Origin: Caldilineales bacterium
GTDB lineage: Bacteria; Chloroflexota; Anaerolineae; J102
Assembly (NCBI GenBank): GCA_024102915.1
Contig: JAGFJG010000121.1
Span: 1 to 64,000, forward strand
Length of the DNA: 64,000 bases
Reading direction: 5' to 3'
Shown: in pieces, positions 1 through 64,000 of the stretch
How positions within the stretch are numbered: the stretch's first letter is position 1
Layout of the letters: every line of letters begins with the position of its first letter
Translations under genes and position numbers: made by a program
The notes under the pieces: model-generated
Seen by the model: the letters and a program-made list of their open reading frames with translations, nothing else
Database searches by the model: none
What the model was told of the DNA's origin: nothing

Positions 1-384
1 GAATGCCGCACCTTCGCCCATGCTAATGGTCGAGAGCATGAATCCATCGCCGCCAAAGAGGCCCAGCCGGTCAGCGCCGAACATCAGTCCATAGCCAATA
101 GCGGCAAAGAGAATTGTGGCAACGGCGAAGTCCATCAGGTTCTTCATCAACAGGTTGGCGGCATTTTTCGCCCGGCTCAAGCCGCTTTCCACCATGGCAA
201 AACCAGCCTGCATAAAGAAGACCAGGAACGCGGCCACCAGTACCCAGATCACATCGACGGCTGAGGCGACTGTCGCGGTGTCTGGTTCATCGGAACCCTG
301 AGCAAAGGCGGTGCCGGCAATGAGTACACTGAGAATGAGGGCAAGGCCGATAGGCGCAAGTTTCCGTACTGTTCGTCTGTGCAT
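1..384 (-). CDS. amt: Ammonium transporter Amt, N-terminal part (cut by window edge)
   Basis: This is the first 128 codons of an Amt/MEP/Rh-family ammonium channel, which continues beyond the left edge. The ATG at 384 is preceded by a GAGAGGAG ribosome site. Residues 1-25 form a cleavable signal peptide ending near AFAQG, as is usual for bacterial Amt proteins. The sequence then reads DVIWVLVAAFLVFFMQAGFA and MVESGLSRAKNAANLLMKN, the conserved first transmembrane helix and following loop of the family. A second hydrophobic helix (about 86-105) follows. The protein would conduct ammonium across the inner membrane. No GlnK partner is visible because the downstream side is outside the window. 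The family call is firm. Confidence 0.9.
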   Translation of the reverse strand, partial: MHRRTVRKLAPIGLALILSVLIAGTAFAQGSDEPDTATVASAVDVIWVLVAAFLVFFMQAGFAMVESGLSRAKNAANLLMKNLMDFAVATILFAAIGYGLMFGADRLGLFGGDGFMLSTISMGEGAAF

Positions 385-514
385 GAGATTCACTCCTCTC
401 TTTTGATAAGTTGAATAGAAAATCGCAATGAGTGCGCCGAACAACGCACCATGTGAGGAGTATATCGAAGCCCCGACCCCCTATCTAGTACCCAAATGGA
501 TCATTTTTTGATTT

Positions 515-542
515 GCTCCCCGTAATATCGTGGCCGGGGAGC
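515..542. other. 8-bp perfect hairpin between carB and amt
   Basis: GCTCCCCG (515-522) and CGGGGAGC (535-542) form a perfect 8-bp stem with a 12-nt loop, about 25 nt after the carB stop on the minus strand. In that direction the hairpin is followed by an A-rich run, not T's, so it is not a canonical intrinsic terminator. It may still stabilise the 3' end of the carAB transcript. Confidence 0.3.
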
Positions 543-566
543 GCGCCGACCATTACAAAACCTGTC

Positions 567-3500
567 TCATTGTTTCTTGGAATGATGCGTTTGCAGACTG
601 GTTACGGTCAGTGCATTTTCCTGCATCGCCCGAATGCCGGTGACCGCCGCCTGCGCTGCCGAAAGCGTTGTGATCAGGGGGATGTCGAGACGAGTCGCCA
701 GGCGGCGAATTCTGGCGCCGTCCGACCGGCTTTCCGGCCCCAACGGCGTGTTGATGATCAATTGGATCTTACCTTCACGCATGGCATCGAGCGTGGTATA
801 TGCCGCCTCGCCCGACACCGCCTTGGCCAGAACAGTGACCGGGAGTCCGGTGCGGTGGAAATAGGCTGCCGTGCCGGGCGTCGCATAAAGTTGAAAACCG
901 AGGCGGTGCAGATCCCGTCCTATCTTCAGGGCTGCCCCCTTATCGAAATCGTTCACCGTGATCAGCACGCCGCCGCTTTGCGGCAAGGGGTTGCCCGCCG
1001 CTATCTGGGCCTTGGCGAAGGCATGCCCGAAGCGCGGGGCGAATCCCATGACCTCGCCGGTCGAGCGCATCTCCGGGCCGAGCACCGTGTCCACTTCGGG
1101 GAACTTGATGAAGGGCAGCACGGCCTCTTTCACGAAAAAGCCGTCGATGTCCGGCTCGCTGACGGAGCCGATATCATCCAGCTTGCGGCCAACCATCACC
1201 TCGGTGGCGATACGAGCGAGAGGGACGCCGGTGGCTTTGCTGACAAATGGCACGGTGCGGCTGGCGCGCGGGTTCACTTCCAACACATATACGACATCGT
1301 CCTTGATCGCATACTGCACATTCATCAAACCCCGCACACCCAACGCCAGACCCAGACGCCGGGTGTAATCCCGAATGATGGAGAGATGGTAGTTCGACAC
1401 CTTGTAGGGCGGGAGCACGCAGGCGCTGTCGCCGGAATGGATGCCCGCTTCTTCGATGTGCTGCATCACCCCGCCAATGACCACGCGTTCGCCATCGCAC
1501 ACGGCATCGACATCCACCTCATACGCATCCTCCAGGAATTGGTCGATCAGGATGGCGCGACCCTCGGCTGCGGCCACGGCCTCGGCCATGTATTGCTCCA
1601 GGGCTAACTCGCTCTCGACGATGGCCATCGCCCGGCCGCCCAGCACAAAGGAAGGCCGCACCACCACTGGATAGCCGATCTGGCGGGCGACCGCGCGGGC
1701 TTCGGCCAGACTGTGGGCGATGCCATTGGCCGGGCAGGGGATGTCCAGTTCGGCCAGCAAAGCGCCAAACCGCCCACGATCCTCGGCCAGGGCGATGGAA
1801 TCCGGCGATGTGCCGAGAATGGGCACGCCCGTCGCCTCCAGCCCATCCGCCAGATTCAGCGGCGTCTGTCCGCCGAACTGCACGACCACCCCCGCCAACT
1901 GCAACCCTGACCCCGTCCTCTCTCCGCTTTCCACTTCGATGATATTCAACACGTCTTCCAGCGTCAGCGGCTCGAAATAGAGCCGGTCGGAGGTGTCGTA
2001 GTCGGTGGATACCGTCTCGGGATTGCAGTTGACCATGATCGCTTCGTAGCCCAAATCCTGCAGGGCGAATGCGGCATGGCAGCAGCAATAGTCGAATTCG
2101 ATGCCCTGGCCGATGCGGTTGGGGCCGCCGCCGAGGATGACGACCTTTGGCTTTGCGCCGGGATTCGATTCATCCTCGCGTTCGTAGCTGCTATAAAGGT
2201 AGGGCGTAAACGCCTCAAATTCGGCGGCGCAGGTATCGACTCGCGCGTAGGTGGGGAGGATGCCGAGACGGCGACGGAGGGCGCGCACTTTCTCCGTCTC
2301 CCGGAGGTCGAGTAGTTCGGCAATGCGGGCATCGGCAAGCCCGTATCGCTTGGCTCGAAGCAAAAGGGTCGGGGTCAGGTCATCCAGGTTGGTACCGGCC
2401 AATTCCTTTTCGAGCGCCACGATCTGCGCCAATTGCTGCACGAACCACGGATCGAACCCGCTCAATTCGCAGATTTCGTCGCACTCCCATTCGCGCCAAA
2501 GCGCTTCGTGCACCGCTCGCAGCCGGTCCCGATTCGGCCAGCGAATCAATCTCTCAAGTTCCGATCGCCGCTCTCTGTCCTCCGACTTCCGACTTCCATT
2601 GTTCAGCCCCTTCCATCCATTGACGCCGATCTCCAGCGACCGGAACCCTTTGTTCAACGCCTCCTTGAACGTGCGGCCAATGGCCATCGCTTCGCCCACG
2701 CTTTTCATTTGCGGGCCGAGGGTGGGATCCACGCCGGGGAATTTCTCGAAAGCCCAGCGCGGCAGTTTGACGACGACATAATCCAGGCTGGGTTCATAGG
2801 CGGCCACCGTCTCACGAGTGATGTCATTGCGGATTTCGTCCAACGTGTAACCCACGGCCAGCAAGGCTGCGATCTTGGCGATGGGGAAGCCGGTGGCTTT
2901 GGATGCGAGGGCGGACGAGCGACTGACGCGCGGGTTCATTTCGATGACGAGAATGTGCCCGCTGGCCGGGTCCACGGCGAACTGCACATTCGAGCCGCCG
3001 GTCTCCACGCCCACGGCATCCATAACTACGCGCGCCTGGTCGCGTAGGCGCTGGTATTCCCGGTCGGTCAACGTCTGCGCCGGAGCGACGGTGATGCTGT
3101 CGCCGGTGTGCACGCCCATCGGGTCCAGATTTTCGATGGAGCAAACGACCACGAAATTGCCCGCCCGGTCGCGCATGACTTCCAACTCGAACTCTTTCCA
3201 GCCCAAAACCGATTCTTCGACCAGCACGCTGCCTGCTGGCGAGAGGCGCAAGCCGTGCTCGACCTTTTCGACGAAATCCTCGGCGTTCTCGGCGATGCCG
3301 CCGCCGCTGCCGCCCAACGTGAACGACGCCCGGATCAGGATGGGGAAACGACCGATCTCAGCCGCAATCGCCTGCGCTTCGGCCAGGCTGGCGGCCAGCC
3401 CGGATTGGGGGCATGCCAGCCCGGCAGCCGCCATCGTCTCCTTGAACAATAGCCGATCCTCGGCCAGTTGCATCGCACGCAGCGAAGCGCCGATCAATTC

Positions 3501-3839
3501 GACGCCATGCCGTTCGAGCACGCCCGCCTTCGCCAAATCGATGGCGAGATTGAGCGCCGTCTGCCCGCCCACGGTGGGAAGCAGGGCATCCGGCTGTTCC
3601 TGGGCGATGATCTGCTCGACAATTTCGACGGTCAGCGGCTCGACGTAAGTGGCATCGGCGAGATTCGGGTCAGTCATCACGGTGGCGGGATTGCTGTTCA
3701 CCAGGATGACGCGATAGCCCTGGGCTTTCAGCGCCTTCACCGCCTGCGAGCCGGAGTAATCGAACTCGCACGCCTGACCGATAACGATTGGCCCGGCGCC
3801 GAGCACGAGAATGGATTGGATGTCGGTGCGTTTTGGCAT
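567..3839 (-). CDS. carB: Carbamoyl-phosphate synthase large subunit
   Basis: This is the 1090-residue CarB (E. coli CarB is 1073). It makes carbamoyl phosphate from bicarbonate, ammonia and two ATP for pyrimidine and arginine synthesis. The two homologous ATP-grasp halves are clear: an N-terminal half with [17 protein letters not shown] and NPATVMTDP, and a C-terminal half with [17 protein letters not shown] and [20 protein letters not shown]. An MGS-like allosteric domain closes the protein ([13 protein letters not shown]). It lies 17 nt after carA, so the two are co-transcribed. The start is ATG, and no good Shine-Dalgarno is seen, which fits translational coupling to carA. An unusual charged insert lies at about residues 413-428 in the linker before the oligomerisation domain (see the repeat entry). 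Confidence 0.98.
2553..2600. repeat. Word-like direct repeat inside carB
   Basis: On the coding strand this stretch contains tandem copies of the word GGAAGTC followed by GGAGGACAGAGAGCGGC. It encodes the charged residues [15 protein letters not shown], in the variable linker that follows the first ATP-grasp half. Most CarB proteins have only a short divergent linker here. The composition resembles the short repetitive 'words' found in intergenic palindromes elsewhere in this window. In-frame insertion of a dispersed repeat is an inference. Confidence 0.4.
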
Positions 3840-3856
3840 TTGCTGAGCAGGGGGAA

Positions 3857-4981
3857 TTATTGATGATTGCCCGACATCAGGCGGGTGAACTGGGCAAAAA
3901 GGTAGTCGGCGTCGTGCGTTCCCGGCGAGGCTTCGGGATGATATTGCACGGAGAAGGCGGGGCGATCTCGCAGGCGTAGCCCTTCCACGGTGCCGTCATT
4001 GAGATTGAGATGCGTCACCTCGGCCCAATCGGGCATGGTCTCGGCTCGCACGGCATAATTGTGGTTTTGGCTGGTGATCTGCACCCGGCCTGCCTGGCTA
4101 TCCCGGACAGGATGATTGCTGCCATGATGCCCGAATTTGAGCTTGTATGTCTCGGCTCCAATCGCCAGCCCTAAAATCTGGTGGCCCAGGCAGATGCCGA
4201 AAATGGGCAGATCGTGTTCCAGCAATTCGGCGACGGCAGTGGCGGCGTAGGGCAGGCCTGCCGGGTCGCCGGGACCGTTCGAGAGAAACACGCCATCCGG
4301 TTTCAGGGCCAGCACATCGGCGGTAGGCGTTTGCGCCGGCACCACCTGCACCCGGCAGCCGTGGCTGGTCAGCCGCCGCAGGATATTGTATTTGATGCCG
4401 AAATCGTAGGCGACGACATGGAAATTGCGCTCCGGCAGTTTCCCCGTAGAAATCCAGTCCAGATCACTTTCCTCCTCCCAGGCGTATGGCGCCATGCAGC
4501 TCACCTCCTGCACCAGGTCCCGGCCTTCGGTTCCTTCCCAGGCGCGAGCCATGTTCAGCAATTCGGGGACGCCCAGACTGCCATCGGTGCAGAGGGCGCC
4601 GTGCAGGCTGCCGTGCTGGCGTAGAAGTCGCGTCAGATAACGGGTGTCGATTTCGCTGATGCCGGGGATGCCGTGGCGTTCGAGATAGCCGGAAAGGTCT
4701 TCGCTGGCCCGCCAGTTGCTCACGATGGGGCTGAGTTCCCGCACGATGAAACCGCTCAGCCAGGGACGCCGTGATTCCAAATCTTCGCCATTGATGCCGG
4801 TGTTGCCGACCTGCGGCACGGTCATGGCGATCATCTGCCCCCGATAAGAGGGGTCGGTGATCGCCTCTTGGTAGCCGGTCATGCTGGTGTTGAACACCAC
4901 TTCGCCCACGGCGCATGTTTTCGCGCCAAAGCCAATTCCCTCGAATATTGTGCCGTCCGCAAGTACGAGATGCGCTTTCAA
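3857..4981 (-). CDS. carA: Carbamoyl-phosphate synthase small subunit (glutaminase)
   Basis: This 374-residue CarA hydrolyses glutamine and passes ammonia to CarB. The N-terminal small-subunit domain ([19 protein letters not shown]) is followed by a class I glutamine amidotransferase domain. The nucleophile is Cys264 in GICLGHQ, and the His348/Glu350 pair lies in YHPEAS. The reading frame opens at TTG (4979-4981), giving [10 protein letters not shown]. No in-frame ATG precedes the conserved domain, so TTG is the likely start, with AAGGA about 11 nt upstream. E. coli carA is also reported to start with a rare codon. It is the first gene of a carA-carB operon. Regulation is not evident, but a dyad around TTCCGAA lies upstream at 5024-5042. 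Confidence 0.97.
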
Positions 4982-5057
4982 TTCGTTCGATGTCCTTACT
5001 TTGTCAATCCTGTTGTGTACAATTCAGACTTCCGAACTGAAGTCACGATGAAACCAA

Positions 5058-5170
5058 TAGTTTTGTTCTCGACGATAGACGGCGGACGATAGACGATGGA
5101 GCACATTTTGCCAGTGCATTTTGCCATCGTCCATCGTCAATGGTCTGACGTCAACTGGCAGACAAAAGTA
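5058..5170. repeat. Imperfect palindromic repeat, family 1, copy A
   Basis: This non-coding element of about 113 bp opens with TAGTTTTGTTCTCGACGATAG and ends with CCATCGTCCATCGTCAATGG and then AAAAGTA. The left half repeats the word GACGATRGAC and the right half carries its inverse, so the whole can fold back on itself. A second copy lies at 15990-16090. It sits between carA and the AlbA-domain gene, just upstream of that gene's promoter. Confidence 0.7.
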
Positions 5171-5209
5171 TCGTTTTCATAATGATATCAGTTCGGAAAC
5201 AGAAAGTTA

Positions 5210-5238
5210 TTGCAGCGCCTTTAGTATATTGCTACAAT
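5210..5238 (+). promoter_or_regulatory. Sigma-70-type promoter for the AlbA-domain gene
   Basis: TTGCAG (5210-5215) and TACAAT (5233-5238) are separated by exactly 17 bp, a near-consensus housekeeping promoter. Transcription would start near 5245. This rules out the upstream in-frame ATG at 5182 and supports the ATG at 5290 as the start. Confidence 0.7.
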
Positions 5239-5289
5239 CGCACCGTCAGCCAATCCGCCGACTCAGCGCCACCCAATCGAAGCAACTTC

Positions 5290-6294
5290 ATGTCAGCCAG
5301 AACTGAGTTCGAAATCCGCAAAAGCCCCATTGTTTTTCTGAAAAGGTTGGTTGTGATCGAGTTCGCATTCGCCTTCTTGCCGCTCGTCGCCATCCTGTTA
5401 TTCGATGCCGTTGGGCAATACGACCGGCTGGCCCTGGCGCAATCGGTGCCCTTTTCCATTTTGCTGACCCTGATTTTGACGGCGCTGCAAATTCTGATCG
5501 TCGTCCTCTCGTTCGCCGCCTGGTACCTGCCCTATTATGTGATAAACCCTCAGAGTCTGGCGCTGAAGCGGGCTTTCGGCGGAACCAGCAAACTGGCCGA
5601 CACACAAACGATCACGCGCATCGAATTCTCGCAGGGCTTGCTGGGGAAGCGATTCGATTACGGGGTTTTGACGTTCTTCGATGGCGACCAGCAATTGGGT
5701 CGGATGGCGGATGTGCCTGACCCCGACCAGGTCATCGAATCGATTATGGACATGGTGGATGCTCGCCCGCCCGCTGAACTGCCTTTTGCTTTCGACGACC
5801 CTCAAGCGCTGATCACCGCTGGCGAGGGGCAATTTGTCGAATTCAAAGCCAGCCTGCTCTGGGATTATCGACAACAGAAGCCCAACAAAAATCTATACGA
5901 GCCGGTGATGAAGAATCTGGTCGGGTTCATGAATAGCCAAGGGGGCGTGGTATTGATCGGCGTGGGTGACGATGGCGAGATTCTGGGGCTGGAACCCGAC
6001 TTCAAAACGCTGAAAAAGCAGAATAGCGATGAATTCGAAAATGTCTTCAACAACGCGTTCCGCTCCATGATCGGCGTCGAGTATCACCGCTTTATCGATG
6101 TCAGTTTTCCGGTTATTGGCGAAGCAACGGTGTGCATGATCCTCGTCCGGCCAGCGACAATCCCTGCGTTTCTGTCCATTCGAGATACCGAAGAATTTTA
6201 CATCCGTGCGGGAAATGGCAGCCAGCCGCTTTCGATCAGCAAGGCGGCCAGCTATATTCAGACTCGTTTCGGCGAGGATGGCGCGCGGGTGTAA
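5290..6294 (+). CDS. Membrane-anchored AlbA_2 (Schlafen-type) domain protein
   Basis: The protein has 334 residues from the ATG at 5290; the frame is open further upstream, but a promoter lies inside that extension. The N-terminus has two hydrophobic segments (about 17-40 and 57-82), followed by a short PH-like region that resembles bacterial membrane PH proteins (inferred). The C-terminal half is an AlbA_2/Schlafen-type domain: the signature EGQFVEFKAS, then NLVGFMNSQGGVVLIGVGDDG and FYIRAGNGSQPLS. AlbA_2 domains bind nucleotides or nucleic acids and are often fused to regulators or defence proteins. Tethering one to the membrane is unusual. Its role is unknown and it stands alone, ending before a terminator shared with the opposite gene. 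Confidence 0.75.
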   Translation: MSARTEFEIRKSPIVFLKRLVVIEFAFAFLPLVAILLFDAVGQYDRLALAQSVPFSILLTLILTALQILIVVLSFAAWYLPYYVINPQSLALKRAFGGTSKLADTQTITRIEFSQGLLGKRFDYGVLTFFDGDQQLGRMADVPDPDQVIESIMDMVDARPPAELPFAFDDPQALITAGEGQFVEFKASLLWDYRQQKPNKNLYEPVMKNLVGFMNSQGGVVLIGVGDDGEILGLEPDFKTLKKQNSDEFENVFNNAFRSMIGVEYHRFIDVSFPVIGEATVCMILVRPATIPAFLSIRDTEEFYIRAGNGSQPLSISKAASYIQTRFGEDGARV

Positions 6295-6322
6295 CAAAGA
6301 CGAAAGCGACTGAACGCCATGC

Positions 6323-6350
6323 AAAAAGCCCGTGAGCGATCTCACGGGCT
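6323..6350 (-). terminator. Intrinsic terminator of the YceI gene
   Basis: A perfect 10-bp stem (AGCCCGTGAG 6327-6336 with CTCACGGGCT 6341-6350, 4-nt loop) is followed on the minus strand by five T's (6327-6323). It lies about 30 nt past the yceI stop. It may also act for the converging AlbA-domain gene, although the T-run on that side is poor. Confidence 0.85.
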
Positions 6351-6378
6351 TGATTTAGAGAGAGAAGAAAAGGATGTA

Positions 6379-6924
6379 CTAGGCGGGGACAGTTTCGGTT
6401 TCGGGCACTTCCACCAACTGCACTTCGGCGTTGATGTTCACTTTATCGCCTACCAGCCATCCGCCGGATTCCAGGGCGACGTTCCAGGTGATGCCGAAGT
6501 CTTTGCGGCTGATGTGGGTGCTGGCGCTCAGCGCCCGGCGCTGGTTGCCCCAGGGGTCTTTGGCCCGGCCATTGTCCGTCACATTCCATGTGATCTCGCG
6601 GGTGACGTCCTTGATGGTCAGGTCGCCGGTCACCTTGAACTCATCCTTTCCTGCGGGTTGCACACGCTTACTGCGGAAGGCGATCTGGGGGTAGTTCTCG
6701 ACATCGAAAAAGTCGGGGGATTTGAGATGGTTCTCACGGTCTTTGTCGCCCGTGTCAATGCTGGCGACATCGATGCTGCCCTGCACGGACGAAGCGGAAG
6801 GGGCGTTGTCATCGATCTTGATCTCGCCTGCAAAGCTGCCAAAGCTGCCGCGCACGGTCGTGATCACCATATGCTTGACGCTGAATTCAATAGAGGTGTG
6901 GCTGGGGTCGATTTTCCAGGACAT
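6379..6924 (-). CDS. YceI-family polyisoprenoid-binding-like protein
   Basis: This 181-residue YceI-domain protein has a lipocalin-like barrel that in relatives binds a polyisoprenoid. The usual opening WKIDPSHTSIEFSVKHM is followed by VRGSFGSFAGEI, FDVENYPQIAFRS and the C-terminal DFGITWNV and VGDKVNINAEVQL. There is no signal peptide, so it is probably cytoplasmic, unlike periplasmic E. coli YceI. An AGGAG site lies 9 nt before the ATG at 6924. It is a single-gene unit, divergent from the BTAD regulator and followed by a strong terminator. The substrate is not predictable. Confidence 0.92.
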   Translation of the reverse strand: MSWKIDPSHTSIEFSVKHMVITTVRGSFGSFAGEIKIDDNAPSASSVQGSIDVASIDTGDKDRENHLKSPDFFDVENYPQIAFRSKRVQPAGKDEFKVTGDLTIKDVTREITWNVTDNGRAKDPWGNQRRALSASTHISRKDFGITWNVALESGGWLVGDKVNINAEVQLVEVPETETVPA

Positions 6925-7122
6925 GGTTCGGTGCTCCTAAGATTTGGTGGAACGCACTGATTCAGTGCGAAACTGGGGTCAAATTGATTGATGACTTCAG
7001 ATTATCAAGCAAGCGTCCTGCAAGACGTCCCTTTGCATGTCCCTCTGCTCGTCCTTTTTGATTCGTGAATGCCCTTGTATGATAAACGAAGTGCTTTCGA
7101 CACAGCCAATGAGCGCCCAAGT

Positions 7123-10100
7123 ATGCCAATTCTCCAACTCAACCTCCTCGGTCATTCGCAGTTTTATGTGGATGATGCGCCCAAAGAACTAAAGAGCGCC
7201 AAAGCCGCTGCATTACTGGGTTTTCTGGCTGCTACAGCCGAGCCTCAGACACGGACGCATCTCACCGATATCCTCTGGCCGGACAGTCTGCCTGAGGCTG
7301 CACGAAAGAATCTGCGCAACGCCCTGTGGTCGATCCGCCGGGAGTTGGGGGAAGATTGGGTGGCGAGTGACGGCGATCGACTTGGCATCGCTCCGCAGGT
7401 TCGCTGTGACCTCTGGCAATTTGAATCGATCGTCGCTGATTTGGATGCCGCCAGTGCCACCGAACTCGCATCGGCCATGGCGCTGTATCGCGGGCCATTT
7501 CTAGATGGGCTGCTCGTACAGGATGCGCCTGAGTTTGAACTCTGGCTGGTCGATCAGCAGGCCTATTTGACGCAAAGATATCTGCGCCTGTTGGAAAAAC
7601 TGGTCGTGCTTTATCGCAGCGAAGGCGACTGGGCCGCGCTGGAAAAGGTGGCGCAGCGGGCGCTGACTGCCGACAATCTGCATGAACCCATGCATCGCGC
7701 ATTGATGGAAGCCTACGCCAACCAGGGCAATCGCAGCGAGGCATTGCGCCGGTATGATCATTTGCAACGCATCTTGCAGCAGGAATTGAGCGTCGAGCCG
7801 TTGCCCGAAACGCAAGCCTTACGAGCAGCTATCCTGGACGGAAGCCATCAGGAGGCTATCTCGCAACCGGTCGAGCGAGCGAGAACGGTCGTGATCGCTC
7901 CCGCCAGCCAGCGCACGGCGTTGATTGGACGAGAGGCCCAACTTGCCGCGCTGGGCCGGACAAATGAGCAGGTGATGACATCAGGCGCGCGCATCAGCCT
8001 GTTGATGGGCGAGATGGGCATCGGTAAGACCAGCCTGTGGCGGACATGGGCTGCCAGCCTGGGCTCGGACGCCGGGATTTACACCACCAGGGCGCTCGAA
8101 TCGACGCAGAATCTACCCTATGCTCCGCTCGTCGCCCTTTTCGGCCAAAACAGGCGCTTACGAAAACTGCTGCAAACGCCCGACCTTTTGCCTTCGGTCT
8201 GGCTGAATGAATTGCACCTGCTTGTACCCGACCTGAGTTCATCCCAAACGGTCGTTGCGATCCCAACCAGTTCGGACCCCAACGAGGAGCGCCGTCGCCT
8301 GTTCGAGGCCATGGTGCAGGTCATGCTGCTGGTCGGCAACCGCCCGCTCACGCTCTTCATCGACGATGTTCACTGGGCGGACTATGCCACCATCGATTGG
8401 CTGTCCTATCTGATCGAGCGCCTGCGCGACGAACCTCTGCACCTTGTTGTCGCCTATCGCCCTGCCGATGCCTCGCCGAAACTGGTGCATTTGGCGGCTA
8501 CCTGGCTGCGTCAGGGCGTGGCTGCCCAAATCCCCCTGCCACGTCTCAGCCTTGCGGAAGCGGCGGAACTCCTGGGCGAAGAGGATGAAGCAAGTTCTCG
8601 CCTGCAGGAAATCTATGGGCAGAGTGCGGGTAATCCCTATTTTCTCGTCGAATTGAGCCGCAATCCGGAAGCCGGTCTGCCCTCCGGGTTATCGGCGTTG
8701 CTGCGCGCGCGCATCAATCAGCTTTCCGATGCGAGTCGTCAATTGCTTCAGGCAGCGTCCATCCTCGAACCGGCTTTCGACTTCCCCTTGTTACGCCGTG
8801 TCAGTGGACGCAGCGAAGAGGAATGTTTGGATGCCATCGACGAATTGCTTCTGGCTGGGATTCTGACCGAACAGCCGCAGCATTTTGAATTCAATCATCC
8901 CCTGGTCGCCGCCATCGTGCGCCAGGACTTGAGCCTGGCTCGCCGCAGTTTCCTGCATCGCCGGGCGGCGGAGGCGCTGATGGTGCAGTCTGGCGGCAAA
9001 GACAAGTCGTTGACGGCGCAACTTGCCCGCCATTTCGCCGGGGCGGGTCAACATTTATTGGCTGCCGAATACGCCGTGCAGACTGCCCGCCAGGCGATGC
9101 AGGTGGGGGCGACGGCGGAGGCGGACGCCTGGTATCGGCAAGCATTGGCCTGGGACGAACAGCCGGAAACCTGGCTGGAACTGGGTCAGGCCCTGAACTT
9201 TAGCTCCGATCTCGACGCGGCCAGGAAGGCGCTGCGGAAGGCGCTGGACGACTTTACGCGACGCGGCGATTTCGAGCAATCCGCCCGCGCTCAATTGGGC
9301 ATGGCGGACAGCTACCTGCCTTCTGGTCAGGGGGATAGCGCTGTGCAATGGGCGCGGCGCGTGCTGGATAGCGAGGCGCAACTAAGCCCGCAAACGATTG
9401 CTCATGCCCATTTCATGATGGCGGCTGGCGGTCTGCAATCGGGGATGGCCCTGGCCGAGGTCGAGGCGCATCTCTTGCAGGCATCCGAGCTGGCGGAGGC
9501 GCACGAAATGCTGCCGATGGCCGCGCGCAGCCAGTTCGAGCTGGGCAATGCCCTCGCACAGCGCGGCAATCTCGCCGAAGCGATTCTGGCTTATGAACGA
9601 AGTCTTGATCTGGCTACGCGCGCCGGTGAACCGCCCTTGCAGGTTCTGGCGCACAACAACCTGGCCTTTCACATGATGCTCGTGGGCGACCTGACCCCGG
9701 CGACGGAACATCTGCAACGAGGGCTGGCGATGGCCGCCGAGTTCGGCATGTATGCGGCGTTTCAATACCTGTATAGCACCGCCAGCGAGATCGCCATCGC
9801 CGCCGGTCGCTGGGATGAGGCCGAGGTGTATCTGCAAAAGGCATTGGCGGAAGCCGAACAATTCCAGAACAGGCAGCATATCGCCAACGTGCGGGCCAAT
9901 ATGGGCCTGCTGGCGCGGGAACAGGGCAATCTCGCCGAGGCGATCCTTTTGCTCGAAACCGCCAGGGATATGCTGCTGGATGGCCGTCAATCACAGCATT
10001 TGCTGATCAAAACTGAGCTATGGATGGCGGAGGTCTATCTGCGGCGGGGCGAGCTTTCAGCGGCGAATTCAGCTTTGCAACAGGCGGAGGCACGGCTGGC

Positions 10101-10179
10101 CGGGGATGAGCGCCAGGGGCTATCGGCCTGGGCGGATCGCATTCGCCAGCAAATCGAGGCTGGCGTCGCTTCCGACTAA
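7123..10179 (+). CDS. BTAD-domain transcriptional activator with AAA/NACHT-like ATPase and TPR repeats
   Basis: The protein has 1018 residues from the ATG at 7123 (an upstream ATG at 7069 adds 18 residues unlike the family). Residues 1-90 form a winged-helix DNA-binding domain (LQLNLLGHSQF, RKNLRNALWSIRRELG). Residues about 95-245 form a bacterial transcriptional activation domain (RGPFLDGL, HRALMEAYANQGNRSEALRRYDHL). An ATPase follows, with Walker A GEMGIGKTS near 296-304 and Walker B LFIDDVHWAD. The C-terminal 400 residues are TPR-like helical repeats. The architecture matches large AfsR/MalT-like regulators that switch on target genes when a ligand frees the ATPase. The 3' end overlaps the convergent dehydrogenase gene by 4 bp. 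The target is unknown; the neighbouring sugar genes are candidates by position only. Confidence 0.88.
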   Translation: MPILQLNLLGHSQFYVDDAPKELKSAKAAALLGFLAATAEPQTRTHLTDILWPDSLPEAARKNLRNALWSIRRELGEDWVASDGDRLGIAPQVRCDLWQFESIVADLDAASATELASAMALYRGPFLDGLLVQDAPEFELWLVDQQAYLTQRYLRLLEKLVVLYRSEGDWAALEKVAQRALTADNLHEPMHRALMEAYANQGNRSEALRRYDHLQRILQQELSVEPLPETQALRAAILDGSHQEAISQPVERARTVVIAPASQRTALIGREAQLAALGRTNEQVMTSGARISLLMGEMGIGKTSLWRTWAASLGSDAGIYTTRALESTQNLPYAPLVALFGQNRRLRKLLQTPDLLPSVWLNELHLLVPDLSSSQTVVAIPTSSDPNEERRRLFEAMVQVMLLVGNRPLTLFIDDVHWADYATIDWLSYLIERLRDEPLHLVVAYRPADASPKLVHLAATWLRQGVAAQIPLPRLSLAEAAELLGEEDEASSRLQEIYGQSAGNPYFLVELSRNPEAGLPSGLSALLRARINQLSDASRQLLQAASILEPAFDFPLLRRVSGRSEEECLDAIDELLLAGILTEQPQHFEFNHPLVAAIVRQDLSLARRSFLHRRAAEALMVQSGGKDKSLTAQLARHFAGAGQHLLAAEYAVQTARQAMQVGATAEADAWYRQALAWDEQPETWLELGQALNFSSDLDAARKALRKALDDFTRRGDFEQSARAQLGMADSYLPSGQGDSAVQWARRVLDSEAQLSPQTIAHAHFMMAAGGLQSGMALAEVEAHLLQASELAEAHEMLPMAARSQFELGNALAQRGNLAEAILAYERSLDLATRAGEPPLQVLAHNNLAFHMMLVGDLTPATEHLQRGLAMAAEFGMYAAFQYLYSTASEIAIAAGRWDEAEVYLQKALAEAEQFQNRQHIANVRANMGLLAREQGNLAEAILLLETARDMLLDGRQSQHLLIKTELWMAEVYLRRGELSAANSALQQAEARLAGDERQGLSAWADRIRQQIEAGVASD

Positions 10180-11258
10180 TCCTGTTCGCTGACCTGAATG
10201 ATGGCGCGCAACACACCGTCGTCATAGCTCGATGCAATCTCGAATGCGTGCGGCACATCGGCCAAAGGCATAAAGTGGGTGGCGATGGCCGCCAGATCGA
10301 CCATCCCGGTCTGCACCATGCGGATGGCGCGCGGGTAGGTGTGTTTCATGCGCCGCACCGGGATGATGGTGATCGCCTTGCGCCGGATCACCGAAGCGGT
10401 GAGGGTCAGCCGGTCCTCGTTGGCGGGGATGCCGCACAACACCAGTTTGCCGCCCGGTCGCAGCATGTCGGCCCCTTGCTGCGGCGTAAGCTGTTCGCCC
10501 GCCGCTTCGAATGCCACATCGACGCCGCGGCCATGAGTGGCGCGCAGCACCGCGGCGACCACATCTTCACTCGTCGGATCGAACACCTCATCGGCGATGT
10601 AATCGCTGGCAAATTGGCGGCGATAGGCCAGCGGCTCGGTCATCAAAATCTGACCAGCGCCCGCCGCTTTGGCCACGGCGGCGATCAGCAATCCTATCGG
10701 TCCGGCTCCAAGCACTGCGATAGTCTGCCCTATCTTGAGATGCGCCAGATCGACGGTGTGGATGGCGACGCCGAGAGGTTCCAACATGGCCCCATCGACG
10801 GGCGAAAAGCCATCGGGCAGGGGGAAGCAATTGTGCGCGGGCATGACGATGTATTCAGCCATGGCCCCATTGATCTGCGGCGTGCCGCAAAAACGCACGT
10901 TGGGGCACAGGTTGGGATGGCCGGTCAGGCAGGGCTCGCAATGCCCGCAATTGATGGCTGGCTCGACCGCTACCAATTGCCCCACCGTCAGACTGTCCAC
11001 CCCCTTGCCCAACTCGACGACGTAGGTGGAAAACTCGTGACCCATGATGATGGGATCGACGGCGATCTGGTCGCCGATGCGGCCATGCAGGTAATAATGC
11101 ACGTCCGAGCCGCAAACGCCGACCGAAGCGACTTGCAACAACACTTCGCCGGGGCCGGGGGTGGGGCGAGGCACGAGGGCGGGGCGGATGTCGCGCACGG
11201 CGTGGAGTTGCATGGTCTGCATGAGGTTGGCGGGCGTTGTTGATGTGGCGGTGGTCAT
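10176..11258 (-). CDS. Zinc-dependent medium-chain dehydrogenase (sorbitol/xylitol dehydrogenase-like)
   Basis: This is a 360-residue medium-chain dehydrogenase. Catalytic zinc ligands are visible as Cys49 (GVCGSD), His74-Glu75 (GHEF) and a Glu in MLEPLGVA. The four structural-zinc cysteines are Cys104, 107, 110 and 118 (CGHCEPCLTGHPNLC). The NAD(P)-binding fold has the loop VLGAGPIGLL. The pattern fits polyol dehydrogenases, which oxidise a sugar alcohol to a ketose. The exact substrate cannot be read from sequence. AAGGAA lies 6 nt before the ATG. It is downstream of the URO-D-family gene on the same strand, separated by a 15-bp inverted repeat, and is probably part of the sugar-metabolism cluster. 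Confidence 0.9.
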   Translation of the reverse strand: MTTATSTTPANLMQTMQLHAVRDIRPALVPRPTPGPGEVLLQVASVGVCGSDVHYYLHGRIGDQIAVDPIIMGHEFSTYVVELGKGVDSLTVGQLVAVEPAINCGHCEPCLTGHPNLCPNVRFCGTPQINGAMAEYIVMPAHNCFPLPDGFSPVDGAMLEPLGVAIHTVDLAHLKIGQTIAVLGAGPIGLLIAAVAKAAGAGQILMTEPLAYRRQFASDYIADEVFDPTSEDVVAAVLRATHGRGVDVAFEAAGEQLTPQQGADMLRPGGKLVLCGIPANEDRLTLTASVIRRKAITIIPVRRMKHTYPRAIRMVQTGMVDLAAIATHFMPLADVPHAFEIASSYDDGVLRAIIQVSEQD

Positions 11259-11302
11259 ATTGAGTTCCTTGGCGGATTCTGGATATTGGATAGTGTCAAC
11301 TC

Positions 11303-11351
11303 AGGTGCGACGCACTTGCACCTCTGAAATAAACTTAAGTGCGTCGCACCT
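11303..11351. repeat. 15-bp perfect inverted repeat spanning the URO-D gene stop
   Basis: AGGTGCGACGCACTT (11303-11317) and AAGTGCGTCGCACCT (11337-11351) are perfect inverse copies with a 19-nt spacer. The right arm encodes the last residues and stop of the URO-D-family gene (Val-Arg-Arg-Thr-stop). The strong hairpin would sit at the 3' end of that message. It has no T-run, so it may be a dispersed repeat reused as a processing or attenuation structure. Confidence 0.7.
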
Positions 11352-12408
11352 CATTGGAGATTATTTCGGAAATGGCAGCCAATCTGTCGAGATTGGCGTC
11401 GATGGGCACACGGTCGGCCACGCCCAAAATCATGTGTCGATCGGTTTTGGCGACATGGGCGGCAGAGCGAACTTGTTCCTCGAAATCCTCGTACGGAAAT
11501 TCGTCGAGCAGAACATCCTGGGCGATACCGCCCCAGAGTGTGAACTGAGGATGGGTCAGGGCTCGCGCTTCGCTCAGGCTGGCATCGCATTGCGGCGGGC
11601 CGGAAACGCCCTGGATGGCATTGACGCCGCTTTCGGCCAGCAAGGGCAGGAGTTGGCGGATAGGGCCGCCGGTATCGACCAGCAGTTTTCCGCCATGTTC
11701 GTGCAGGATATCGGCGGTGCGACGATAGCTGCCGGCCAGATATTGGCGGAAAAAACCGGGAGAGATGAACTGGCTGTCCAGGTTGTCCGGCGAGACGAAC
11801 ACGACGTCGGCGGTTTGCGCCAGCTTTTGCACCAACGCCTGCAACTTCGCCTCCATTGCCGTCAGTATCTCGGCAATGAGATCGGCTTGGTCGAATAAGA
11901 GCATCAGCCCATCGCCCCAACCCAGCCATTCCAGGAAGAGCTGCGAGAATGGTCGGCGAGGCAGTTCCAGCCCGACGATGCCATTGTCACCTAGCCGGCG
12001 GCGCAGAGCTGCCACCTTGCTCGCATCTGGTTCATAACTACGGGCCAATGCGATTTCGGCCAGCGCATCGAGGTCGGACGAGGATTTGACAGGGTACTCG
12101 ACCTGCCACCAGTCCCCATCCGGCCCGAGTTGCCAGCGTTCGGTCAGCACAACTGATGTTGTGCGATAGCTGATAATTCGTTCGGATTCCGTTTCCTCCC
12201 TGACGATGCTCACCCCGCCGTTCTCCTGGCGATAGCCTCGCGCGGTGTCCCAGGCGGGCACGCCGAGAGCGTCACAAACATCCTTGAGGTCAAAGCTCTG
12301 CCAGGGTTCGGGCAATGTGCCGCGGCTGCTGTGCCACCGATACCAGAGGGTGAGGTTAGGGACATAGGCCGGTTGTGCGGATGTGGTGAGGTCGAAGAGA
12401 CTGGTCAA
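11335..12408 (-). CDS. Uroporphyrinogen decarboxylase (URO-D) superfamily protein
   Basis: This 357-residue protein is of the URO-D/methyltransferase-like TIM-barrel superfamily. Matching segments are WLGWGDGLMLLFDQADLIAEIL, VFVSPDNLDSQFISPGFFRQYL, the LHEHGGKLLVDTGG strand-turn and LTHPQFTLWGGI. Genuine HemE begins with a conserved arginine-rich loop that is absent here, so haem synthesis is unlikely. Members of this branch are common beside sugar-catabolism genes and are mostly uncharacterised. The start is TTG at 12408 with GGAGT 8 nt upstream, and no better ATG exists. It is on the same strand as the dehydrogenase and divergent from fucI. Confidence 0.7.
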   Translation of the reverse strand: MTSLFDLTTSAQPAYVPNLTLWYRWHSSRGTLPEPWQSFDLKDVCDALGVPAWDTARGYRQENGGVSIVREETESERIISYRTTSVVLTERWQLGPDGDWWQVEYPVKSSSDLDALAEIALARSYEPDASKVAALRRRLGDNGIVGLELPRRPFSQLFLEWLGWGDGLMLLFDQADLIAEILTAMEAKLQALVQKLAQTADVVFVSPDNLDSQFISPGFFRQYLAGSYRRTADILHEHGGKLLVDTGGPIRQLLPLLAESGVNAIQGVSGPPQCDASLSEARALTHPQFTLWGGIAQDVLLDEFPYEDFEEQVRSAAHVAKTDRHMILGVADRVPIDANLDRLAAISEIISNEVRRT

Positions 12409-12492
12409 GGTGAGAACTCCGGGCGGGTCGCAGTAATCTGTACAAGCTAGAAAAACTGGCTGGTCAAAGGAGTATCGTCATTCCAAAATTGT

Positions 12493-12522
12493 TTGACAAA
12501 TTGCCAGCGCTTATCGTATTCT
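12493..12522 (+). promoter_or_regulatory. Promoter of the fucI operon
   Basis: TTGACA (12493-12498, full consensus) is followed after 18 bp by TATTCT (12517-12522). Transcription would begin near 12529, giving a leader of about 200 nt ahead of fucI. Confidence 0.6.
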
Positions 12523-12538
12523 GGGTTCCAATGAAAAA

Positions 12539-12552
12539 GATATCATGATATC
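12539..12552. promoter_or_regulatory. Operator-like palindrome in the fucI leader
   Basis: GATATCATGATATC is a perfect 14-bp palindrome about 16 bp downstream of the -10 box. That is a typical place for a repressor to block elongation. It does not resemble the direct repeats in front of the nearby DeoR-family gene, so a different regulator may bind here. Confidence 0.45.
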
Positions 12553-12614
12553 GTTTCCATCGCAATTTCCGCAGACTTTCCTGGCCGGATTCACGCCAAA
12601 ACCTACAAACTTAG

Positions 12615-12681
12615 TTCAAGGTTTAGGGTTCGAGGTTCGGGGACGAGCAACCTGACACTTGACACCTGAAGCTTGAAACTT
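12615..12681. repeat. Word-repeat imperfect palindrome, family 4
   Basis: The left part repeats GGTTYRGGGTTCGAGGTTCGG-like words. The right part (ACCTGACACTTGACACCTGAA and on to CTTGAAACTT) is an approximate inverse, framed by TTCAAG (12615-12620) and CTTGAA (12672-12677). It is non-coding and lies in the fucI leader. Confidence 0.5.
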
Positions 12682-12736
12682 TTCACCCGTGCCCATTCCT
12701 ATCCACCGACGCATTCTTTCGTTTGAGGACTAAACC

Positions 12737-14548
12737 ATGAGTGATTTCAAAGTCAATGCCCCGCAAAATCGCCTGCATGGAGGACTGCCGAAAATCGGCA
12801 TCCGCCCCACTATCGACGGCCGCCTCGGCGGCGTGCGCGAGTCGCTGGAAGAGCAGACGATGAATATGGCGAAAGCTGTCGCTGCTTTGCTTGAATCGAA
12901 CCTGAGCCACGCCAATGGCTTGCCGGTCGAATGCGTGATCGCCGACGGCACCATCGGGCGGGTGGCCGAAAGCGCCGCCTGCGCCGAGAAATTCCGGCGC
13001 GAGGGCGTGGGCCTGACCATCACCGTGACCCCCTGCTGGTGTTACGGCGCCGAGACGATGGATATGGACCCGCACATGCCCAAGGCAGTCTACGGATTCA
13101 ACGGAACCGAGCGTCCGGGTGCGGTCTATCTGGCTGCCGTTCTGGCCGGGCACACGCAGAAAGGCTTGCCAGCGTTCAGCATTTATGGTCAGGAAGTGCA
13201 GGATTCGGACGACGCGTCGATCCGGCCGGATGTGGCGGAAAAGCTGCTGCAATTCGCCCGCGCGGGTTTGGCCGTCGCCACGATGCGCGGCAAATCCTAT
13301 CTCTCCATCGGCGGCACGTCCATGGGCATCGCCGGTTCGATTGTCGATCAATCCCTATTTGAAAACTATCTGGGTATGCGCGTCGAAGCCATCGACATGA
13401 CCGAGGTGGCGCGGCGCGTGGATCGGGGCATCTTTGACCAGAGTGAGTTCGCTCAGGCTTTGGCCTGGTGCAATGCTAATCTGCAAAAAGGCGAGGATTA
13501 CAATCCGCCGCACATGCGGCAAAGCCAAGCCGAACAGGATGCAGCCTGGGAATACTCGATTAAGATGGCGATGATCGTGCGGGATTTGATGGTGGGGAAC
13601 AGCAGGCTGGCCGAGCTTGGTTTCGGTGAGGAGGCGCTGGGTCACAATGCCATCGCCGCCGGATTCCAGGGCCAGCGCCAGTGGACGGATCATCTGCCCA
13701 ATGGCGATTTCATGGAAGCACTGCTGAATACTTCCTTTGACTGGACCGGCATTCGCCAGCCCTATATCGTCGCCACCGAGAACGATGCGCTGAATGGCAT
13801 CTGCATGCTCTTCGGCCATCTGCTCACCGGCACGGCCCAGATATTCGCCGACGTGCGCACATACTGGAGCGCCGAGTCGGTGAAGCGTGTCTCTGGATAT
13901 GATCTGGATGGAAAAGCCGCTGGCGGTATTTTGCACCTGATCAATTCCGGCCCGGCGACTCTGGACGGAACGGGGCGGCAAGAGGCGGACGGCAAGCCCG
14001 TCATGAAGCCTTATTGGCAGATCACGTCGGACGAGGCGAACGCCTGTTTGCAGGCCACGACCTGGCATACGTCCATGGTCGAATACTTCCGAGGCGGCGG
14101 CTGGTCAACCCGCTTCCGCACTGTCGGCGGCATGCCGGTGACGATGTTCCGACTGAATCTGGTCAAGGGTTTGGGCCCGGCGCTGCAAATCGCCGAAGGC
14201 TGGACGGTGGAACTGCCGGATGCCGTGCATGACGTACTCGATGTGCGCACGAATCCCACCTGGCCGACCACCTGGTACGTTCCCAACCTCACCGGCGAGG
14301 GCGCCTTCACAGATGTCTATAATGTCATGTATCATTGGGGGGCCAATCATGGTGCCATCAGCTACGGTCATATCGGCTCTGAATTGATCACGCTGGCATC
14401 CATGCTGCGCATTCCAGTTTACATGCACAATGTGCCGGAGGATTCGCTGTTCCGGCCCAGCGCCTGGAACGCATTTGGCACGGCGGATCGAGAGAGCGCT
14501 GATTTCAGAGCATGCGCCAATTTCGGCCCGCTGTACGGCGACTATTGA
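12737..14548 (+). CDS. fucI: L-fucose isomerase
   Basis: This 603-residue aldose-ketose isomerase is closely similar to E. coli FucI (591 aa) and converts L-fucose to L-fuculose (also D-arabinose to D-ribulose). The metal-binding glutamate is Glu348 in [10 protein letters not shown] and the aspartate is Asp372 in FADVRTYW, with the same 24-residue spacing as the known catalytic pair. The C-terminal histidine motif is [11 protein letters not shown] (His538). It leads a plus-strand unit with the E2 gene 30 nt downstream and has its own promoter. No fuculokinase or aldolase is present, so the rest of the pathway is elsewhere or goes through the dehydrogenase. Confidence 0.95.
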
Positions 14549-14578
14549 TTAATCATTCATCATTGCAAGGAAGACACC

Positions 14579-15976
14579 ATGCCCGAACAATTAATCGTGC
14601 CCAAACTGGGTCAGACAGTGGAAGAGGTGACCATCGGCGACTGGCTCGTGCCCGATGGAACGGAAGTGTCGGTGGGTCAGGAAGTCCTGAATGTGGAAAC
14701 CGACAAGGCGACCTATGCCGTCGAATCCACCGCCGCCGGGTTCATCCACTTTGGGCCGGTTGAGGTTGGGGATATCGTGCCGGTTTTTACGGTCGTCGCC
14801 GTGATCGGGGCGCAGAATGATGTGTTCGCTGCGGGTGATGCGGCAACCCAAACTGAGATTGCAACAGTCGCCCAGGAAACAGCGCCGGAATCCAGCCCCG
14901 CCGCCACGACCTCACCGGCAGCTATTCCGCAGACAGCGGTTGCCGCCGGGAATGGCGAGCGAGTTTTCGCCTCGCCACGCGCCCGTGCGCTGGCGGCGAA
15001 GAAGGGCGTGGATCTGGCCGAGGTGACGGCCACCGGGCCGGGCGGGGACCGCATCATCGAGCGCGATGTCCTGGCTTATCTTGAGGATCGGCCCAAAGTC
15101 ACGCCTGTGGCGCGACGGCTGGCCGCCGAGGCTGGCCTTGATGTGATGGAACTCAGCGGCAGCGGCCCCGGCGGTCGCATCACCCGGCGTGATGTCGAAG
15201 CCGCCACCCGACCGGCAGGGCCCGCAGTCGCACCTGTCCCCGCTGCTGCGCTAACGCCGCCCGCCATTCTGCCCCCTGCCGAAGTGTCCGAGCGCGTCCC
15301 GCTTAAAGGCATCCGTGGCATCATCGCCGACCGCATGGCGACCAGCGTGCACACCACCGCCCGTGTCACCCTGGTCATGGAAATCGACGCCACCGAATTC
15401 GTGGCCGCCCGCGAGCGCCTGAAAGCCGCCGTGACTGAGCATTGGGGATTCGCCCCCGGTTTCAACGATCTGCTTGCGAAAATCGTCGCCAGCGCCCTGC
15501 GCCAGCATCCTTATATGAATGCTCGCCTCACCGCCGATGCCATCGAGCACCTGTCCGCCATCAATATGGGCATGGCCGTCGATACCGAACGGGGCCTTAT
15601 GGTTCCGGTGATCCAGGATGCTGATCAGAAGGGCCTGCGCCAGTTTGGCCTGGAATTCCGAGACCTGGCCGAGCGCGCCCGGTCGGGGAAAATCCTGCCG
15701 GATGAGCTAAGCGGCGGCACGTTCACGATCACCAGCCTGGGCATGTTCGACATCGATGCCTTCACCCCGGTGATCAACCTGCCCGAAGCCGCCATCCTGG
15801 GCGTGGGCCGTATCATGCCCAAGGCCGTCGTGCGGGATGGCGAGATCGTCGCCCGGCAGATGTGGACGCTGAGCCTGGTCTTCGACCATCGCCTGGTTGA
15901 TGGCGCACCCGCCGCCCGATTCTTGCAGACGATCAAGCGCACCATCGAAGAGCCTTTGCTGTTGCTGGCAAGCTAA
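14579..15976 (+). CDS. Dihydrolipoamide acyltransferase (E2)-type protein with two E3-binding domains
   Basis: This 465-residue 2-oxo-acid dehydrogenase E2-like protein comprises a lipoyl domain (1-80, lipoyl Lys43 in ETDKATYA), an Ala/Pro linker, a first peripheral-subunit-binding domain (about 128-167, ASPRARALA to RDVLAYL), a second immediately after (172-207, VTPVARRLA to RDVEAA), another linker and the acyltransferase core (about 235-465). The active-site motif HRLVDG spans His437-Gly442. Most E2s carry one such binding domain. No E1 or E3 gene lies nearby. It follows fucI by 30 nt with AAGGAAG upstream, so it is co-transcribed with a sugar isomerase. The substrate could be pyruvate, a branched 2-oxo acid or acetoin; sequence alone does not decide. 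Confidence 0.88.
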   Translation: MPEQLIVPKLGQTVEEVTIGDWLVPDGTEVSVGQEVLNVETDKATYAVESTAAGFIHFGPVEVGDIVPVFTVVAVIGAQNDVFAAGDAATQTEIATVAQETAPESSPAATTSPAAIPQTAVAAGNGERVFASPRARALAAKKGVDLAEVTATGPGGDRIIERDVLAYLEDRPKVTPVARRLAAEAGLDVMELSGSGPGGRITRRDVEAATRPAGPAVAPVPAAALTPPAILPPAEVSERVPLKGIRGIIADRMATSVHTTARVTLVMEIDATEFVAARERLKAAVTEHWGFAPGFNDLLAKIVASALRQHPYMNARLTADAIEHLSAINMGMAVDTERGLMVPVIQDADQKGLRQFGLEFRDLAERARSGKILPDELSGGTFTITSLGMFDIDAFTPVINLPEAAILGVGRIMPKAVVRDGEIVARQMWTLSLVFDHRLVDGAPAARFLQTIKRTIEEPLLLLAS

Positions 15977-15989
15977 GCGATACGAAAAC

Positions 15990-16090
15990 AGTAGTTTTTT
16001 GCTCGACGATGGACGATCGAACTCGTTCTGTTAGTGCATCCGCCATCGTCCATCGTCAATGGTCTATCGTCGACGGTTGGTCAAAAGTAG
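15990..16090. repeat. Imperfect palindromic repeat, family 1, copy B
   Basis: This is a second copy of the element at 5058-5170. It shares TAGTTTT, CTCGACGATRGACGAT, AGTGCAT, the long block GCCATCGTCCATCGTCAATGG, and the terminal AAAAGTA. It is about 12 bp shorter in the centre. It lies between the convergent ends of the E2 and DeoR-family genes, and its fold-back structure may double as a transcript end. Confidence 0.7.
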
Positions 16091-16111
16091 CGGACTCAAA
16101 CTGACGTCAGT

Positions 16112-16867
16112 TTAGACCAACACCACTTCAGTTCCCGCCGCCCGCACTCGCTCGACCGACGCGGCAGGAGCGCCGGTATTGCTGATCACGATATCGAAAT
16201 CATCGATGGCGGCAAAGGATGCCAGACCGACCTTGCCCCACTTGGTGGAATCCAGTACGGCGATAGCCTGACGGCATTTTTGCACCACAGGAATTTTGAA
16301 CGCCGCTTCCTCAGCGCTGACATCGGTCAGGCCTTCGGGGATGGCGATGCCATGTGCGCCAAAAAAGCCTTTCTGGATATTGTACTTTTCCACCAGGGCC
16401 AGACTCTCGTTCCCCACCATCGACAGCGTCTCGCGCTGCAGATTGCCCCCGACCACGATCACACTCACGCCCACGACGTCCAATAACTCCTGGGCAACCG
16501 CGAGGCTGTTCGTGATCACGCTGATCGAACGCCGATGCTTGAGTTGCTGCGCAATCGCCAGCGCTGTGCTGCTGCTATCGAGAAAAATCGAATCGCCTTC
16601 GGCCACGAGTGAGGCGGCAGCGATGCCAATGCTGCTTTTCTCGTGCACGTGGCGCTGCCGTCGCGTTGCCAGCGCCAGATCATAGAGCCTGCCTCCGCCT
16701 TGCACAGCGCCGCCATGCGTGCGCACCACCAGGCCGTCCCGGGATAGGGCGTTCAAATCCGCCCGGATCGTCGCCTCGGAAACGCCGAATTCCTCGCTGA
16801 GATCGCCGACCGCGACTCGCCCCTGCGACTCGACCCGCTCCAGAATGGTGCGCCGCCGTTCTTCCAT
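16112..16867 (-). CDS. DeoR-family sugar-phosphate-responsive repressor
   Basis: The protein has 251 residues from the ATG at 16867; an in-frame TTG at 16891 close behind GAGGTGAG would add eight residues and is a real alternative. The N-terminal DeoR helix-turn-helix is canonical (RRRTILERVESQGRVAVGDL, EATIRADLNALSRDGLVVRTHGGA). The C-terminal DeoRC sensor domain has SIFLDSSSTALAIAQQL and VITNSLAVAQEL and normally senses a sugar phosphate. The gene probably represses the adjacent fucI/E2 or dehydrogenase genes. Three tandem 10-bp repeats upstream look like its own operator. Confidence 0.92.
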   Translation of the reverse strand: MEERRRTILERVESQGRVAVGDLSEEFGVSEATIRADLNALSRDGLVVRTHGGAVQGGGRLYDLALATRRQRHVHEKSSIGIAAASLVAEGDSIFLDSSSTALAIAQQLKHRRSISVITNSLAVAQELLDVVGVSVIVVGGNLQRETLSMVGNESLALVEKYNIQKGFFGAHGIAIPEGLTDVSAEEAAFKIPVVQKCRQAIAVLDSTKWGKVGLASFAAIDDFDIVISNTGAPAASVERVRAAGTEVVLV

Positions 16868-16910
16868 GTAGAGTTCTCTGGTTGAATTCAAGACTCACCT
16901 CGCGAGTCGC

Positions 16911-16940
16911 TGCTTTTATTTGCTTTCGATTGCTTTTATT
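16911..16940 (-). promoter_or_regulatory. Three tandem 10-bp operator-like repeats upstream of the DeoR-family gene
   Basis: On the plus strand the repeats are TGCTTTTATT, TGCTTTCGAT and TGCTTTTATT, exactly head to tail. DeoR-family proteins often bind direct repeats containing CTTTC/GAAAG, and a 10-bp period places every copy on the same helix face. Their position 20-50 nt upstream of the start fits autoregulation. Confidence 0.6.
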
Positions 16941-17020
16941 ATGGCATGAAGCGCGAGGCGTGTCAATCAAATTACGGCGAGTAATGATGCTGATTGGTTA
17001 GAGACGTTATTGACTTGTCG

Positions 17021-17082
17021 AACCGCAGATGACGCAAATGAAAACGGAGAAATAATCTGTGAAATCTGCGTAATCTGCGGTT
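17021..17082. repeat. Word-repeat palindrome, family 2 (AACCGCAGAT arms)
   Basis: Perfect 10-bp arms AACCGCAGAT (17021-17030) and ATCTGCGGTT (17073-17082) enclose a core that also contains GACGCAAATG and GAAATCTGCG words. The element is non-coding. Related, more diverged copies occur at 37436-37488 and 62185-62222. Confidence 0.6.
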
Positions 17083-17128
17083 GCCTTGCTGAGCACTGGG
17101 CAAGTTACATGTCAATGACATTTCTGGT

Positions 17129-17992
17129 TCAGCCGAACACTTCTTCCAGGGCTGCGCGCATGACGGCCACCGGCGCTTCCACACCCGTCCACATCTCGAA
17201 ACCGATGGCGCCCTGGCCGACCAGCATGCCCAGCCCGTCCAATGTCCTGGCCCCGCGCGCTTTCGCCTCCCGCAAGAAGGCCGTATGCGGCGGATTGGGG
17301 ATGACATCACAGACCAGGAGGTCGGGGCGGATGGAAGAAAGATCGACTTCCGGCATGGCCGAGATGTCGGGGAACAGGCCGATGGAGGTGGCGTTGACCA
17401 GGATGTCGGTGTCGTCGGGCGTCCGGTAGGGCTCGGACCAGAGCACGAAATCAGCGCTTGTCGGCGTTTTGGCGTTGAGAAGTTCGACCAGAGATTGCCC
17501 GCGCTCGGCGCTGCGATTCACGATGGTGATGCGGCTGGCTCCGGCTAGGGCCAGTTCGACGCTCATCGCCCGCGCCGCTCCGCCCGCGCCCAGGAATACA
17601 ACCTCCTTTCCCGCCGGGTCTATGCCCGCATCCTGGCGGAGCGACCATAGAAAGCCCTTGCCGTCCGTATTGTTGCCGACCAGCTTTCCATCCCTGGCGA
17701 CGACAGTGTTCACAGCGCCCATCAGCGCCGCTTCCGGAGAAAGCCCGTCGAGCAAAGGGATGACGGCGACTTTGTGCGGGATGGTGAGGTTAATCCCCCG
17801 CATGTTGAATGCGCGCAGGCCGGTGACAGCATCGGGCAGTTGTTCGGGGCGCACCTCGATATTGAGATAACGCCAGTTCAGGCCAGCGGCGCGAAATGCC
17901 GCCTCTTGCATGATGATGGTCGGGTTTTCGGCCACGGGAAAGCCAAAGACGCCGACGAGTTCCGACAAATAGGATGGAGATGATTCTGACAT
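17129..17992 (-). CDS. aroE: Shikimate dehydrogenase
   Basis: This 287-residue AroE is the NADPH-dependent enzyme that reduces 3-dehydroshikimate in the aromatic amino-acid pathway. The N-terminal substrate-binding part has GVFGFPVAENPTIIMQEAAF and the catalytic lysine in LTIPHKV. The paired aspartate is in GNNTDGKGF. The Rossmann half has GAGGAARAM and the nucleotide-choice loop VNRSAERG, whose arginine after Asn suits NADP. The length is normal for the family. It lies downstream of the GHMP kinase and galU on the same strand, with a 114-nt gap, so linkage is loose. Confidence 0.95.
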   Translation of the reverse strand: MSESSPSYLSELVGVFGFPVAENPTIIMQEAAFRAAGLNWRYLNIEVRPEQLPDAVTGLRAFNMRGINLTIPHKVAVIPLLDGLSPEAALMGAVNTVVARDGKLVGNNTDGKGFLWSLRQDAGIDPAGKEVVFLGAGGAARAMSVELALAGASRITIVNRSAERGQSLVELLNAKTPTSADFVLWSEPYRTPDDTDILVNATSIGLFPDISAMPEVDLSSIRPDLLVCDVIPNPPHTAFLREAKARGARTLDGLGMLVGQGAIGFEMWTGVEAPVAVMRAALEEVFG

Positions 17993-18106
17993 GGATTTCC
18001 TCGTCCAAATGCTGGTTGGTGATTGCAGAGGGTTGGGTTGGCTCGACGATCGGGAGAAAAATGGTGATGGAGGACGAGCACCCCGGCGGCGTATCTCGTT
18101 CCCCGC

Positions 18107-19105
18107 TTATTCGAGCTTCGCGCCCTCAGTGATGACGGGACGATAAAGGGCGACAGCGCCGGCTGTGCGCAGAGCGGTTTCCAGAGGGGCGATGTCCGGG
18201 TTCGGCCAGAGGGCGATGATCGTGCCGCCATCACCCGCGCCCGCCAGCTTCGCCCCAAGCGCGCCGGCATCGAGAGCAGCTTGAATGAGAATCTCATTCG
18301 CTTCACCCGAACCGCCGAGTTCGCGCTGGATGGCGTGATTCTCATTCATCAGGCTGCCCAATTGCGGCCACTCCGCATTCAGAAGCGCCTTCTTGCCGAG
18401 ACGGGCGATCTCGCCGATGCGCTCGTAACTCTGCACGATCTTCGATTCGCCCTCCAACCAGCGCTCACGCAGCGGTTTGTGCACCCCGCCGGAGGAATGG
18501 CGAACGCCGGTGTAGGCCAAAACGAAAGGCAGTCCGGGGATGAACGCGTCCAGCGATTCGACTGTGGCAAAGAGTTCGGCCTCGGCATCGCGATAGAATT
18601 GCTTGCCGCGAAAGTCCATGTAGTTGAGGCCGCCAAAGGTCGTCATATAAGCGTCTTGGTAACCGCAGACGACTTTGAGATGGTTCAATTCGATGTAGCG
18701 CGCCCGCTCTGCCAGGCGGTAGCGAGAAAGATGCACACCCTGCCACGCCAGAATCCCTTGCAACAAGGCGACGACCAGGGCCGTGGAACCGGCCATGCCG
18801 CTCTGCATGGGGATGTCGGAATCAAAACGAATGCGGCAGCGCAGGTCTGGCAGGCGCTGGTATTCAAGGATCGCCCGCACCAGGTCGAAGCGGTCTTTGC
18901 GCGGACGCAAATCATCCCGCGTGTTGATCTCGCATGTTTCTTCGCCAGCTTCCAGGATCAGCGAATCCGCCGGAGTGAGCGTGGCCGTGGCCCGCATCGA
19001 CACAGAGCATGACAGCACGCTGCCGCCGTACATGTCGGTGGGATTGCCGATGATGCCGCATCGGCCCGGCGCTGAGCTGACAATGACCCGATCCTCAAAG
19101 CTCAT
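18107..19105 (-). CDS. GHMP-family sugar kinase (glucuronokinase-like)
   Basis: This is a 332-residue GHMP-superfamily small-molecule kinase. Motif 1 is APGRCGIIGNPTDMYGG, motif 2 (ATP-binding) is DIPMQSGMAGSTALVVALL, and motif 3 is KLAGAGDGGTIIALW. The NPTDxxGG form resembles sugar-1-kinases such as glucuronokinase and heptose kinases rather than galactokinase (inferred). Its start overlaps the end of galU by 11 bp, so the two are translationally coupled. A sugar-1-kinase with a UTP-sugar uridylyltransferase would make a UDP-sugar from a free sugar in two steps. The actual sugar is unknown. Confidence 0.82.
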   Translation of the reverse strand: MSFEDRVIVSSAPGRCGIIGNPTDMYGGSVLSCSVSMRATATLTPADSLILEAGEETCEINTRDDLRPRKDRFDLVRAILEYQRLPDLRCRIRFDSDIPMQSGMAGSTALVVALLQGILAWQGVHLSRYRLAERARYIELNHLKVVCGYQDAYMTTFGGLNYMDFRGKQFYRDAEAELFATVESLDAFIPGLPFVLAYTGVRHSSGGVHKPLRERWLEGESKIVQSYERIGEIARLGKKALLNAEWPQLGSLMNENHAIQRELGGSGEANEILIQAALDAGALGAKLAGAGDGGTIIALWPNPDIAPLETALRTAGAVALYRPVITEGAKLE

Positions 19106-20003
19106 AGGCTTTCGCTTTGATGTACTGTCTCACCATGTAGCCATAGCGTTCGTCAGCCAGGGCAAAGTCGATAAAGGTGCGGAAATAACTCTCGAAATTA
19201 CCGACATCGTAGCGACGACAGCCCGGCGGCAACAGCCAGGCATAGACCGGCAGGTTCTGGTGAATCAGGATGCGAATCGCTTCGGTCAGTTGAATCTCGC
19301 CTTTGCGGTCAGGGGATGTGCGGGCAAGCGCATCGAAGATCGCCGGGCTGAAGGTATAGCGAGCGGCTACGGCGAGATTGCTGGGGGCGCGACCGACTGG
19401 CGGCTTCTCGACGATGTCGCTCAAAAGAAGCGGCTCACTGCTGCGCACGTTGACGCCATCGGCCAGGCTGACGATGCCGTAGCGAAAAGCTTCCTCGATC
19501 GGCACTTCTTCGACGGCGACGATGGCGGCGGCGCCCAGCCTAACGTGCGCTTCCATCATGGATTGCAAGAGCCCGGCCGGTCGCTCGGCGGCGATCAGGG
19601 AGTCGCCCAGAGCGACTGCACAGTTGTCATTGCCGACGAATTCCGATGCCAACGAGACGGCGTGCCCCAATCCTTTCGGCGTGCTCTGGCGGGTATAGAA
19701 GAAGCGGGACTGGCCTTTGTTGAGAAAAGCCAGGTCAGCCAGCAGCGCCTCGTTCCCCGCCTGTTCGAGTGAAGCCACCAGGTCGGGTTCGAGGTCAAAG
19801 TGGTCTTCGATCGAGCGTTTTCGCCGACCCGTGACCATGAGAATCTGTTCGAGCCCAGCTGTCTGGAGTTCCTCAACCACATGCTGGACGGCTGGCTTGC
19901 GGCCTACGGGCAGCATCTCCTTGGGCTGCGATTTGGTAGCGGGCAACAGGCGCGTGCCCAAGCCGGCAGCGGGGACGATCGCTTTTGTGATGGGTTGAGT
20001 CAT
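19095..20003 (-). CDS. galU: UTP-glucose-1-phosphate uridylyltransferase-like nucleotidyltransferase
   Basis: The protein has 302 residues from the ATG at 20003; the frame is open 36 codons further upstream but that part is unlike the family. The nucleotide-binding loop PAAGLGTRLLPATKSQPKEMLPV is typical of GalU. VEELQTAGLEQILMVTGRRK, PKGLGHAV, ALGDSLI and VEEVP (catalytic core) follow in order. It forms UDP-glucose or a related UDP-sugar from UTP and the sugar-1-phosphate for envelope polysaccharides. It is first in a galU-kinase unit. Coupling to a sugar kinase suggests it may use a salvaged sugar-1-phosphate. Confidence 0.9.
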   Translation of the reverse strand: MTQPITKAIVPAAGLGTRLLPATKSQPKEMLPVGRKPAVQHVVEELQTAGLEQILMVTGRRKRSIEDHFDLEPDLVASLEQAGNEALLADLAFLNKGQSRFFYTRQSTPKGLGHAVSLASEFVGNDNCAVALGDSLIAAERPAGLLQSMMEAHVRLGAAAIVAVEEVPIEEAFRYGIVSLADGVNVRSSEPLLLSDIVEKPPVGRAPSNLAVAARYTFSPAIFDALARTSPDRKGEIQLTEAIRILIHQNLPVYAWLLPPGCRRYDVGNFESYFRTFIDFALADERYGYMVRQYIKAKAYEL

Positions 20004-20344
20004 GGTAATTCGATGTGATGTGATTGGGGTTTTGGCGGCGCTTCGCCTATGAAAACTTCGGTGATGTGATTGAGGGCAGTATAGCCTTCTGTGAGGAAGC
20101 CGACAAAACATGGGTATAGCCCCGTCCGCGCCCGATCTCTGACATCGGGATTCCGTGCTCTTTCTGATGGTGGACGAACTTCCTACGGAGGTATATGCAG
20201 CGCCGGGTCATATGGATATCGACGCCAAACGACCGCCCTGAGTTCTTCGCCAAAGGTACTCAGCCGAGGGTTTGGAATAACGCGTGTCCGACAGAGGCTG
20301 CCGCGTGCTAAAATGAATCATCTTCCAGTGAGGTGTGAATCGCC
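20004..20344. other. Divergent intergenic region galU / cyclase
   Basis: These 341 bp contain no convincing gene. TAAAAT at about 20309 could be a -10 box for the cyclase, and GAGGTG lies 9 nt before its ATG. A 68-codon minus-strand frame (20047-20253) has no ribosome site and no recognisable family. Confidence 0.4.
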
Positions 20345-21547
20345 ATGGCGTTATTCGAGCGGCTTGTACGACGTATTACCTTTGTCGACGACAGCGAAAC
20401 AAGACAGTCTCAGAAGCGGTTGTCCATCATTGTGATGGTCGCCGCCACCATTTTTACCCTGTTAGGCGGGTTTCAGGTTCGATCTGCCGGACTCATTGAC
20501 GCTTCATATATTTACTTTGCGCTGGCAGTTATCATCGTTGTCGCTTTCATTGTTCTGCTCATGTTCCCGCGCGCCTACCAGCTCATCGTGGTCGTGTTGC
20601 TGTGCACCTCATTTTTCACGAACCTGCCGGCGCACTTATTGGCTGGCGGCTATACTTCGGGGTTAGTCCAGTTGATTTGGATACTGCTGCCGCCTGTGGT
20701 TGCAGTCCTCTTTGTGGAGCGGCGATGGGTCCTGTTCTTGGTCTTTGCATTTGCCATGACGGTCATTGCCGCCGCCATTTTTGAGCCATTGGCGCGCAGC
20801 CGCATGCCAGACATAGACATGAACTTTGTCATCCAATATGCAACCTTCAATATGATTTTTCTGGGCATTATTCTGGTTGGCGCCAGCACTTACCTTTTCA
20901 GCCAGATTGAACGTTATCGGCAGCAAGCGGATCGCCTGCTTTTGAATATCCTGCCCAAACCTATTGCCAGGCGACTCAAAGACTCACCGGGAGCGATCGC
21001 CGACGGCTACGATGATGTGACGATTCTCTTTGCCGATATAGTGGGATTCACGAACATGTCATCTGGCGTTGATCCGGCTGACGTGGTGAATCTGCTGAAT
21101 GCATTGTTCTCCGAATTCGATGCCCTAACAGCCAAGCACGGTTTGGAGAAAATCAAGACCATCGGTGATGCCTACATGGTGGCCGGAGGACTGCCCGTAC
21201 GCCGTGCCGACCACTGCGAGGCGGTTGCCGCTTTCGCCCTGGACATAATCACTGCTACAGGGCGACATACTTCATGGACTGGCGAACCTGTGGCCGTGCG
21301 GATCGGCATGAACCGAGGAGCGGTGGTGGCGGGTGTAATCGGCCAGCAGAAGTTTATTTATGACTTGTGGGGAGATGCCGTCAATGTCGCCAGCCGCATG
21401 GAATCGAGCGGACTGGCGAACGATATTCAGGTGACGCAGGCAGTCAAGGATCGGTTGGAAGGCCGCTATAGGTTTGACGAGCGCGGGCAGATTGAGGTTA
21501 AAGGCAAGGGGCAAATGACGACGTACTGGTTGCGTCCACTGGCGTAG
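20345..21547 (+). CDS. Membrane class III adenylate/guanylate cyclase
   Basis: This 400-residue protein has five to six hydrophobic helices in residues about 25-200, followed by a class III cyclase domain. The domain opens with RQQADRLLLNILPKPIARRL, a signalling helix. Metal-binding aspartates are in FADIVGFTNMSS and IGDAYMVAGG. The substrate lysine precedes in EKIKTIGD, and the transition-state Asn/Arg are in DLWGDAVNVASRMES. The Asp of that last motif favours ATP over GTP. The membrane part may sense an unknown signal. It forms a single-gene unit; no cAMP receptor is nearby. Confidence 0.93.
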   Translation: MALFERLVRRITFVDDSETRQSQKRLSIIVMVAATIFTLLGGFQVRSAGLIDASYIYFALAVIIVVAFIVLLMFPRAYQLIVVVLLCTSFFTNLPAHLLAGGYTSGLVQLIWILLPPVVAVLFVERRWVLFLVFAFAMTVIAAAIFEPLARSRMPDIDMNFVIQYATFNMIFLGIILVGASTYLFSQIERYRQQADRLLLNILPKPIARRLKDSPGAIADGYDDVTILFADIVGFTNMSSGVDPADVVNLLNALFSEFDALTAKHGLEKIKTIGDAYMVAGGLPVRRADHCEAVAAFALDIITATGRHTSWTGEPVAVRIGMNRGAVVAGVIGQQKFIYDLWGDAVNVASRMESSGLANDIQVTQAVKDRLEGRYRFDERGQIEVKGKGQMTTYWLRPLA

Positions 21548-21639
21548 CTGCTCAATTGTGCCGGTCAATGCTCTCGCGTCAATTGATCGATCACCCACGC
21601 ATCCACGACACCCTGCTTGCTCTTCAGCGCCAGACTCCA

Positions 21640-24600
21640 TCAGCGTACAATCACAATCACCGGCAGGTAGACGGCCTTGGCTGGCGTCACCTCAAAGCTA
21701 ATCGGCAAGGACATGCGGTCTTGCGGCGTCAGATTGCGCACAGCGATGCCTGCTATCTGGCTGTTTGCCAGCAACGAGGCGGCCACCTGTGCGGTCAGTT
21801 TGCCCGGATTGATGAAGGTAGTCGGCAACGGATTGCCATTCCAAAGCACCTTGGCGTCCGGGCTGAAGTTAGCCCCATTGACGGTGAGGATCGTCGTCGG
21901 GCTGCTGGCGCTTATACCCGGCGGCGATAGCTGCGTGATCACCGGCGGCAGCGCCTCGACGACGAACGGCAATACGTTGGAAACAAATTCGTCGGGCGCG
22001 GGCGAGCGGGTGGTGATCGTGGCCGTGCCGGCGTTGCTCAACAGATCTGCACTCACCATGGCGGTAAGATGTTCGGGGTCGACAAAGGTGGTCGGTAATG
22101 GAATGTCATTCCACAGCGCCACCGTACCGTCAGTGAAGTTGCCGCCCATGAGTTCCAGGGAGATGGCCGGGCTATTGACCGTGGCCGTGTAGGGTTCCAG
22201 GCTGGTCAGCGTGGGCAAAACGCCCAACGCTGTCATAGCCCAGGAGGAAGGCTGGTTGTTGACCGCTTTATAGGGCCAGCGGTAGTCATCTCCAGGTGCG
22301 GTCAGGCCGTAGTGCCCCAGAGCCAGCCCCACCATGTGGTTTTGGCCGCCAAGGCTGCTGTCCTCAATGCGCAGTTCGGCGCTCCAGCCGCCATCATTGC
22401 TGCTAACCTGCGCCTGTAATCCGCCGGGGCCTGGGTTGGTGAACCCGCCGCCGCCATTTCCGGAGACGGTGATCACATCGCCGTTTTCGCCGACGAAAAA
22501 TCCGTAGTCGGTGCTCTGGGCCAGGGAATCCCGGCTGTTATCGACATCGACCCGTAGCCCGGCAATGGCGCCTGGGCCGCCGTTCGCCTTGCGCAAGCCA
22601 CTAAAGCATGCCCATAACTGGTTGGCAGCGCGCAACAAGGTCACGGTCGCCTGATCGCCATTGGCGTAGGGAGCGAGATGAATGTCCACGCCATTGGCGT
22701 AAGTAGCATCATCGCAAAAGCCGTTCAGTTGGGGAGCGCTGCTGGCAGGAATGCCCAGCGGGGCGATTTCAAAACCGACCGAGATGCTGGACGAAGCATT
22801 GGCCGCGTCGGTGGCCGTCAGCATAGCGTTGTGCAAGCCGGGAGCCAATCCGGCGGCAGTGACGTCGCTGCCGCTGCCCGCTGCGCTGCCATCCACCTTC
22901 CAGGCGAGGGCCGAATCACTCAGCCCGCCGTCTTCGGCGTCGGTAGCCCCGCCTCGCAACAACACAGGGATGCCGGCGGCAAAGCTCTGACCGGCGGTGG
23001 GGGAGATCACGAAAGCATCGGGTTTGCGATTCAGAACCGTGAACGTCGCCGATGTGCCGATGCCGGTGTGATAGCCATCGCTGGCCAGCACTCGAATCTC
23101 GGCGGTCTGGCCGTTGCTGGCATGCAGGGAGCCCAAATCAGCCAGGGCCAGACTGTTCTTGCCAGTGGGCGAGCCGGGATGGTCGTTGACGAGGGTGTGC
23201 CAGTGCCCGCCATTGTCGTAGCTGTACTGCACCGTGTAGAGCAGAATGTCGCCCGGATCCGGATCGGATGCGGTCCACGAGATGGTGAGACTGGAATCGA
23301 TCACGGCGGCGGCGGTAGGTTGTTGCACGGCGACGAGGGGCAGGTTGACGCCCATCGACAGGGTATCGAGCACATCGTTGTCGGCCAATAATTGCACTTT
23401 CGCTACCTGACCGACGGGCGGAGCGAACGTGGTCGAAAAGAGTGCCGGTTCGCCTTCGCCGGAATGGTCGTCCAGTGGCAAGGGGGTGATCGACTCTTCG
23501 TGCAGGACGATGCCGGTCGTATCGAGCAGGCGCAGCTTATAGACGACCTGTGTGCTCTGGGCATGTGTGGCTGCCAGCGCTTGCGGAGGCAGACTGGCGG
23601 CCGGTATCACGAGCAGATTGTTCAGTTTGCCCTGGTTGCTCTCCATGTTGATAAAACCAGCAGCGAAGACGACATCGCCCGCTTGCGGGGCCAGCTTTGT
23701 GGATGCGGTTTCGGCGGCTGCATAGGAGTTGAGTAACGCCTGCCAGGTATAATCGCTGACCCAGGTGTTATTGGCATAGGACATAAAGTCCGCCGCCCCA
23801 TTCGGTGCAATTGGCGTCTGTGAACGCACATCGAATCCGTAATAGCTGTCGGGGCCAACGTTGGCGATCTGGCACGGCGGGTAGGGATAGTTGGAATCGA
23901 TGTCGTCCGGGTTGCCACAATTGACATGTCTGCGCCCGTAATTATGCGCCAACTCTTGGGCCATTACGCTGCCCTCGCGCACCCGGTACCAGTCAAGCGG
24001 AGCCGGATTCGGATAATGCTGCGGCAATCTCACCCACGAATTGGTGCTGTAAAGGCTGGCGTACCCGGCCACATTGCCGGTGTTGGCATCGGGATGCACC
24101 ATGCCCATGAAATGCACCGGAGCGCCGATGTCATCACAGGCATCCGGGTTGTATGACAATTGCGCACGAGCCCAAAGCGAGAGAATCACCTTATCGCGGT
24201 CGGGTATGCCGTTGGAAAGGCTCCAGCCCTGGTCTAGCTCATAAGGTCCGCCGCAGGGATAGGGGATCCCATAAGAAAAGCACAACTGGGTTTCTTCGAC
24301 CGGTTCGGTATCGCGAAATACCCAGGTGGAGGGTACCGGCCAGCGCACCTTGAAGCGGTCCACCATCTCCCAGAAGTTGGGGTCGTGGATAGATGGCAGG
24401 GGCGTATCGGTACGCACAGGCACAGTCCACACGCAGACCGGCGGCTCGTTCCGAAAGAACAGATCGGTCGTGAGCGCATTGTTGGCGCGGTTGGGATCGG
24501 TGTAGGTCATGCGCGGGTCTACTTCGGCTCGCAACGAAACGAATCCACTCGTCCAGCTTTCCGGCAGCAGGAAATACCAGCCGTCATTCAGCCTGACTCG

Positions 24601-25968
24601 CTCAAATCCGCCGCCGACGGCCAAGGGCAGGACGCCATTGATGGCTGGAATCGGCGAACCGGGTAGCGGAGCGCCGTCACGCATGCCATAGAGTTTCGCT
24701 TCCACCACAGGCGCATTAGGCCCACTCAATTCGGAGCCATAGAATCGCACGTATGTAGTCTTTCCAGCAATCGGCAGCACGGCGTTGGCGGTGTTCTGAA
24801 TCCCTTGCGTTACTTCCCAGGCGCTGGCGGCGAAGTCCCGCATGATGGCGCTGGCGTTCAGGGGCAGACGGTAGATGCCATACTGGTTAGCTGGCGATGG
24901 CGCACCGACGGCGAAGAAAACGTTGCCATTGGCGATGACCAGTCGCCGGTCGATGCCGGGCAGGCTGGCGGCGATATCCACGGCGTCGTTTGCGCCGATG
25001 GTCTGGCGGCGCACCTTGCCGTCCGTGATAAGCTGGCTGGAGTAGCGTTCCGTCCAGAAAAGGCTGCTGCCATCGGTCACGGGCGGGCCAATCACCCAGT
25101 TGGCGGCGGCGGCATAAACTGTGACCGTGGTGTTGAAGGTGCAGACGGCGTTGAAACTGCATGTGCGCTGGCGGATGGCGTAGCTGTTTGTCGTCGGCCC
25201 GGTTGGGGTCCGTTCGACCCAGGCGATGGTGTAGTTGAATTTGGAGGCGCGGTAAAACAATCCTCTGCCGGTGTTGCCGCCTGCGGCAAAAGCCGAGAAG
25301 GGTTGAATGGTTCCGTTGCAGGGTAGGGCGCCACAATTTGTCTGGATGGAATGCACGCCGCCGTTGTCGGTCCAATAGACGCTGACTCCCAGGACGAGTA
25401 CATCCAGCGGGTTTGGCAATCCCTCGGCCACTGTCTCGATGGGGCCGCCCGCTCTGAGCGCCCGGAAGATTTTTCCTGCGTTCGCCGAAGGCCAGTAGAC
25501 ATAATCACTGGAAACTCTGAGTGTGCTGGCGGTGGTGGGCTGCTGGCTGTTCGGTACGTCAACCACGATCCGTGACGCAGATGGCTCAACGATGGGGATC
25601 ATCTCGATACGATCCTGAGCATCGTCATAGTAGTACACGCCGTCATCGGCTGCTGTCATGTTGAGATAGGTGAGACACTCCCCCTCACCCGTTGTCTCCA
25701 ATACCCGGCTTGTGCCTCCCCCGACCGGTTGGCGCTTAATCACGCTGGGGGGCGGAAACTCCTCACCAAAACATGAATTCGCCCAATAAAGCAATCCGCC
25801 GCCGACGGCCCATTCATCAACCGTATCGGCGACGACAGGAATAGGCGTGTCGTCTGGGTTGACATTTGGTGCGGCCTGAGCAACTGGGACCGCATAGAAA
25901 ATAAAAGCAACCAAGAAAAACAGCACGACGGTCGAAGCGCGTCGTGTCACACTGCGAATGTACCACAT
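21640..25968 (-). CDS. Large secreted metzincin-like protein with beta-propeller, Ig-like and IPT/TIG domains
   Basis: The protein has 1442 residues from the ATG at 25968 (AGGAGG 8 nt upstream). A signal peptide ends near residue 32 (VAQAAP). Residues about 35-390 look like a beta-propeller (repeated GLLYWANS, YVYWPSA, VYWTDNG motifs). A protease-like region follows with QELAHNYGRRH (Gln671, Glu672, His675, His681) and the Met-turn DFMSY (Met729), typical of metzincins. The first zinc histidine is Gln here. Later parts are two Ig/fibronectin-like domains (TISWTASDPDPGD), a carbohydrate-binding or DOMON-like segment, and two IPT/TIG domains (about 1250-1430). It is secreted or surface-bound; activity is uncertain because of the substitution. 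Confidence 0.75.
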   Translation of the reverse strand: MWYIRSVTRRASTVVLFFLVAFIFYAVPVAQAAPNVNPDDTPIPVVADTVDEWAVGGGLLYWANSCFGEEFPPPSVIKRQPVGGGTSRVLETTGEGECLTYLNMTAADDGVYYYDDAQDRIEMIPIVEPSASRIVVDVPNSQQPTTASTLRVSSDYVYWPSANAGKIFRALRAGGPIETVAEGLPNPLDVLVLGVSVYWTDNGGVHSIQTNCGALPCNGTIQPFSAFAAGGNTGRGLFYRASKFNYTIAWVERTPTGPTTNSYAIRQRTCSFNAVCTFNTTVTVYAAAANWVIGPPVTDGSSLFWTERYSSQLITDGKVRRQTIGANDAVDIAASLPGIDRRLVIANGNVFFAVGAPSPANQYGIYRLPLNASAIMRDFAASAWEVTQGIQNTANAVLPIAGKTTYVRFYGSELSGPNAPVVEAKLYGMRDGAPLPGSPIPAINGVLPLAVGGGFERVRLNDGWYFLLPESWTSGFVSLRAEVDPRMTYTDPNRANNALTTDLFFRNEPPVCVWTVPVRTDTPLPSIHDPNFWEMVDRFKVRWPVPSTWVFRDTEPVEETQLCFSYGIPYPCGGPYELDQGWSLSNGIPDRDKVILSLWARAQLSYNPDACDDIGAPVHFMGMVHPDANTGNVAGYASLYSTNSWVRLPQHYPNPAPLDWYRVREGSVMAQELAHNYGRRHVNCGNPDDIDSNYPYPPCQIANVGPDSYYGFDVRSQTPIAPNGAADFMSYANNTWVSDYTWQALLNSYAAAETASTKLAPQAGDVVFAAGFINMESNQGKLNNLLVIPAASLPPQALAATHAQSTQVVYKLRLLDTTGIVLHEESITPLPLDDHSGEGEPALFSTTFAPPVGQVAKVQLLADNDVLDTLSMGVNLPLVAVQQPTAAAVIDSSLTISWTASDPDPGDILLYTVQYSYDNGGHWHTLVNDHPGSPTGKNSLALADLGSLHASNGQTAEIRVLASDGYHTGIGTSATFTVLNRKPDAFVISPTAGQSFAAGIPVLLRGGATDAEDGGLSDSALAWKVDGSAAGSGSDVTAAGLAPGLHNAMLTATDAANASSSISVGFEIAPLGIPASSAPQLNGFCDDATYANGVDIHLAPYANGDQATVTLLRAANQLWACFSGLRKANGGPGAIAGLRVDVDNSRDSLAQSTDYGFFVGENGDVITVSGNGGGGFTNPGPGGLQAQVSSNDGGWSAELRIEDSSLGGQNHMVGLALGHYGLTAPGDDYRWPYKAVNNQPSSWAMTALGVLPTLTSLEPYTATVNSPAISLELMGGNFTDGTVALWNDIPLPTTFVDPEHLTAMVSADLLSNAGTATITTRSPAPDEFVSNVLPFVVEALPPVITQLSPPGISASSPTTILTVNGANFSPDAKVLWNGNPLPTTFINPGKLTAQVAASLLANSQIAGIAVRNLTPQDRMSLPISFEVTPAKAVYLPVIVIVR

Positions 25969-26185
25969 ATCCAAATCCTCCTTTCAAAAATTCGGCGGTC
26001 GCTACGACCCCGGTTTGGAACGGACAGCAGCACGCTATTCAATTGCTGGTTTGTGTATGGTTCCGGCAGGATAGCACCGCTGAAGGTGGCTGGTCAAATC
26101 GGTGCTAAATTGCATTCAATTGCAAAATCGTCGTCCAAACATGGAGGCGGAGTTTATCTTGCTGTAACTTGTTCTGAGTACGTTT

Positions 26186-27028
26186 TCAGAGCAGCTCGCC
26201 CATCTCTTCCAGCTTGGCTCTCAACTCGGTTGTCGCCCTTTCCTGTTCATCGAGTATACGTTTGATCTCGTTCAGCCGCGCTTTGGCATCATCTGCGAGT
26301 GCGGCCGTCTCGGTCGTCGCGGACGCAGTCGCAGCTGTATCTGCTTCAGATGTATCAGATTCGCCCGCCTCATCAGGTGCGAGAAGCTTGTTGGCCAGAA
26401 AACCGCTGAGCGTGCCGAACAGACCTACGCCCGCTGTCATGACGAATAGGCCGACCAATCGCCCCGGATTGGTGACCGGGTATCTATCTCCGTAACCCAC
26501 GGTCGTGATAGTCACATACGTCCACCACAGCGCATCAGACGCGTCCTTGATGTTGGCATCGGCGGATTTCGATTCTGTGTAGATAATGGCCAGAGCGCCG
26601 AATTCCAGGACAAGCAGTACCAGGAAGACCACCGTTAATAAGGCGTTTTCGGCGCGGTGGGTGACGAACTCACGCACCAGATTCTTTGCCCCGAATTCTC
26701 GGAAGAGACGAATAACCCTCCATAATCGGAACATGCGGAGGATTTTGAATTGGGGGAGCGGCAGACTGGACAACAGGTCCGCCCAACCAAAACCGCGGAA
26801 GAAATAGCGCCATCGATCCGGCGAGGTGAAGAATCGGTATAAAAAGTCGCCGAGAAACACAGGCGTCATGACGGCATTGATCGTATACAGAATATACTGC
26901 AAGCTGACGTCAAGCGGATACAAATATAGAAGCGCCAGGTTGACGATCGACAGGATCGACAACGCCCCAACGAACAACTCATAACCGATGTCTTTCAATT
27001 CACGTTGTTCTCGTTTCTTTCCAGCCAT
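26186..27028 (-). CDS. Voltage-gated potassium channel
   Basis: The 280-residue six-helix K+ channel starts at ATG 27028, 6 nt after GAGGTG. S4 is unusually clear: Lys95, Arg98, Arg101, Arg104, Arg107 and Arg110 recur every third residue, as in true voltage sensors. The pore helix is WWTYVTITTVGYGD with selectivity filter TVGYGD at 176-181. A cytoplasmic C-terminus (about 215-280) is Ala/Thr/Glu-rich and ends in a coiled coil (ARLNEIKRILDEQERATTEL) that may drive tetramerisation. It resembles KvAP/KvLm-type prokaryotic Kv channels. It lies at the downstream end of the minus-strand stress-like island. Confidence 0.93.
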   Translation of the reverse strand: MAGKKREQRELKDIGYELFVGALSILSIVNLALLYLYPLDVSLQYILYTINAVMTPVFLGDFLYRFFTSPDRWRYFFRGFGWADLLSSLPLPQFKILRMFRLWRVIRLFREFGAKNLVREFVTHRAENALLTVVFLVLLVLEFGALAIIYTESKSADANIKDASDALWWTYVTITTVGYGDRYPVTNPGRLVGLFVMTAGVGLFGTLSGFLANKLLAPDEAGESDTSEADTAATASATTETAALADDAKARLNEIKRILDEQERATTELRAKLEEMGELL

Positions 27029-27232
27029 AGGATGCACCTCGGTCTTGATTCTACAAAATAGTTGAGCGCAGAGTTATCATCAATCTCTGCACTCAACAGC
27101 CAAACGACTCGATTTTCCGTCGAACCTCAAGCGGCGTTTTGGAGCAAAAGGCGGCAACTACTCACCGGCATTTTAGCACATTCGATCGGATGGCCTGGTC
27201 CGAGTCGCACCATTGCAACGGCGCAACCGGCT

Positions 27233-27637
27233 TCATTCGCTGGCCGTGTACGTCAACACGGTCTCGCCATCGGTGGCCGTCAGGGTGAGTTGGTCGCCTT
27301 TGATCTCGTAGGAGCCGACAGACTCCAACAAATAGAAATAATTGCTCTCCTGTTGATCAATCGGCTCCGAACAACTCATCATCGTTGAGTTAGGCGAGGT
27401 GATGGTCAGGTTTTTGCCATCGACCGTATAGCTCGCACCGTAATTGTTGCAACCGCCATGGCCGGATAATTGACCATCTGACTTGAACTCCGCCGTAATA
27501 GTGACATCGGGCAACAACGTTGCTTCGTACATGGATGACAACGTCCAGTTGGCGCCAACGAGAGGCATTGACTCGGCCGAACCGCATGCGGTAAGGACTA
27601 GAACGGCCACGATACAGATTAGGATGACTTGTTTCAC
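27233..27637 (-). CDS. META-domain lipoprotein (HslJ-like)
   Basis: The 134-residue protein starts at GTG 27637, 8 nt after AGGAG; a GTG nine nt upstream overlaps that site and is less likely. A lipobox LVLTAC marks a lipid-anchored cysteine near residue 18. The rest is one META domain: LVGANWTLSS, then GHGGCNNYGASYTVDG and MMSCSEP, ending with DGETVLTYT. META proteins such as HslJ are linked to heat and novobiocin resistance, but their mechanism is unknown. It is predicted to sit on the outer face of the membrane. Confidence 0.9.
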   Translation of the reverse strand: MKQVILICIVAVLVLTACGSAESMPLVGANWTLSSMYEATLLPDVTITAEFKSDGQLSGHGGCNNYGASYTVDGKNLTITSPNSTMMSCSEPIDQQESNYFYLLESVGSYEIKGDQLTLTATDGETVLTYTASE

Positions 27638-27760
27638 GAGAAGCACTCCTCGAGCCTGAACATCGTTGTAGGTTTGCTATGCGCGCGTTCGGCAATTCAG
27701 TAGGCTCGGACCTTCACAGACTAGACGCGCCAGCGAATTGCCTGGATCGAAAACGAGCGA

Positions 27761-27805
27761 ACTCCCTCCTCGCCTATCCCTTCATAACCAGGGCGGGGAG
27801 GGAGT
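27761..27805 (-). terminator. Hairpin after the DUF1269 gene
   Basis: ACTCCCTCC-T-CGCC (27761-27774) pairs with GGCG-G-GGAGGGAGT (27792-27805), a 14-position stem with one mismatch. It is located 55-100 nt past the DUF1269 stop. Only a short T-run (TTTT) follows about 7 nt later on the minus strand, so its strength as a terminator is uncertain. Confidence 0.4.
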
Positions 27806-27858
27806 GACATGGTCAAACAGCTTCGGATCAGGCGTGCACCGAAATGCGTCGCCGAGTC

Positions 27859-28773
27859 CTAGCCTTCCGCTTCAGCAGGTGCGTCCGTCCCCTCGTCATC
27901 AGCTTCTGGCTCTGCCTCGTCCTCCGCTGGCGCCGCTTCCACTTCCGCCGCAGGTTCCACCGCCGCCGCAGTCACGGTCACCGGCACAGTCGCTGAAGCA
28001 ACGATGACCTCGCCTTCATCCGTCACGACATCGTCGACGACGACAGCGCCCTCATCGGTGATTACGCCTGCTTCCACAGCGCTGCCTTCCGCCGTGACCA
28101 CGCCAACCTCATAGGCCGCGCCTTCATCCGTGATCACAGCCGCGCCTGCCACGACCGCATCGCTGGTAATGACAGCGCCTACGACTTCAGCGGACTGATC
28201 ATCGACGGCGATTTCCTGCATGGCCAGACCGTCTTCGGCCAGAACCAGGCCCAGGGCCATGCTCTTGCCCGCTTCCAACAGGCGAGAGATCTCGGCAGCG
28301 AGATTCGAGACGAACACAGCCAGTTGCTCATCACCGACTTGTTGCTGAACCGCCTTTAGGAAATCATGACTCGTAATCATGGCCAGGGCGGATGTACTCG
28401 GTTTCAAGGCGACGCCAATCGTGCTCAGACTACTGTCCTTGAACCCGGCGTCGCCATGCGCGGCGATGGCGCCGATGGCCGCGCCGGCGCTGGCGCCAAG
28501 CGCAATCCCGGCTGGCCCGCCCAGAATGCCCAGCACGCCGCCGACGAGGGCGCCAACGCCCGCGCCTTTGCCCGTACTCATATCGCCGGTCTCGTGATAT
28601 TTCACTTTGCCGGCAGCATCCTGGCGGATTACGGCGGCATCCTCAAAGTACATCTGATTTTGTTTCTTGGCCTCTTGCAATGCTTTCAGGGCTTCGTCGG
28701 CGGCGTTTTCATCGGTGAATGCCATGACGAGAAAGCCAACGGCGGGCACGGCTTGGGGTTGTTCATCACTCAT
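27859..28773 (-). CDS. DUF1269 protein with glycine-zipper segment and 12-residue tandem repeats
   Basis: The protein has 304 residues from the ATG at 28773 (AGGAGA 9 nt upstream). The N-terminal part (10-160) is DUF1269: VGFLVMAFTDENAADEALKAL, then a Gly-rich membrane-inserting stretch GAGVGALVGGVLGILGGPAG (69-88), and a domain ending VFVSNLAAEI. From 201 to 260 come five head-to-tail 12-residue repeats of the form V(I/V)T(D/A/S)EG plus six residues, with two weaker copies before them (177-200). A strongly acidic Glu/Ala tail ends the protein. DUF1269 is found in stress-related loci but has no known activity. The repeats suggest a beta-solenoid or stacked hairpins. Confidence 0.85.
   Translation of the reverse strand: MSDEQPQAVPAVGFLVMAFTDENAADEALKALQEAKKQNQMYFEDAAVIRQDAAGKVKYHETGDMSTGKGAGVGALVGGVLGILGGPAGIALGASAGAAIGAIAAHGDAGFKDSSLSTIGVALKPSTSALAMITSHDFLKAVQQQVGDEQLAVFVSNLAAEISRLLEAGKSMALGLVLAEDGLAMQEIAVDDQSAEVVGAVITSDAVVAGAAVITDEGAAYEVGVVTAEGSAVEAGVITDEGAVVVDDVVTDEGEVIVASATVPVTVTAAAVEPAAEVEAAPAEDEAEPEADDEGTDAPAEAEG
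27994..28173 (-). repeat. Five 36-bp tandem coding repeats in the DUF1269 gene
   Basis: This stretch encodes VITSDAVVAGAA, VITDEGAAYEVG, VVTAEGSAVEAG, VITDEGAVVVDD and VVTDEGEVIVAS in tandem. Two weaker 12-residue units extend the array to about 28245. The repetition is exact in length, so it arose by duplication or is kept by structural selection. Confidence 0.8.
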
Positions 28774-28846
28774 TTGGGAGTCTCCTGGGGGTGAGTTGTG
28801 ATTAAGTGGTTGAAGGTCGATGATTAATAATGGGTTCTCCTGCAAT

Positions 28847-28930
28847 AACCGCAGGGAGCACAGAGAAAGCACTTGACTTCGAGCTTCAAAAGCTCATGAA
28901 ATCTCTGTGTTCTCCGCGGCCTCTGTGGTT
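28847..28930. repeat. Word-repeat palindrome, family 3
   Basis: The left part AACCGCAGGGAGCACAGAGA (28847-28866) is mirrored by TCTCTGTGTTCTCCGCGG and CTCTGTGGTT (to 28930). An inner GAGCTTCAAAAGCTC hairpin lies at 28881-28895. It lies between the DUF1269 gene and the acidic-protein gene and may fold in the transcript. Confidence 0.6.
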
Positions 28931-29005
28931 GCAAAACCCTTTTGCAGTAGAGCCAGACCTAAATCATCGATCTTCTTAAGATGTTCTGAATGGCGCTAGG
29001 TGATC

Positions 29006-29839
29006 TCAACCGGCGGCATCGTCCAGGGCATCGGCAGTGGCCGACAACGCTTCAGCCTGGCCCAGCGTTTCCGCCGCTTCGGCAATGTCGGCAACGCCTG
29101 CGGCAGCGGCCATACGTGCTTCCGCCGCCATCTCGTCCGAGACCTCGACCTCGATTGCGCCATCCACAACGCGTTCGATGCCATCGACAGCCATCGCCTC
29201 GCCGGCAGCAGCGGCAGCGCCTGCCACTTCCAGTCTGGTGGCGCCTTCCATCATTTCGTTCACGCCCATGTCGCCGATCTCATAAGCGGTCGCTTCCATT
29301 GCCATAGAAACGGCTCTCGATGCGGCGAACTTGATGATGGAATCCAGGGCGATTTCGCGCAGCGATTCCGCTTTCATTTCCAGGAAGTCGGCGAGAATCG
29401 GCATATCGCGCAGAGCCACCACATCGCCCGCCAGCGCCAACTGTCCGGCAATGGCGGCCAATTCCATGCCATGTTCCAGATCGGTGGCCGACAAGACGCT
29501 CACGATCTCGCTCTGGACCTCGACATCTTCCGATGCCGCCAGCAGTTCGGCGCCTTCGGCCATGTCGACGATGCCCGCCTCGGCGACCAATACGCTGATC
29601 CTTTCCAGACCTTCGGCCACCACTAACTCGTCAACGCCACGAGTCATATTGCTGGCGCCTTCAGCCAGGGCTTCGCGGCTGACATCACTCGCTGCCGCCG
29701 CGTATTCCAGTTCAACCACGCCGAGTTCGGCCTGGTCTACGGCCACGACGGCTTCGATTTCCGCCAATGCTTCGATGTCGGCGGCAGTATCTTTTAATTC
29801 GTCTTTGTCAACCGAAACGGTCTTACTTTTTTTTGCCAT
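29006..29839 (-). CDS. Acidic, alanine-rich helical protein of unknown family
   Basis: The protein has 277 residues; AGGAGA lies 9 nt before the ATG. I do not recognise the family. It starts with a basic stretch (MAKKSKTVSVDKDELKD) and is then very rich in Ala, Glu, Val and Asp, with no Cys, no Trp and no hydrophobic membrane segment. It should be mostly helical. A loose internal resemblance exists between EGASNMTRGVDELVVAEGLE (61-80) and EGATRLEVAGAAAAAGEAM (about 200-218). The composition recalls phasin-like or other coating proteins, but no family signature supports that. Neighbours are the DUF1269 protein and a small membrane protein, all with strong AGGAG sites. Confidence 0.7.
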   Translation of the reverse strand: MAKKSKTVSVDKDELKDTAADIEALAEIEAVVAVDQAELGVVELEYAAAASDVSREALAEGASNMTRGVDELVVAEGLERISVLVAEAGIVDMAEGAELLAASEDVEVQSEIVSVLSATDLEHGMELAAIAGQLALAGDVVALRDMPILADFLEMKAESLREIALDSIIKFAASRAVSMAMEATAYEIGDMGVNEMMEGATRLEVAGAAAAAGEAMAVDGIERVVDGAIEVEVSDEMAAEARMAAAAGVADIAEAAETLGQAEALSATADALDDAAG

Positions 29840-29948
29840 GTGGGGTTCTCCTTTGGAAAAGGGAATAGAGGGATGGGTTGGTGAGAAGGGTGGGAAGCGC
29901 AGGCGTCCAACGTCGTTTGCCGGACGCCTGCTCAGCCAGCAATGAAAT

Positions 29949-30266
29949 CTAGGCAGTAGTTGCCGACTGACCGCTTCCGGGGTAACCAGGAATCTGATTG
30001 CGGTTGGCGGCGACCTGCTGCCACTTCATGGCATCCAGCAACACGCCGAGGATGATCCACATCCAATCCCAGCCGTTGATGCCAGTCGGGCTCCAGACGA
30101 GCATGTACATGACGGTGGTGAAGGGGAGGAAGATGATGCCCAACAACGGCCAGAACCAGGTGTTCCAAACGATATCCCAACGAGCGCTGAATATCCAGGC
30201 CAGGATGAGGAACAGACGCGGGGCGACGGCAATGCCAAAGGCCAGCAAACATCCTAAAAGTATCAT
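29949..30266 (-). CDS. Small membrane protein, paralogue of 38646-38942
   Basis: The protein has 105 residues from the ATG at 30266, which has AAGGAGAA upstream; a longer in-frame start at 30359 lacks a ribosome site. Three hydrophobic helices are predicted. The shared core with the second copy reads PLLGIIFLPFTT, then MYMLVWSPTGINGWDWMW, and ends NRNQIPG. The W-rich GWDW turn and the polar Asn-Arg-Asn-Gln tail are conserved, so both matter. No function is known. It belongs to the stress-like minus-strand island. Confidence 0.82.
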   Translation of the reverse strand: MILLGCLLAFGIAVAPRLFLILAWIFSARWDIVWNTWFWPLLGIIFLPFTTVMYMLVWSPTGINGWDWMWIILGVLLDAMKWQQVAANRNQIPGYPGSGQSATTA

Positions 30267-30813
30267 AAGAAATTCTCCTTCGGTGTGAAATAGACAGGGT
30301 CGATAAAATTGTGATTGTTTCAAGTGTATTGAATGTGACTTTAATCCATTTAGTAGCACCTCCCGAATGAAAGGTTTGGTCGAGAATTGACTATTCGATT
30401 GTCATGGACAGCGCTCAGTATAATGCTAAATTAGCAACTTTGAAATTAAGTTTTGTTTACAATTTCTTTTTCGTCAAACTTATCTGTCAAAACTGCAAGT
30501 GCCGTGGGCAGAATGGCTCGGATCTGATGGGGGTCGGGCAGAGCTGAGCTTGCTTCTCTCGAATCTGCCCGACCATGTCGATTGATCATAGCCCCAGGTT
30601 TGCGGCCAGGGCTCGAAGGGGGCGGCAGGCCCCATCTCCGCCGCCCGCGTCAAGTTCGCGTGCGGATTTCGTCGCCAAAATTTTCCGGTCGGCGACCGCT
30701 TTGTCCGGGGTGCGGGCAATCGTCTCGCCGAATTTGCGGTCGGGAATCGGCAGTACAGCGCCCCCGAGATTCTCTTGATGAGGTTGATAGCCTTTCTGGC
30801 TGTGTACGGCGAA
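30267..30813. other. 547-bp non-coding region with strong secondary structure
   Basis: The first 230 bp are A/T-rich. After that the composition turns G+C-rich and highly structured. It contains a perfect 11-bp hairpin GGTCGGGCAGA/TCTGCCCGACC (30532-30574), GGCGGC/GCCGCC (30621-30645), and GTCGCC/GGCGAC (30671-30696). ORFs here have no ribosome sites. It may be a non-coding RNA or an old repeat; no known riboswitch consensus was recognised. Confidence 0.5.
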
Positions 30814-31362
30814 CTAGTCCGTCGTCTTCTTTCCGCCTATCAATTCGCCCTGGTAGACGATACTGGCCGCAGCCAGCACGACGACGATGATGGTGCTGAT
30901 CGTGCTTGACAGACTATTGTCGAAGAGTTCATTCACCCCACGTGTGACCAGCAGTGCGCCAACCAGCCCGGACAGGATGATGACGCCCCAATCCTGCGAA
31001 CCTTTACGCGCCCGCCGGATCAGAACGAGTCCGATAACGCCGCCAATCACTGCCAGAATCCAGTTCATCAACCCCCAATCCAGATTGAATAGATTGAGGA
31101 ATCCCAGGACGACGGCGGCGCCGCCAATCGCGCCGATCACGAGGACGATCACTTCGATCATCCCTTTGGCGAAACCGGCCAGGAAGAAACCGGCGATGGC
31201 CAGAACCAGGGGCAGCCCGACCATGATCAGTGTGCTCGGTTGGTCGAACAGGGTGAGAAAGCCCACGCCGAGCAGCGCGCCCACAGCCGCGCCCAGGATG
31301 GCGAGTCGTTTTCCGAGCACGAGGACGGCAATTCCGATTGCGATGACTAAGATTGGGAACAT
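30814..31362 (-). CDS. Polytopic membrane protein of unknown function
   Basis: This 182-residue protein is almost wholly hydrophobic, with six to seven predicted helices and Gly-rich packing (AAVGALLGVGFLTL, VIGAIGGAAVVLGFLNLF, VIGGVIGLVLIRRARKG). The basic RRARKG loop sits after about two thirds of the helices. The layout is reminiscent of TM7S3/TM198-like or DUF4203 proteins, but this was judged by eye only. GGAG lies about 10 nt before the ATG. It is part of the island of membrane and stress proteins and is followed by the structured non-coding region. Confidence 0.75.
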   Translation of the reverse strand: MFPILVIAIGIAVLVLGKRLAILGAAVGALLGVGFLTLFDQPSTLIMVGLPLVLAIAGFFLAGFAKGMIEVIVLVIGAIGGAAVVLGFLNLFNLDWGLMNWILAVIGGVIGLVLIRRARKGSQDWGVIILSGLVGALLVTRGVNELFDNSLSSTISTIIVVVLAAASIVYQGELIGGKKTTD

Positions 31363-31459
31363 GTTGTTTTACTCCAGCGAAGAATGTTGAGTGAATTCAA
31401 TGAAAAGACGAGAGATGATGGGAACGATGGAAACAACTTGAGAGAATTGGGTCGGAAGC

Positions 31460-32320
31460 CTATTTCGAGATAGGCCGATTGCAGGCGCGAGGCAATGAGA
31501 CTTTCGCGCTTTTGCCGATGCGGGTCAGGTCGAGTTCGATACCGAAGTCGCCCTGGAACTTGAGCGGTTCGTATTCGCCGCTGAAATTGCCGCGGAAGGC
31601 CACAGGATAGCCGCTGGCGACATCGACATAAACATGGGCGTCTTCCGCCGCCCAGAGTAATTCGGCGAATTTCTGCAGTTCCTCGTTCGAACTTTCTTGG
31701 GCGGCGGCCAGGAACGCGTCGCCGTCGATGACGTAGTGATTGACTTTAGCGCCGTTTATGGTTTCCTGGCCGACCAGTTCACCGCGGGCCACGTCGCTGC
31801 TCGTCAACATTTCCATCAGCCATTGCGGACTCATTTTGTCCAGCGTATCGGTGGCGTTCAAGGCTTGCGGTTTGATGCACACGGGAACCAGGCCGTTGAT
31901 CACGATGTATGCGCCATCGGGCGTTTTGTAGAGATCGACCTTCGAGGGCGTGAACAGACCGACGAGGGAGCCGCCGACCTTGGCGGCCAGATCGCCCAGC
32001 AGCGGGCCGGACACGGTGATCTGGCTCTTGTTCTGCGGGTTGACCGCTAACTTGCCGGTGAGGTCGCCCTGAGTGCGCTCGCCATCGATCAGGCCATTCA
32101 CTTCGAGCCTGACCGTCGCTTCGAACGCGTCGAGTTCTGCGATCGATTCGATGGGGATCGGTTCACCGGGCGGAGGGGCGAAGAGTCTGGCCGGGGTGAG
32201 CAACGAGGCCAGGGATGTTGTGGAGATTGCCGGCGCGACGAAGTTGAACGCCAGGATCAGCGTAACCGCCGTGACGACAACGATAATTCCAGCGAGCAGG
32301 TTGCGGTACAATGCTTTCAT
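31460..32320 (-). CDS. Membrane-anchored LppX/LprAFG-like lipid-binding-fold protein
   Basis: The protein has 286 residues from the ATG at 32320 (GGAG 10 nt upstream); 21 extra upstream residues are possible but lack a site. One N-terminal anchor helix (about 7-28) precedes an extracytoplasmic domain. The pattern of beta-strands (FEATVRLEVNGLIDGERTQGDLTGKL), the phrase VNHYVIDGDAF, and the closing DVASGYPVAFRGNFSG with YEPLKFQGDF resemble LppX/LprG-type half-barrels that carry lipids. There is no lipobox, so it is held by the helix rather than a lipid. The lipid-carrier role is an inference. Confidence 0.55.
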   Translation of the reverse strand: MKALYRNLLAGIIVVVTAVTLILAFNFVAPAISTTSLASLLTPARLFAPPPGEPIPIESIAELDAFEATVRLEVNGLIDGERTQGDLTGKLAVNPQNKSQITVSGPLLGDLAAKVGGSLVGLFTPSKVDLYKTPDGAYIVINGLVPVCIKPQALNATDTLDKMSPQWLMEMLTSSDVARGELVGQETINGAKVNHYVIDGDAFLAAAQESSNEELQKFAELLWAAEDAHVYVDVASGYPVAFRGNFSGEYEPLKFQGDFGIELDLTRIGKSAKVSLPRACNRPISK

Positions 32321-32403
32321 ACGTTCATATCTCCGCACAACGGGGTGCAGCCTGTTTGGCAGCGTTTGTCTCTTGATGAGCACGGTTTTGTCAGATGCCG
32401 TCG

Positions 32404-33816
32404 CTATGCTCCTGGCACGGCATTGAGCCTGCCATCGTTGACGGCGTTGACGAAGCTCTGATAATCACGTTGGTTTTGGTCAGCATAAGCTTTGGCGAAT
32501 TCGGCAAGCGCGATCTGGAATGAGGCGTTCTTGCCAAGATATGCACTGATAGCGATGCGGTCGCCCGAGCGAGCATGGGCGCGGGCGAGCGTCCAACCGC
32601 ACATCTTGCCGTAGATCATGATCTCGTCCGGGGTCATGGTTTCGACCTCCAATGAAATCTTCCAATCCCACAATTGGCGGATGTAAAAATCGTGGGATTT
32701 CCCGTCCAACCCTGCGGACACCCGCTCCCAACCCAGGAAAATGTCGCTGGCAGCCTGCATCAGACGTTGGCCTTCGACGACGCGTTTGCCGTGTTCGGCA
32801 TAAACGCTCTTGCCAAGGAATGGCTCCAATACCGAGGCCTCCGCCTCTTTCACTTGCAGGAACAGAGGATCGGTCGGGTCGCGCCCGGTCAATAACACGA
32901 TGTACGTGCGCGTGCCCACACTGCCCACGCCGACGACTTTGCGCGCCATGTGTATATATTTGTAATGATCGAGCAGATATCGCCGGTCATCTTGCAAGGT
33001 GCGACTATAAGTTTGGAGCAGGCTGCGAATGGTCTCTTCGAGCACGTCAGGATTTATATCCGAGGCAAGCTCTTCGATCGGGACAATCAACGGCGGCTTC
33101 GCTTTGATGCGCAGGCGGCCATTCACCTCTTCCGTCAGTTTTTCCACCGCACGCTGGTTGTCACGACCATGCGCCAGAGTCAGGTTTGCTTCGAGCGCCT
33201 TGATAGATCGGGCTTTCGAATCCATCCCCCAACGTGCTTCCATCCCCGCCGGATCGAGATGCAGGCACCACATGTCGAGATAGCCCAACTCGGCGAATTC
33301 CTGGATGGCGCGATGGTATTCGCCAACCGCGCCTTCCACGATGCGCGAGCGATGCCTGTCATTGATTCCCATCTGGCGTCCGACGATTTCGATGCTGGCG
33401 GCCAGGCGTTTGACATCCCATTCAAATGGGCCCGGCAAAGTCTCGTCGAAATCGTTGACATCGAGCACCAACTCCCGCTCCGGCGACGCGAACCCGCCGA
33501 AATTCGACAGGTGCGCGTCGCCACAGAGTTGAACGCGTATCCCGGTGTTGGGCATGGCCGCCAGATCGGCGGCCATGATGGCGGCGGCGCCGCGATAGAA
33601 GGCGAAAGGCGATGCCATCATGCGCCAGTGACGAATGGGCACCAGTTCGGGGATGCGTGTTTCCGCCTGTGCCGCCAGCGCTTGCAGCGGGTCGGCCCGC
33701 TCAGCCGGCGCTTCCCAGGCCGCGTGATTCTCGCGCGGGAATTTGGCGCGCATCTCTTTACCGTGCTCCATCCGTTCTTGCAGCGTCTTTTTCGTGGGGA
33801 CGATTGCCGCCGTCAT
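32404..33816 (-). CDS. DUF2252 family protein
   Basis: This 470-residue protein matches DUF2252 throughout: PFAFYRGAAAIMAADLA, VQLCGDAHLSNFGGFASPER, VLDVNDFDETLPGPFEWDVKRLAAS, GVGSVGTRTYIVLL and the C-terminal CGWTLARAHARSGD. The GDAHLxNFG and DxNDFD elements resemble the catalytic and metal-binding loops of aminoglycoside-phosphotransferase-like kinases, so a small-molecule kinase is plausible but unproven. GGGAGA lies 6 nt before the ATG. It is next to the SulP transporter, on the same strand. Confidence 0.93.
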   Translation of the reverse strand: MTAAIVPTKKTLQERMEHGKEMRAKFPRENHAAWEAPAERADPLQALAAQAETRIPELVPIRHWRMMASPFAFYRGAAAIMAADLAAMPNTGIRVQLCGDAHLSNFGGFASPERELVLDVNDFDETLPGPFEWDVKRLAASIEIVGRQMGINDRHRSRIVEGAVGEYHRAIQEFAELGYLDMWCLHLDPAGMEARWGMDSKARSIKALEANLTLAHGRDNQRAVEKLTEEVNGRLRIKAKPPLIVPIEELASDINPDVLEETIRSLLQTYSRTLQDDRRYLLDHYKYIHMARKVVGVGSVGTRTYIVLLTGRDPTDPLFLQVKEAEASVLEPFLGKSVYAEHGKRVVEGQRLMQAASDIFLGWERVSAGLDGKSHDFYIRQLWDWKISLEVETMTPDEIMIYGKMCGWTLARAHARSGDRIAISAYLGKNASFQIALAEFAKAYADQNQRDYQSFVNAVNDGRLNAVPGA

Positions 33817-33867
33817 CTGGGATCTCCCGCCCCATTCCAGGGCATACTTGTGAATTGAATGTTGACG

Positions 33868-35568
33868 TCAGGCAGTCTGGGCCTTGTAGGCGCTGAGGAC
33901 AGCCTCCAGATCCGGGAAGAAGGCATCCTGGCCGACCGCCTCGGTCACGCCAGAGACGTCAAGGTTCTGGCGCACCTGTTCGCTGGCAGAAGAAAAGACC
34001 AGTTTGACGCCCTTATCCTTCAGTTCCTTCGCCGACTCGCGCAGCGTCGCGGCGGCAGAGAAATCGATCTCATCGACTGCAATTAGATCACAACACAGCC
34101 ATTTGACAGGGTCAGGCCCGAGTTGCGCCAGTTTCGATAACTCTTGTGCCAGCAACTCGGAGTTGGCGTAATACATGCTGTGATTGAAGCGATACATCAC
34201 GAGGCCCGGTACAGCTTCTTGTGCGTCTGCAATCGGGACAACTTTCAAAGCGCCATCGCTTTCAAACAGCGTGCTGTTCTTGGGCTTGTAGCCGAAGGAA
34301 GTATGCGCCAGCAACGAGAGCAGAATCGCCAGGATGATGCCCTGCTCGACGCCGATGAAAACTACGACGGCGGCGGTGATCGCTGCGACCCAGAATTCCA
34401 TCGGGCGCTCGGCCAGGATGCGGCGCATGCCTTTGTAGTCGACAAGCTCGACGCCGATCATGAAGACGACGGAAGAGAGAACCGCTTCAGGCATAAATGA
34501 GAGAGGCACCGTGAGAAACAGCAACACAATGACGACGATAGCCGCGGTCACCAGCATAGAAAGCTGGCTGCGTCCGCCGGCGCTGTCGACCATTTGCGTC
34601 TTGGTGGGGCTGCCGTTGACGACGAATGTGCCCGACAGGCCAGCGCCGATGTTCGCCAGACCCAGGCCCACCAGATCGACGTTTTCGCTGAATCGTTCGT
34701 TATAGCGTGTGGCATAGGCGCGCGATGTAGCGGCGCTCTGCGCCAGAATCACGATGAACATGGAGATGGCGGTTGGCAAAAGCCGCTGAATCAACGACCA
34801 GTTAATCGTGACATCCGGCAGGCCGATGCTCGGCAGACCACTGGGAACCGTGCCAAGCACTGCCACGCCGTAGTTTGATGAGAGATTGAGGGCGTAGCTG
34901 AGGACAATAGCGCCGATGACGGCGATCAGAGCGCCGGGGATCTTTTTGTTGATGCGCCGAAGGATCAGGATTGTGCCCAATACGCCGACGGAAACAGCGA
35001 GTGTGGGCCAGTTGATCTGGCCGAGTTGCTGCACGTCGGTCACCAGTTTCTGGATGGGGCCAGCCCCGCCGCCGGGTATCCCCAGCATGCCGGATATTTG
35101 CCCGATAGCCACCTGGATGCCGACGCCAGTGAGAAAGCCGATCAAAACCGTCCGCGATAGAAAGTCGGCGAGAAAGCCCAGATTTAGCAGTCGGGCCAGG
35201 ATGAGGAGCCCGGCCGCCATCAGCGCCAACACACCGGCCAGGGCAACATATTGCGGTGATGCCACCGCCGCCATTCCGGCCAGTCCTGCAGCCATGATGG
35301 CGGCAGTGGCCGAGTCTGCGCCGACGACCAGATGCCGGGATGAGCCGAAAAGTGCGAACAGGGCGATCGGGATCACGATGGTGTACAGGCCCGTGATCAC
35401 CGGCATACCGGCGATTTTCGTGTAGCCCATCACCTCTGGGATGGCGAGGGCGGCGAGTGTGACCCCAGCGATGACGTCGGTCGGGATTTGCGACGACACG
35501 AGGGGCAGGATTCCGTTCAGGATGGGTAAATTCCGTCCTGGTTTACTCTTTGCAGTTGCTGCTGACAT
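33868..35568 (-). CDS. SulP-family anion transporter with STAS domain
   Basis: This 566-residue SulP/SLC26 transporter moves sulfate, bicarbonate or another anion across the inner membrane. It has about twelve helices from residue 20 to 420, with the signature ALAIPEVMGYTKIAGMPVITGLY, then NIGAGLSGTFVVNGSPTKTQMVDSAGGRSQ. A C-terminal STAS domain (about 450-560) carries LCCDLIAVDEIDFSAAATL. The start ATG at 35568 follows AGGAGG. Substrate choice cannot be told from sequence, and no carbonic anhydrase is beside it. Confidence 0.95.
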   Translation of the reverse strand: MSAATAKSKPGRNLPILNGILPLVSSQIPTDVIAGVTLAALAIPEVMGYTKIAGMPVITGLYTIVIPIALFALFGSSRHLVVGADSATAAIMAAGLAGMAAVASPQYVALAGVLALMAAGLLILARLLNLGFLADFLSRTVLIGFLTGVGIQVAIGQISGMLGIPGGGAGPIQKLVTDVQQLGQINWPTLAVSVGVLGTILILRRINKKIPGALIAVIGAIVLSYALNLSSNYGVAVLGTVPSGLPSIGLPDVTINWSLIQRLLPTAISMFIVILAQSAATSRAYATRYNERFSENVDLVGLGLANIGAGLSGTFVVNGSPTKTQMVDSAGGRSQLSMLVTAAIVVIVLLFLTVPLSFMPEAVLSSVVFMIGVELVDYKGMRRILAERPMEFWVAAITAAVVVFIGVEQGIILAILLSLLAHTSFGYKPKNSTLFESDGALKVVPIADAQEAVPGLVMYRFNHSMYYANSELLAQELSKLAQLGPDPVKWLCCDLIAVDEIDFSAAATLRESAKELKDKGVKLVFSSASEQVRQNLDVSGVTEAVGQDAFFPDLEAVLSAYKAQTA

Positions 35569-35652
35569 CTGCGGCGCCTCCTGACAATGGTGTGAAGATG
35601 GGAATGAGTAGAGAAGTGAACGGATGTTGAACGGCGTGTAGAAACTGGCAGA

Positions 35653-37278
35653 CTAACTGGCGGCGGATTGCGAATCGGCTGCCGCTATATCCTCCTTGTG
35701 AAACTCGACCAACAATTGGCGCTCTTCATCCCGCCTGGGAAAGACAAAGAACACCAGGGCGGCGCCAAGTAAAACAGCGATGATGCCTGCCAGATAAGCG
35801 TATTGGTCGCCGGCCAGGAATGCAGCCTTGGCTGCGGTTGTGATCTCGGTGGCGTATTGCGGGTATTGCGCGGCCATGCTTTGCGCGCCCGCATACGACA
35901 TCTCCAGGCTGCTGGTGACGCTGGCGGGGATTTCGGCAGAGTCCGGGTATCCGGCCAACGCTGTGGCAATGGCGGCTGCATATCCCGCGGCCAGCAGCGC
36001 GCCGAAGAAGGATTGGAACATGGCTCCGCCCAGGTCGCGCTGCAAATCGGCGGTTCCCGACGCCATGCCCGCGCGGGTGACCGGAACTGAGCCGGTCAAC
36101 GAGCGGGAAGCAGGCGTGCCTGCCAGTCCGATGCCAATCCCAACCAATGAGTACGCCAAACCGACGTACAGATATGATATGCCTTCGTTCCACAGCAAGA
36201 GCATGGCCACAAAGCCCAGGACGATAAACACATAACCAGCCAGCAGCGTGAAGCGAGAGCCGCGTTCCTCGACGATCTTGGCCGAGCGGGGCGCTACCAT
36301 AATCATGAAGATGCCTGCCGGCACAACGGCCAGCCCGGCGTTGAGGGTAGAGTAGCCCAAAACATCCTGCAGGAATTGCTGGCCGATGAACATCGCGCCC
36401 ATCAGCGACCCGAACACGATGATGCCCGCCACTGCCGCTACCCAGAACGTGGGACGGCTGGCAACCTTGAGGTCGTAAAGGGGATTCTTGGCCCGGCGCT
36501 GGCGAAGAACGAAAAATACGGTGGCGATGGCGGATAGAATCAACAATCCGACCGCGAGCGTCCTGGCGTCAGGAACCGGCAGAAAATTGAGGGCGAGTAC
36601 GAATGAACCGATCAGCACCAGGGAAAGGATGCCACCCAGGTTGTCCACCGATTCGGTCGTCTCGTTGATGTGGGCGGGCACGAACTTAAAAGCCATGAAA
36701 AAGGCCAATACGGCCAGCGGCAGGACGATGAGAAAGACCGAACCCCAATCGAAGAACTGAAGTAAGAGCCCTGAAAGCAATGGGCCGGAAACCGAGATAG
36801 CCCCGCCAATGGCCGCCCACAAAGCGATCGCCCGTGTTCGTCCCGGCCCAGGCCCCCAAAGGGCGGTGATCAGCGCCAGCGTCGTGGGGTACGCCATACC
36901 AGCGGCAAACCCGCCCATCAATCGCCCGACAATGAGCATCTGGATGGAGGGGGCGAAGCCGCTGATGAGAGCGGAGGGCATGGCCAGACCGACGCCCAAC
37001 AAGAGCATGAGCTTGCGGCCATAGCGGTCGCCCAGCGCCCCCAACCAGAGGACGGAGCAGGCCAGGCCCAGCGAGTAGGATACGGCTACCAGATTGAGCT
37101 GCGTTTGTGAGGCGTTGAAATAGGCGCCGATCGACGGCAGCGCCACATTGGCCATCGCCAGCGGCAGATTCGCCACCGCCGCCACGACGATAAGTGAAGC
37201 CAGTATGAGCTTTGCCTGGGCGGGTTCAGCGGAAGCGCTGGCTGCGGTTGGAGTTGATGAATTAGTTGAAGATGCCAT
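35653..37278 (-). CDS. MFS drug-efflux transporter (DHA2 type, 14 helices)
   Basis: This 541-residue major-facilitator protein has about 14 hydrophobic helices, which marks the DHA2 drug:proton antiporter branch. Motif A reads LGALGDRYGRKLMLLLG; motif C-like GGAISVSGPLLSGLLLQ follows helix 5. A Ser/Ala/Thr-rich cytoplasmic N-terminus precedes helix 1. The C-terminus ends in a basic/acidic tail after FPRRDEER. It would export hydrophobic or cationic compounds. No regulator lies beside it; it lies in the stress-like island with an 84-nt gap to SulP. Confidence 0.92.
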   Translation of the reverse strand: MASSTNSSTPTAASASAEPAQAKLILASLIVVAAVANLPLAMANVALPSIGAYFNASQTQLNLVAVSYSLGLACSVLWLGALGDRYGRKLMLLLGVGLAMPSALISGFAPSIQMLIVGRLMGGFAAGMAYPTTLALITALWGPGPGRTRAIALWAAIGGAISVSGPLLSGLLLQFFDWGSVFLIVLPLAVLAFFMAFKFVPAHINETTESVDNLGGILSLVLIGSFVLALNFLPVPDARTLAVGLLILSAIATVFFVLRQRRAKNPLYDLKVASRPTFWVAAVAGIIVFGSLMGAMFIGQQFLQDVLGYSTLNAGLAVVPAGIFMIMVAPRSAKIVEERGSRFTLLAGYVFIVLGFVAMLLLWNEGISYLYVGLAYSLVGIGIGLAGTPASRSLTGSVPVTRAGMASGTADLQRDLGGAMFQSFFGALLAAGYAAAIATALAGYPDSAEIPASVTSSLEMSYAGAQSMAAQYPQYATEITTAAKAAFLAGDQYAYLAGIIAVLLGAALVFFVFPRRDEERQLLVEFHKEDIAAADSQSAAS

Positions 37279-37792
37279 AGATATCTCGTAGATGGGAGGA
37301 ACTCTGCGGATGGCGCAAACTTTCAGTTGTGCTAGGAAAATCCCGATTCGATGGGCGAAGGTCAGATTGCTGCGAACAACCTTCGCTTAAGGGGAACAGA
37401 ACGGTGTTTCTATCGGTAAGTCCAACATGAATCACACCGCAGTTGATTGGAGAGATCATCTCAAGAGCTGATTCACGCAGTCTGCGGTTGAATCGTTAAC
37501 GTTGTACAGTTCCCCATCGCCTATTCTGTTGTCATTAAGCTGCCCGGCTCGAATGGGCCAATGATTGAAGATTCGAAGTGATACGCTCCCACCCAATTTG
37601 CTATATCAGGCGGCGATCATTGACGAAAATCATGGTCTATTCGTTTAGTGGTATGTTGCGGGCGTAGGAGTGACATACGTCCGGGAAAAACGCTCTGCCG
37701 CGCCTACGCTCCGGCTGTTTTGGAGAGTATACCATCAGGCCGCCGTATCGCTTTCCCGTCAGCCTGATGGCAAGATGGAAGTAAGGGGGTTA
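37279..37792. other. 514-bp intergenic region with two palindromes
   Basis: No supported gene lies here. It contains a diverged family 2 repeat with arms ACCGCAG (37436-37442) and CTGCGGT (37482-37488). It also has a 9-bp perfect hairpin CCATCAGGC/GCCTGATGG (37732-37770), 23 nt past the SHOCT gene stop, which could end that transcript although no T-run follows. The MFS promoter is expected within the first 150 bp but none is clear. Confidence 0.5.
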
Positions 37793-38095
37793 TCAGTTGC
37801 CGAGCAGCTTGGCTTTTTGCTCCGCAAATTCCTCGTCGGTAAGAATGCCTTGCGCGTGGAGCGCTCCCAGTCGCTCAAGTTGCGTGATCACTTCATCCTG
37901 GCTTGGCTCGGGTGCGGGGGCATACACTTCTTGAGGCGGTGCGCTGTATTGTTGCTGGGGCGCCTGTTGAGAATAAGCCTGTTCATAAGCCGCCACGTTT
38001 TTGTTGGCCTGTCGTCGGTTCACTGCATTGCGTGTGGCGGTAGCTGTGCCGACCACGGCGGCGGTTCGGGCCATTCCTCGTACTAAACCGGGCAT
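37793..38095 (-). CDS. SHOCT-domain small protein
   Basis: This 100-residue protein has an N-terminal amphipathic segment (VRGMARTAAVVGTATATRNA), a Gln/Pro/Tyr-rich linker (about 38-66), and a C-terminal SHOCT helix-pair (VITQLERLGALHAQGILTDE followed by EFAEQKAKLL). SHOCT is a short domain often fused to membrane or oligomerising proteins and helps them assemble. The arrangement N-terminal TATA-type helix plus linker plus SHOCT is common in small bacterial proteins beside DUF6325 genes. It lies 11 nt after the DUF6325 gene, so the two are one operon. Confidence 0.9.
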   Translation of the reverse strand: MPGLVRGMARTAAVVGTATATRNAVNRRQANKNVAAYEQAYSQQAPQQQYSAPPQEVYAPAPEPSQDEVITQLERLGALHAQGILTDEEFAEQKAKLLGN

Positions 38096-38106
38096 TGTTG
38101 CCTCCT

Positions 38107-38538
38107 TCAGTCTGTGATTTCGAGCGAGGCGAACGCCTCGTCGACAATGGGCGCTGGCACCCGGAAGTTGAGAGCTACTTCCACGCCAGCATCATAGATT
38201 GTATTGACGAGCTGTACAGCCCAGACATGTTCGATTGCAAGAGCAACGATCGCTGAACCGGGGACCATTCCTTCGCTCAATGTCTCGGCGTCCTCGGAAT
38301 CGAAGAGGCCGCGTGTTTCCGACTCGATAAAGCCTACGGCGGCTCGTTCTTCCGATGGCAAGTCTTCAAGGTCCAAGCGCCAGTAATCACCCGCGTCATC
38401 CCGGAAGAGCAACATGGCATCCAGAACACGGATCGTCCCGGCGCTTGTTTGTCGCTCTAGTTCAGTCCACACGGCGCCATCGAAGCGCGGCGCACCAGAA
38501 GCTAAAACGATTACATCGACAGGTCCTCTATTAATCAT
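38107..38538 (-). CDS. DUF6325 family protein
   Basis: This 143-residue protein reads GPVDVIVLASG at the start, then GTIRVLDAMLLFRDDAGD, an acidic middle (RGLFDSEDAETLSEGM), VPGSAIVALAIEHVWAV and a C-terminal RVPAPIVDEAF. This pattern is that of DUF6325 proteins, which are common in actinobacteria and have no known function. GGAGG lies 10 nt before the ATG; an earlier ATG at this site stops after four codons. It is soluble, with no membrane helix. It is paired with the SHOCT gene, a recurring neighbourhood for this family (from memory; not checked). Confidence 0.82.
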   Translation of the reverse strand: MINRGPVDVIVLASGAPRFDGAVWTELERQTSAGTIRVLDAMLLFRDDAGDYWRLDLEDLPSEERAAVGFIESETRGLFDSEDAETLSEGMVPGSAIVALAIEHVWAVQLVNTIYDAGVEVALNFRVPAPIVDEAFASLEITD

Positions 38539-38645
38539 TGATCATTAACCTCCAAGGGTCACGAATTGCGCATAACTGCGCAGGTAAAGATTGGCGACTA
38601 TGTGACGGGTCGTCAGTGTGCACATTGCCGCATGTCAAGCAGGGC

Positions 38646-38942
38646 TCAGGCGCCTGATGCGCCGGGGATTTGATTACGGTTGCTGTAGGCGGTGCTGCTG
38701 TAATGCATCAAGTCGAGCAACACGGCAAGGATGAGCCAGAGCCAATCCCAACCGGTCAGGCCGCCCGGCCCCCACAGAAGCACGTACATCAACGTGGTGA
38801 AAGGCAGGAAGATAATGCCCAGGAGTGGCAGGAACCAACCGCCGCCGAATGGAGCGGTGAACATGGTGGGGCGGGCGATCCAGAGGATGATGTCCGCCAG
38901 ACGCGGGACGAAACCGGCCATGAGAGCAAATAGACAGGGCAT
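38646..38942 (-). CDS. Small membrane protein, paralogue of 29949-30266
   Basis: This 98-residue protein has three predicted helices. It shares with the 105-residue protein at 29949 the core PLLGIIFLPFTT, then MYVLLWGPGGLTGWDWLW, VLLD, and the tail NRNQIPG. GAGG lies 8 nt before the ATG. A second copy within 9 kb, in the same stress-like island and strand, points to a duplicated component with slightly different partners. The function is unknown. Confidence 0.82.
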   Translation of the reverse strand: MPCLFALMAGFVPRLADIILWIARPTMFTAPFGGGWFLPLLGIIFLPFTTLMYVLLWGPGGLTGWDWLWLILAVLLDLMHYSSTAYSNRNQIPGASGA

Positions 38943-39063
38943 GAGACGAACCTCAGTTCAGTCAGATAGAGTGGGAAAGATATGAACTTCGTCCACTCGT
39001 TGACGCTCATGCGAATGTCAGCGAGTGGACGTTTATGCGGATATTGGCTGGCTAGTACACTGC

Positions 39064-39091
39064 ACAGTGTGAACTCAATTGATCACACTGT
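39064..39091. promoter_or_regulatory. 9-bp perfect inverted repeat (operator-like) after the LURP-one gene
   Basis: ACAGTGTGA (39064-39072) and TCACACTGT (39083-39091) are separated by 10 bp, a spacing typical of dimeric regulator sites. On the minus strand it overlaps TTGACA, a -35-like box for the small membrane protein gene downstream, although no good -10 follows. It lacks a T-run, so it is not a terminator. Confidence 0.4.
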
Positions 39092-39114
39092 CAACTGATT
39101 ACTGTCGTACTGTA

Positions 39115-39684
39115 CTAACGGGTTGGGTGGGCCATCTCGTCAATGGCAATGGCGATGGCGAGGATGACGGCATCGTCCTGGCCAGGGTCGATCTCGATGC
39201 CGTAGCTATCGCGGATGCGGAACCATTTTTTCGATACTTCGGCGACTTTGTCACGACCTTCACCGATGCTGTATTCGTGGTCGAGGATATTGCCCTGCAC
39301 GTCCAGGTCGGGGCCGTTCTTGATTTTCACAGTCCAGCGCTCACGCACCGGTGTGATCAGCGCTTTTTTGACCATGCCGACGCGATTGCCGTTGGCATCC
39401 TCGATCTCCATGCTGTCTTTCACGCGCAGCATTCGTTCCTGGATCTTCGCCACCTCGCGGCCATTACGGTCCTCCAAAATCAAGGTGCTGCGCACACGGA
39501 GCGCCTTGCCATCAACCTTGTAGACCTTTTTGCCGCGGTCGTTTTCGATCCAGAAGTCGTCGCCGATGGCGAACATCTTTTGGCGCATTTGATAATGGGT
39601 GGCGCCTCCACCACCAGCCCGGCCGAGGCCCCTGTCCTCGTGCCGTTCCTCGCGTCGTTCTTCTCGATTATCTCTGCGTAACAT
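39115..39684 (-). CDS. LURP-one-related (tubby-like fold) protein
   Basis: The protein has 189 residues; GGAGG lies 9 nt before the ATG. A charged Arg/Glu N-terminus (MLRRDNREERREERHEDRG) precedes a LURP-one barrel: YQMRQKMFAIGDDFWIEND, KVYKVDGKAL, LEDRNGREVAKIQE, VRERWTVKI and IDPGQDDAVILAIAIAID. The family shares the tubby/scramblase fold, and bacterial members such as YxjI are uncharacterised. The long charged tail is additional to the domain. It is the first gene of the minus-strand island. Confidence 0.88.
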   Translation of the reverse strand: MLRRDNREERREERHEDRGLGRAGGGGATHYQMRQKMFAIGDDFWIENDRGKKVYKVDGKALRVRSTLILEDRNGREVAKIQERMLRVKDSMEIEDANGNRVGMVKKALITPVRERWTVKIKNGPDLDVQGNILDHEYSIGEGRDKVAEVSKKWFRIRDSYGIEIDPGQDDAVILAIAIAIDEMAHPTR

Positions 39685-40237
39685 TGGTTATTTGCCTCCA
39701 ATTCGAATGATGATTTTGACGGATTCACAACCGCTCACGGCAGATGAGAATCCAACTCATCTGCGTAGCTGTTGTTCGCGAAGTATAATATGGGCAGCCT
39801 CAGATCATAAAGCGTATTCAAGACGTCCTTCAAAACAGCCTGATCCTGAGATATGCCATCTTGACATCACCGAGACAGGGTGACCAGTGACTATCAAGAT
39901 TGCCCTGGACGTGAACCTGGAATGACGCCGGTGAATCTATCGTCACGCGAATGCAGATGATTATAGTATGAACCTGGTTTAGCGGCGTGGGCGAAGTCCA
40001 TCCTGAATGGATGGCCGGAGGCATAGACCGGCCACTCATTATAGGTTGATTCTGATCTGCTTCACAAAGCGCCCGCCGACGGTCGAGAACGGCGGTTTCT
40101 GGCAAAGACGAAAATCTTGTACAATGCGGGCCTACCGGCATCGAGAGTTCGCCCGCTCCAACATCATGGGGCCCTGCTTGGGGTCCCGTTTCACATTCGC
40201 ATTCCCTATCGACACGCCAACCCTAAAGCGTCTGAAC
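39685..40237. other. Divergent intergenic region LURP-one / hsdM remnant
   Basis: These 553 bp contain no supported gene. A perfect 9-bp hairpin GCAGATGAG/CTCATCTGC with a 7-nt loop (39740-39764) sits in the LURP-one leader. A weak LURP-one promoter is possible at 39784-39810 on the minus strand. TACAAT at 40120-40125 could serve the hsdM remnant, and CCGCCG/CGGCGG lies nearby. Confidence 0.4.
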
Positions 40238-40750
40238 ATGCCCGCTCAAGCCGACATCAACTTCGAACGAGAACTGTGGGAGACTGCGGTGACTTTGCGG
40301 GGAACGGTCGCCCCCGCCGATTACAAGCATTACGTGCTGCCTCTGCTGTTTTTGCGCTATCTTTCATTGCGCTACGAGCAGCGATACAAACAACTCGAAT
40401 TATTGCTGAAAGAGTCGGGCAGCGAATATTACACCGGCGATCCGGAGATCGACGCCGAAATCCTGGCCGACCCGGCGGAGTACGCCAGCAAGAACGTCTT
40501 TGTCGTGCCGAAAGAGGCGTCGTGGCATTATCTGCGCGCCTCGGCCCGCGCCGATGACATCAAATTGCGCATCGACGCCGCCATGAAACTGCTGGAAGAG
40601 CGTTATCCCGAACAACTGGCGGGCGTGCTGCCGCCCATCTATACCCGCAGCAACCTCAGCTTCACTCGCCGCGACTACCTGCTGCCAAAACTGTTGTCGG
40701 GGCGGATAGACCCTTCGGGTTTGTTGGCGAACGAAGAGTTCGAGCGATGA
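40238..40750 (+). pseudogene. hsdM'-'hsdS fusion: deletion remnant of a type I restriction-modification system
   Basis: This 170-codon ORF starts at the ATG at 40238. Residues 1-140 are the N-terminal helical domain of a type I methyltransferase HsdM (ELWETAVTLRGTVAPADYKH, LPLLFLRYLSLRYEQ, NVFVVPKEASWHYL, AGVLPPIYTRSNL). A normal HsdM has over 450 residues and a catalytic NPPF/Y domain, both missing. Residues 143-158 (TRRDYLLPKLLSGRID) instead match the conserved C-terminal helix of the specificity subunit HsdS. The simplest reading is one deletion joining hsdM near codon 140 to the hsdS 3' end. No hsdR is present. The frame remains open, so a small protein may still be made. Confidence 0.7.
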
Positions 40751-40820
40751 AGAGCGGCGTCGATGTGAGCAAGGATCGTGTTGGCATGGAGGGAAACCCA
40801 AATGGTTTGGAAGTCCGATC

Positions 40821-41633
40821 ATGAGTAAGAAACGCAAATTCAAAAGATCCCAATTGCCGTCCGGGCGAGCATCGCAATACATCGAAATGATGTTGGACAA
40901 TGCTCAGGCTAGCCTGGAGGCCGGAGACTACAAACGCGCACTCATCTCCTCCCAGGCGGCTGTGGATTTGCTGCCTCGCGCGGATAAGCGGCGGGTGGAT
41001 GCGCTCGGTTATTTGGCCGCCGCCCTCACCGTACTCAAGCGCTTTGATGAAGCCTATGAGGTCATGTCCGAGGCGGTGACGCTTGAACCTCATAATCCCA
41101 TCCTCTGGCACAACAAGGGTCTGGTTGCAGGTTATACCAGCCAGACAGGGCAGGCCCTGCGTGATTCTGAGAAGGCCCTGGCGCTAAACCCGCCGCAACA
41201 TCAGCGGGCCGAAGTGCAGGAGCGCGTCACGTTTATGCAGGAGATCGTGCAGCAAGAATTGGCCCTGCGCGGCCCCGACTTCACCATCGAACAATTGATC
41301 GAGCAACAGTCGGAAATGCGACAGGCGATGGATGATATGGAAGCTGATCGCTGGCCGGAAGCGGAGCAGCGCTATCGCAAAGTCATCGCCATGGCCGATT
41401 GTCTGCCGCAGCCGTGGGGTAATCTTGGCATCGCCTTGATGATGCAGCGTCGCTTCGATGAAGCGGAAGCCGCATTCAACCGCGCGCTCGAAGTCGACCC
41501 CGATTACAATCTGGCGAAGCGCAATCTCAAGATGCTGCACTCCACCCGAGAGTCTGGCAATCTCCCGCGCATGATACCGACACAGCCGTATGCGGAGGCC
41601 AGGGTTGATTTGCAATTCAGTGAAGAAGAATGA
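40821..41633 (+). CDS. TPR-repeat protein
   Basis: This 270-residue soluble protein is built of tetratricopeptide-like helical pairs: ASLEAGDYKRALISSQAAVD, YLAAALTVLKRFDEAYEVMSEA, NKGLVAGYTSQTGQALRDSE, RYRKVIAMADCLPQPWGNLG and ALMMQRRFDEAEAAFNRAL. It starts with a basic tail (MSKKRKFKRSQ). TPR proteins are scaffolds for complexes. It lies between the hsdM'-'hsdS remnant and the nuclease-helicase pair, 69 nt before the nuclease start. Its codon use is like the genome and not like the pair, so it may be an original resident. Confidence 0.85.
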   Translation: MSKKRKFKRSQLPSGRASQYIEMMLDNAQASLEAGDYKRALISSQAAVDLLPRADKRRVDALGYLAAALTVLKRFDEAYEVMSEAVTLEPHNPILWHNKGLVAGYTSQTGQALRDSEKALALNPPQHQRAEVQERVTFMQEIVQQELALRGPDFTIEQLIEQQSEMRQAMDDMEADRWPEAEQRYRKVIAMADCLPQPWGNLGIALMMQRRFDEAEAAFNRALEVDPDYNLAKRNLKMLHSTRESGNLPRMIPTQPYAEARVDLQFSEEE

Positions 41634-41702
41634 AGCCTGGCGGCAACATAATTGGTCATGATTGAAGGCCGAGTCATAATGCCTGCACAAGAGGATGTTT
41701 CG

Positions 41703-42452
41703 ATGGATGGTAATCAAAGTGAACGCAGCGCAGGACCATTTGCGGCGATACGCAAGCGCTATCCGCGCGCTTACAAATTATGGTCGCAAGAAGACGACCT
41801 CGAATTGGTCAGGTTGTATGAGCTTGGAATGCAGGTGACCGACCTGTCGAAGCGCTTCCAACGCCAGCCCGGCGCCATCAAGTCCCGGCTCCGCAAACTT
41901 GAGACTGAAAATGGCAAGATTATCACTACTGCTTCTGCTCAGGATGATTCCAAACTTGAAGTCTTCCAGCACATTCTATCTGAGCGCGTCGTTGCTGCCA
42001 GCTTTCGCCAGTTCAACATAGGCTTTAATTTCGCCTGGTACCCTGTACTCTCTAATGAGGTGCGGCCTTATCGATTTCCAGAACGTCAGACTGCGTACAT
42101 GCGAGAGATGTACAACCAGCCAGTCGTGTATCGTTGGGCGATTTATGCGCTGGGAAGCGATGTGTTGAAGGCAATTTATATTGGTATCAGCAAACGGTTA
42201 TGCCCTGATCGCATCGAGGGCTATTTGAACCCTAAAACGTCGAAAACAAGCCAGCGTTTGCACCTGAGATTATCGACAGAGATTGAGATGCAAAGCCTCA
42301 TTGATTTGGACATTTTGGGGCTCTGTTTTGTCGAGGGCAACCTTCTAGGTGAAAATGACTTCGATTTATCCCAAACATCGTCGCGCCTCTTCTTCGAGAA
42401 CTTGCTGATCACCTATTATCGTCGCACTGGCGTCGAGGTTTTGAACCTATGA
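41703..42452 (+). CDS. HTH (SANT/Myb-like) - GIY-YIG nuclease fusion
   Basis: The protein has 249 residues from the ATG at 41703 (GAGGA 8 nt upstream); ATGs at 41658 and 41679 are less favoured. Residues 25-66 form a DNA-binding helix-turn-helix (KLWSQEDDLELVRLYELGMQ, then FQRQPGAIKSRLRKL). The C-terminal half fits the GIY-YIG nuclease pattern: AIY (146-148), YIG (159-161) with the usual spacing, Arg170, Glu232 in FFENLLI and Asn248 in VLNL. The glycine of GIY is Ala. The gene is distinctly A/T-richer than its neighbours from its middle onwards and is followed 58 nt later by a helicase. A restriction or repair nuclease role is inferred. Confidence 0.72.
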   Translation: MDGNQSERSAGPFAAIRKRYPRAYKLWSQEDDLELVRLYELGMQVTDLSKRFQRQPGAIKSRLRKLETENGKIITTASAQDDSKLEVFQHILSERVVAASFRQFNIGFNFAWYPVLSNEVRPYRFPERQTAYMREMYNQPVVYRWAIYALGSDVLKAIYIGISKRLCPDRIEGYLNPKTSKTSQRLHLRLSTEIEMQSLIDLDILGLCFVEGNLLGENDFDLSQTSSRLFFENLLITYYRRTGVEVLNL

Positions 42453-42510
42453 GCGAAGACTGTCACGCTCGATCTCGCTGATGATTCACTGACTGTGGAG
42501 GTGACATAGT

Positions 42511-45159
42511 ATGGATATCGCTGAATACTTTTTAACCAACCACTGGAGTATTGTCCGCGACTCCAACCTCTCGGAAACACCTCCGATCTATTTGTCACCA
42601 GACGACCTCGATCTGTCGATACTGACAAAACGCATGCTCAGATATTATCGCGACGGCATCTACCGTCACCAGTTCCTGGCGATTGAACAAGCACTCAGCG
42701 GAAGAAATATTTGCATGACCACTACAACTGCGTCAGGCAAGAGCCTTGTGTTCTATATCTGTGGGGTCGAATTACTAAGTCGAAATCCACACAGTACAAT
42801 CCTGGCTATGTATCCACTGAAGGCTCTGACCGATGAGCAGGAACATAAGTGGGTTGATGCAGTAGGACAAACCGGTGTCAAAATTAAAGTTGGCAGGATA
42901 GATGGCTCCGTTCACTCAAGTAAACGAAAAAAAATCATCCAAGAATCGTCAATTGTCATAATGACGCCAGATGTCGTTCACGCATGGCTGATGTCGAATT
43001 TGCAGGAGCGAGGAGTCATCAATTTTCTTCAGAATCTGAAATTGGTGGTGATAGATGAGGCGCACACGTACACCGGCGTATTTGGCAGTAATGCAGCCTA
43101 TCTGTTTAGACGATTGCAACAGATAACGAACATGCTCGGGTCAAAGCCGCTTTATATTTCTGCATCGGCTACGATCAACGATCCGGTTGGGCATTTGAAA
43201 AAACTGGTCGGATTGGATTTTGCAATTATCGATCGGAATGAAGATTCATCAGGCCAAAAGGCAAGACGCCTGCTGATGGTTGAACCACCGGATGAAAAGG
43301 ATGTGCTTACACACCTTACTGACCTCATGATCCAGGTCACTGAGAAAACAGACCATCGCTTTATAACTTTTGTCGACAGTCGTAAACAGACCGAGCAGCT
43401 TGCTTCCGTCGTACGACGTAGCGTTGAGCAAGAATATGATGAGGTCGATATCGAGTACGACATTTTGGAAAAACTACGGGTTTTTCCGTTTCGAGCCGGT
43501 TATGAGACATCGGACAGAAAAATCATTCAGGATAAGCTTCAACAAGGTTCGATCAGAGGGGTGATAAGTACTAGCGCTCTCGAAATGGGGATTGACATCC
43601 CCTGGCTAACATTGGGAATTCTGTTCGGTATACCTTATTCAGCAACCAGTTATTTTCAGCGCATTGGGCGAGTTGGACGACACGCAGATGGAACGGTAAT
43701 CGTAGTAAATAATGGTTCGATCCTTTCAAACAGGATATTCCGCCATCCAGAAACACTGGACATAATGCCGCTGAGTGAGGGGGCTCTCTATCTTGAAAAC
43801 AGCCGTATTCAGTATATTCATGCAATGTGTCTGGCAAGGCAGGGTGGCGAGTACGATTCTGTTGTGGGTGCGGGGGTAATCGACTCTGATTTTCATGCGG
43901 CTGATAATTTTGATGAAGCATTTGTACAACTATGCAAGCAAGAGCGCGTTGGTGAAATTACAACTGAACTACAGGCGTTGAAACTTGAAGCCGGTAATGA
44001 CCCGAATCACGTGTTTCCCTTGCGAGATTGTGAGGTGCAGTACCGGGTTCATACTCAAGGAAAATCAGAGCCACAAAAACATTTGGGGACATTGTCTTTT
44101 AGTCAAGTGATGCGTGAAGCATATCCCGGCGCTGTGTACTACTACCAGACACAACCCTTCCGAGTTGTTCGCGTTTTGAACCGCCAGAGAGAAATACTGG
44201 TACGGTACGAGAAGCGCTATACGACGAAACCCACCACTATTCCAACACTTGTATTTCCCAACCTTTCCGAAGGTAATGTCTACCAATCCTTGCAGTTCGA
44301 TGGATTACTTACCGTTGAGTGCAACGTTCAAATCAGGGAAACCATAGTGGGATTCAAGGAGCGTAGAGGGCCAAATGAGTTTAACAATCAGTACCCATTG
44401 GATTTTAGCCTGGGCTACTTCTTCGATCAGGAACGTTTTGAGAGGAACTATTTTTCATCGGGTGTGTTGTTTGCGCATCCGAGCCTGGAGCGAGATGACA
44501 TTGATCGCGCAATTTTAGCGGAGATACTTTTCGAAGCATTCCTCATCCAAGTTCCGTTCGAGCGACAGGACTTGAGATTCGCTGCAGATCGTTTCCGTAT
44601 TAGTAGAGGTTCGTTCGCAGAAGGGAGCAGATTTCTCTGCATTTATGATCAAACCTATGGAAGCCTGCGTCTGTCCAGTCGCCTGATGGAAGCAGAGACT
44701 CTTCGAGGCATGTTAGAAAAGGCTTTGGAAATTGCGACTTATGATGATAGTTTTGCAGTCTCCCCGTCTACTTTGGAAGTATTACGACTACTGCTGGACG
44801 CCTCAAATAAAGAGCCCGTTGCTGAGGTAATACGTGAACACATTTACGAAGAAATAGAGAATTCCGCCTTAGTGATAATGCCTGGTTCAATTGGATTGTA
44901 TCCGGATTACAACAACGAAGAGTTCCGAGTTGATTCGGTTTTATTCACACCGAGAGGGCTCGTCTATCGAGGCAAACGAATATCATTACAAGGACCTCGT
45001 TTTGAAGAAGTGGATGTTACAGTGCCGGTCGACAAAATCGTCGCTATTGAAGGACAAAGCAAATTTGGTTGCTACAATTACGACACTGGCGAGACCAGGC
45101 CGTACTCTTCCACCAAGAGAGCTTCATCGGCTCGTGACACGATCACAATTGGGAAATAG
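42511..45159 (+). CDS. SF2 DEAH-box helicase (YprA/MrfA-like) lacking the usual zinc cysteines
   Basis: This 882-residue helicase is preceded by a strong GGAGGTGA site. Two RecA domains carry motif I TTASGKS (72-78), II DEAH (182-185), III SASAT (217-221), IV VDSRKQTE (288-295), V STSALEMGIDIP (353-364) and VI QRIGRVGR (383-390). These are the motifs of YprA/MrfA and Lhr-like DNA helicases. The C-terminal 450 residues correspond loosely to the region after the helicase core but contain only isolated cysteines and no CxxC, unlike the four-Cys MrfA domain. The gene is A/T-rich and foreign-looking. It is probably co-transcribed with the GIY-YIG gene, and the two may form a DNA defence or repair module. 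Confidence 0.88.
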   Translation: MDIAEYFLTNHWSIVRDSNLSETPPIYLSPDDLDLSILTKRMLRYYRDGIYRHQFLAIEQALSGRNICMTTTTASGKSLVFYICGVELLSRNPHSTILAMYPLKALTDEQEHKWVDAVGQTGVKIKVGRIDGSVHSSKRKKIIQESSIVIMTPDVVHAWLMSNLQERGVINFLQNLKLVVIDEAHTYTGVFGSNAAYLFRRLQQITNMLGSKPLYISASATINDPVGHLKKLVGLDFAIIDRNEDSSGQKARRLLMVEPPDEKDVLTHLTDLMIQVTEKTDHRFITFVDSRKQTEQLASVVRRSVEQEYDEVDIEYDILEKLRVFPFRAGYETSDRKIIQDKLQQGSIRGVISTSALEMGIDIPWLTLGILFGIPYSATSYFQRIGRVGRHADGTVIVVNNGSILSNRIFRHPETLDIMPLSEGALYLENSRIQYIHAMCLARQGGEYDSVVGAGVIDSDFHAADNFDEAFVQLCKQERVGEITTELQALKLEAGNDPNHVFPLRDCEVQYRVHTQGKSEPQKHLGTLSFSQVMREAYPGAVYYYQTQPFRVVRVLNRQREILVRYEKRYTTKPTTIPTLVFPNLSEGNVYQSLQFDGLLTVECNVQIRETIVGFKERRGPNEFNNQYPLDFSLGYFFDQERFERNYFSSGVLFAHPSLERDDIDRAILAEILFEAFLIQVPFERQDLRFAADRFRISRGSFAEGSRFLCIYDQTYGSLRLSSRLMEAETLRGMLEKALEIATYDDSFAVSPSTLEVLRLLLDASNKEPVAEVIREHIYEEIENSALVIMPGSIGLYPDYNNEEFRVDSVLFTPRGLVYRGKRISLQGPRFEEVDVTVPVDKIVAIEGQSKFGCYNYDTGETRPYSSTKRASSARDTITIGK

Positions 45160-45229
45160 AGGATTCCATACCGGAAGTGTAGGTTTTTCAACAATTTGGC
45201 CAGACATGTTTCATACCTGATACGTCGAA

Positions 45230-45291
45230 ACCCGAAGGGTGCTACTTTGAGATCAAGATGGCTACCAGTTGCAGCGTGACGCCCTTCGGGT
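45230..45291. repeat. 10-bp inverted repeat between converging helicase and ABC genes
   Basis: ACCCGAAGGG (45230-45239) and CCCTTCGGGT (45282-45291) are perfect inverse copies around a 42-nt spacer. They lie in the 138-bp gap between two convergent 3' ends. The site may be a bidirectional transcript end or another small dispersed repeat, and also marks the right border of the A/T-rich segment. Confidence 0.5.
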
Positions 45292-45297
45292 CCGGAT

Positions 45298-46107
45298 TCA
45301 CATCAGGATCACCGCCACGACATACGGCGCAAATGCCAGCAAGGCCAGAGCCGGATGCCCGCGGTGGGTTTTATTGGCGCTGTCCCAACTGAAGAGGTAA
45401 ATAGCCAGCCCGTAGCTGATGACAATGCTTGCGGCCAGAACCACCACGGAGATCATCGGATCGAACAGCGTCACCCGATCGTAAGCCAGGCCCTCGAACG
45501 CCTGCATGGCATGGGTGGAGGGCAGAAGTGCGGCGAATCTCTGGAATCTTTCGGGCAGGATGGCGAGCGGCATCATCAGACCGCCGATGAGCATCGAGGG
45601 CAGAAAGATGAGCTGAGACCACAACACGACCGCACGGGCGCTGCTGGCGATGACGCCGATGAGAGCGCCGATGCCGCCGAAGGTCAGGGCTGTGAGCAAG
45701 GTCAGGCCGACGAATGCAGACCAGTTCAACGGCTGGGCTCCGCCGAACAGGGCGGGAGCAGTGACCATGATCAGGGCGGAGGCGATCAGGGCGTGGAAGA
45801 TTGTGGTGAGGGTGGGTACGGCCAGAATCGAGGCGACCGGCACGCCATTTATCTTAAAACTTCTGTACACGCCTTTTTCGCGAGATTCGACCAGCGGGTT
45901 CGGCAATCCCAACAGGCAACTGGCCATGATGGTGAAAATGACCATTGCCGGGATCATCGTCTCTTTGAAAAGGGGATTGATCTGCGTCATCACCAGGCCC
46001 ATCATCGCATAGAAGGCCAGGGGGAACAGGTAGTTCATCAGCATGGCGCTGGAACTGCGCAGGCCTGTTTTGAATTCGAATGAGAAGTGGCGGGCGAATG
46101 CTGTCAT
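45298..46107 (-). CDS. ABC-2 type transporter permease
   Basis: This 269-residue membrane protein has six predicted helices and is of the ABC-2 exporter permease type. Visible parts are LMNYLFPLAFYAMMGLVMTQ, VESREKGVYRSFKINGVPV (the typical cytoplasmic elbow of DrrB/YadH-like permeases), and SQLIFLPSMLIGGLMMPLAI. The start overlaps the end of the ATPase gene by 4 bp, so the two are coupled. Together they would export a drug, lipid or peptide. Divergent two-component genes probably control it. Confidence 0.93.
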   Translation of the reverse strand: MTAFARHFSFEFKTGLRSSSAMLMNYLFPLAFYAMMGLVMTQINPLFKETMIPAMVIFTIMASCLLGLPNPLVESREKGVYRSFKINGVPVASILAVPTLTTIFHALIASALIMVTAPALFGGAQPLNWSAFVGLTLLTALTFGGIGALIGVIASSARAVVLWSQLIFLPSMLIGGLMMPLAILPERFQRFAALLPSTHAMQAFEGLAYDRVTLFDPMISVVVLAASIVISYGLAIYLFSWDSANKTHRGHPALALLAFAPYVVAVILM

Positions 46108-47021
46108 GATCGGCCTCCATTACCGGTGATTTCCAGGAAGCGTTCTTCCAGAGAGGGGCGCTCGACTCGCAGGTCGATGAGCCTGTCATGGTGATCGTCG
46201 AGATAGTTCAGGATGCCGCTGACGGTGGGGCCAGGGTTGGCGCTGAAGAAAACGGAATAATCCTCGTGCTGAGTGCGTTGTTGTACTGCGGGAAAGTCGA
46301 TGCCATTTTGCTGCAAGATGGATTGTTCCGATCTCACCGAGACTTTGGTCAATCCCGCGCCGGTTGCGGTCAAATCCTGCGGAGTTCCTTCGGCCACGAT
46401 CTTGCCATGAAGCAGAATGGCGACACGGTCGGCCATTTTCTCCGCTTCGGCCATGTCGTGCGTGGCCAGAATGATCGTTGCGCCTGCATCCCGAAGCTCC
46501 TTCATCAGGCTGTGCAGTTCGCTGCGGGATTCCACATCCAGTCCGGCGGTCGGCTCGTCCAGGATGAGGACGGGTGGGTTGTGCGCAACCGCCAGGGCCA
46601 GGGCCAGTCGCCGTTGTTGGCCGGTGGATAGTTGGTGATATTGCGTCGAGCGCTTGGCTGCGAGACCCATCCGTTCGATCAAATCCGGGCGGAATGGCGC
46701 GTTGTGATAGGCGCAGAAAAAGCGCATGGCCTCGTCCACCGTCATGTTGTCGGGCAACGCCGAGGTCTGCAACTGCACGCCGATCAAGTTCTTCAGCTTC
46801 CGAGGCTCGCGACCGGGATCCACGCCCAGGATATCGAGCGTTCCGCCATCGGAGCGGCGTAGTCCTTCCAGGCATTCCAGCGTCGAGGTCTTGCCGGCGC
46901 CATTCGGCCCCAGCAGCCCGAAAATTTCGCCGCGCTGCACCTGAAAGCTGATTCCTTCGACAGCGACGACCTGGCCATAAACCTTTCGGAAATCCTTTAC
47001 ATTCAATACTGGTTCGGACAT
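46104..47021 (-). CDS. ABC transporter ATP-binding protein (DrrA/CcmA type)
   Basis: The protein has 305 residues from the ATG at 47021 (GGAGG 7 nt upstream); the longer frame to 47102 is less likely. Walker A is GPNGAGKTST, the ABC signature LSTGQQRRLALALA, Walker B LILDEPTAGLD, and the switch histidine is in ATHDMAEAE. A C-terminal extension of about 80 residues follows, as in DrrA/NodI-type exporters. It powers the adjacent permease. It is divergent from the histidine kinase with a 171-bp shared control region. Confidence 0.96.
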   Translation of the reverse strand: MSEPVLNVKDFRKVYGQVVAVEGISFQVQRGEIFGLLGPNGAGKTSTLECLEGLRRSDGGTLDILGVDPGREPRKLKNLIGVQLQTSALPDNMTVDEAMRFFCAYHNAPFRPDLIERMGLAAKRSTQYHQLSTGQQRRLALALAVAHNPPVLILDEPTAGLDVESRSELHSLMKELRDAGATIILATHDMAEAEKMADRVAILLHGKIVAEGTPQDLTATGAGLTKVSVRSEQSILQQNGIDFPAVQQRTQHEDYSVFFSANPGPTVSGILNYLDDHHDRLIDLRVERPSLEERFLEITGNGGRS

Positions 47022-47137
47022 CGGTAATCCTCCTGAGTTCTGAATCGAGGTCATCATGACCAGCGACAGTTCCATCATAGGGCAATGCCGGGGTCCCCGC
47101 ATCGTCTATTCGTGCAAACCGGCATTGCCCTTTTGGA

Positions 47138-47183
47138 CACTGTCCGCCCGGACAATGTTTGCCCCGCTCGATGCGGGTATAAT
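47138..47183 (+). promoter_or_regulatory. Palindrome and -10 box in front of the histidine-kinase gene
   Basis: CACTGTCCG (47138-47146) and CGGACAATG (47149-47157) form an 8-of-9 inverted repeat with a 2-bp centre, upstream of TATAAT (47178-47183). The start codon at 47193 is about 10 nt past that box, so the transcript would be almost leaderless. The palindrome lies where the -35 should be and could bind the partner NarL-type regulator; it also faces the divergent ABC genes. Confidence 0.5.
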
Positions 47184-47192
47184 GAAAACGCC

Positions 47193-48449
47193 ATGAAATC
47201 ACCCGCCCAACCTGAATCCGCCTTACCGCCAGAAACGCGTCGTTCGTCGCTCACCTTCCGCCGCGTTGGCGACGAACGCATTTTCATGATCATTGTTGTG
47301 ATCGCCCTGGGGCTGATCTACGCGTTCTCAGTCTTACAAACGCCCGCTCTGCAACAGCCGTTGCCGCTGGTCGTTTTCACGATCCTGATGCTCCTTTATA
47401 CGGCGCTGTTCGCCTTGCCGATGCTGCGGGAACTCAACCGCATTCAAACCATCGCCTATCTGATCGTTCAGATGGGATTGGCGTTCGTCCTCATGCTGAT
47501 AACTTCGCAAGCGGCGCTGGCTTTTGGCATCGTAGCGCCGTTGATCGGGATGTCGATGGGCATGCTGCCTTTACGAGAGGCGGTGGCGGCCGTCTTGCTG
47601 TTGTTGCTCATGTCGGCGCTGGCAGTAACGCTACGCTCAGGTTGGGCGGAGTTGGGAGCCTGGCCGCTAATCGTGATCCCGCTGACGCTGTTTATTGTCA
47701 TCTATGTGGCGCTCTACGGCAGACAGGCGGCCGCACGGGCCGATGCGCAGGCCCTGGCCCTTGAATTGGATGCGGCCAATTCTGAGCTTGCCGCCTACGC
47801 CGAACAGGTCGAAGCGCTGACGCTGGCAGATGAACGTCAGCGTATGGCCCGTGAGTTGCACGATACACTGGCGCAGGGCGTGGCCGGGCTGATTCTGCAA
47901 TTGGAGGCTGTACAGGCTCGGCTGGAAATGGGCGACGCTGAGCGCGCCCAGGCGATCGTCGGACAGGCGATGGTGCGCGCACGCAGCACATTGGCTGAAG
48001 CCCGTGCCGCCATCGATGACTTGCGCGAGCCTGAGAACGCCAGCCGTGACCTGGCTGATGACATTGAGGCCGAGGTTTTGCATTTCCGGGCGGTCACTTC
48101 GATTCCCTGCCACCTGGAGCTAACCCTGCCCGCCGATCTGCCCGACGATGTGCAAACCTGCGCCCATACCGCCGTGGCGGAAGGACTGGCGAATGCAGCC
48201 CGCCATGCTCACGCCACCGAAGCATGGGTGTCGGTGACTGCCGGAGTGAACGAACTATCGGTGGAGGTCCGTGACAACGGCGTCGGGTTCGACGCAAATA
48301 GGCCAATGCCAGCGGGGCATTATGGGTTGATGGGTCTGCGCGAGCGCGCGGGCTTGCTCAACGGCTCGGTCATTGTTCGAAGCTTGTCAGGGCAGGGAAC
48401 GACACTGACGGTACGGTTGCCGCTCAACTCGGAGACCGCCCATGCCTGA
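47193..48449 (+). CDS. Sensor histidine kinase (NarL/DesK-type, HisKA_3)
   Basis: The protein has 418 residues from the ATG at 47193 (upstream in-frame codons lack a site). It has about six hydrophobic helices (about 28-190), then a coiled linker, a HisKA_3 dimerisation domain with phospho-acceptor His223 in MARELHDTLAQG, and an HATPase_c domain (EGLANAARHAHA, VRDNGVGFD, GHYGLMGLRERAGLL). No large extracellular loop is present, so sensing is probably within the membrane, as in DesK/LiaS. The 8-bp overlap with the next gene couples the pair. The divergent ABC exporter is a likely target. Confidence 0.95.
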   Translation: MKSPAQPESALPPETRRSSLTFRRVGDERIFMIIVVIALGLIYAFSVLQTPALQQPLPLVVFTILMLLYTALFALPMLRELNRIQTIAYLIVQMGLAFVLMLITSQAALAFGIVAPLIGMSMGMLPLREAVAAVLLLLLMSALAVTLRSGWAELGAWPLIVIPLTLFIVIYVALYGRQAAARADAQALALELDAANSELAAYAEQVEALTLADERQRMARELHDTLAQGVAGLILQLEAVQARLEMGDAERAQAIVGQAMVRARSTLAEARAAIDDLREPENASRDLADDIEAEVLHFRAVTSIPCHLELTLPADLPDDVQTCAHTAVAEGLANAARHAHATEAWVSVTAGVNELSVEVRDNGVGFDANRPMPAGHYGLMGLRERAGLLNGSVIVRSLSGQGTTLTVRLPLNSETAHA

Positions 48450-49095
48450 CCCCATCCGAGTCCTGATTGTCGATGACCACCAACTGGTGCGAGAGGGGCT
48501 GCACCTCATCCTCGAAACCAATCCCGAGATGCTGGTGGTGGGGGAAGCCCAGAATGGGGAAGAAGGCGTGCGGATGGCTGCCGAACTGCATCCCCACGTC
48601 GTGCTGATGGATTTGCGCATGCCGGTGATGGACGGCATTACGGCCATCCAACATCTGCGCCGCAATCAGCCCGACGTCGCCGTCGTCATTCTCACAACCT
48701 ACAACGAAGACGACTTGATGCTGCAAGGCCTGCGCGCTGGCGCTCGCGGGTATCTGCTCAAGGACACGGATCGGCGGACCCTGATCGACACCATTCAGGC
48801 GGCAGCCCGCGGCGAGACGCTGCTCGGCGCCGATGTGATGAATCGCCTGCTCGACCACACCACCGGCCCAACCCAGACGCTATCGACAACATCACAGCTC
48901 GAATTATCGCCGCGCGAGCGGGAAGTCCTGGAAGCGGCGGCGCGCGGAGAACGGAACAAAGAGATCGCCTACAGCCTGGGCATCAGCGAGCGCACTGTGA
49001 AGGCGCACCTCACCAGTATTTACAACAAATTCGGCGTCGATTCCCGTGCAGCAGCGATTGCGGTGGCGGCACAACAGGGGTTGTTGCCGGATTAA
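48442..49095 (+). CDS. NarL/LuxR-family response regulator
   Basis: This 217-residue response regulator has a receiver domain with acidic pair Asp11-Asp12, phospho-acceptor Asp57 in VLMDLRMPVMDG, and Lys in LLKDTD. A C-terminal LuxR-type helix-turn-helix has LSPREREVLEAAARGERNKE, then ISERTVKAHLTSIYNKF. It is the partner of the kinase, whose gene it overlaps by 8 bp. It probably binds the palindrome upstream of the kinase or the shared control region. Confidence 0.97.
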   Translation: MPDPIRVLIVDDHQLVREGLHLILETNPEMLVVGEAQNGEEGVRMAAELHPHVVLMDLRMPVMDGITAIQHLRRNQPDVAVVILTTYNEDDLMLQGLRAGARGYLLKDTDRRTLIDTIQAAARGETLLGADVMNRLLDHTTGPTQTLSTTSQLELSPREREVLEAAARGERNKEIAYSLGISERTVKAHLTSIYNKFGVDSRAAAIAVAAQQGLLPD

Positions 49096-49202
49096 ACAGG
49101 GCAATCGCCAATGACCTCATGCTGTCAAAAAAACCATTTGACCGCGCCAGGAGGCTTTGGTATGATTGCTTACGCTAAAATCGACGACAAGTCAAGCCTA
49201 AG

Positions 49203-49889
49203 TCACTGATTTCCCAGTAGGCGATCCAACAATGCATCGAGTTGGTCGAGCCACCCCCGATGGCTTCTCGTCCGGTCAACTTTCGATGATTGAGGGAGCG
49301 TCTGGTTTGCGGTGTTTTCACGACGATGCTCTCCCACCAAAAGCGATTCAGCACGGTCGATCATCCCTTCGAGGTCGTTGGTACGCGGGCGGCTTTTTCT
49401 GGCGTCTGTACTTTCTTCCGAACCGGATTGCACTCTCTTTTTACGCCGGTCTGTCTTTTCGGACCACGGCGTTGGCATGTAGCCGGGCGCCTGACTGGAG
49501 GTGGAGACAACGTTGGCTTGATCAAAAGGCTGGTTCAGCAATTCGACACCAGCGCTCATCAACACATATTCCGCCCAGCGCGCCTGCGAACGTTTGACCG
49601 AGAAATAGAAGTTTTCATGGTCGTGCAGGATCGTGAACGATGGGACGCCGTAACGTCGTAACAACGCCTGCACCTCTTCCAAGGAATGCGCGCCTTCTCG
49701 TGGAATCGTAAATTGAAAACCCGTGATTCCTGTCGCCCCCCCCACAACTTCTCCCAGTACGCCAGCGACGCCATTCTTGTCAGCGGCCCGTTTATAATTG
49801 GCGTGACGAATTGCCGACAGGCCGCCAAGAATGCGGGAAATCGGATTTATCGGTCCGAGTATTGCATCGAATAACTCAAATGGGTCCAT
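49203..49889 (-). CDS. Hypothetical protein with charged tail
   Basis: The protein has 228 residues from the ATG at 49889 (GGTGAG upstream). I recognise no family. The N-terminal 120 residues contain GVAGVLGEVVGGATGITGFQ and IPREGAHSLEEVQALLRRYG, followed by VPSFTILHDHENFYFSVKRSQARWAEYVLMSAG, which looks like a folded alpha/beta domain. Residues 135-210 are charged and probably disordered (RRKKRVQSGSEESTDARKSRP). It ends in a short amphipathic helix, LDQLDALLDRLLG. It is soluble, with no signal. It sits alone between the two-component genes and a divergent small membrane protein. Confidence 0.65.
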   Translation of the reverse strand: MDPFELFDAILGPINPISRILGGLSAIRHANYKRAADKNGVAGVLGEVVGGATGITGFQFTIPREGAHSLEEVQALLRRYGVPSFTILHDHENFYFSVKRSQARWAEYVLMSAGVELLNQPFDQANVVSTSSQAPGYMPTPWSEKTDRRKKRVQSGSEESTDARKSRPRTNDLEGMIDRAESLLVGEHRRENTANQTLPQSSKVDRTRSHRGWLDQLDALLDRLLGNQ

Positions 49890-50035
49890 CAATTCTCACC
49901 TTGGTCAACTCAACGCAATCGAGAAAACGTACGAGAAGTTATCTACCATTTTAGCGAACATATGTTCTGTCGTCAATAATTGAATTGACGATCTCATCAA
50001 CTTCCACTCGGCATCAAGATTTCTTTGAGGACGAA

Positions 50036-50347
50036 ATGGATTTCCCCCCAATTGAAGTTCCTGGCAATGTATATTTTGGTATTTTTCTTGTTTTGCTATC
50101 CATTTTCTGTAGATTACAGGCGGTGAAAAGGGGAAGGGGTTGGGTGACGGCAAATTCGTTTCAGAAACCGAGTTTAGATGGCAGAGATGCGCCGATGACC
50201 CTGGTTTTTCGCGGCGTCACAGGGGGCATCGGTTGGCTTTTTTTCATGGCGCTTTTCCTTGGCTTTCTCTTCGCCGGCATTGACTTTATCCTTTTTGATG
50301 GCAAGACAACGATTGGTTTGTTGGACCAGTTCACAAGCATGATCTAG
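50036..50347 (+). CDS. Small two-helix membrane protein
   Basis: The protein has 103 residues from the ATG at 50036, which has TTTGAGGA 5 nt upstream; the frame is open 17 codons further. One helix near the N-terminus (VYFGIFLVLLSIFCRLQAV) and one in the second half (GWLFFMALFLGFLFAGIDFI) flank a polar loop with a basic KRGRGW patch. No family is recognised. It is divergent from the hypothetical protein and about 230 nt before moxR. Confidence 0.55.
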   Translation: MDFPPIEVPGNVYFGIFLVLLSIFCRLQAVKRGRGWVTANSFQKPSLDGRDAPMTLVFRGVTGGIGWLFFMALFLGFLFAGIDFILFDGKTTIGLLDQFTSMI

Positions 50348-50424
50348 ACTTTAATCTGCTGAGCGACAGGGTTTTTGCAGGGGCGTTTTTCCCTGGCGGC
50401 GGGGTTTCAGTGATGGGGATTGGC

Positions 50425-50433
50425 TGCTATAAT
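50425..50433 (+). promoter_or_regulatory. Extended -10 promoter of the Bat operon
   Basis: TGCTATAAT is an extended -10 element with a full TATAAT hexamer (50428-50433). The -35 region 17 bp upstream is weak (TTTCAG, 50405-50410), as usual for extended -10 promoters. It would give a 5' leader of about 140 nt ahead of moxR. Confidence 0.55.
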
Positions 50434-50578
50434 GGACTGAGTTTTCGTCTGGCACTTGCTTAAGTCCCCCTTAAGTTAAGCGCTAGGTGCGGATAAAGTC
50501 ATCCGCAACATAATTTGATAGTCTGGGACTGTTTCTCACACTTTTAGTCCCCCCAGCTTTTCCCCAGGAGATTGTTCC

Positions 50579-51565
50579 ATGACGATGACGCGAGACCTGA
50601 GCGCTCAGGTACGTGATGAGGCGGCCTTTGTGCCTGCGCTGCTTGCCGAGATCAACAAGATCATGGTGGGGCAGGAAGCGCTTGTCGATAGGGTTCTGAT
50701 TGCATTGCTGGCAAATGGCCACATCCTTTTGGAGGGTGTGCCAGGTCTGGCCAAAACGCTGTTGATCAAAACAGTCGCCGAAGCGATTGCCGCCGACTTT
50801 GCCCGCATTCAATTCACGCCCGATCTTTTGCCTGCGGACCTGGTGGGCACTCAGATTTATAACCCGCGCACTTATAACTTCAGCGTTCACAAAGGCCCTA
50901 TCTTCGCCAATTTGGTGCTGGCGGATGAAATCAATCGCGCCCCCGCCAAGGTGCAGAGCGCATTGTTGGAAGCCATGCAAGAGCGACAGGTGACGATCGG
51001 GGAACAGACCTTCCCCATGGATAATCTGTTCATGGTGCTGGCTACACAGAACCCGATCGAGCAGGAAGGCACCTATCCGCTGCCCGAGGCTCAGGTCGAC
51101 CGCTTCATGTTAAAGGCCAAGGTGACCTATCCGACGCGAGCGGAAGAGCGGCTGATCATCGACCGCATGACCACCGGCGAATTGCCGGAAGTCAAGCCCG
51201 TAGTCTCGCCGCAACAGATCATGCGTGCGCGCCAGGTCGTCAATCAGGTTTACGTGGACGATCGGATCAAGAACTACGTGCTCGACCTCGTCACCGTCAC
51301 ACGCTCGCCGGGCGAGAATGGCTTGAGCGACCTGAATACATTGATCAGCTTCGGAGCTTCGCCGCGCGGCAGCATCAACCTGATTCTGGCGGCCAAGGCG
51401 CATGCATTCCTGCGCGGTCGCGCCTTCGTCACCCCCGAAGATATCAAGCAGATTGCGCCGGACGTGTTGCGCCATCGCATCATCACCTCATTCGAAGCGG
51501 AAGCTGAGGGCATCTCTTCAGATCACATCGTGCGCCGCATCCTCGACCACACCGACGTTCCCTGA
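50579..51565 (+). CDS. MoxR-family AAA+ ATPase
   Basis: This 328-residue MoxR ATPase acts as a chaperone for von Willebrand factor proteins. Walker A is GVPGLAKTLL, Walker B LVLADEINRAP, and the MoxR signature is KVQSALLEAMQERQVTIG, with sensor 1 ATQNPIEQEGTYPLPEAQ and a C-terminal lid. AGGAGA lies 8 nt before the ATG. It is the first gene of a Bat-type operon that continues to about 60.5 kb; it probably acts on the BatA/BatB proteins encoded downstream. Confidence 0.97.
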   Translation: MTMTRDLSAQVRDEAAFVPALLAEINKIMVGQEALVDRVLIALLANGHILLEGVPGLAKTLLIKTVAEAIAADFARIQFTPDLLPADLVGTQIYNPRTYNFSVHKGPIFANLVLADEINRAPAKVQSALLEAMQERQVTIGEQTFPMDNLFMVLATQNPIEQEGTYPLPEAQVDRFMLKAKVTYPTRAEERLIIDRMTTGELPEVKPVVSPQQIMRARQVVNQVYVDDRIKNYVLDLVTVTRSPGENGLSDLNTLISFGASPRGSINLILAAKAHAFLRGRAFVTPEDIKQIAPDVLRHRIITSFEAEAEGISSDHIVRRILDHTDVP

Positions 51566-51573
51566 CAGCGGCC

Positions 51574-52461
51574 ATGATTTCGCCCGACTTGATGAAAAAG
51601 ATCCGGCAGATCGAGATTCGCACGCGCCGGTTGGTCGATACCAACTTTGCGGGCGAGTACCATTCGGTCTTCAAGGGCCGTGGCATCGAATTCGATGAAG
51701 TGCGGCCCTATCAGTATGGCGATGACGTGCGTTCCATCGATTGGAACGTGACGGCCCGCACCGGTGAACCCTACATCAAGCAATATGTCGAAGAGCGGGA
51801 ATTGACCGTGATGTTCGTGGTCGACGCCAGTGGCTCCAAAGACTTCGGTTCGGTTGGCCGCTTCAAGCGGGAGCTGGCGGCGGAATTGGCGTCAGTTTTG
51901 GCGTTTGCCGCCACCACGAATAACGACAGGGTCGGCCTGCTCATGTTCACCGACCAGGTCGAGCTCTACATCCCGCCTCGCAAAGGCCGCAAACATGTGC
52001 TGCGCCTCATTCGAGAATTGCTGGCTTTCAAGCCGAAACGCCGGGGCACGAACATCAAGATCGCATTGGACACGGTGAATCAGGCGCTCAAACGCCGCAG
52101 CATCATCTTCCTTATCTCTGACTTTGTGGCTGATCCGCAGACTTACCGGCGGGAACTGGCGGTGAGCAATCGCCACCACGACGTGATCGCCGTCGAACTG
52201 CGTGACCCCCTGGAAACCGAGATTGGCGATGTGGGCCTGCTGGCCCTGGAAGACCCTGAGACCGACGAAATCCTGTGGGTGGATACGCACAACCGGGCCT
52301 GGCGTCAGGCGTTTCACAGCCGCGTGCAGCAGGTCGAAGCCGTCAAGAAAGCCGCATTCCGGCAATCGGCAGTGGATCGAATTGTCGTCGGCACGGGTGA
52401 GGATTATGTGGTTCCGCTGGCTGCGTTCTTTCAGGAACGTGAGCGCCGCCGTCGCCGCTAA
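51574..52461 (+). CDS. DUF58 protein (VWA-like)
   Basis: This 295-residue DUF58 protein has the family core SVFKGRGIEFDEVRPYQYGD followed by DVRSIDWNVTA. A degenerate von Willebrand A domain follows (VMFVVDASGSKDFGS, MIDAS-like). DUF58 genes normally sit beside moxR and their products are thought to be MoxR partners. It starts 8 nt after moxR. It is soluble, with a basic C-terminus (RERRRRR). Confidence 0.95.
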   Translation: MISPDLMKKIRQIEIRTRRLVDTNFAGEYHSVFKGRGIEFDEVRPYQYGDDVRSIDWNVTARTGEPYIKQYVEERELTVMFVVDASGSKDFGSVGRFKRELAAELASVLAFAATTNNDRVGLLMFTDQVELYIPPRKGRKHVLRLIRELLAFKPKRRGTNIKIALDTVNQALKRRSIIFLISDFVADPQTYRRELAVSNRHHDVIAVELRDPLETEIGDVGLLALEDPETDEILWVDTHNRAWRQAFHSRVQQVEAVKKAAFRQSAVDRIVVGTGEDYVVPLAAFFQERERRRRR

Positions 52462-52479
52462 CGCACTATTTTTCTGATC

Positions 52480-53463
52480 ATGAAGTATTCCAGGGCAATT
52501 GCCAGCGGCATCTCACTCGTACTCTTGTTACTCCTCCTGACCGCCTTCACCGCTCCGCCAGTTGGGGCGACGCTGGCGGTTGAGCAGGGAGACTGGACGG
52601 TGGGAGATGTCATCCCCCTCCGCCTGAACGTCATTCATCCGCCGGGTTATCAGGTCATTGCCCCGGAACTGGGCGAAACATGGGGAGATTTCACCATTCG
52701 CTCGGTGTCGCCTCCACGCGTTCTGAAAAACACGGATGGCTCGGAGACGACCCGCATCAACATCGACGCCAGCCTTTTCCAGCCCGGCGATTTCAAACCC
52801 CCGCCACTGGACGTCACCCTCACCGATGGCGAAGGCAATCTGCTCTCGGTGGAAGCCACGGCCGCACTGATCACCATCGACTCTGTTTTGGTCGATGGCG
52901 ACACGACATTGCGCGACATCAAGCCGCAGGCTGTTGTGCCCATTCCTTTTCCCTGGCTGGCGGTGGTCATCCCCGCCATCGCGCTGGCCTTCGCCTCCGC
53001 CGGATTCTGGTATCTGCGCCATCGCAAACATCAGGCTGCCATCGACAAGCGCCTGCCGCACGAAAAGGCTTTGGACGAACTGAAACGAATCGAGGGCTTG
53101 CGTCTTCCCCAGAATGGCCGCTTCAAGGAACACTATGCCTCAGTCAGCGACACCATGCGCCGCTATCTCGAACAGACCTGGAACATCCAGATGATGGAGC
53201 GAACCAGCGGTGAGATTCGTGTCGCCTGCAAACGGGCGAACCTGGCGACGGTCCCTGTGGACAATTTCCTTGCCCTGCTCGATGAATGCGATCTGGTCAA
53301 GTTTTCGGAATTCAAGCCCGATTTGGAGAGCGCTGCCGGCATCATTGCCACGGCTCGCCAGATCATCGAGGCGACGAAACCGGTTGCAGAGTCCAATGGC
53401 GCTGATGCCAGAGATAATTCACCGGCGAAGTCGGGCGGCCGCCCCGCCGAGGTGACCGCATGA
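52480..53463 (+). CDS. DUF4381-like membrane protein of the Bat operon
   Basis: This 327-residue protein has a signal peptide (residues 1-27), an extracytoplasmic beta domain like the N-terminal repeats of BatD (TLAVEQGDWTVGDVIPLRLN), one transmembrane helix (about 158-180, WLAVVIPAIALAFASAGFWY), and a cytoplasmic DUF4381-type helical domain (ALDELKRIEGLRLPQNGRFK, VSDTMRRYLEQTWNI). A Gly/Ala/Lys-poor tail ends it. The following BatA gene overlaps by 4 bp. It may anchor the Bat complex. Confidence 0.8.
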   Translation: MKYSRAIASGISLVLLLLLLTAFTAPPVGATLAVEQGDWTVGDVIPLRLNVIHPPGYQVIAPELGETWGDFTIRSVSPPRVLKNTDGSETTRINIDASLFQPGDFKPPPLDVTLTDGEGNLLSVEATAALITIDSVLVDGDTTLRDIKPQAVVPIPFPWLAVVIPAIALAFASAGFWYLRHRKHQAAIDKRLPHEKALDELKRIEGLRLPQNGRFKEHYASVSDTMRRYLEQTWNIQMMERTSGEIRVACKRANLATVPVDNFLALLDECDLVKFSEFKPDLESAAGIIATARQIIEATKPVAESNGADARDNSPAKSGGRPAEVTA

Positions 53464-54467
53464 GTTTTCAATTCGCAGATCCGGCCATCCTGCTTTTGCT
53501 GCTGGCAGTTCCGCTGTTGGCGTTCCATCACTTCAAAGGCCGGCGTTCGACCCGCCCCGCCACAGTCAAGCACGCCACGGCTGGGCTTGTCCGCAACCTC
53601 CCCCGCTCGTGGCGCGTGGTGTGGCGACCGGTGACCCTGGTGCTGCGGCTGCTGGCCATCGCCTTCATCGTCATCGCTCTGGCCCGGCCGCAATTCGTGC
53701 AGGGCCGTGAGACCATCAAGGGAGAGGGCGTCGAGATCGCCATGGCGCTCGACATTTCCGGCAGTATGGCTTCACTGGATTTCCAGCCGGACAATCGTCT
53801 TGAAGCCGCCAAAGAGGTCATTGCCGATTTTGTGGCCGAGCGCCCCTATGACCGCTTTGGGCTGGTCGTTTTTGCCAGCGAGGCGTTCAACCAGAGCCCG
53901 CTGACCCTCGACCATAACATGATCCGGCGTTCGCTCGACCAGGTCGAACTGGCGCCTGATCTTGGCATCAACGATGGCACGGCCATCGGCCTCGGCATCG
54001 CCAACGCCGCCAATATGCTCAGCAACAGCGACGCGGCCAGCAAGGTCATCATCCTGCTCACCGATGGCGTCAACAATGCCGGGCAGATCGACCCGCTGAC
54101 CGCAGCCGAAGCCGCCAAAGCCCTGGGCGTGAAGGTCTACACGATTGGCGCGGCAAAGCCTGGGCAGGTCCCGGTCCCGGTCAAGACATTTTTCGGCGAT
54201 ACGCAGATCGTTTATCAGGACAGCGTGCTGGATGAAGCGACCTTGCAGCAGGTCGCCGACATCACCGGCGGCAAATATTATCGCGCCCGCGACACCGAAG
54301 GCCTGCGCGCCATCTATGACGAGATCAACCGGCTGGAAAAGTCGAAGATCGAGGTGGAGGTTTTCAACCAGTATTTCGAGTTGGCGATGTGGCTGCTCGT
54401 GCCTGCCCTCCTGGTTCTACTGGCGGAAATGGCGCTGCGCAAGACGATTTTCAGGACGATCCCATGA
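53460..54467 (+). CDS. batA: BatA-like von Willebrand factor A membrane protein
   Basis: This 335-residue protein has N-terminal membrane helices (about 5-20 and 58-78), then a VWA domain with an intact metal site DISGS (MALDISGSMASLDF) plus a Thr/Asp pair in LLTDGVNNAG, and a C-terminal helix (about 305-325). This layout is that of BatA, part of the Bacteroides aerotolerance system that helps cells withstand oxidative or envelope stress. It overlaps the DUF4381-like gene by 4 bp and the next gene by 4 bp. Confidence 0.92.
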   Translation: MSFQFADPAILLLLLAVPLLAFHHFKGRRSTRPATVKHATAGLVRNLPRSWRVVWRPVTLVLRLLAIAFIVIALARPQFVQGRETIKGEGVEIAMALDISGSMASLDFQPDNRLEAAKEVIADFVAERPYDRFGLVVFASEAFNQSPLTLDHNMIRRSLDQVELAPDLGINDGTAIGLGIANAANMLSNSDAASKVIILLTDGVNNAGQIDPLTAAEAAKALGVKVYTIGAAKPGQVPVPVKTFFGDTQIVYQDSVLDEATLQQVADITGGKYYRARDTEGLRAIYDEINRLEKSKIEVEVFNQYFELAMWLLVPALLVLLAEMALRKTIFRTIP

Positions 54468-54802
54468 GCCTGCCGCCGCGTGTCTTGCTGATTGATGTTG
54501 GACAGGAACTGCGCGACCGTATCCCCGCCGGTTGGGTGAAGGAATTTGGTTTCGATATGATCGACCGGGTGACTCACTCGTCCCAGGTTGTGGATGACCA
54601 AAATCAGGGCAATGCCGATGTTGTTCTGATCAATGACTGCCAGCCTGACGGCAGCCTGGAATTCGTCCGCCACATGCGTATGAAACAGCCCGCCGTCATT
54701 TTGGGCGTGTTTTCTCCGCATGCCCGTCTCGACCGACAATACATATCCGCCGGAGCCGATTACGTTTTCCCACTGCCGATGCCCGATCCGGCGATGAACT
54801 GA
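54464..54802 (+). CDS. Degenerate (pseudo-)receiver domain protein
   Basis: The protein has 112 residues from the ATG at 54464, overlapping the batA stop by 4 bp. It has the alternating strands and helices of a CheY-like receiver: RVLLIDVGQ, ADVVLINDCQPDG and AGADYVFPLPMP. The usual phospho-acceptor Asp is Asn in LINDCQPDG. The first acidic pair is reduced to one Asp, and the conserved Lys of strand 5 is missing. It cannot be phosphorylated in the normal way and probably acts as a protein-binding module. It is inserted between batA and batB, which I have not seen described. Confidence 0.7.
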   Translation: MSLPPRVLLIDVGQELRDRIPAGWVKEFGFDMIDRVTHSSQVVDDQNQGNADVVLINDCQPDGSLEFVRHMRMKQPAVILGVFSPHARLDRQYISAGADYVFPLPMPDPAMN

Positions 54803-54817
54803 GTGACAGGCGACCCC

Positions 54818-55891
54818 ATGACTTTTGCCAATCCCCAATTCTTGATTTTGATGATAATCCTGCTGCCTGCCGCGAGCATTTTCCTGTGGTGGGCCAGCCG
54901 CAGTCGCCGAGAAGCCCTGGCCCGGTTGGGTGAGAGCGCGCTAATCCGGCGGCTCAGCGCCAGCATCAATTGGCGCGGGCGGCGATGGCGATCCGTCCTA
55001 TGGATGCTGGCCGTAGCCCTCCTGCTTTTTGCTATGGCGCGCCCGCAATGGGGTTACGAAGAGCGCGAGATCGAGCAGGAAGGCCTGCAAGTCATGGTCG
55101 CCCTGGATGTCTCACAGAGTATGTTGACCGAGGATGTCAAACCCAACCGGCTGGCACGCGCCAAGCTGGAGATCAGCGACCTGATGAACCAGTTGAATGG
55201 CGATGAGATCGGTTTGGCTTTGTTCTCAGGCGCCAGCTTCGTGCAAATCCCCCTCACGTCCGACTACAACACCGCTCTGAGCTACCTCGACAGCGCCGGT
55301 CCGCAGGTCATCTCGCGACCCGGCACGGTCATTGGCGAGGCCATTCGCACGGCCATGCGCGGCTTCGATCCCGAACTCTCCAGCCAGAAAGTGTTGATCG
55401 TGATGACCGACGGCGAAGATCGTGAAACCGACCCCCTGGCCGCCGCCCAGGAAGCCGCCGACGCCGGCGTGTTGATCTACACGATTGGGTTTGGCACGCC
55501 CGAGGGCGAACCTGTGCCCGAGACCAATGAGCTAGGCCAGGTGATCGGGTACAAGGCGGACGAGAACGGGAATCCGGTTGTCTCCCGGCTGGACGAGGGC
55601 ACGCTGATTGCGATTGCTCAAACCGGCAATGGCCGCTATTTCCGGGCGACCCCGGCAGGCGATGAACTGGCAGCGTTGCTCAACGAGATCGACAGCCTGC
55701 AAACTGCGCAACTGCAATCGAGAATGGAACGGACGATGATCGAGCGATACCAGCCGTTCCTGGCCCTGGCTTTGCTGCTCCTCATCCTCGCCGAATTGAT
55801 CCCCGATCGTGTCAGCGTCCGCACTCGCAAGACCCTGGTGCAACGCCTCAGCCGCCGACGCCGCTCCGCCGTCCAGACGATTTCATCCTGA
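54818..55891 (+). CDS. batB: BatB-like von Willebrand factor A membrane protein
   Basis: The protein has 357 residues from the ATG at 54818; a GTG at 54803 would add five residues. N-terminal helices (about 7-24 and 55-72) precede a VWA domain with the metal site DVSQS (VALDVSQSMLTEDV) and MTDGEDRETDP. An insertion EGEPVPETNELGQVIGYKAD follows, and a C-terminal helix LFLALALLLLILAELI precedes a basic tail. The VWA pair BatA/BatB is typical of Bat operons. Confidence 0.92.
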   Translation: MTFANPQFLILMIILLPAASIFLWWASRSRREALARLGESALIRRLSASINWRGRRWRSVLWMLAVALLLFAMARPQWGYEEREIEQEGLQVMVALDVSQSMLTEDVKPNRLARAKLEISDLMNQLNGDEIGLALFSGASFVQIPLTSDYNTALSYLDSAGPQVISRPGTVIGEAIRTAMRGFDPELSSQKVLIVMTDGEDRETDPLAAAQEAADAGVLIYTIGFGTPEGEPVPETNELGQVIGYKADENGNPVVSRLDEGTLIAIAQTGNGRYFRATPAGDELAALLNEIDSLQTAQLQSRMERTMIERYQPFLALALLLLILAELIPDRVSVRTRKTLVQRLSRRRRSAVQTISS

Positions 55892-55909
55892 TCGGAGATT
55901 GATGCACAG

Positions 55910-56650
55910 ATGCCCCGACGAGTTTTGAAACCTGCTTTGTTCGTCCTGCTGCTGGCGGTCGCAGCGCTGCTTGGCGCTTGCGGCAATTCAGCCGAGCGAC
56001 TGAACAAGCGCGGAAACGATGCCTACGACCAGGAATCCTATGGCGAAGCGCTGGTCTATTATCAGCGCGCCCAGGTCGAATCCCCGGATATGGCCGAAGC
56101 CTATTACAACGCTGCGAACACGTTCTATCGGGAAGGGGACTATGGCAGCGCCCTGCAGCAATTGCATCGCGCGCTATCCCTGACCGAAGATGAGACAATC
56201 CTGGAAGGCGGGCTCTTCAATGCCGGCAATAGTCTTTACAACAGCCAGAACTTGATGGCGGCGGTGGACTCCTATCGCCAGGCGCTCCTACTCGACCCCA
56301 CCGACATGGACGCCAAATACAATCTGGAACTGGCGTTGCAACAGCAACAGCAAGACCAGCAGCAACAATCTGGCGACAGTGAGGATCAGCAGGAATCTCA
56401 GAATCAGAACGAATCCGAGCAAGAGCAAGAACAGCAGCCTCAGGAAGACCAGCCCGAACAACCTCAGGAACAGCAACAACAGCAACAAAATCAACCGCAG
56501 CAAGGGCAGTCGCCTCAACCCGGTGAAAAAATGACCGAGGAACAGGCCAAACAACTGCTGGCTGCGATTGGTAAAAACACCGAAACCCTACAGGAACGAC
56601 TGGGCATGATCCTTCAGGCTACAGGTCGCCCGCCCGTACAAGATTGGTAA
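55910..56650 (+). CDS. TPR lipoprotein with glutamine-rich tail (BatC/E-like)
   Basis: This 246-residue protein has a signal peptide with lipobox ALLGAC (Cys near residue 24). Three TPR units follow (GNDAYDQESYGEALVYYQRA, AYYNAANTFYREGDYGSALQ, FNAGNSLYNSQNLMAAVDSY). From about 143 to 208 the sequence is almost all Gln, Glu, Pro and Ser, then a short helical end (EEQAKQLLAAIGKNTE). Bat operons commonly encode such a TPR protein with a low-complexity tail. The Gln codons form CAA/CAG runs (about 56335-56520) that could change length by slippage. Confidence 0.85.
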   Translation: MPRRVLKPALFVLLLAVAALLGACGNSAERLNKRGNDAYDQESYGEALVYYQRAQVESPDMAEAYYNAANTFYREGDYGSALQQLHRALSLTEDETILEGGLFNAGNSLYNSQNLMAAVDSYRQALLLDPTDMDAKYNLELALQQQQQDQQQQSGDSEDQQESQNQNESEQEQEQQPQEDQPEQPQEQQQQQQNQPQQGQSPQPGEKMTEEQAKQLLAAIGKNTETLQERLGMILQATGRPPVQDW

Positions 56651-56663
56651 CTTATCCGCTCCC

Positions 56664-57998
56664 ATGACTCCAATTTTCCGACGCATGCGCGTCATCCCGC
56701 CCCTGGCTATCGTCCTCAGTCTCCTGATGGGCATGGCCCCCAAACCGGCTTCCGCAGCCGCATTGCCTGACGAATATGATGTCAGTTGCCGCGAGGGCGT
56801 CTGCCAACTCGCCGTCTCGCTCGATGAGGTCGCACCCATCTTGAAGCTGGGCGCTGGTCTTGTGTTGAATGCCGCCCAGGATAAGCTAGAATTCCTGCCC
56901 GATGGCGCTGGCGTCACTGTCAGCGATGACCTGACGTTGTCGCTGCCGGTGGGCGATATCGAGTTGCTCGACGCCGATCTGAATCTGAAGCTCGACGCCG
57001 ACGGCCAGTTACAGAGCATTCGTGGGGCCGCCCAGGCGCCGTTTCCCACCCTCGGTCTTTTCGACGACAGCGAAATAACTACCCCGGCTCTGGCTGAGGT
57101 TGGATTTGATCGGGGGAGCAACTTACAGCGTTTTGAGGCCCCGCTTCTCCCCGACCATCACTATCTGTTCTTCAACATTGGCTCTGACTTCGCAGCACAC
57201 ACCCGCAGCGGCGATTCCAGCCAGAAGTTTCGACTCACGGCCCCGGAGGGTCAATCTGCCAGCCTGATCATCGATGTTGACGAGCCCTTCATGTATCTGA
57301 CCGGCGACCTCTCGATCGATGTCGATGGCGAGTTGTCGCTCCTGCAGCAAGCGCTGGTCGGCGGAGCCACGCCGTTCTCTCTGCAAATGTTGCCGGTGGG
57401 ACAGCAGGCGGCTCTGCAATTGGATGGCGCTCTCGGCGCTGATTTGCAGCGATCGTATCTGCAAATCGGCGGCGGCTATGCCGTGGATGGCGGCCTGATC
57501 GGCGACAAACTGGGGCTCGATGTCACGCCGTTGGCAGTCGAAGGCGTTCTCGCCATCAGCTCCGAAGGCATGCAAGTGGACGGCGTGCTCCAATCGAAAT
57601 TCCAGCCGGAATCGCTGTTTGATGGCGAGGTTGCGATTCAAGCCCGACTGCCCTTCAATCGGCCCATCGTCGAGAGCTATGCGCAGATCGACGGCTCCTT
57701 GTCCGTGCCTGTCGCCCGCATCCAGGGCGATGTCAGCGCTCGTGTCGATGGTGAGGATATCACCGAGCTGGCCGGGCGAGGCAAGTTGGCGGTGGACAGC
57801 GCCCGAGAGTCGATTGCGCCGGCGACCCAACGCCTGTCCGCCCAATCCGGTCTCGCCCTGGATTTTGCCCAGACTCTGGTTCAGCAAAATGCGGGCAAAA
57901 TGACCGGAGCATACGGCAATCTCAGTGATCGAGCGCTGAATTGGTATGGCGCGATGTTCAACCGAACTGCACCTGTCAGCGAACAGGCCGCTCGCTAA
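56664..57998 (+). CDS. Secreted protein of unknown family in the Bat operon
   Basis: This 444-residue protein has a signal peptide (residues about 1-31, ending PASAAA). I do not recognise the mature part. It has a pair of cysteines near the start (SCREGVC), many Leu/Val-rich beta-like stretches with Gly turns, and no other cysteine. The fold looks like long repeating beta sheets (LPVGDIELLDADLNLKLDADG, VEGVLAISSEGMQVDGVL). It lies between the TPR lipoprotein and BatD with 13-nt gaps on each side, so co-expression is firm and it may be an extracytoplasmic partner of the Bat proteins. Confidence 0.7.
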   Translation: MTPIFRRMRVIPPLAIVLSLLMGMAPKPASAAALPDEYDVSCREGVCQLAVSLDEVAPILKLGAGLVLNAAQDKLEFLPDGAGVTVSDDLTLSLPVGDIELLDADLNLKLDADGQLQSIRGAAQAPFPTLGLFDDSEITTPALAEVGFDRGSNLQRFEAPLLPDHHYLFFNIGSDFAAHTRSGDSSQKFRLTAPEGQSASLIIDVDEPFMYLTGDLSIDVDGELSLLQQALVGGATPFSLQMLPVGQQAALQLDGALGADLQRSYLQIGGGYAVDGGLIGDKLGLDVTPLAVEGVLAISSEGMQVDGVLQSKFQPESLFDGEVAIQARLPFNRPIVESYAQIDGSLSVPVARIQGDVSARVDGEDITELAGRGKLAVDSARESIAPATQRLSAQSGLALDFAQTLVQQNAGKMTGAYGNLSDRALNWYGAMFNRTAPVSEQAAR

Positions 57999-58011
57999 TC
58001 CCAATCAGAAC

Positions 58012-59784
58012 ATGTCCAAGAACGTCAAGGTTTCAGCCAGGATGCGCAGTATTTCCCGCCGAATGACTTTTATCTTTGCCCTGATGGTCGCCGCCATTTC
58101 GCTTTGGCCTGCTGCGGCGTTCGCTCAGAGCAGGGATGACGCCCTGCGCGTGAGCGTCGATCGCGACATCATCAGCATGGATGAGACACTGGTGCTGACG
58201 ATTCTGGTCAACGATCTCGGCAATCCCCCCACGTTGCCCGCCCTCGATGGCTTTGACATCGTCGCCCAGAGCACGCAATCGCAGATCAATATCATGAATG
58301 GGGCGCAGTTTTTCAGTTCGGCCTACCAATATCGTCTGCGACCCAAGCGCGTCGGCGACCTGTTGATCGGGCCGGTGACTCTGTTCCAAAACGGTCAGAG
58401 TTACAGCTCCGAGCCGATCATCATCTCCGTCACGCAGGGGATGGCTGTGCCTCGCTCAACCGAAAGCGGCGGCGAGATCGAAGCGCCGCCCAAACTGGAA
58501 GGGCAGGATTTCTATGTCGAGTCCGAAATCGACAACGCGTCGCCCTATCAGGGCGAGCAAGCGCTGTACACATTCCGGTTTTATCAGACCAAAGAAACCT
58601 TCCAGCAACCGCAATACGAAGGGCCTTCATTTACCGGCTTTTGGCATGGCGAGGATATCAAGACAGCCCAATACACCACCGAAGCGGCGGGCCGCAATTA
58701 TCTGGTCACCGAGTTTCAGACGGCTGTCGTGCCGACCGTGGTGGACGACCTGACCATCGACCCGGCCACCATCGAAATCCCCGGCGGTTTCTTCACGCGC
58801 TACCAGCTTCTTTCCAGCCAATCGCTTGAAGTGCAGGCGCAGCCATTGCCCGATGGCGCGCCCGCAGGCTTTGGCGGCGCAGTCGGACGGTTCGACTTGA
58901 CCGCCGAGGTGGACAATACCGAGGTCAGCGCCAACGACACGGTGACATTGCGAGTCACGGTAAGCGGCGAGGGCAACATCGAGACCATGCCGGACGTGAC
59001 GCTCCCCGACTCGACCGACTGGCGCTTCTTCGCCGATACGCCCGAAGTCAAGAGTGAGATCATCGATGGGAAACTCACTGGCAGCCGCACGATGGAATGG
59101 GTGCTGACGCCGACCGGCGGCGGCTCCCTGGAGATTCCATCGCTCAGCTACAGCTTCTTCAATCCCGAAACTGAAACGTACGAGACGCTGTCCACCGACC
59201 CGATCGTGGTCAATGTCAGCGGTTCCGCCGCCAGCGCCAGTTCCGCGCCGGTAGCGGCCTCGACCGATAGTCTGGCAACGGCGGCGTCTTCCTTGCGCAC
59301 GCTGAAGATGGTGGCGAAACCATTGCGCCAGGCAAGCGTGCCGCTGACCGACCGCACCGGATTCTGGCTGCTGTGGTTGGTCCCGGTCGGCCTTGTGGCC
59401 GCGCAGGCTTTGTATCAGCAACGCCGCCGCATCTTCAAACATGATTATGCAGAACGACGCCGGAGGCAGGCTGCGAGCGATGCGAACCTGGCCCTGGCCG
59501 GGGCTGTCGCATCGGGTTCCGGCCAGGAAGCGATTGCGCCGATCCTGCGGGATTATCTGGCGGCGAAACTCGGACATTCTGTGGCAGGGATGACCGAATC
59601 GGAACTGGCGAACGAATTGATCAACGCCGGTGTGCGTACGCAACTGGCTATGCGGGTGTGCGATGATCTGGCGGCCAGCGACGCCAGCCGATTCGCCCCC
59701 ACTGGCGCAGTCTACCCCTCTTCGACAGCTATCCTTGAAGCGAAACGACTCATCGCAGACCTCGAACGGGCGCTTGTCGTTTGA
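58012..59784 (+). CDS. batD: BatD-like membrane protein
   Basis: The protein has 590 residues from the ATG at 58012 (the longer frame overlaps the previous gene). A signal peptide ends at AAAFAQS. BatD-type beta domains follow (DALRVSVDRDIISMDETLVL, LPALDGFDIVAQSTQSQINI, VGDLLIGPVTLFQNG, TVTLRVTVSGEGNIETMPDV). One transmembrane helix (about 455-475) precedes a cytoplasmic helical domain ending DDLAASDASRFAP. It is the oxygen-tolerance BatD family and likely binds BatA/BatB outside the membrane. The next gene starts 1 nt after its stop. Confidence 0.9.
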   Translation: MSKNVKVSARMRSISRRMTFIFALMVAAISLWPAAAFAQSRDDALRVSVDRDIISMDETLVLTILVNDLGNPPTLPALDGFDIVAQSTQSQINIMNGAQFFSSAYQYRLRPKRVGDLLIGPVTLFQNGQSYSSEPIIISVTQGMAVPRSTESGGEIEAPPKLEGQDFYVESEIDNASPYQGEQALYTFRFYQTKETFQQPQYEGPSFTGFWHGEDIKTAQYTTEAAGRNYLVTEFQTAVVPTVVDDLTIDPATIEIPGGFFTRYQLLSSQSLEVQAQPLPDGAPAGFGGAVGRFDLTAEVDNTEVSANDTVTLRVTVSGEGNIETMPDVTLPDSTDWRFFADTPEVKSEIIDGKLTGSRTMEWVLTPTGGGSLEIPSLSYSFFNPETETYETLSTDPIVVNVSGSAASASSAPVAASTDSLATAASSLRTLKMVAKPLRQASVPLTDRTGFWLLWLVPVGLVAAQALYQQRRRIFKHDYAERRRRQAASDANLALAGAVASGSGQEAIAPILRDYLAAKLGHSVAGMTESELANELINAGVRTQLAMRVCDDLAASDASRFAPTGAVYPSSTAILEAKRLIADLERALVV

Positions 59785-59785
59785 C

Positions 59786-60478
59786 ATGCCTCCGTACCGA
59801 CACATTGAGGAATACTCCGTGAGCAAACGACTCTATTTCATTGGCGGCGGTCTTGTCGCAATCATTGCCCTGGCGCTCCTGACCCTCGTCATCGCTCGGC
59901 CCGGCTCCGAGCCCGAACAGGATTCGACAGCGCTCGCCGCCAATAAACTCTACGAATCAGGATATTATGCTGAGGCTGCGCGTTTGTATGAGCAGTTGGC
60001 GGCGCAGGGCAATGAGGACAGCCGCCTGTTTTACAATCTGGGCAACGCCTATTCCGAGCAAGGGCGGATGCCGCAAGCCTGGGCGGCGTTCGAGAAAGCC
60101 AATGCGCTCTCCCCGCGTGATCCCGAAATTCGTGCCAGGCTCGTGCATGCGCGTGAGTATGTGGGGTTGCCCGCCAATCCCAAAAGCCATGGGACCTTTG
60201 CCTCATTGGTCGATTTCACAGCGCGCTGGTTGACCAGAGATGAGTTAGCCATCTTCGCCCTGGGCAGTTGGCTCTTGCTGGGATTGCTTTTTGTGCTCTG
60301 GCGGGGCGTCTCCAATGCGTCTGTGTTGGAGCTCGTCCGCCCGGCGCTGGTCGTGACATTCATCTTCGTGGCGCTGTCCGGAATCGCCCTGTTTGGGCAG
60401 ATGGCGGCGGATGACCAGCCGAGAGCGATGCCAGCGCCTTCCCAACTGGTGGAAACCGTCAGTACGCCCGGCACGTAA
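59786..60478 (+). CDS. TPR membrane protein (BatE-like)
   Basis: The protein has 230 residues from the ATG at 59786, one nt past the batD stop. There is one helix near the N-terminus (LYFIGGGLVAIIALALLTLV), then TPRs outside the membrane (NKLYESGYYAEAARLYEQLA, LFYNLGNAYSEQGRMPQAWA), then two more helices (about 154-170 and 182-205). The TPR-plus-helices form resembles BatE of Bacteroides-type operons. It is the last gene of the Bat cluster; the protease follows after 181 nt. Confidence 0.82.
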   Translation: MPPYRHIEEYSVSKRLYFIGGGLVAIIALALLTLVIARPGSEPEQDSTALAANKLYESGYYAEAARLYEQLAAQGNEDSRLFYNLGNAYSEQGRMPQAWAAFEKANALSPRDPEIRARLVHAREYVGLPANPKSHGTFASLVDFTARWLTRDELAIFALGSWLLLGLLFVLWRGVSNASVLELVRPALVVTFIFVALSGIALFGQMAADDQPRAMPAPSQLVETVSTPGT

Positions 60479-60529
60479 CATATTCTGACTGCGGCACGTA
60501 CGATTAGCCGCTGCCAGCGCGTCAAAACA

Positions 60530-60582
60530 ATTTGGACGCGGAAGAACGCGGACAAGTACGGACTCGTCAGCGTCCTCCAAAT
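60530..60582. repeat. Word-repeat palindrome upstream of the CtpA gene
   Basis: ATTTGGACGC (60530-60539) is mirrored by GCGTCCTCCAAAT (60570-60582). In between, GGAAGAACGCGGACAAGTACGG repeats the words of the family 2 element found after this gene (62185-62222). It is non-coding. Confidence 0.5.
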
Positions 60583-60659
60583 CAAAACAGTCTGATAGCC
60601 AGTACGATACTTGTTCAGCCTTCTCCTGAAACTACAATTCACTCATCCGAGTTTTTATC

Positions 60660-62138
60660 TTGAAACGCTCCACTCAATTTCTCATAATCGGTTTTATGGC
60701 GCTCCTCGTTATGGCGGTGATGGGCGCCTCCAGTTTCGCCCTGGGTTTTTCCACCGCCCGCCTGAGCGACAACATTCGTGTGGCTTCACAGACAATGCCA
60801 GCACAACTCTTCGGAGATAATAGCCCCATATCCGGGCTGTTCGGCAGCCAGCCTGATGGCTCGGTCAAAGCGCCCGACAATTTCGGCGTGTTCTGGGAAG
60901 GCTACGATCTGCTCAAAGATTATTTCGACGGCGACGTGCCCGAAGGCCCCAGCGTCACCTATGCAGCCGTGGAAAATCTGATCAAATATGCGGGCGCATG
61001 CGAGACTGATCCGGATGTGAAGCCTGTCCGGTTTATTCGCCCCCGCACGCCGGGCGATGCCCCTGAGAACTTCGGATACTTCTGGCAGAGCGTCAACCAG
61101 CTTTACCAGGATTGTACCGGCTCTATCCCCGAACCCGACCAGCTTGTCTATGTCGCCCTCGATGGCGTCATCCAGAGGTTGGACAATCGATACACGGCGA
61201 TCCTGCCCCCCGTTTCCGCTGAGGAATTTCGCATCGACATCGAAAGTGGTTTCGAGGGCATTGGCGCGACCGTCGAGCCGGCGGATAAGGATACCGGCTT
61301 CGGCGTGGTCATCGTCAAGTCATTCGCCGGTTCGCCTGCCGAGAAAGCTGGACTAAAAGCGGGCGATGAGATCATGGCGGTGGACGATGTCGATGTCACC
61401 GGAATGGACTTGAACGAGGCCGTGCGCCTGATCCGAGGGCCGAAGGATTCCACCGTCGTGCTGCTGATCGGGCGCGGCGATAGCGAGCCGTTTGAAGTCG
61501 AGGTGGTGCGAGACCGGGTTGACATTCCCATCCTCATTTCCGAATTGCGCGATGACAAAATCCTCTACATCGCCCTGGCCGATTTCTCGGCGCGAGCCGG
61601 TGGAGAAGTGAAAAAGGCTTTGGAGGATGGCATCGCCGATGGCGCAAAAGGCATCATTTTCGACTTGCGTGGGAATCCCGGCGGCCGTCTGGATATCGCC
61701 ATCGACGTCGCCAGCCTATTTGTGGAGGATGGCGTGGTCGTCTCCGAATCCGGTCGGGAAGAGCAGGAATTCAAGGCCAAGGGTAAGGCCATCGCCGATG
61801 GATTGCCGCTGGCCGTTCTGGTCGATGGGGCCAGCGCCAGCGCTTCCGAAATCGTGGCGGGCGCCATTCAGGATTATGGCACGGGCGTGCTCGTGGGCGA
61901 GAAGACCTTCGGCAAAGGCTCGGTGCAGCGCCTGTTCAATCTGTCGGATGGGTCCATCCTGCGGGTGACCACCGCCCGCTGGTTCACGCCCAAGGGCCGC
62001 CAGATCGACGGCGAGGGTCTGCAACCCGATATCGAATCCGTCTTCGAACCTGATGTGGCGCACGATAGCGACGTCCAACTCGATGCCGCCGTGAAATATC
62101 TGCTCGAACAGATTACGAAATCGCCAGCATCATCGTAG
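60660..62138 (+). CDS. C-terminal-processing protease (S41, PDZ), CtpA-like
   Basis: The protein has 492 residues from the TTG at 60660 (giving MKRSTQ before the anchor helix); an ATG at 60696 is the alternative, and neither has a clear ribosome site. The N-terminal membrane anchor is followed by a family-specific helical region (residues about 60-170), a PDZ domain (about 190-280, GIGATVEPADKDTGFGVVIV), and the S41 protease core. The catalytic dyad is Ser394 (in DGASASASEI) and Lys419 (in EKTFGKGS), at the expected 25-residue spacing. It would cut C-termini of exported proteins. It is separated from the Bat operon by a repeat, so it may have its own promoter. Confidence 0.93.
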   Translation: MKRSTQFLIIGFMALLVMAVMGASSFALGFSTARLSDNIRVASQTMPAQLFGDNSPISGLFGSQPDGSVKAPDNFGVFWEGYDLLKDYFDGDVPEGPSVTYAAVENLIKYAGACETDPDVKPVRFIRPRTPGDAPENFGYFWQSVNQLYQDCTGSIPEPDQLVYVALDGVIQRLDNRYTAILPPVSAEEFRIDIESGFEGIGATVEPADKDTGFGVVIVKSFAGSPAEKAGLKAGDEIMAVDDVDVTGMDLNEAVRLIRGPKDSTVVLLIGRGDSEPFEVEVVRDRVDIPILISELRDDKILYIALADFSARAGGEVKKALEDGIADGAKGIIFDLRGNPGGRLDIAIDVASLFVEDGVVVSESGREEQEFKAKGKAIADGLPLAVLVDGASASASEIVAGAIQDYGTGVLVGEKTFGKGSVQRLFNLSDGSILRVTTARWFTPKGRQIDGEGLQPDIESVFEPDVAHDSDVQLDAAVKYLLEQITKSPASS

Positions 62139-62184
62139 ACTCTGAATTCGCCGCCAGGGCTGCTAAACGGGTATTGGGAATTCG

Positions 62185-62222
62185 ACGCGGATGACGCAGA
62201 TAAAATCCGCTCAAATCCGCGT
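62185..62222. repeat. Family 2 palindrome downstream of the CtpA gene
   Basis: ACGCGGAT (62185-62192) and ATCCGCGT (62215-62222) are perfect 8-bp inverse arms around GACGCAGATAAAATCCGCTCAA-like words. It resembles the element at 17021-17082, and the word ACGCGGA recurs in the element at 60530-60582. Confidence 0.5.
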
Positions 62223-62258
62223 ACCATTCTGTTGATGCTGTACGGTTCGCCTTTTTTG

Positions 62259-62287
62259 TTGGCGAAACCCTGCGAACGGGCTAGAAT
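62259..62287 (+). promoter_or_regulatory. Promoter of the response-regulator/kinase pair
   Basis: TTGGCG (62259-62264) and TAGAAT (62282-62287) are spaced by 17 bp. Transcription would begin near 62294, only about 3 nt before the ATG at 62297, so translation is essentially leaderless. A small TTCGCC/GGCGAA hairpin overlaps the -35. Confidence 0.55.
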
Positions 62288-62296
62288 CCTGACATC

Positions 62297-63013
62297 ATGG
62301 CCTATCAAATCCTGATCGTCGACGATGACGCCCTGATGCGGCGCAGCCTGAGCCTGCAACTCGAACAGGCGGGTTATCGCACTACGACCGCTGCCAGCGG
62401 CGAGGATGCCCTGGCGTTGATCCAGCGTGACCGGCCCGATCTGGTGCTGCTCGATGTGGGATTGCCCGGCATGGATGGCCTGGAAACCATCCGTCGCATC
62501 CACCAGGAAATGGATATCCCGGTCATTTTCGTCACAGCCCGGCGGCGGGAATTCGACGAAATCCTGGGTTTGGAATTGGGGGCGGACGAATATATCACCA
62601 AACCCTTCAACCCGGATGTTTTGCAAGCGCGCATCAAAGCGGTTTTACGGCGCACGTCACGCCAGGACACGCGCGGTTCCGCCAGGGATGAAACGCTGGA
62701 GATTGGCGACCTTATCATCGATCCTGCCGCGCACGAGGTGACGGTCGGCGGCAGGCCAGTGGAACTCACCGCTCGCGAGTTCGCCCTGCTGCACGTCCTG
62801 GCGCTGGAAGCGGGCAAAGTTGTCGCTCTGGATGACTTGATCGCAAGAGTGTGGGGCGCTGAATTCCTGGGTGAGCCGCAAGTGGTTTACGTGCACATGC
62901 GCTGGTTGCGCGAGAAAATCGAAGCCGATCCCAACAAACCGCAACGCATCGTCAATGTGCGCGGGGTGGGCTACAAGCTGGTCCCGCAAATGTCCGACCA
63001 GGCGCGCGCCTGA
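62297..63013 (+). CDS. OmpR/PhoB-family response regulator
   Basis: This 238-residue regulator has a receiver with Asp9-Asp10 (IVDDDALM), phospho-acceptor Asp53 (LLDVGLPGMDG) and Lys in YITKPFNPD. A winged-helix domain follows: LTAREFALLHVLALEAGKVV, LDDLIARVWGAEFLGEPQVV, VRGVGYKLVP. It is followed 10 nt later by a sensor kinase, making a complete two-component system. The stimulus is not known. Confidence 0.97.
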   Translation: MAYQILIVDDDALMRRSLSLQLEQAGYRTTTAASGEDALALIQRDRPDLVLLDVGLPGMDGLETIRRIHQEMDIPVIFVTARRREFDEILGLELGADEYITKPFNPDVLQARIKAVLRRTSRQDTRGSARDETLEIGDLIIDPAAHEVTVGGRPVELTAREFALLHVLALEAGKVVALDDLIARVWGAEFLGEPQVVYVHMRWLREKIEADPNKPQRIVNVRGVGYKLVPQMSDQARA

Positions 63014-63023
63014 AAGTCCCTTG

Positions 63024-64000
63024 ATGAAAAGCCTGCGCAGCCGCCTGATTTTCAGCCATCTATTGCCGTTGCTGATCGTCATCCCCCTGGTGGCGGTGGC
63101 CCTGGCTTATCTGTTGGAGACGCAGGTGCTTCTGGGGGAGATGTCGGACGGTCTGACGGAACAGGCCAACCTGATCGCCGAGGCTGTCAACGTACAGCCG
63201 GAATTGCTCAGCGATGAGGCGCAAGCCCGGACGTTTGTGCAGCGAGTCGGCGTCCTGGTCGATGGCGGCGTGCTGCTGCTGCGCCCGTCCGGTGAAATGC
63301 TGGCCGCCTCAGGCAGCGCCGATGACCAGTCGCCCGACCTGACGGAATTGCAAAACGCCATCGAAAATGGCGAGAGCGTTGTGATCTCGTATGGTCTGTT
63401 CGAGCAAACTGGCCGGGTTTTTGTGCCGGTGCGAGATGTCAATCAACAGCTTCTCGGCATCGTTGGGGTGAGCTATAAACTGGAGGGCGTGGCGACGCAG
63501 TTCGGGCGACTGCGGGGCTGGTTGATACTGATTCTCTTGCTGGAACTCGTCGTGGGTGCGGCGATTGGCTTCGTATTGGCCAGCCGCCTGGAACGACCGA
63601 TCACGCGCTCGGCGGCGGCGGTCGTCGACATCGCCGAGGGCTACGAAATCGGGACGCTCCCTCTGCAGGGGCCGCGTGAAATCCAGGAACTTGCGTCTTC
63701 GGTCAATGTTCTGGCCGAGCGCTTACGCCTGCTCGAAGACATCCGCCGTCGCTCGCTCGCCAATATCGTGCATGAGATCGGGCGGCCGCTGGGCGCAGTG
63801 CGGGCGGCGATCCACGTCCTGCAACAATCGCCGGGCGATGACCCCGAAGTGCGGGCGGAACTCCTGACCGGCATCGTGGGAGAGTTGGAGTGGGTGCAAC
63901 CTTTGCTCGACGATCTGGCGCAGTTGCACGGACAGGTCGAGGGCTCGGTCGTGCTGAACCGCGCGCCGGTCGATTTGAGCGAGTGGCTGCCGCCGGTGCT
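63024..64000 (+). CDS. Sensor histidine kinase (partial, cut by window end)
   Basis: The gene starts at the ATG 10 nt after the response-regulator stop; the first 325 codons are visible. Two membrane helices (about 8-30 and about 165-190) enclose an extracytoplasmic sensor (about 35-160). A HAMP-like segment and a HisKA domain follow (SLANIVHEIGRPLGAVRAAI). The phospho-acceptor is His250, but the usual HELRTP is HEIGRP here, with Arg replaced by Gly and Thr by Arg. The ATPase domain lies outside the window. Confidence 0.92.
   Translation, partial: MKSLRSRLIFSHLLPLLIVIPLVAVALAYLLETQVLLGEMSDGLTEQANLIAEAVNVQPELLSDEAQARTFVQRVGVLVDGGVLLLRPSGEMLAASGSADDQSPDLTELQNAIENGESVVISYGLFEQTGRVFVPVRDVNQQLLGIVGVSYKLEGVATQFGRLRGWLILILLLELVVGAAIGFVLASRLERPITRSAAAVVDIAEGYEIGTLPLQGPREIQELASSVNVLAERLRLLEDIRRRSLANIVHEIGRPLGAVRAAIHVLQQSPGDDPEVRAELLTGIVGELEWVQPLLDDLAQLHGQVEGSVVLNRAPVDLSEWLPPV

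What the first reader, a model, noticed from the sequence alone, without database searches (positions are those of the whole stretch)
41703..45159. HTH-GIY-YIG nuclease coupled to a YprA-like helicase: candidate new defence or repair module
Seen: a SANT/Myb-like HTH fused to a GIY-YIG-type domain (AIY, YIG, Arg170, Glu232, Asn248 at fitting spacings), then after 58 nt an 882-residue DEAH SF2 helicase. Known: GIY-YIG enzymes cut DNA in restriction and repair; YprA/MrfA helicases repair DNA, and helicase-plus-nuclease pairs are common in defence. Inferred: the pair recognises DNA by the HTH, unwinds it and cuts it. I know of no named system with this exact pair.
Basis: partly seen in the sequence, partly recalled or inferred. 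Interest (0 to 1): 0.82.

Follow-up and report, generated by a model that had tools for sequence, protein, structure and literature searches.

The report
Acquired GIY-YIG nuclease–helicase gene pair
Two neighbouring genes of foreign-looking DNA encode a probable DNA-cutting enzyme and a DNA-unwinding enzyme of a kind often used by bacteria against viruses, but the pairing was found in this one genome only, so it is a plausible but unproven one-off variant of a known theme.

Summary
Gene A (41703-42452) encodes 249 aa: an HTH plus a divergent GIY-YIG domain (AIY146, YIG159, R170, E232, N248). After 58 nt comes gene B (42511-45159), an intact 882-aa DEAH helicase. Its AlphaFold model matches MrfA over nearly the whole length (Z 34.2, 698 residues; next fold 23.2). 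Both genes are GC3 outliers (z -3.0 and -5.4) between host-like genes, so they look recently acquired. The GIY-YIG call is likely but not proven: Pfam is below threshold and the single-sequence model failed.

The conserved-module claim fails. None of 55 named loci of this helicase subfamily encodes the nuclease nearby, and none of the 50 of their genomes searched carries its GIY-YIG part. The nuclease's only real relative is a stand-alone 150-aa gene with no helicase beside it. What is conserved is the helicase subfamily: MrfA-like in fold, without a CxxC in the C-terminal half of any of 40 members, spread over many phyla, and sitting variously beside Cas1/Cas4, type III CRISPR, methylase, TIR and nuclease genes.

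Best reading: a locally assembled helicase-plus-nuclease DNA-processing pair, defence more likely than repair. New variant of a known kind.

The parts
41703..42452 (+). gene A: 249-aa HTH-GIY-YIG protein; HTH about residues 13-66, linker 67-102, GIY-YIG module 103-249
42135..42257 (+). stretch matched by PF01541 (GIY-YIG), residues 145-185: AIY, YIG, R170
42511..45159 (+). gene B: 882-aa DEAH SF2 helicase of MrfA fold without zinc cysteines
41640..45170 (.). low-GC island (GC 0.46-0.49 against 0.57-0.61 in most neighbouring genes) that contains only genes A and B; boundaries approximate

Best explanation
Genes A and B form an acquired two-gene operon. B is an ATP-driven DNA translocase/helicase of the MrfA fold that would load on single-stranded or otherwise abnormal DNA. 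A is a nuclease whose HTH tethers it to DNA and whose GIY-YIG site cuts the DNA exposed or held by B. The likeliest use is destruction of invading phage or plasmid DNA; DNA repair is the main alternative. Shown here: gene structure, helicase motifs and MrfA fold, HTH, GIY-YIG motifs with statistical support, compositional foreignness, absence of the nuclease near other members of the helicase subfamily, and the defence and CRISPR neighbours of some of those members. Inferred: co-transcription, physical cooperation, nuclease activity, and the defence role. The pairing is probably young and local: a helicase that recurs with different partners has here a GIY-YIG enzyme.
For: Same strand, 58-nt gap, purine-rich stretch before each start; no strong terminator between the genes. 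GC3 z -3.0 and -5.4 among 39 window genes. Helicase fold = MrfA (Z 34.2) and all motifs intact. Other members of the subfamily sit beside Cas1/Cas4 (L051, L053, L068), Cas1 plus a CRISPR array (L055), type III CARF genes plus an array (L067), an HKD-SNF2 helicase and a type III methylase (L057), CAP12-TIR (L025), DUF499 (L023) and a NucS/YhcG-like nuclease (L032). Three loci with Cas1 within about 3.2 kb against about 0.24 expected. The same HTH type is fused to an HSDR_N restriction nuclease in G087. YprA-family helicases with partner nucleases are established defence cores (PMC12458937; DruE in PMC13192584).
Against: The pair was found once. No nuclease relative lies beside any helicase relative. 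GIY-YIG is below Pfam's cut-off and was not modelled. The two genes differ from each other in GC3 (0.57 and 0.46), so they may not have arrived together. No intact defence system was identified next to the pair in this window. Several relatives of the helicase have no defence neighbour, and the association was not tested against a matched control.
Confidence: 0.5

Rival explanations
1. A DNA-repair pair that works like MrfAB: the helicase opens damaged DNA and the GIY-YIG enzyme incises beside the lesion, as UvrC does, in place of the MrfB exonuclease.
For: The helicase is MrfA in fold. MrfA works with the exonuclease MrfB on mitomycin damage independently of UvrABC (PMC11194089). The nuclease profile resembles UvrC best among the GIY-YIG sets tested.
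Against: It is absent from nearly all relatives and looks horizontally acquired, unlike a core repair gene. The genome also carries its own UvrC and a second YprA-like helicase with CxxC motifs. Relatives of the helicase occur in CRISPR and other defence loci.
Confidence: 0.25
2. The two genes are unrelated neighbours: a helicase that travels alone, next to an orphan HTH-GIY-YIG gene (a mobile-element or homing-type remnant), with no joint function.
For: The nuclease never accompanies the helicase elsewhere. Its only relative is stand-alone. The two genes differ in GC3. The helicase is often the low-GC gene in other loci too (L034 0.398 against 0.579, L040 0.393 against 0.568).
Against: The two genes are tightly spaced on one strand inside one compositional island that holds nothing else, with host-like genes on both sides.
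Confidence: 0.22
3. Gene A is not an active nuclease: the C-terminal half is a decayed or non-GIY-YIG DNA-binding domain and A acts as a regulator or targeting subunit of B.
For: Pfam below threshold; model of residues 68-249 with pLDDT under 50. N248 is not conserved in the one homologue (aspartate there).
Against: Tyr, YIG, Arg and Glu are all kept, and shared with the homologue. The profile score to UvrC is well above the shuffled controls.
Confidence: 0.15

Closest known systems
MrfA/YprA helicase with MrfB exonuclease (B. subtilis; PDB 6znp, 6znq)
   Same: Helicase core and the C-terminal region align with MrfA over 698 residues (Z 34.2); a helicase gene beside a nuclease gene.
   Different: No CxxC or 4-Cys zinc cluster in the C-terminal half; about 115 extra C-terminal residues; partner is GIY-YIG with an HTH, not a DEDDh exonuclease with TPR.
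YprA-family defence systems: DISARM, Dpd, Druantia, ARMADA, BRIGADE, TALON (PMC12458937)
   Same: YprA-like helicase with a nuclease partner; Dpd has also lost the 4-Cys cluster.
   Different: Compact 882-aa helicase with no predicted zinc modules in the C-terminal half and no fused nuclease domain recognised; no methylase, second helicase, PLD or NERD nuclease in the adjacent genes examined.
wH-GIY-YIG modification-dependent restriction enzymes (Ahi29725I, Apa233I; PMC11037411)
   Same: A helix-turn-helix-type DNA-binding domain N-terminal to a GIY-YIG nuclease.
   Different: Here the HTH is D5/SANT-like rather than the methyladenine-sensing winged helix, and a helicase gene follows; methylation dependence untested.
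Druantia III DruE helicase-nuclease (PMC13192584)
   Same: YprA-like helicase coupled to a nuclease, proposed to act on ssDNA-containing structures of infection.
   Different: DruE is much larger, zinc-rich and carries PLD domains in cis with a DruH partner; here the nuclease is in trans and GIY-YIG.

Membership tests
YprA/MrfA helicase family | SF2 core with Walker A, DEAH, SAT and QRxGRxGR motifs | tested here: met
   ASGKS74, DEAH182, SAT219, QRIGRVGR383; PF00270/PF00271
YprA/MrfA helicase family | C-terminal OB-CON-DUF1998 module folded as in MrfA | tested here: met
   AF2 pLDDT 88.7; alignment to 6znp_A spans model residues 1-766, Z 34.2, next fold 23.2
YprA/MrfA helicase family | 4-cysteine zinc cluster (DUF1998) | tested here: not met
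   No CxxC in the C-terminal half of any of 40 subfamily members; present in the outgroup YprA-like proteins examined. PMC12458937 states the cluster characterises the whole family except Dpd.
MrfAB repair pair | adjacent MrfB-type DEDDh exonuclease | tested here: not met
   Neighbouring proteins in the window matched TPR, GIY-YIG, ABC and HsdM_N families, no exonuclease
GIY-YIG nuclease superfamily | GIY/YIG tyrosines, Arg, Glu and Asn at fitting spacing | tested here: met
   AIY146, YIG159, R170, E232, N248; all but N248 kept in the homologue
GIY-YIG nuclease superfamily | Pfam PF01541 above the curated cut-off | tested here: not met
   18.1 bits against 22.6; homologue 13.6
GIY-YIG nuclease superfamily | profile-level similarity to known members beyond chance | tested here: met
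   hhalign score 29.3 to UvrC (29 columns, probability 55%) against at most 17.7 in 60 shuffles; no better than shuffles against the UPF0213-type set or the mixed set
GIY-YIG nuclease superfamily | GIY-YIG fold | tested here: inconclusive
   Single-sequence AF2, pLDDT under 50 for residues 68-249
TALON (Chloroflexota YprA system) | NERD nuclease, TPR-cold-shock protein and TBP beside an ARMADA-like helicase | tested here: inconclusive
   Ten neighbouring proteins scanned: a TPR protein is present (40821-41633), with no cold-shock, NERD or TBP match; the rest of the window was not scanned
ARMADA/Druantia/TALON clade | BrxA-like insertion after RecA1 and zinc-binding modules | tested here: inconclusive
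   No CxxC in the C-terminal half; protein only about 115 aa longer than MrfA, with the extra length at the C-terminus. The insertion was not tested directly.
wH-GIY-YIG type IV restriction enzymes | methyladenine-sensing winged helix and methylation-dependent cleavage | not testable with these tools
   Needs biochemistry; the HTH here matches phrog_323 D5-like

The most novel reading that the evidence does not exclude
The pair is the first seen example of a two-gene invader-DNA-processing system in which a trans-acting HTH-GIY-YIG nuclease works with a zinc-free MrfA-fold helicase. The helicase subfamily, spread across many phyla and found next to CRISPR, methylase and TIR genes, would be an undescribed branch of the YprA superfamily that recruits different effectors.
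Probability: 0.3. Interest if true: 0.65.

Novelty: new variant of a known kind. Interest (0 to 1): 0.42.

Why it matters
If the pair works as proposed, it adds GIY-YIG to the nuclease types coupled to YprA-like helicases and shows one more case of partner swapping around this helicase fold. The more general point is the helicase subfamily: MrfA's architecture without its zinc cluster, widely transferred, and repeatedly beside CRISPR adaptation genes or other defence genes. It offers a testable case of whether the zinc module is needed for MrfA-type unwinding.

Tried and rejected
Nuclease homologues: searched in 100 relatives, 298 same-class genomes (GIY-YIG part), 400 same-phylum genomes twice, 156 genomes of G552's order, 50 helicase-bearing genomes, plasmids and phages and IMG/VR. 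One real homologue (G552). The weak profile hit in G621 was inspected and rejected: no ORF there matches the profile. The other marginal hits were not followed.

Single-sequence AF2 of gene A failed for the nuclease half; its PDB comparison aligned only the HTH.

Tolypothrix plasmid (L008), with a GIY-YIG gene divergent from a YprA-like helicase: looked like a second case, but that helicase keeps C-terminal cysteine motifs, the GIY-YIG is N-terminal without the HTH, and the genes diverge. Treated as a different association.

TPR gene 40821-41633 as a third member: rejected because its GC is host-like and its relative in G004 has no helicase homologue beside it. TPR genes also neighbour L048 and L055, so a link is not excluded.

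Clean empty site: sought in G005 and G007. ABC-pair neighbours are partly conserved but the whole 30-45 kb stretch differs, so the insertion boundary could not be fixed. No convincing flanking repeats.

A first hhalign run had minus-strand loci in the wrong orientation and was repeated.

Full report
WHAT IS THERE. The two ORFs are exactly as reported: 41703-42452 + (249 aa) and 42511-45159 + (882 aa), 58 nt apart. By inspection a purine-rich stretch precedes each start (GAGGATG and GGAGGTG).

GENE A. Residues 13-66 form a D5/SANT-like HTH (phrog_323 E 2.7e-6; the only confident part of the model). Close relatives of this HTH occur in otherwise unrelated proteins, including one fused to a type I restriction HSDR_N domain (L002), so the HTH alone says only 'DNA-binding'. 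The C-terminal part carries AIY146, YIG159, R170, E232 and N248. PF01541 is the only meaningful Pfam match but is below its cut-off (E 0.0033, 18.1 of 22.6 bits). Three things make GIY-YIG likely. The one homologue found, a stand-alone 150-aa protein in G552 (28% identity, E 4e-18), hits the same PF01541 columns. Tyr, YIG, Arg and Glu are shared between the two, with N248 replaced by Asp. The two-sequence profile scores 29.3 (probability 55%, 29 columns) against UvrC, with at most 17.7 in 60 column-shuffled controls; against the UPF0213-type set and the mixed set it did no better than shuffles. The fold itself was not shown: the single-sequence model has pLDDT under 50 there.

GENE B. An SF2 helicase with intact motifs. 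The AlphaFold model built from 40 homologues is good (pLDDT 88.7, pTM 0.86) and matches MrfA over 698 residues with Z 34.2, well above the next fold, Lhr, at 23.2. Yet no member of the 40 has a CxxC in the C-terminal half, whereas the YprA-like proteins used as outgroup, including the genome's own second one, do (the T. roseum member L004 of the subfamily has one CxxC, at 664, but no cluster). The 4-Cys cluster is said to characterise the YprA family except Dpd (PMC12458937). So gene B is MrfA-like in fold but fails one defining feature; I describe it as a zinc-free MrfA-fold subfamily and do not file it as a standard YprA. In the tree the subfamily separates from the four outgroup proteins, but these are long branches and the sampling is small. 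Gene B groups with proteobacterial and Myxococcota helicases rather than with the other Chloroflexota ones, which suggests transfer.

ORIGIN. GC is 0.49 and 0.46 in A and B against 0.57-0.61 in most neighbouring genes. GC3 z-scores are -3.0 and -5.4 against the other 37 window genes examined. The island contains only these two genes. Flanking genes are host-like: a TPR protein upstream and an ABC transporter pair downstream; the ABC pair has 65-74% identical relatives in other family genomes. A precise empty site could not be shown.

IS THE PAIR CONSERVED? No, in everything searched. The C-terminal part of B found 3 of 396 same-class genomes and 55 loci among about 85,000 species genomes, in bacteria of many phyla and one archaeal MAG. 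No ORF in any of these loci resembles gene A by BLASTP or phmmer, although several loci are cut short by contig ends. In 50 of those genomes only HTH-like or marginal matches to gene A occur. No Pfam GIY-YIG showed among the listed families of 134 neighbour proteins, but only the 25 commonest of 108 families are printed, so this is weak. The stand-alone homologue has no helicase relative within the 19 kb examined.

WHAT THE HELICASE SUBFAMILY KEEPS COMPANY WITH. Cas1 and Cas4 adjacent (L051, L053, L068); Cas1 and a CRISPR array with 75-nt spacing (L055); type III CARF proteins and an array (L067); HKD-SNF2 helicase plus type III methylase (L057, with the same gene order in L058); CAP12-TIR (L025); DUF499 ATPase (L023); a NucS/YhcG-like nuclease (L032); an overlapping 340-aa HATPase-like protein in four Proteobacteria/Myxococcota loci (L019, L021, L024, L027). 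Three loci with Cas1 within about 3.2 kb against about 0.24 expected under a rough assumption of 1.5 cas1 genes per 3.5 Mb (L051 and L053 are both Thermotogae, so not independent). A matched random-locus control was not run.

MECHANISM. The most economical reading, from established knowledge of YprA-family systems (PMC12458937, PMC13192584) and from the anatomy: B loads on single-stranded or aberrant DNA and translocates; A, held on DNA by its HTH, cuts. Shown: motifs, folds (helicase; HTH by prediction), foreign composition. Inferred: joint action, cutting, defence. Defence is favoured over repair because the pair is sporadic and acquired, the genome keeps its own UvrC and a second YprA-like helicase, and the subfamily recurs in defence loci. 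Repair, unrelated neighbours and an inactive A remain open.

VERDICT. A real, compositionally foreign helicase plus probable GIY-YIG nuclease pair, seen once. It is a new variant of a known kind (YprA-like helicase with a nuclease partner). The zinc-free subfamily of the helicase, with its CRISPR and defence neighbours, is the more general and more reusable observation.

Noticed in passing
window 40007-40750 +: HsdM N-terminal domain (residues 87-226, E 4.9e-20) followed directly by a tail that looks like the C-terminus of HsdS (RRDYLLPKLLSGRI; best though non-significant matches are subunit S). It looks like an internal-deletion remnant of a type I restriction operon just upstream of the TPR gene and the pair.
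   Followed up: partly
L127 6955-9624 (G000:C43): The genome's second YprA-like helicase (890-aa open frame) appears by eye to carry an HNH-type stretch (FRCSQCG...DVHHVRPF...CRTCHQR) inserted in its C-terminal region.
   Followed up: no
L051, L053, L068, L055, L067: Members of the zinc-free MrfA-fold helicase subfamily encoded beside Cas1/Cas4 or type III CARF genes, two with CRISPR arrays nearby; possible CRISPR-linked helicase.
   Followed up: partly
L019 11142-12176, L021 11137-12174, L024 11140-12159, L027 7186-8226: In four Proteobacteria/Myxococcota loci the helicase is followed, overlapping or at 1 nt, by a conserved 340-aa protein with a weak HATPase match; an unexplained conserved partner.
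   Followed up: partly
L057 11098-17007, L058 3408-8318: Bacteroidota loci with the helicase overlapping an HKD-SNF2 helicase (PADLOC C3a139), a 231-aa unknown and a type III methylase: possible defence operon (PADLOC tested on L057 only).
   Followed up: partly
L002 763-1680 (G087): The same HTH type is fused to a type I restriction HSDR_N domain, a second HTH-nuclease architecture.
   Followed up: no
L032 11320-12249: A NucS/YhcG-like PD-(D/E)XK protein with a weak Nmad3 match lies 197 nt downstream of the helicase, another nuclease neighbour.
   Followed up: no
window 49203-49892 -: Another GC3 outlier gene in the window (z -2.9), unannotated.
   Followed up: no
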